Positions 1 through 17,180 of a stretch of 17,180 nt of DNA are shown piece after piece. A program made the translations under genes and the position numbers. This DNA is from Thermomucor indicae-seudaticae. Lineage: Eukaryota > Mucoromycota > Mucoromycetes > Mucorales > Lichtheimiaceae. Where the stretch lies: contig JSYX01000696.1 of NCBI GenBank assembly GCA_000787465.1, positions 1 to 17,180 on the forward strand, read 5' to 3'. A model generated the notes under the pieces. That model was not told the DNA's origin. It saw nothing but the letters and a program-made list of their open reading frames with translations, and ran no database searches. How positions within the stretch are numbered: the first letter of the stretch is position 1; every line of letters starts with the position of its first letter.

Positions 1-194
1 TCAACCATGTAGTTCTGAATGTCTTCCCAAGTGCATCAACTTCATGAGTATAATATTATGTAAAAATATATATAATAATGAGGGCATGATATTTTATGTA
101 TATAGCTGTTCGATTGCTTTTTTGTTGCATTGTTTGATGGCATCCGACAAGATGTTCTTGTACATGTTGAGAAGGCTCTTTTTAACCGGATGCC

Positions 195-1578
195 CTAATA
201 CACTGTCAATAGAATAACAGTTTCGAGAGTTCCCAGGTGCTGATCAAGCGTCCAAAGCAGAGATAATGGGCAGTGAAGGCGAGACTTGGGGTTTTGTTCT
301 TTCAACAGCTTCGATACGATTGACAAGGATTGGAAAAAGGGCTGACTTCCGTCTTGCATGCGGAGCTTCTTGACATCCTTTGTTCGAGCTAGTAGTCCGA
401 GCGCTTTCTGCCGTCCGTCGACACTGTACGTTTTCTTTGCAGCGAGAGACAACACAAAGCTTGCTACGCTGGCGGCATCTGGCTCCTTCTTGTTCCACCA
501 CGTGGAATGCTGGTCAATTGCAAGTGGGTGGCATACTCGGAACTTTTCGACAGAAAATCCCTTGCTTTCGTACGACCACAGCTTTCCGGAAGCTCGTTTG
601 CTGTAATCCCTCAGATGCCACACAGACGCAATCGACTCCAAATGTTGCAATGGAACGAAGATGGAAAATTCAGTTTCCGTGAACAGATCTGCGATGGATT
701 TAGGCAGTGCGGATCCGAGGAACGCTTTACGCGTGGAACTACTGATCTCCCCGCTGTAGCCGCCTATGACCAGGATTTCCAAGCTTCCCCATCGTATGAT
801 TACTTCCTTCCACGCGGTTCCAAACTCATTTTTGTCAATCAAATGAGCTTTGGGCAATCCTTCGTACTTTCTTGCCATTGGCCGTGCGCAGTCATCGAGC
901 TCGGGTCATCTTGCAGAAAAACATCGAAGTGTGTAAGGAATATCCAACTCTTCTCTCCTAGAAGTACACATTCTACGAGTTTTTCTGCGCAATCTTGGAC
1001 CACTCTGTCGACCTGCTGCTCGCGCGAGAGCAGGAACGCCAGACGGGAATTGTCTTCTATTTGTTCTTGGAGGTGATGATAGGCCATGTCTTTGACAATA
1101 ACTTTGTCTAACGGTTTTGGAAGCTGACAAAGCGTATCAAGTGGATGGTTGCGTAACTTGGCGTATCCTAGAGTAAAACGTCAATGGATACAGCTGGACT
1201 CTTCACAAGCAAAAGCGCCTCACCTAGCTTTATCTCCTCGATTTTCAGCGCAGTCTTGAGTCCGTTCATGCTTTTCTTGATGGCTACTGGTGTTTCGTAG
1301 AAGTCGTGATATGGACGTTTTAAGCAATTGTTGATTGAAACACATCCAGGATCGGTGTGGCACGGGCTTCTCTCTTCCGCTTCTTGATCTGATTCGTAGC
1401 TGTGTTCAGGCTAATTCAAGATATACAGTAGTTAGCTGGCAGCGCTCACTTATGGCTATGTTTTATTTTTTACCGTATCGTCTCCATTGCACTCGTATCG
1501 ATCGACAACTATGCGGATACGCTGTTGCCCAGGATACCGCGCAAGAGCTCTGACCCGACTCGTGAAGAAGACCTGCAT
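195..1578 (-). CDS. Unrecognised protein, three exons, one apparent frameshift
   Basis: I do not recognise this protein. Exons read 1578-1474, 1410-1224 and 1167-195. The introns are 63 nt (GTAAAA...TTAG, with a GCTAAC branch-like site) and 56 nt (GTGAGG...TCTAG), and both keep phase. The first Met, at 1578, is the first in frame; coding-like sequence continues upstream, so more 5' exons are possible. The product would be about 420 aa, mostly helical, with a charged stretch (SYESDQEAEE) near residue 40. At about 905 the frame changes: FLQDD continues naturally as PELDDCARPMARKYEG only if the CCC run had one more base. That is either a real -1 mutation or a homopolymer error. No signal peptide, membrane segment or catalytic motif is visible. 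The stop is TAG at 195-197. The first 194 bases are AT-rich 3' flank with nothing recognisable. Confidence 0.55.
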
Positions 1579-1914
1579 GCTCTTCTGAAATATATCAAGG
1601 GAACAGAATAATAATGATGAAAAAGAAGACCAAACAGATTAGCTATAAAAATGTTTATTGCTGTCGAGAGGGGCGCTGCTCGAGATTGATAATCTTTTGT
1701 AAATACGCGTTTCTCTGAGCTTTCAAGTTGCGCCGGACTGAATTTCCCTCTGCTTTGCTGAATTAAAGTATCAAAACCCTATCAGATATTTTTGTAGTTC
1801 CTGCACTTGCTGTTCCGGATTGCTGAACGGTAGTTGAACTTGTCGAGGTAGAAACTGGCGTCATTGCCTTTATGTTGCACGGTGGCGCAGTGATGGGTAT
1901 GGTTGTACCCAAGT
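1579..1914. other. No defined gene; possible 5' exons of the left gene
   Basis: On the minus strand several short frames look protein-like. One starts at an ATG near 1865 and is rich in Ser/Thr. Another contains EKRVFTKDYQSRAAP and could join the 1578 exon through a GTATTT...TTTCAG intron. They overlap in different frames and I cannot choose between them. Nothing is visible on the plus strand. Confidence 0.25.
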
Positions 1915-2784
1915 TCAGATGTTGACATTATTGAGTGAACTAACAGGCACAGGATGGGACGGAACTTGAAGGAAATGAAGATGGTGGAGGGACTTCAAAT
2001 TGCGCTGGAACACGCAATTTTTGTGGATGAATACATAAGGAGTATGCGAGCAGCTTCTATTGCTTAACTCGAAATTTACATCAATCACGACGTTCAGTGC
2101 ATTGATAACGTTTTGCGCAAGTAAAACTTCCGTGACATAAAAATGCCGGAAGGTGATTAAAAAAGTTTTCCAACGTGTGTGCTTTCCAAATTACTCAAGC
2201 GCAAGTAATTGCAGAACGATGTTCACTCAGTTTACATACTAACAGTATCGGAGTACCACTATCGGCTACAACCGGCTTATGGATGATTGCAGTGAACAAT
2301 GGGTACTTTCCGCTCTGGGTATGCCGCATCCAGGCTGAATGGCCAGTTCTTCAGTAGAGGACATCGACTTTGACGGATGTACCTGTCAACTGCAAGTGTA
2401 TCCTGTCAATGGCTGGCCAGCGTTGTCGTACGGTCATTTCCCATTTCTTAGCAGCAAGAATGCGGCGCGGCACTGGCCCCCGTGACGAGATGGTGAAAGC
2501 TAGGCTTAGCTGACATCGTCTCTGGTGACCATATGGGCAATGCTCGCGCTATGTTGATCGTTCGCTGAGGTTAAGTCTTTGCAAGCACAAAATAACTTTC
2601 TCCAGCTAATAGGGCGTGAACAGGACAATTCACTCCAATTTGTCAGCGGATTGCTGCAGCTCTCAGTGATACCTTCCATCCAGTGGTTGTGGTGGTCAGC
2701 TCGTTTGAAGGTAAGAGCTGAGTTGCTATCTGTAGACAACGGGCTCAAATAATGCTGCTGAACACAGCCGTTCCAGCTCACCTG
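1915..2784 (-). CDS. Probable spliced gene fragment, unrecognised product
   Basis: Exon-like blocks in consistent phase: exon ending 2782 (CAG|GTGAGC), exon 2729-2673, a block ending 2383 (CAG|GTACAT), exon 2334-2240 (donor GTATGTAA) and a last block 2181-1915 (stop TGA). Introns are 52, 67, 48 and 58 nt. The join between 2673 and about 2540 is uncertain: it needs either a 9-nt exon or a different donor. The most convincing part is the last three blocks, about 170 codons with stretches such as KKWEMTVRQRWPAIDR and GKYPLFTAIIHKPVVA. I know no family that matches. The 5' end is not found. It may be a decayed gene, since the upstream minus-strand frames at 2851-3536 do not join cleanly. Confidence 0.4.
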
Positions 2785-3688
2785 GATGCTACCACCAAGG
2801 AAGTGATCGACTCGATTGAAAGCGACATCTTTTTTGGAGTCTACGACACACTATGGAAGTACCAGAAAAACAACGGGATCAGTCAAACTCTGCCGTAGGC
2901 TGCAGTCTCTGACATCAATTGTATGAAAGAGCGTCCAAGAAAACAAAGAAAAGTAAGATTTTCGATATGTTCTTGTACAACAATATTCGTCAATGTTTGT
3001 AAAGCGACTATTCCAGGTGCCGTTTTTCTCCACCCAGATGAGTAATTTTACCAGGAACTCCAATGTCTGTATGGCCCATTCGAGAAGATCTTTCAAACAA
3101 GCTGGTCGTATGAACCCGCTTAGGAATTTATTTTGCAGCCGTTTAAGGTTTTGGAGCGTAATGTGAGGGTATCATTGGGTGGTGTGGGAGTCGCCATCGA
3201 CAGACATACAAATAAGCTTGTCTCGCGTCAAAGGTCAAACGCAAATGTTAGGTCCGGATTCTGGGAAGTGAGGCAGTACAGTATTAAGAGGCTGTCCATA
3301 CTACCGCGGTGGAACGGTCGAGATAAACGATATTTGAGGTGTGAAAGCCCAAGTGTTACGCGTTTGGTTTGAACAATTAATCGTCGAATCGCTCGCAATA
3401 CTCTTGAAGTTATTCCTATTTCACGGGGGAAGGCGGATAGATCTACGAAAGTTGCACTGGATAGTGGGCCCTTTCCTTTCAGCTGGGCCAAAGGTGTCGC
3501 AACTTTTGCAATCCTTGGTCGGTGGTTGTTCATCATTGAAGCTTATCAGTCAGCATGCATGCCAACGTATAATATATACATAGTTTATAGTATCAGCTCA
3601 TCAATAAACAAGAGCAATAGTCACAAAAAAATAGCTTCCAACTCTGCTCAAGAAGAACAAGACGCGAACGGGAGAGACACAAACATGT
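2785..3688. other. About 900 bp without a supported gene
   Basis: Two minus-strand open frames (2851-3096 and 3228-3536) and one plus-strand frame (3133-3372) exist, but none has a recognisable domain and they shadow one another. The minus frames could be 5' exons of the 1915-2784 block. A plus-strand AATAAA lies near 3604-3609. A GC-poor stretch at 3565-3640 looks intergenic. Confidence 0.4.
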
Positions 3689-5570
3689 TCACGTGATTTT
3701 GCCTTTTACAACGTTCCGAGATGGTTGTCGTGGGAGTTGTCCAGGTTGTGACGGAATCCATGTGCCTCTGAGCCATGTTGTTCTTGCATGAGAAATTGAT
3801 GAATTGGCTGGGTTCAAGTCCTTGTTCGGGCTCGTTTTGTTTCCCTTCTTCCTCTCGGACCCGTGAATGTAGTTTAGGTTTGTGGTCGCGGCATTCTATG
3901 AAAACACATCCGTCAGCAATATCCCAACCACCACCGAAATATATCAGTACCTGGAATTGAAAAAGAAGGCTGATCGCCTCCTGTAACTTGTCCAAGTGAA
4001 TGTGGCTCAAAGGTAATGTAAAACTGCCGACGTATTTAGCCACATATAAACCACTTGCTCCTAAAGACAAAGAATAGACAGCACACTCTAAGGATGCGAT
4101 CTGCATCACCAAGACGTAGGCCTTTTCTGCCTCGTTCTGTTGTAACGATTGTCTCAATACGTTGTCGAGGTGGGTTTTGGCTGCTGTAAGGACCTTTACA
4201 CGGTCGTGCCGGGTCTTTGATATGGATGGGAATCGGCTAAGCTCTACACATGCTAGATCTATATCGTACTGCTTGCTCTTCACGCAGTATCCTGGATATC
4301 GGGAATCCATCTTCATGCCGGATCCGTTTGATTGCTCTACATTTTTTGTCTGCTCGCTTATAGTCTCACCACTATGCGCTCATTTCAATATATATACATA
4401 TGCATCACTCTCGTAATATACAAATTACCACTTCGGAATCACATCCGTATCCTCGGAAATTGTTTCAAGGATCGGGCCCCAGACTTTGACGGCGTAGTCG
4501 GTTTCGTTCAGGCTCGTGCTATCGTTGAATATATACTTATGCTTATCATATAAATTTAATCTATGTTTGTTGTGTGTCAATGCGTTCCTTTCCACATAAC
4601 ATCTTTGCTGTAAACTTACAAGTGCGCAGTTATTGTTAGGACCTTGTATTGCGTGCCTGATGACTTCGCTGCTGCTTTCTGAGCCTTTTTGCGGGCCTCG
4701 GATGGCGATGTTTTCGCTTTGCTCACGATTTTGTTGAACACGTCTTCCTTGCACAGCTCGGCGAACGACAAGGAGCGTAATTGTTTTGAAACCTTTGGCA
4801 CTATATTCTCCCAGTCACGTTCGTCGAACAAGTGTTGCTGGCATCCTTCATGAATACTCGTTATGTCCAGTATTGAATTGAGACCAAGGCTATAAGACTA
4901 TGTCAGCTTCTGTGCTGTACAACATAGACTATATTACCTTATTGATGCCTTCATTGCACTGTCGACCTCGTGAAAGCCAAGGCAGTACTTGACAGCATGT
5001 GCTTTAATCGCGGTTCCGACCGAGCTACCAGCTTTACTTCCGTATTCAAGTACGATACCATCGTCTTCTTTCACCTGATGTGGCATCAGTAAATGATTTT
5101 ATTTGAATGGTATAGTGCTTACCCAAGCAGAATCCTCAAAAGCAGTGACTCTCTGGCACTTCTTTTTTCTTTCTCTGGCGACTTCGAGTTCCCCAAGGAA
5201 ATTTTCTGCGAAGATATGGTGCATTTCCAGCTGCTGATCGGCGACTCTCTCGGAAACATCGCCGTAAACTCGGTTGACTTGCCAGTATTCTTCAGCTTGT
5301 TGGCTGCGAAGTATCTATGATGAATCTTCAATAGGCTGCGCATGAGTACTACTTAAATGGCATACCGCATAATTTTCATTTATGTGCTATTCTGCCCAGG
5401 ATTTGAGGTTACTTTCTTCATTATCAGAAGCCGCTTTTTGAATGTCTTCTTTGAACCGGTTCTCGTCGTGGACACGATCTTCCTGCGCGTAACCAAGGAT
5501 ACGGAAATACTGCTTGATAGAAAAGTCTTTGAAGTGATCTTTGATGTACCGAAATGTTGCATGGACAGTC
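3689..5570 (-). CDS. Mucoromycota-type uncharacterised protein (seven exons, in-frame TAG)
   Basis: Exons that join in phase: from about 5570 to 5366, then 5314-5123, 5074-4938, 4889-4620, 4518-4429, 4356-3951 and 3895-3689. Introns are 51, 48, 48, 101, 72 and 55 nt, all GT-AG. The C-terminal half (SLNETDYAVKVWGPI, then DLACVELSRFPSISKT, then SGLYVAKYVGSFTLP) has the layout I associate with a large family of uncharacterised proteins in Mucorales-type fungi; this rests on remembered pattern, not a search. No function is known to me. The middle has an alanine/lysine-rich helix (residues around ARKKAQKAAAK). The first exon ends KSWAE, then TAG (5389-5387), then HINENYA before the donor. That stop looks like a Gln codon turned to TAG, so this copy may be a pseudogene. 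The start codon is unresolved: an ATG at 5688 with a weak GTGACG donor could supply it. Confidence 0.6.
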
Positions 5571-5572
5571 AC

Positions 5573-5917
5573 TTCTTGAAGTACGCGTCAGTAAGGCCTG
5601 TATAGGGTTATAGATGCTGAGCAAGATGCAACTACGTGTTACGACTTCAGGACTCAATTTAATGCAATAACCTTACGTCACGATCCATTCTTTATTTATC
5701 GCATTGTGGCTCCTATCTATACCATTTCGCATGATGACCATTTCTAAGGAGTTGTTGACGAGCATATGTGTTTCAGGGATATTATGTTTATGTAGATCTT
5801 TTCCGTTGCACTACGCCTTTGCACAGGAGGCAGGTTGAAACCATGGGCATGATTGCCAGCCATGGTTTTAAATTAAAACCCCGGGAAACACGGCCAGAAG
5901 GTGGTTAGACTCAAGTA
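5573..5917. other. Intergenic stretch between two minus-strand genes
   Basis: About 345 bases. They hold a possible first mini-exon of the left gene (ATG at 5688 followed by GTGACGTAAGG on the minus strand) and the 3' flank of the gene ending at 5918. A 15-bp perfect inverted repeat, AAACCATGGGCATGA-like arms around CCATGG at 5838-5868, could form a small hairpin. I see no other gene. Confidence 0.35.
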
Positions 5918-6736
5918 TCACAGCATCAATTTCTTTTGCTGAGCAGCGGCTAAAGTTGAAAGCCGGCAGTAGCGGAAGGAAGGTTCTCTTACAGATACGT
6001 AGATTTTGCCTTGACAATGGTAAGACACCCTCAATGTAAGACCTTTGAGTACCTTGGAGATAATGATATCTTGGTTTCTTGCAGCACTTCAAGGCGTAAG
6101 CAGCGTACGCTAAGCAAATATCAAGTGAATGGTGCTCTCTCAAACAGACCTTTTCCTGGAAAACATACTTACGCCATCGTATTCCTAAGTCCATTGACAG
6201 TGTACATGATTCGATTGGTAATAAGAGCTTTGAAATGCACTTTTCCGACGTGTTATGATACACACATTGTCTCTCAAAGTGTGCTTCTTATCTGTCATCG
6301 ACTTGCTCGTGAACAACAATTCGGGCTGTCTGAAGTTCGACGAAACTGCGGTAGGTGCTGCATAAACGCGGTAGGAACAAATTCGTCATATCCATCAAAT
6401 ATATTGATGGCATAAATGCTCGGCAACCTTTAAGCGAGACCAGGAACTTTCGTAAGTTTACACATATCTTGGTCGACATTCAACACAGTAGCAGGGAGCG
6501 TAGCAGTATGGTCTCGCTTATGCACTGTCGACCAAATCATTGTACGTAAGCAGTTGTGCCAAATAATTTCCGCCTGAACGTACTTAGCATGCCAGGCCAG
6601 GCAATGGTCTTTGTTTGGACTAAAAAGAGCTGTTGTCCAACATTCTGCTCTTATCGTGTTGAACTCCCCTTCTCTCTGGCAGGTCGTGCGGAAGCTGCGC
6701 GGCGTGTGAAACGTACGCGCTGCGTAATATTTCCAT
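5918..6736 (-). CDS. Unrecognised protein, several exons, divergent from the E2 gene
   Basis: The ends are clearer than the middle. The 5' exon is 6736-6717, then a 97-nt intron (GTACGT...CTCTTTTTAG), then an exon from 6619 (PNKDHCLAWHAKYVQAEII) to about 6464. The 3' part is 6239-6173, an 86-nt intron (GTAAGT...TTGAAG), then 6086-5918, ending AAAQQKKLML and TGA. Between 6464 and 6239 two frames are possible; the one reading IYAINIFDGYDEFVPTAF needs a 36-nt intron, which is short. The product would be roughly 220-230 aa, rich in hydrophobic and basic residues, with no signal peptide or transmembrane segment obvious. I know no homologue. The ATG at 6736 is preferred over upstream Mets because those overlap the E2 first exon. 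Confidence 0.45.
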
Positions 6737-6776
6737 GCATGTCTTCAATTTTTTTCTCGTGTAATTTCGCAATAAC

Positions 6777-8440
6777 ATGGCATCACACATTCTACTAAAC
6801 AGACTTCGGAAAGAATTAGGCAAGTTTGCTTGTGTCTTATCCACCGCGACCGACGGCGATTGCTGAGGTGCGTGTTAAACCTTAGCTGATCTGGAGAATG
6901 ATCCACCGCCTGGAATTGTCTGCTACCCTGTAGACGACGACATTACAGAACTCGAATCCTGTAGGCTCTCTTACGCCTGAATCAAAGACGCTTTCTCTGA
7001 TATCACTTTTAGATATCAAGGGACCGCCTGATTCACCCTACGAGCAAGGCATGTTTCGGTTGCAAGTACGCATACCGCAATCATACCCCTTTGAGCCGCC
7101 GCAGATACGTTTCAAGACCAGAATATATCATCCAAACATAGATGAGGGCGGTAGGATCTGTGCGGATATATTGAAGAAAGGTGAACATGGCGGATGGAAA
7201 CCGTCGCTCAATCTCTCGACGACCCTGATTTCATTGAGAGCCTTGATTGCTCAACCGAATCCAGATGATCCATTGGATGCTGACATTGTAAGACGATTTG
7301 TATGGTGGTGGCGATGTTATTTATTCACTGTGTTGCTTTCAGGCAAGAGAATATCAGTTGGATCGAGCATTGTTCCAAAGTAAAGCGAAAGAGTATACGC
7401 TGCGTTATGCTGTTGGCGAACAGTCCAAGACAACATCGGTGAGTTCCTTTGTCTGCTCTTGTAGGATTGAATTTTAACAAGGGCACCTCGTATAGACGAC
7501 AGCTTGGGATGAAACGCAGCCTTTGTCACAGCAAAGTCAGAATGGCATTGTTTCTACAAACGATATGATGAATGGCAGAAGACAGAGTTCAAAATCACGT
7601 TTATCGCTATCCAGCAGGAGGAAAAGCACCAGTAAACCAGATACGGGCAAACCTACAGGTGCCAGTCAATCGGAGACTACTACTGCAGAAAATGAGGAAC
7701 GTTTGTCAATGGAACCGGCGGCAAGCAGTAGAGAAGGGAAAGAGAACAATACTCTCTTGCAGCCGCCAAAAGTCGAGAGCAACAACAATTGGCAATTGGG
7801 AAGTGCAGCAGTGGAGCCTGTAATATCTGCAGACAACGAAGAAGTGGAAACGCCTATCATAATTGAAGAGAAAGAGCAAGTTCCATTAGTAGCAGGACCG
7901 GTGACGCATGACAATGATAAAGAAGAGAAAGGGAAAAGTCCGGGAGTGTCTGAGGACCAACATAACGGCAAAAAGGAGAATCCAGCCCAGGAAACCAGCA
8001 GAGAAGAAGAGAAAAGGCAAAGTACACCAGTAGAAGATAAAGAGGAAAGTTCAACTGTAAACTCTGGCGGTCCTGTGGAAAAATCGGCTTACGAGGAATC
8101 AGACAATAAGTGCACTCTGTTGGACAGCACAGCTACAGAGGGCAACGAAATATCCAGCGAGATCGACGTCTCCGCAATTAAGAACGTTTGTGGTTGCACC
8201 AGCAGTAGTGACATACAGACACATCAAAGTTCCGGCTCCGCTGGAAACGAAAACCAAGCTAATACGACTACTTCTTCCGAAAAACCCGTTCTCCTGCACA
8301 AGATGATAACATCATTGAGTCAAGCAATTGAACCTTTGAACGATGCCGGCAATCGTTCTGATGTGGAACCAGTACAGCTCCAAAAAAGACCACGGCCAAA
8401 CCTCAGTTTGAGTAAAAGCAAACGGCAAAAGACTGCATAG
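6777..8440 (+). CDS. UBE2T: UBE2T-like E2 ubiquitin-conjugating enzyme with long acidic tail
   Basis: Exons 6777-6819, 6886-6960, 7013-7287, 7343-7438 and 7496-8440 give 477 aa. The UBC fold covers residues 1-155: PPPGI (21-25), the PYEQG turn, YPFEPPQIRF (64-73), the HPN motif (79-81) and catalytic Cys89 in GGRICADIL. Residues 1-89 align with human UBE2T almost without gaps. EPNPDDPL-type sequence (here AQPNPDDPLDADI) follows, as in that family. UBE2T works with the E3 FANCL to monoubiquitinate FANCD2/FANCI in crosslink repair, in the nucleus; I infer the same role here. Exon 5 adds about 310 residues rich in Ser, Glu and Lys, with KEN at 245-247 and 323-325, ending in a basic nuclear-signal-like KRPRPNLSLSKSKRQ. 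Human UBE2T is only 197 aa. Intron 1 is GC-AG (GCAAGT donor), chosen because it alone gives the family spacing between KEL and DPPPG. Confidence 0.93.
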
Positions 8441-8522
8441 CCAGCCAGATGGTTGTACCAACTCGGTGGACCCGTTCCGGATAACAACAAGTCTCTTGTT
8501 CATTTGTCTCTAGGTAACCTGC

Positions 8523-8530
8523 TGTAAATA
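8523..8530 (+). promoter_or_regulatory. PUF-protein site (TGTAAATA) in the E2 3' UTR
   Basis: TGTAAATA lies 83 bases past the E2 stop and 44 before its poly(A) signal. It matches the Puf3-type recognition core known from fungi. An 8-mer can occur by chance in AT-rich UTR sequence. Confidence 0.35.
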
Positions 8531-8573
8531 CATCTTAATTGCGTTGTTAATCATTTAGTTGAACATAATCCAT

Positions 8574-8579
8574 AATAAA
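8574..8579 (+). terminator. Poly(A) signal of the E2 gene
   Basis: Canonical AATAAA, 134 bases after the TAG stop and upstream of the next gene's start. It is followed by a T-rich stretch (GATTTTTTCGTTTG) near 8602. Confidence 0.55.
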
Positions 8580-8752
8580 AAGGCCGTATTTGGTTGGGAT
8601 ACGATTTTTTCGTTTGATAAAGAAGATGGTTCCGTGGATGTTGCACACTGATCACGTACCCAGACTGTGTGAGGTATTTATATCTAAGCGGGCATGCCAT
8701 GAACCGATTCTTTATCTTTTTCTCTTTTCTTGTACTTGTATATAGAAATACC

Positions 8753-9887
8753 ATGTCTCTGCCTACTTTTGAAACGCTCGAGGTGACAGACTTCGGCAAT
8801 GGCGTACTCGAGATCGCGTTCAATCGTCCCAAAGTGTTTAACGCGTTTATACCACAATCTTACGACGTAAGTTACTTTTTGCTAGGGGATTCCAAGCAGG
8901 AACTGATAAGGTCTCTTTCGAAAGGACTGGCACGCTGTACAGCGGTGGGTGAACCACGAAGCCGAGCACGTCAAAGTGGTGGTGTTCACGGGTCGGGGCA
9001 AATATTACACATCGGGTCAACAACTCGAACCACCAGACCTTTCAGAAGCCGGTCTAGCAGAGTTGGATAGACAGCAACAAGTGATCAAGTAATGTAAAAG
9101 GGGAGGCGTGCGCATATTTTCTTCTTCTCAACGTATATATATATATATATAGGGAGCTTGTGGATGAACTTATTCTCTGCCCCAAGGTGATGATTGCTGC
9201 TGTCAATGGTAAAAAATTACAAATTTGCATACAAGTGCAATGTATTCTTGCTGATAGAGAGAAAAAGGTCCTGCTGTTGGTCTTGGTGTCACGGTTTTGG
9301 GTTTGATGGATGCTGTTTATTCGGTGCCCCACGCCACGTTCCTTGCTCCGTTCATGAAACTGGGTAAAGAAAAAAAATAAATGGTGAATGAACGACTGAC
9401 TGACTCATCCCGGGATAATAAAAGCCTTTACTGCAGAGGCATGCTCAACTTACACATTCCCAAGGTAAGGAAAGATTGTTGTTATCTAACACTGCTCACA
9501 CTATAACTATTGATTATAGAATCTTGGGACCCACGATTGCCACCGAAGTATTGGTATGCCTCTATCTATCTATCTATCGAAAGTCGTGCTTGCGAACTGA
9601 AAGTTTCTTGTACTTAGTTGATGGGCCGACCCTTTACAGCCCAAGAGCTGGAAAAACACGGACTGATCGGACGCATCCTACCCGCGGAAGGCTTCCGAGA
9701 AGCGGTCCTGAAGATAGCTGGCCAAATCGCCCAGTATTCTGCCGAATCCTTACAACTAACAAAGAATATGATGAGAATGGCCAACAAACAGACGCTTTTG
9801 GATGCAAACGCGCAAGAAATGGAAATCTTGTTTCAAAGAATGCGTAGTAAAGATTCTGTCGAAAGCATCAGGAACTTTCTCAGTTAA
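8753..9887 (+). CDS. Enoyl-CoA isomerase/hydratase (crotonase) family, ECI2-like
   Basis: Seven exons: 8753-8866, 8925-9088, 9153-9208, 9268-9363, 9437-9464, 9520-9553 and 9618-9887. They join in phase to 253 aa. Introns are 55-73 nt. Crotonase marks: FNRPKVFNAF near the N-terminus, VVFTGRGKYYTSGQQL (first oxyanion-hole strand, around residue 69), NGPAVGLGVTVL (second hole) and EACSTYTFP, which matches the GCSSYTFP block of ECI2-type delta3,delta2-enoyl-CoA isomerases. Glu144, made by the exon 4/5 junction codon, is the probable catalytic acid/base. The expected role is shifting double bonds during beta-oxidation of unsaturated fatty acids. The C-terminus, RNFLS, is not a clear PTS1, and no N-terminal targeting sequence is evident, so location is open. 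The loop before EACS is about three residues shorter than usual. The start at 8753 is chosen because upstream in-frame sequence is T-rich and leader-like. Confidence 0.88.
9134..9151. repeat. (TA)n microsatellite in intron 2 of the isomerase gene
   Basis: Nine TA units run directly into the acceptor AG of intron 2, replacing the usual polypyrimidine tract. Length change here could affect splicing. Confidence 0.85.
9561..9578. repeat. (TCTA)n microsatellite in intron 6
   Basis: About four and a half TCTA units just after the donor site of the sixth intron of the isomerase gene. Confidence 0.85.
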
Positions 9888-10100
9888 GTCCTCTAATACT
9901 ACTTTGTTGCATGAACCCAAAAGTACTCATCGTTGTTCCTTTACTTTTATTGTTTTTACAGGAGAAACAGAGAAGAAGAGGAAGAAGAAAACGGCCAAGA
10001 AGGTCTCCTCTCATCACCATCATCATGAGGGTCAGCAGCAACAGCAACAGCTCCGAAGCAAACTCTAATGCTTGTACAGCCTATAAAAGTGAGGCCTAAC

Positions 10101-11882
10101 TTACAACGGGTCTTTATTGTTATTCGATAAGTTTCTGTCGTTGCTGTTCGGAGCAGGAGCTATAGGCGCAGTCATTGCCAACTTTTGCCGTTCTTCTTCT
10201 GATATTGGCTGATGTGAAAATAAACACTCTTCTCCAGAAGTGCAATAGCCTTTCAAATGATAGTATTTACAAGGTCCCGTCATGCTATGTAACCTGTACC
10301 TGGTTTCGCGTGTTAATGGCTCGTGAGAGAACGGACATTGCTCCCCCGTGTCGCAAATGCCTTTGATATGGTAAAATCGACAAGGTTCCGCCCGCAAATC
10401 CTGAATAACATAAAATCAGTCAATTGGGATTTGTCTACATTATGTAAAAAAAAGACTTACATGGAGAAATGGACACGATTCCCCTCTGGAACATGAACCG
10501 GTCTTGAAATGCCGACAGACAAGACGAATTCGTTGCTCTCCCTCGTGACGAAATTTGCAATTTTCTCCCTATAACAAGGCGATAAGAAACAAACATTTGA
10601 ATAAGTTGCATAAATGACCACTTACAGCGTTACAAATTCCAGCAATCCAGAATTTGCATACAGACGTCTCCTTCCGCTGCGACGGCTCCGTCTTCTTAGG
10701 TGCTACTGGAGATAGTTTTGCATACCGTGATTCTGCCTTTCGTGGCGTTACTTGAGATTCTGGCTTCTGTACGTTTGCGCGGGGCGTCGGTTCCTTCTTT
10801 TGCTTTTTAGGCGCTATTTCCAGAACGAAAACAGTCAGGTTATATCGAATATATATGATAAACACGCATTTGACCACTGCTTACCAGCTATTGTTTCGTT
10901 GGGTAAGTCTTGCGAGGTTTCCGCTGAAATTTCTTCATAAGATCTTTTCTTGGTCTTTTCGTGCAACTCCAATAAATGGTCGAAATCCATGTCTTGGTCT
11001 TCATGTTCCTCAGGAATATTATCAAGATTAATGTGTGCGGGCTGCAGGCGCCGCTTTTTTTCCATCTTCCAAAGGGATCATCAGTAAATCGATTGTTATT
11101 CTGTTAACTAATAGCGAGTTCCCTACCATTTTTTGCTTTTTGGTCAGTTTCCTCTTGCGTTTGGATGAGCTATCACTGCTGGCTTGAGCTAATGGCAATG
11201 GTGGTGGTTGTAATGGTGGCGGCAATGGAGGCTTGTCAGAGATGGTGGTAGGCGGAAGAGCTGTATATTTCATAGCATTGGAAGATATATCGTTTAATAG
11301 CTTTGACAGAAAATCGCCTTCTTCTTTCGGAACTGCCGAGACAGTCGATGCTTGCGGACGACGGGAGGATTCAGCGCCGGAGGAGGTCCGTAAGGTCAAG
11401 GGTCTGTTTGTCATAGTGGGTTGAGCAGCTTTAATTCCTAAAGAAGGAGCCTGTTGGCTCGTTGCTGCTTTGGTCGGAATATCTTGGGGTGGTGGGTCTA
11501 CCGTCGCGCGATTACTGAGTGTATAGTTTTCGGCTTCTGTGCCTTCTTTCTTAACTGCCGAGACGGTCAATGCTTGCGCACGACGGGAGGATTCAGCGTC
11601 GGAGGAGGTTCGGGGTGGTGATTCTACGGTCGCGCGATTACTGGGTGTAGAGTTTTCGGCTTCTGTGCCTTCTTTTGGAACTGTCGAGATGGTCGATGCT
11701 TGCGCATGACGGAAGGATTCAGCGTCGGAGGAGGTCCGGGCTGGTGGTTCTACCGTCGCGCGATTACTGGGTGTTGTGCCTGTAGGCGCTTTAACTGAGA
11801 ACAAGCTCAAGATAAAACTTTTGTCATTAAGATCAACCGATGACTTGGGTGGACTTTGGTGGTTGGGATCAATCGAAGACAT
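10101..11882 (-). CDS. Four-finger CCCH zinc-finger protein with tandem repeats
   Basis: Exons 11882-11127, 11065-10885, 10813-10626, 10568-10461 and 10400-10101 give 510 aa. All introns are 57-71 nt with GTAAG or GTAGG donors. Four CCCH fingers sit at the C-terminal end: C365-C373-C379-H383, C393-C401-C407-H411, C418-C427-C433-H437 and C455-C464-C470-H474, spaced C-x7/8-C-x5-C-x3-H. Such arrays bind RNA; ZC3H4/6/8-like or other mRNA-processing proteins are the nearest type, but the orthologue is not fixed. Residues about 37-190 are low-complexity and carry a 42-residue tandem repeat. Next come DFLSKLLNDISS, a proline-rich run (PPLPPPLQPPPLPL) and a basic KRKRKLTKKQK nuclear-signal-like block, then an acidic helix region. 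The gene converges on the isomerase gene with 213 bp between stops. Confidence 0.9.
11395..11774 (-). repeat. 126-nt tandem repeat inside the CCCH gene
   Basis: Two full units (11774-11649 and 11648-11523) encode TPSNRATVEPPARTSSDAES-type 42-aa repeats. A third starts at 11522, diverges after about 12 codons, and resumes as RTSSGAESSRRPQASTV near 11394. The unit keeps frame, so copy number can vary without breaking the protein. Confidence 0.85.
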
Positions 11883-12633
11883 GGAGAAGAACTTTATTGA
11901 AAAAAAGAAAGCTGCGGAGCAAGGTTACAAGATTTTCGCGTAAATGTATATGACAATTTGCAGTCCAGGACACAGAATATTGCGTGTTGTACGAATCAGA
12001 TTTGCGTATTCAAAGACATGGAGTTTGCGTGCATCATTTAGTATCCACTGCAAGTAAGGAAAAACCAAAGAGACGACTTACCCTGTATGCATCACTCGTT
12101 TTTGCTACGGGGACATCTTTGGCAGAGCAAAGTAAAACCAATGCAAAAACAATCACTCTAGAAAATGTGCTCAATTTTGAGTGACTTCCTCATGTATTGA
12201 GGCGCAAAGAAGACCTAACCTTAGCACGAGAAATGCTCGACCAAGCAATCCAAATGAAGAAGAATGGGGATTTTCCGGGTGACGGATGCTATACCATATA
12301 ATACCTTTTGGCGTACAAGGCATACCACATCCCCGTACTCGTCCCAAATCCTCCAACAGAAACAAACGAGGGCTAGCTTTTTATATGAAAATGACTGTCA
12401 TACGTCACTGTCATCAGTAAGTCTGACTGAAACCAAAGGATGGTTCCAAATTGTCGCAGCTATGTGTAATATTACGTGCGCGCAAACACTCTTTCATTCG
12501 GTTCAAATGTGATTTGCACTTGCGTAAATTCTGCTTTATGCTCGGCGCAACTAAATTTATATTTACGCAAGAAAGACCTTTTGAGCAACGCAAACATTAC
12601 TTCAAAAACCACTAATTTTCCTGCTTTGCTTTT
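11883..12633. other. Stretch between CCCH and C2H2 genes
   Basis: No intact gene. Apart from the interrupted plus-strand frame at 11954-12376, I see only short overlapping frames. A plus-strand ATG at 11881 shares its bases with the CCCH start codon (CATG) and opens a 20-codon frame (EKKKAAEQGYKIFA) that stops at TAA. Confidence 0.4.
11954..12376 (+). pseudogene. Possible decayed gene: one frame, two internal stops
   Basis: One reading frame stays protein-like over about 140 codons but is cut by TGA at 12182-12184 and TAA at 12299-12301, ending in TAG at 12374-12376. Segments: YCVLYESDLRIQRHGVCVHH; then RRKEDLTLAREMLDQAIQ; then AYKAYHIPVLVPNPPT. I do not recognise the protein. Short introns could hide the stops, but no good donor/acceptor pair keeps phase across both. 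It could also be a chance frame, because a second frame through the same DNA is also fairly open. Confidence 0.3.
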
Positions 12634-13275
12634 TCAGCCAGCTTCTTTAAGAATCGTTTTCGCCTGATAGCCTTTCTTCGCTCTTTCTTTCTCTTTATTA
12701 AAATAAAAAGTGTGAATATGACCGTGTTCCATTCTCTGCAGGGTATTTACGTGATTACCTGTTTAGCCATTTCTCTTCGCTTCTGAGCCTTTTCTTCTTT
12801 TTTCTTTAGCTTCTCGGGATCCTGCAAAATCTCTTGTTTCTTTATGTATCTCAAACGGCGACGATGGGCCTAACGAAAGCAAAACAATTAAGATGATTTA
12901 GGATAAAACGGTGTTGCTTGCTGGACTTACCCGGCTCTTTAAATGGACTTCAACTTGAGTTTCGTTTTTCAGTATCTTGTCAGGACAGATATCACAAGTG
13001 TAGACAAGTGGACCGCCACTTTCCTCGTTCTCTTCATCTTGTTCTTCGTCCACCTCATCATTATCTTGTTTGTCTTCGTCGTCGTCCAGATCATCATTAC
13101 TTTCTTGTTCTTCTTCATCGTCTTCAAATTCATCACTGTCATCCGATCCAATGGCAGTTTCACCTTTGGAAGCTGCTAGCATGCGGCTATATCGCGTTCC
13201 GCCTTTAGCATTCTGGTAAGCAAGATCATCATCCGATGAAACAGCCATCACGGGAAATGCAGAAAGGTTAGACAT
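12634..13275 (-). CDS. Small acidic U1/matrin-type C2H2 zinc-finger protein
   Basis: Exons 13275-12931, 12869-12759 and 12663-12634 give 161 aa. Introns are 61 nt (GTAAGT) and 95 nt (GTAATC...ATCAG). Residues about 44-86 are an almost unbroken Asp/Glu run. One zinc finger follows, C94-x2-C97-x13-H111-x5-H117, the wide H-x5-H spacing of U1-like/JAZ fingers that bind double-stranded or structured RNA; one His comes from each of exons 1 and 2. After it is a basic HRRRLRYIKKQE helix and a Lys/Glu-rich coiled tail ending AKTILKEAG. Acidic-stretch plus JAZ finger proteins are often ribosome-biogenesis or nucleolar factors, but I cannot name the orthologue. The ATG at 13275 lies only 165 bp from the end of the Fanzor relic, so its promoter must overlap relic sequence. 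Confidence 0.82.
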
Positions 13276-13439
13276 TTTCTTCGGATACCAGAAAAGCAGT
13301 CACCTGGGCGCCACATACCGGAAAACTGGATACCTCACACTACACTGGAGGGTAAAAAGTTAAGGCACGATTTCCTTCAACTCAGAAATGACAAAGAACA
13401 ACACTGTACGTACAACGAGTTGTAACAATCGAAAACCCT
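13276..13439 (-). other. 3' flank of the Fanzor relic / promoter of the C2H2 gene
   Basis: In Fanzor and TnpB loci the guide (omega) RNA is encoded at and past the 3' end of the nuclease gene, so this is where a remnant would lie. Small palindromes are visible on the plus strand (TGTACGTACA near 13405; ACAACGAGTTGT near 13412; GGGTAC/CC near 13445). No conserved structure can be proved by eye. Confidence 0.25.
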
Positions 13440-13740
13440 CTACAGGGTACCCACTTCCGCTGTGGTGATATTTTCTTCCGGCTGGATTATACGTCCAAAT
13501 ACATTGGGTCGACCTTTACCAGTCCAAACAGCTTCAGCAATCTTATAGAGACCCTTGGACGCGTTCACACCTCTATTCCATAGTATAGTACAGTGTTTGC
13601 AAGCCAAGATGCTATGGTGAGATGCTCCCTCTAAAGATCTCTACTTCTCGAGCGTCCTCCGTTGGCATGAATTACAGACCTGGATACAAGAAAATCTTAG
13701 TTTGAGGAGAAGATCCGCGAAAATATTTTTGTTCAGTAAG

Positions 13741-14857
13741 AGGTCGGGCCAAAAACCTATGCTCCTCTTTTTTTAATTAATCTCAATTTTCTGGATTTTT
13801 GCCTTCACAACCCCCCTGAAATTTTGACCATATAAACTTTAGCATATGTTCTTTTTATATCAAAGCTCTTGAAGCGTTTCAAATAGTTTACAGCAGACTT
13901 CATATAGTAGGGAAAACGAAGGGTCCAAAAAACAGAGAAGAAATCGGGGCTTAAATAGCAAAATTACGCTGTGCAGTCATTCTATTTCTTCTCCAACCCG
14001 TGTGGAATCCTCAGCCGTTTATGTCTGATTTTAGAATATAACGTCATTCTGTGCCATCCGTTCCCCAATGCCAGAGGCCTAAGTAAGAAGCCTGCGGGAG
14101 TTGAGAGCTGTTAATCGTCTCAGGAAGAAGCTATGCTTCTTTAAAGATGCACGTACGTTCATGAGACGCACATTTCGTTTGCCGACATGGCAGCGAGATC
14201 GCGTTTTGGCGCTTGTACGTTCATTTTACAACAATGAAGCTTTAAGAAAAGTGGTCTATACGCGTCTCAGGAATATTTTTTATTAATACGTCATGCTTGG
14301 GTCACTATATAAAAAATTGACAAAGTGAGGTTTTGGAAACCTCTTAACGGCGTTCTATACTCAGAGATCAGTCACGTATGCTGCTTTCAGTGCATAATCG
14401 GTTTTGGACCACTAAAAATAAAACCGAATGACTAGCAATGCCCGAGCTGCCTGGGTTCGGTGTCATCTTCAACCTACTCGGAACATAAGAAAGAAAACAG
14501 ATACGGAGGTCAACTAACAAAGAGTGCAAGAAGTGTCAGAGCACAGAGGCGACGAACACAAAAACGTGGTATAAAACTAGGCTTAGTTAATGATTATTAC
14601 ACGCGTTCTGTATGTGATGGAGGCTATTTTTCAATCGAAACTATGTAGTGGTCATCAACAACGAATTTTCTTGAAAACTAGGTAGCTGGTTATATGGCAA
14701 CGAAAAGCGTGACACCAGACAGACGGACGGACACTGACGATTCCTAAAGGCGTTCATTTCATTCTCCGAATGACTTCGTATAGAAGGCCTAAAAAGAAGA
14801 AAAACGACAAAAACTGCTGAGCTGCAAAAAAGAGGACCATAGGTTTTGGCCAGACCT
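13741..14857. mobile_element. 1.1-kb inverted-repeat element inside the Fanzor relic
   Basis: The ends are inverted copies of about 33 bp. The left end reads AGGTCGGGCCAAAAACCTAT then GCTCCTCTTTTTT. The right end, on the other strand, reads AGGTCTGGCCAAAACCTATG then GTCCTCTTTTTT. Only two or three positions differ. A TA sits at the right outer edge (14857-14858), but the left outer edge is GA, so a TA duplication is only half supported. No transposase domain is visible; the longest internal frame (14101-14286, plus) is basic and unrecognised. It is therefore likely a non-autonomous element. It lies wholly inside a 1182-nt segment (13680-14861) bounded by GT and AG. Confidence 0.7.
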
Positions 14858-15305
14858 ACACTTGTGAAGACAGATATTCGTCCACGGTCACCACGACGGT
14901 GTCCCCTGCTCTTTCTCTCCTCTTCAAGTTGGCCCACAGCTTGTTGACAAGACGAGATCTGTGGCCCTTAAATTCCATGCCGCTCTGGTTGAACATGCCG
15001 CTTTCAAATGCGATCAAGGGTATCTTACCCTCATTGTCAATCAATGGCTTGCATGGCTTCCACCTGTGAGGTGCTTTGGTGGATAGTATGCTGGATCTAC
15101 ATGCAGAGGTCGGTTGTTCAACTCGGTTAATAAGAGTACAAAGTAGCGCTAGCATTCAGGCAATATGCAAACGGGTCTTGATAACTTACCCCGACCATGA
15201 TTTTCTCTCGTTTGTTTCCTGTTCTTGTTTTTGACGATCGCGTTTCCTTTTGGCCTTTTTCGTGGCCCTATTCTGCTTTCTTGTTTTCCTGTTTCGCGTG
15301 GTCTA

Positions 15306-15378
15306 GGGCTCTTAATGGGACGGGTGGGACGGGACAAATGGGACGGGAAGTCCCGGGACCCGTCCCAATTAAGAGCCC
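15306..15378. mobile_element. 73-bp foldback MITE with TA target duplication
   Basis: Starts GGGCTCTTAATGGGACGGGT and ends with the near-perfect reverse complement (ACCCGTCCCAATTAAGAGCC plus C). TA flanks it on both sides (15304-15305 and 15379-15380). Deleting the insert and one TA restores a Fanzor-like frame (RRKKSKLDHAKQENKKAE) across the site, which supports a real insertion. The core holds repeats of GGGACGGG. It should fold into a very stable hairpin. Confidence 0.85.
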
Positions 15379-15993
15379 TAGCTTGGACTTCTTTCGCCGG
15401 CTTTTGTCATATGGTGCGCGTCACCAATACTCGACAATTTTTGGACCAATTTTCCAGCTCTTATTAAGAACGCTACTCCCCCCAAAGCCGAAAAACTAAA
15501 CCACAAGATCGTTATTTACGCCTTTAAAGAATAAATGTTGTGGATTAGAATCTTCAATGTCATAGGCAAAGAACGAGAAATAAGCGTCCAAAGACGGGCA
15601 ATCTGAATTTAAAATCATAAGTGGATCTGGAAATTGGCAGTTGATCGGTACACCTTGCTATTACCATATAGAGTAGCCTGAATCACGGAAAAACGTTTAC
15701 CCGGAATCAGTCGCTGCTCATCGTGCGACTTTTCCAAGCGCGTAGCGCACTTAGCTCACATACGCGTGAGACGGTTGCATCGGGTGGAATCCCCTTAAGT
15801 TTTGAGAAACTTTGCTGCTGATAATACTTGTCACTACTTTGCCCGATGCTATTCGGCTTAAGGTTGGTGTACCTGTTTATCTGATCCGTCGTTGGAAGTA
15901 TGTCACTGATCAATAAGTCATATTCATCCCACAAGCCGAGCAGATCCGCAGATATCAGCCGCAAGTCGATTTGAAATACGGGTGTTCAGCGCA

Positions 15994-16000
15994 TATAAAA
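15994..16000 (+). promoter_or_regulatory. TATA box before the transposase fragment
   Basis: TATAAAA about 26-75 bases upstream of the plus-strand ATGs at 16026, 16063 and 16076 inside the transposon. It would fit the promoter of a shortened gene. Confidence 0.35.
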
Positions 16001-16075
16001 GGATGACGCGCTGACGCTTGTCAAAATGCCGTATTTGTTACGTCTTTTAAACTCCCAATAGTATGGGCAAAATTA

Positions 16076-16540
16076 GTGCTAAAAAGTGTGTCGCAAGTCT
16101 GCGCCAAAGAGCCAGTAATGGGTCTTACATATCCGGAAACTCTAAGGAACAGTCTGTATCTGAATCACTGCGAATCAATCCTGACGAGGATAGCAGCACA
16201 ACCGGATTTCCAGGAACAAAAGTCGGCTTTGGAGGAGGTAATTGCGAACAGCAACCACATCTTCAAGATGTACCTGAAGCTTGACAGCAAGTGTAATTTC
16301 GTCGAACGCTATTGGGGCGTGGTCAAACGCATCACAAAAGAGCAGTGCGATTACTCCTTTGCTGCGCTGCAAGCCAACCTTCCCCGTTTCCTTGACAGCT
16401 TGAGCTTAACGACTATTCGAAAGTGCGAGAGAAAATCATGGCGGAACCTAGACGCTTATGATAAAGGACTGGAAGGTTTAGAGGCTGAGAAGGCCGTAAA
16501 GAAGTATAAGTCCCATAGGAGAACATTCCTTGACGAATAA
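16076..16540 (+). pseudogene. DDE transposase, C-terminal fragment
   Basis: About 154 codons, ending FLDE and TAA. The arrangement CNFVERYWGVVKR, then CDYSFAALQANLPRFLDS, then AYDKGLEG...AVKKYKSHRR is what I recall as the tail of transposases spread through Mucoromycota genomes. Glu in FVERYWG is the probable last acid of the DDE triad. The two Asp blocks are absent, so the product cannot transpose. The start at 16076 is simply the first open codon; homology-like sequence begins near 16130. Confidence 0.7.
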
Positions 16541-16704
16541 AGCACAGCGTTTCTCACTTGAGCAGATACCTTCTATGGTAATCTGAGTCCAAAATGTAAG
16601 CGGTGTCTGAAATCAAAAATTGGCAGGTTTTTCAAAAAATTGTCGAGTCTCGGTGACGCGCACCATATATCTTTACGGAGAAAATTTCAAGTCACATTTG
16701 CACG

Positions 16705-16940
16705 CATTGGCTTAGCGGGCCAACCGGGTTGGGCCGCCCGCCCGTCCGCCTAATTAATACAGGCCGGGTCAGGATTGTAGCCTATTAATAACAGGTCGAG
16801 TCGGGCCAAGGCTCAATCCAGTCCGATCCGACCCGACCCGTTAAGTAACTCTAGGGTCAAGCCTAAAACCGACCCGTCTACCCCTTCACGGGTTGAACCC
16901 GTGGTGACCCGTCACAACCCGTCGACCCTCTGGACCCGAT
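16705..16940. repeat. GACCCG/CGGGTC-rich degenerate repeat
   Basis: Dense irregular copies of GACCCG, CGGGTC and GGGCC in both directions, with small hairpins such as ACGGGTTGAACCCGT (near 16888). GC content is far above the surroundings. It resembles the GGGACGGG core of the 73-bp element and may be another hairpin element. No coding frame is recognisable. Confidence 0.65.
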
Positions 16941-17049
16941 TTTTGCGGCTCAAAGTCCGTGGGCGACTGACCAATGTTTGGCTGATCTACCTATTCTAGT
17001 ATGATCTGGCATATATGATACTGTATTTTGTGGTGGTGGCAAGTGTCGT

Positions 17050-17180
17050 ATCGGTTGTGTTATTATGAAAACAAGAGAAAAGGGAAAGACTGAGAAGTAC
17101 GGTGAGACTGTTCAGCTGGTGTTTATTCTCGATTAGAGATCTCTGGCATTCACTACGAAGAGAGGTCCTATTTATACTTT
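17050..17180 (-). repeat. LTR-like promoter/poly(A) stretch running off the window
   Basis: On the minus strand: TATAAATAGG (17176-17167), then AATAAA 45 bases on (17127-17122), a pyrimidine-rich tract (CTTTCCCTTTTCTCTTG) and ATAACA near 17060. That order of TATA, AATAAA and a CA end fits the R/U5 part of a retrotransposon LTR read leftwards. No clear primer-binding site starting TGG follows, and the other LTR end is outside the window, so an ordinary promoter is the alternative. Confidence 0.3.

Follow-up and report, generated by a model that had tools for sequence, protein, structure and literature searches.

What remains of a Fanzor gene after other transposons have entered it, and which lesions marked its death, are the questions raised by the minus strand of a 17,180-nt stretch of the Thermomucor indicae-seudaticae genome. 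The window covers contig C575 from end to end, in an assembly of 24.8 Mb and 735 contigs. The initial annotation had read one Fanzor gene through three inserts (1254 bp, 73 bp and 1182 nt) and expected a dated series of insertions. Our analysis points with high probability to a dead Fanzor1-type copy reduced to its C-terminal fifth, with two nested elements (A and B) in intron 2, a MITE in an exon and an end at a third element (C), and perhaps with a carrier transposon around it. The process is ordinary pseudogene decay, unusually well resolved.

Descent from Fanzor proteins

Comparison with copies in the same genome and with a Mucor relative assigned the minus strand to the C-terminal fifth of a Fanzor1-type gene. 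In tblastn, a full-length relative from Mucor plumbeus (P0012, 793 aa) aligned through residues 669–730 to positions 15086–14859 and through residues 704–788 to 13754–13494, while a 350-aa relative (P0016) aligned through residues 219–290 and 268–349 on either side of the gap. The second alignment of each protein starts within intron 2, the true exon beginning at the zinc ribbon, and in both proteins the end of the RuvC-II exon and the last exon meet at neighbouring residues. The proposal of Fanzor-like sequence on this strand was thus borne out by the RuvC-II exon and by the exon with the zinc ribbon and WNR-NASK motif. A full-length relative had also been expected to align across all gaps; P0012 spans the intron-2 gap, but tblastn gave no further match in the window outside its residues 669–788.

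Family evidence came mainly from these relatives. Both scored above the 26.3-bit cut-off of PF07282 (Cas12f1-like TNB), P0012 with 37.0 bits and P0016 with 36.8; the C-terminal frame of locus L018 lay below it, at 22.7 bits. Among PDB chains, the Spizellomyces Fanzor (SpuFz1) was found by a 23-row profile of relatives (E = 3.8e-12) and by the single sequences of P0012 (E = 1.2e-4) and P0016 (E = 6.2e-7), whereas PDB searches from same-genome relatives gave nothing or noise only. Nine open frames of the region matched no Fanzor family in Pfam. As to the guide RNA that Fanzor1 draws from its transposon end, the window had no Rfam match at gathering score. The AlphaFold model of P0012 was poor (pLDDT 49.7) and that of P0016 middling (64.5); a fold search with the latter ranked seven Fanzor chains first with a best TM of 0.27, which is supportive only. 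The 23 related proteins include Mucorales sequences from Mucor plumbeus, Helicostylum, Mycotypha, Phycomyces and others, in keeping with the Mucoromycota proteomes named in the initial annotation, and the accessible portion of Bao and Jurka (2013, PMC3627910) gives Fanzor1 families for Rhizopus, Phycomyces and Mucor. On sequence evidence, the window copy descends from Fanzor proteins.

A DNA search with the RuvC-II piece reached four places in the genome: the window itself and contigs C344 (95%), C351 (91%) and C476 (84%). The three close copies are loci L005, L006 and L007. Used as a protein query, the upstream exon of the C344 copy returned 30 rows on 29 contigs, and Fanzor-like sequence is present on at least 29 contigs. 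Three coding pieces, all on the minus strand, remain in the window. The last exon (13440–13679), delimited by translation, comparison with L005 and L007, and tblastn with P0012 and P0016, holds the C4 zinc ribbon and RuvC-III helix in the order CNSC, CKHC, WNRGVNASK. The RuvC-II exon (14862–15126), located by tblastn and motif patterns, carries the catalytic Glu in DEYLSSQ, and a Lys/Arg-rich piece (15190–15411; YDKSRRKK...), split by the MITE, forms the upstream limit of recognisable Fanzor.

On the other side, the 3' flank (13341–13439, minus strand) is shared with L005 as far as 13348. It includes a sequence of about 60 nt (13341–13401), beginning with TACACTGGAGGGTAAAAAGTTAAGGCA on the plus strand, that recurs in the C344 copy and at five further places in the genome, with 87–89% identity in those five. 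At these five places it occurs alone. Across the examined loci, this candidate carrier end was confined to two places, the C344 copy and the window; L031 added a match of 21 nt. Judged from its sequence, the 60-nt end, which begins TACACTGG, may mark one extremity of a mariner-like Fanzor carrier flanked by TA, whose opposite end was not found.

Elements inside the gene

The 1182-nt segment had been described as an insertion. Foreign DNA is indeed present there, but the segment coincides exactly with a spliceosomal intron (intron 2, 13680–14861, minus strand), and the foreign part, about 1118 nt (13739–14856), consists of two nested elements. In L005, L006 and L007 the corresponding intron measures 59–60 nt (counted on the alignment), starts with GTATG and ends with AG; the window keeps the donor GT (14861) and the acceptor AG (13680). 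The intron lies between TSQ and the residue preceding the first zinc-ribbon Cys. Three of four more distant loci (L013, L031 and L035) have a GT-AG intron at this position, the fourth (L014) being ambiguous, whereas L018, L020 and L033 read straight through it; by this comparison, intron 2 is not universal among the Fanzors of this genome. The latter three belong to a second Fanzor group (L018, L020, L023, L026 and L033) with a different RuvC-I signature, LWAIDP or LWAADP. Locus L020 also has stop-containing sequence between its zinc-ribbon cysteine pairs, likely an intron.

Element A (13739–14856, minus strand) is a multicopy, apparently TA-flanked element with terminal inverted repeats of about 35 nt, as judged by eye, and a candidate member of Tc1/mariner. 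It measures about 640 nt without B, and the B-free copy L041 has 639 nt. Genome matches to the insert fall mainly at query positions 2–69 and 544–1121, which correspond to A, and at 65–547, which correspond to B. A TA follows A at all seven other right ends compared and comes directly before it at most of the seven left ends, with both ends of one copy compared only for L041 and L043. The target site in the window is a few bases off that of the relatives (GTGTACTG, by eye, vs GTATG), and the exact duplication is uncertain.

Element B (14312–14790, minus strand; ends uncertain by a few bases in a T run) is Helitron2-like and was recognised by A copies without it (L041 and L061) and by folding; L042 is a separate copy of B. 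Its 5' repeat lies at 14789–14778, its 3' repeat at 14360–14349 and its predicted 3' hairpin at 14343–14327. The asymmetric inverted repeats, GGCCTTCTATAC and GTATAGAACGCC, are complementary at 11 of 12 positions in the window, and the 3' repeat of L042 is altered (GTATAGAACGTCC). The same 7-bp stem is predicted for the 3' hairpin in the window and in L042, not beyond shuffled sequences (z -1.28 and -0.94), and the 5' hairpin stands out in L042 (z -2.94) and is weak in the window (z -1.32). The B-free copies of A show that B lies inside A. The reading of a dead Fanzor gene with nested transposons holds for this decayed copy.

The insert annotated as 73 bp is likewise foreign, but it measures 77 bp (15304–15380) and is accompanied by an 8-bp duplication. 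It forms a near-perfect inverted repeat starting TAGGGCTCTTAAT at both ends. The flanking target duplications (15296–15303 and 15381–15388) read GACCACGC and GTCCAAGC on the minus strand; they differ at 2 of 8 bases, each being one change from the uninterrupted site GACCAAGC in L006. The foldback is far beyond that of shuffled sequences (z -10.83), and the genome search gave 29 match rows, the window's own included. Together the MITE and its duplication add 85 nt and shift the reading frame. MITEs of the hAT type duplicate 8 bp of their target and carry short terminal inverted repeats whose first bases are TAGGG. The window element resembles them in its 8-bp duplication and TAGGG-type ends, which are the basis for assigning it to the hAT type, although it differs in being just 77 bp long and nearly all one palindrome. 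A search for empty sites had been proposed, and it was productive: the sites of both A and the MITE are empty in all three close copies (L005, L006 and L007).

The upstream end at element C

The remaining insert, annotated as 1254 bp, was taken as the 1260-bp element C (15409–16668, plus strand), a remnant of an inverted-repeat DNA transposon with 48-nt inverted ends (83%); no target duplication was seen at them. Its relatives occur on seven other contigs with 69–91% identity (short end pieces up to 95%) and include a 2.0-kb relative on contig C687. An open frame at 16007–16540 is possibly the tail of a DDE transposase; a related copy gave a weak DDE_3 match (E = 0.1), below the cut-off. The inner part of C (15593–16080) is missing from the C687 copy, and from about 15655 onwards no genome match is listed for it.

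The left flank of C is Fanzor sequence (30 nt, 93% to L005 and 90% to L007). For the right flank, the best blastn match to the upstream Fanzor DNA of L005, L007, L011 and L013 had E = 0.032, and in tblastn with Fanzor protein, once the left-flank piece itself (0.076) is set aside, the best match had E = 0.22. Fanzor sequence beyond 16668 was rejected on these searches against relatives. What adjoins C at 16669–16854 is a truncated hAT-like repeat, delimited by its match to L090, an element on contig C55, with the upper end placed by eye. Starting from the last five bases of C, positions 16664–16791 match L090 over 129 columns (81%, E = 4e-31), and a second short match lies at 16837–16855. By eye, the C55 element has TAGAG/CTATA-type ends and an apparent 8-bp duplication, GGTGCGTC. 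Since the right flank gave no Fanzor match, removing C would leave Fanzor beside a hAT-like repeat. The expectation that excision would bring Fanzor sequence together at three sites therefore proved right at the MITE and, once modified, at the intron insertion, but failed at C, whose far flank is a different repeat. The Fanzor piece nearest C corresponds, via L007, to about residue 640 of the 793 in P0012, so that the window lacks about four fifths of the protein; as far as the sequence can be read, the Fanzor copy ends at C. The N-terminal part was most likely lost by a rearrangement at C, for example recombination between two C copies.

An alternative is that the junction between Fanzor, C and the repeat is an assembly artefact in which two loci were joined through a repeated element. 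The window is a whole 17-kb contig with a dispersed repeat at its end, and relatives of C lie on seven other contigs, which speaks for a join of this kind. Nevertheless, C is only 69–91% identical to them apart from its short end pieces, and reads should therefore separate the copies, which makes an artefact very unlikely and a genuine end of the Fanzor copy at C the preferred reading. The repeat at the contig end (17028–17180) has matches on 12 other contigs among 17 rows and is LTR-like by eye alone. In the rest of the window, open frames match a ubiquitin-conjugating enzyme (6934–7383, E = 5.1e-35) and enoyl-CoA hydratase/isomerase (9618–9887, E = 5.2e-10), and a minus-strand open frame (10101–10415) has two CCCH zinc fingers (zf-CCCH_9, E = 1.2e-21). 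A 126-bp tandem repeat (11486–11774; 2.3 copies, 89% match) lies inside a 298-aa minus-strand frame without a Pfam match.

Lesions, order of events and comparison with known elements

The catalytic Glu and the [TS][TS]xx motif ahead of the zinc ribbon are present in the window (VVVTVDEYLSSQ, then V across intron 2), as are the four zinc-ribbon cysteines of CNSC and CKHC. A TAG stop lies between the two pairs, at codon 13 of the last exon. This stop is common to the window and L007 and absent from L005, and L006 aligns TGG there; its history is accordingly not simple. The third catalytic Asp is replaced by Gly (WNRG). The RuvC-III pattern was matched by 12 of the 29 loci, including L005 and L007, with Asp in every one of them; the window is among the 17 that were unmatched. 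As given in the available text of PMC11423790, this position is Asp (D606) in SpuFz1 and Asn in Guillardia GtFz1. The window locus (L001) had no pattern match for RuvC-I, which contains the first catalytic Asp. Intron 1 (15127–15189, minus strand; 63 nt), defined by comparison with L005, L006 and L007, is damaged as well. Its branch point has changed from GCTAAC to GCTAGC (15153–15148) and its acceptor from AG to AA (15128–15127), whereas CTAAC is kept in all three close copies and AG in L005 and L007, L006 having GG; judged by these two changes, intron 1 has lost splice signals in the window. Changes specific to the window in two exons, the last and the RuvC-II exon, comprise 15 replacements and 6 silent changes; there is no sign of constraint, and the numbers are small.

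These point changes, namely Asp to Gly, the nonsense codon, and those that removed the branch point and acceptor of intron 1, are the more telling marks of death. Of all the lesions, the largest insertion seems to have done the least damage; it sits within an intron, splicing could remove it, and it was not necessarily fatal to the gene. The most eye-catching insertion, then, need not be the lethal one. It might further be proposed that the 1.2-kb intron is still spliceable and that the nuclease survived the insertion, point changes inactivating it only afterwards. This is unlikely; if true, introns would shelter Fanzor genes from rival transposons in the genome. A copy that remains useful, for example as a Fanzor that no longer cleaves but regulates by binding DNA, would fit the retention of the Glu of RuvC-II, of all four cysteines in the zinc ribbon and of the splice ends of intron 2. 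It must be set against a frameshift, a nonsense codon, the absent N-terminal four fifths, a broken intron 1 and unconstrained replacements, and its probability is close to negligible. The preferred reading is that a Fanzor1-type gene copy, perhaps borne by a TA-flanked DNA transposon, has lost its function and drifts without visible constraint.

Lesions are not confined to the window. In L005 the zinc ribbon contains a separate stop and RuvC-I gave no pattern match, the 3' side of L006 is truncated, and L007 begins at the edge of its contig; given these and the lesions of the window, none of the four subfamily copies looks intact. The proposed search for intact copies found none within the subfamily, though 5 of the 29 loci (L013, L018, L020, L026 and L033) keep all three catalytic motifs by strict pattern, L018 nevertheless having an upstream stop.

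The initial annotation had further held that the order of events can be worked out from repeat divergence. Since the split from L005, the window has accumulated 34 changes of its own at 708 sites and the L005 side 15, when L006 serves as outgroup (L007 in the last exon); if L007 alone is the outgroup, the counts are 28 of 683 and 18. Against the majority sequence of its family, element A shows differences at 22 of 431 sites (seven relatives: 4/325 to 49/431). A and the Fanzor branch have thus diverged to about the same extent, which gives no separation. Element B differs from L042 at 41 of 476 sites and the left part of C from C687 at 17 of 183, both being pairwise figures and not one-branch ones. 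Because B is nested in A, A came before B; this is the sole certain order, and no dated insertion series results. The view that a Fanzor gene, continuous apart from them, took up three insertions independently and that divergence can date them holds for the MITE and, modified, for the intron insertion; the hAT-like repeat beyond C and the equal divergences nonetheless leave it highly improbable, and we retain the reading of a decayed copy that ends at C.

The lesions accompanying the death of one Fanzor copy are documented here together with empty sites from sister copies. With at least 29 Fanzor-like contigs, and three motifs kept at 5 of 29 loci, the genome suits the study of Fanzor gain, introns and loss. 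This kind of finding is ordinary. A separate 2023 survey reportedly discusses introns in Fanzors. Among the literature matches listed, no title or abstract opening reported decayed Fanzor copies of this kind; the words "intron" and "nested" are absent from PMC3627910 and PMC10711439, and "intron" is absent from PMC10432273.

Compared with Helitron2 as described in the accessible part of PMC3627910, element B shares a 12-nt 5' repeat, an inverted partner just upstream of a predicted 3' hairpin and a T-rich site. It differs in its non-autonomous size, with no Rep/helicase seen, and in the weakened 5' hairpin of the window copy. The same portion of that source describes Fanzor1 in TA-flanked mariner elements, including a Spizellomyces element with putative TA duplications, and the candidate carrier in the window could likewise be TA-flanked. 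Compared with Fanzor1 as presented in the available parts of PMC3627910 and PMC10432273, the window copy keeps the C-terminal order of [TS][TS]xx, C4 zinc ribbon and R-D-type helix, but it has R-G in place of R-D, lacks the part in which the first catalytic Asp would lie and can no longer encode a whole protein.
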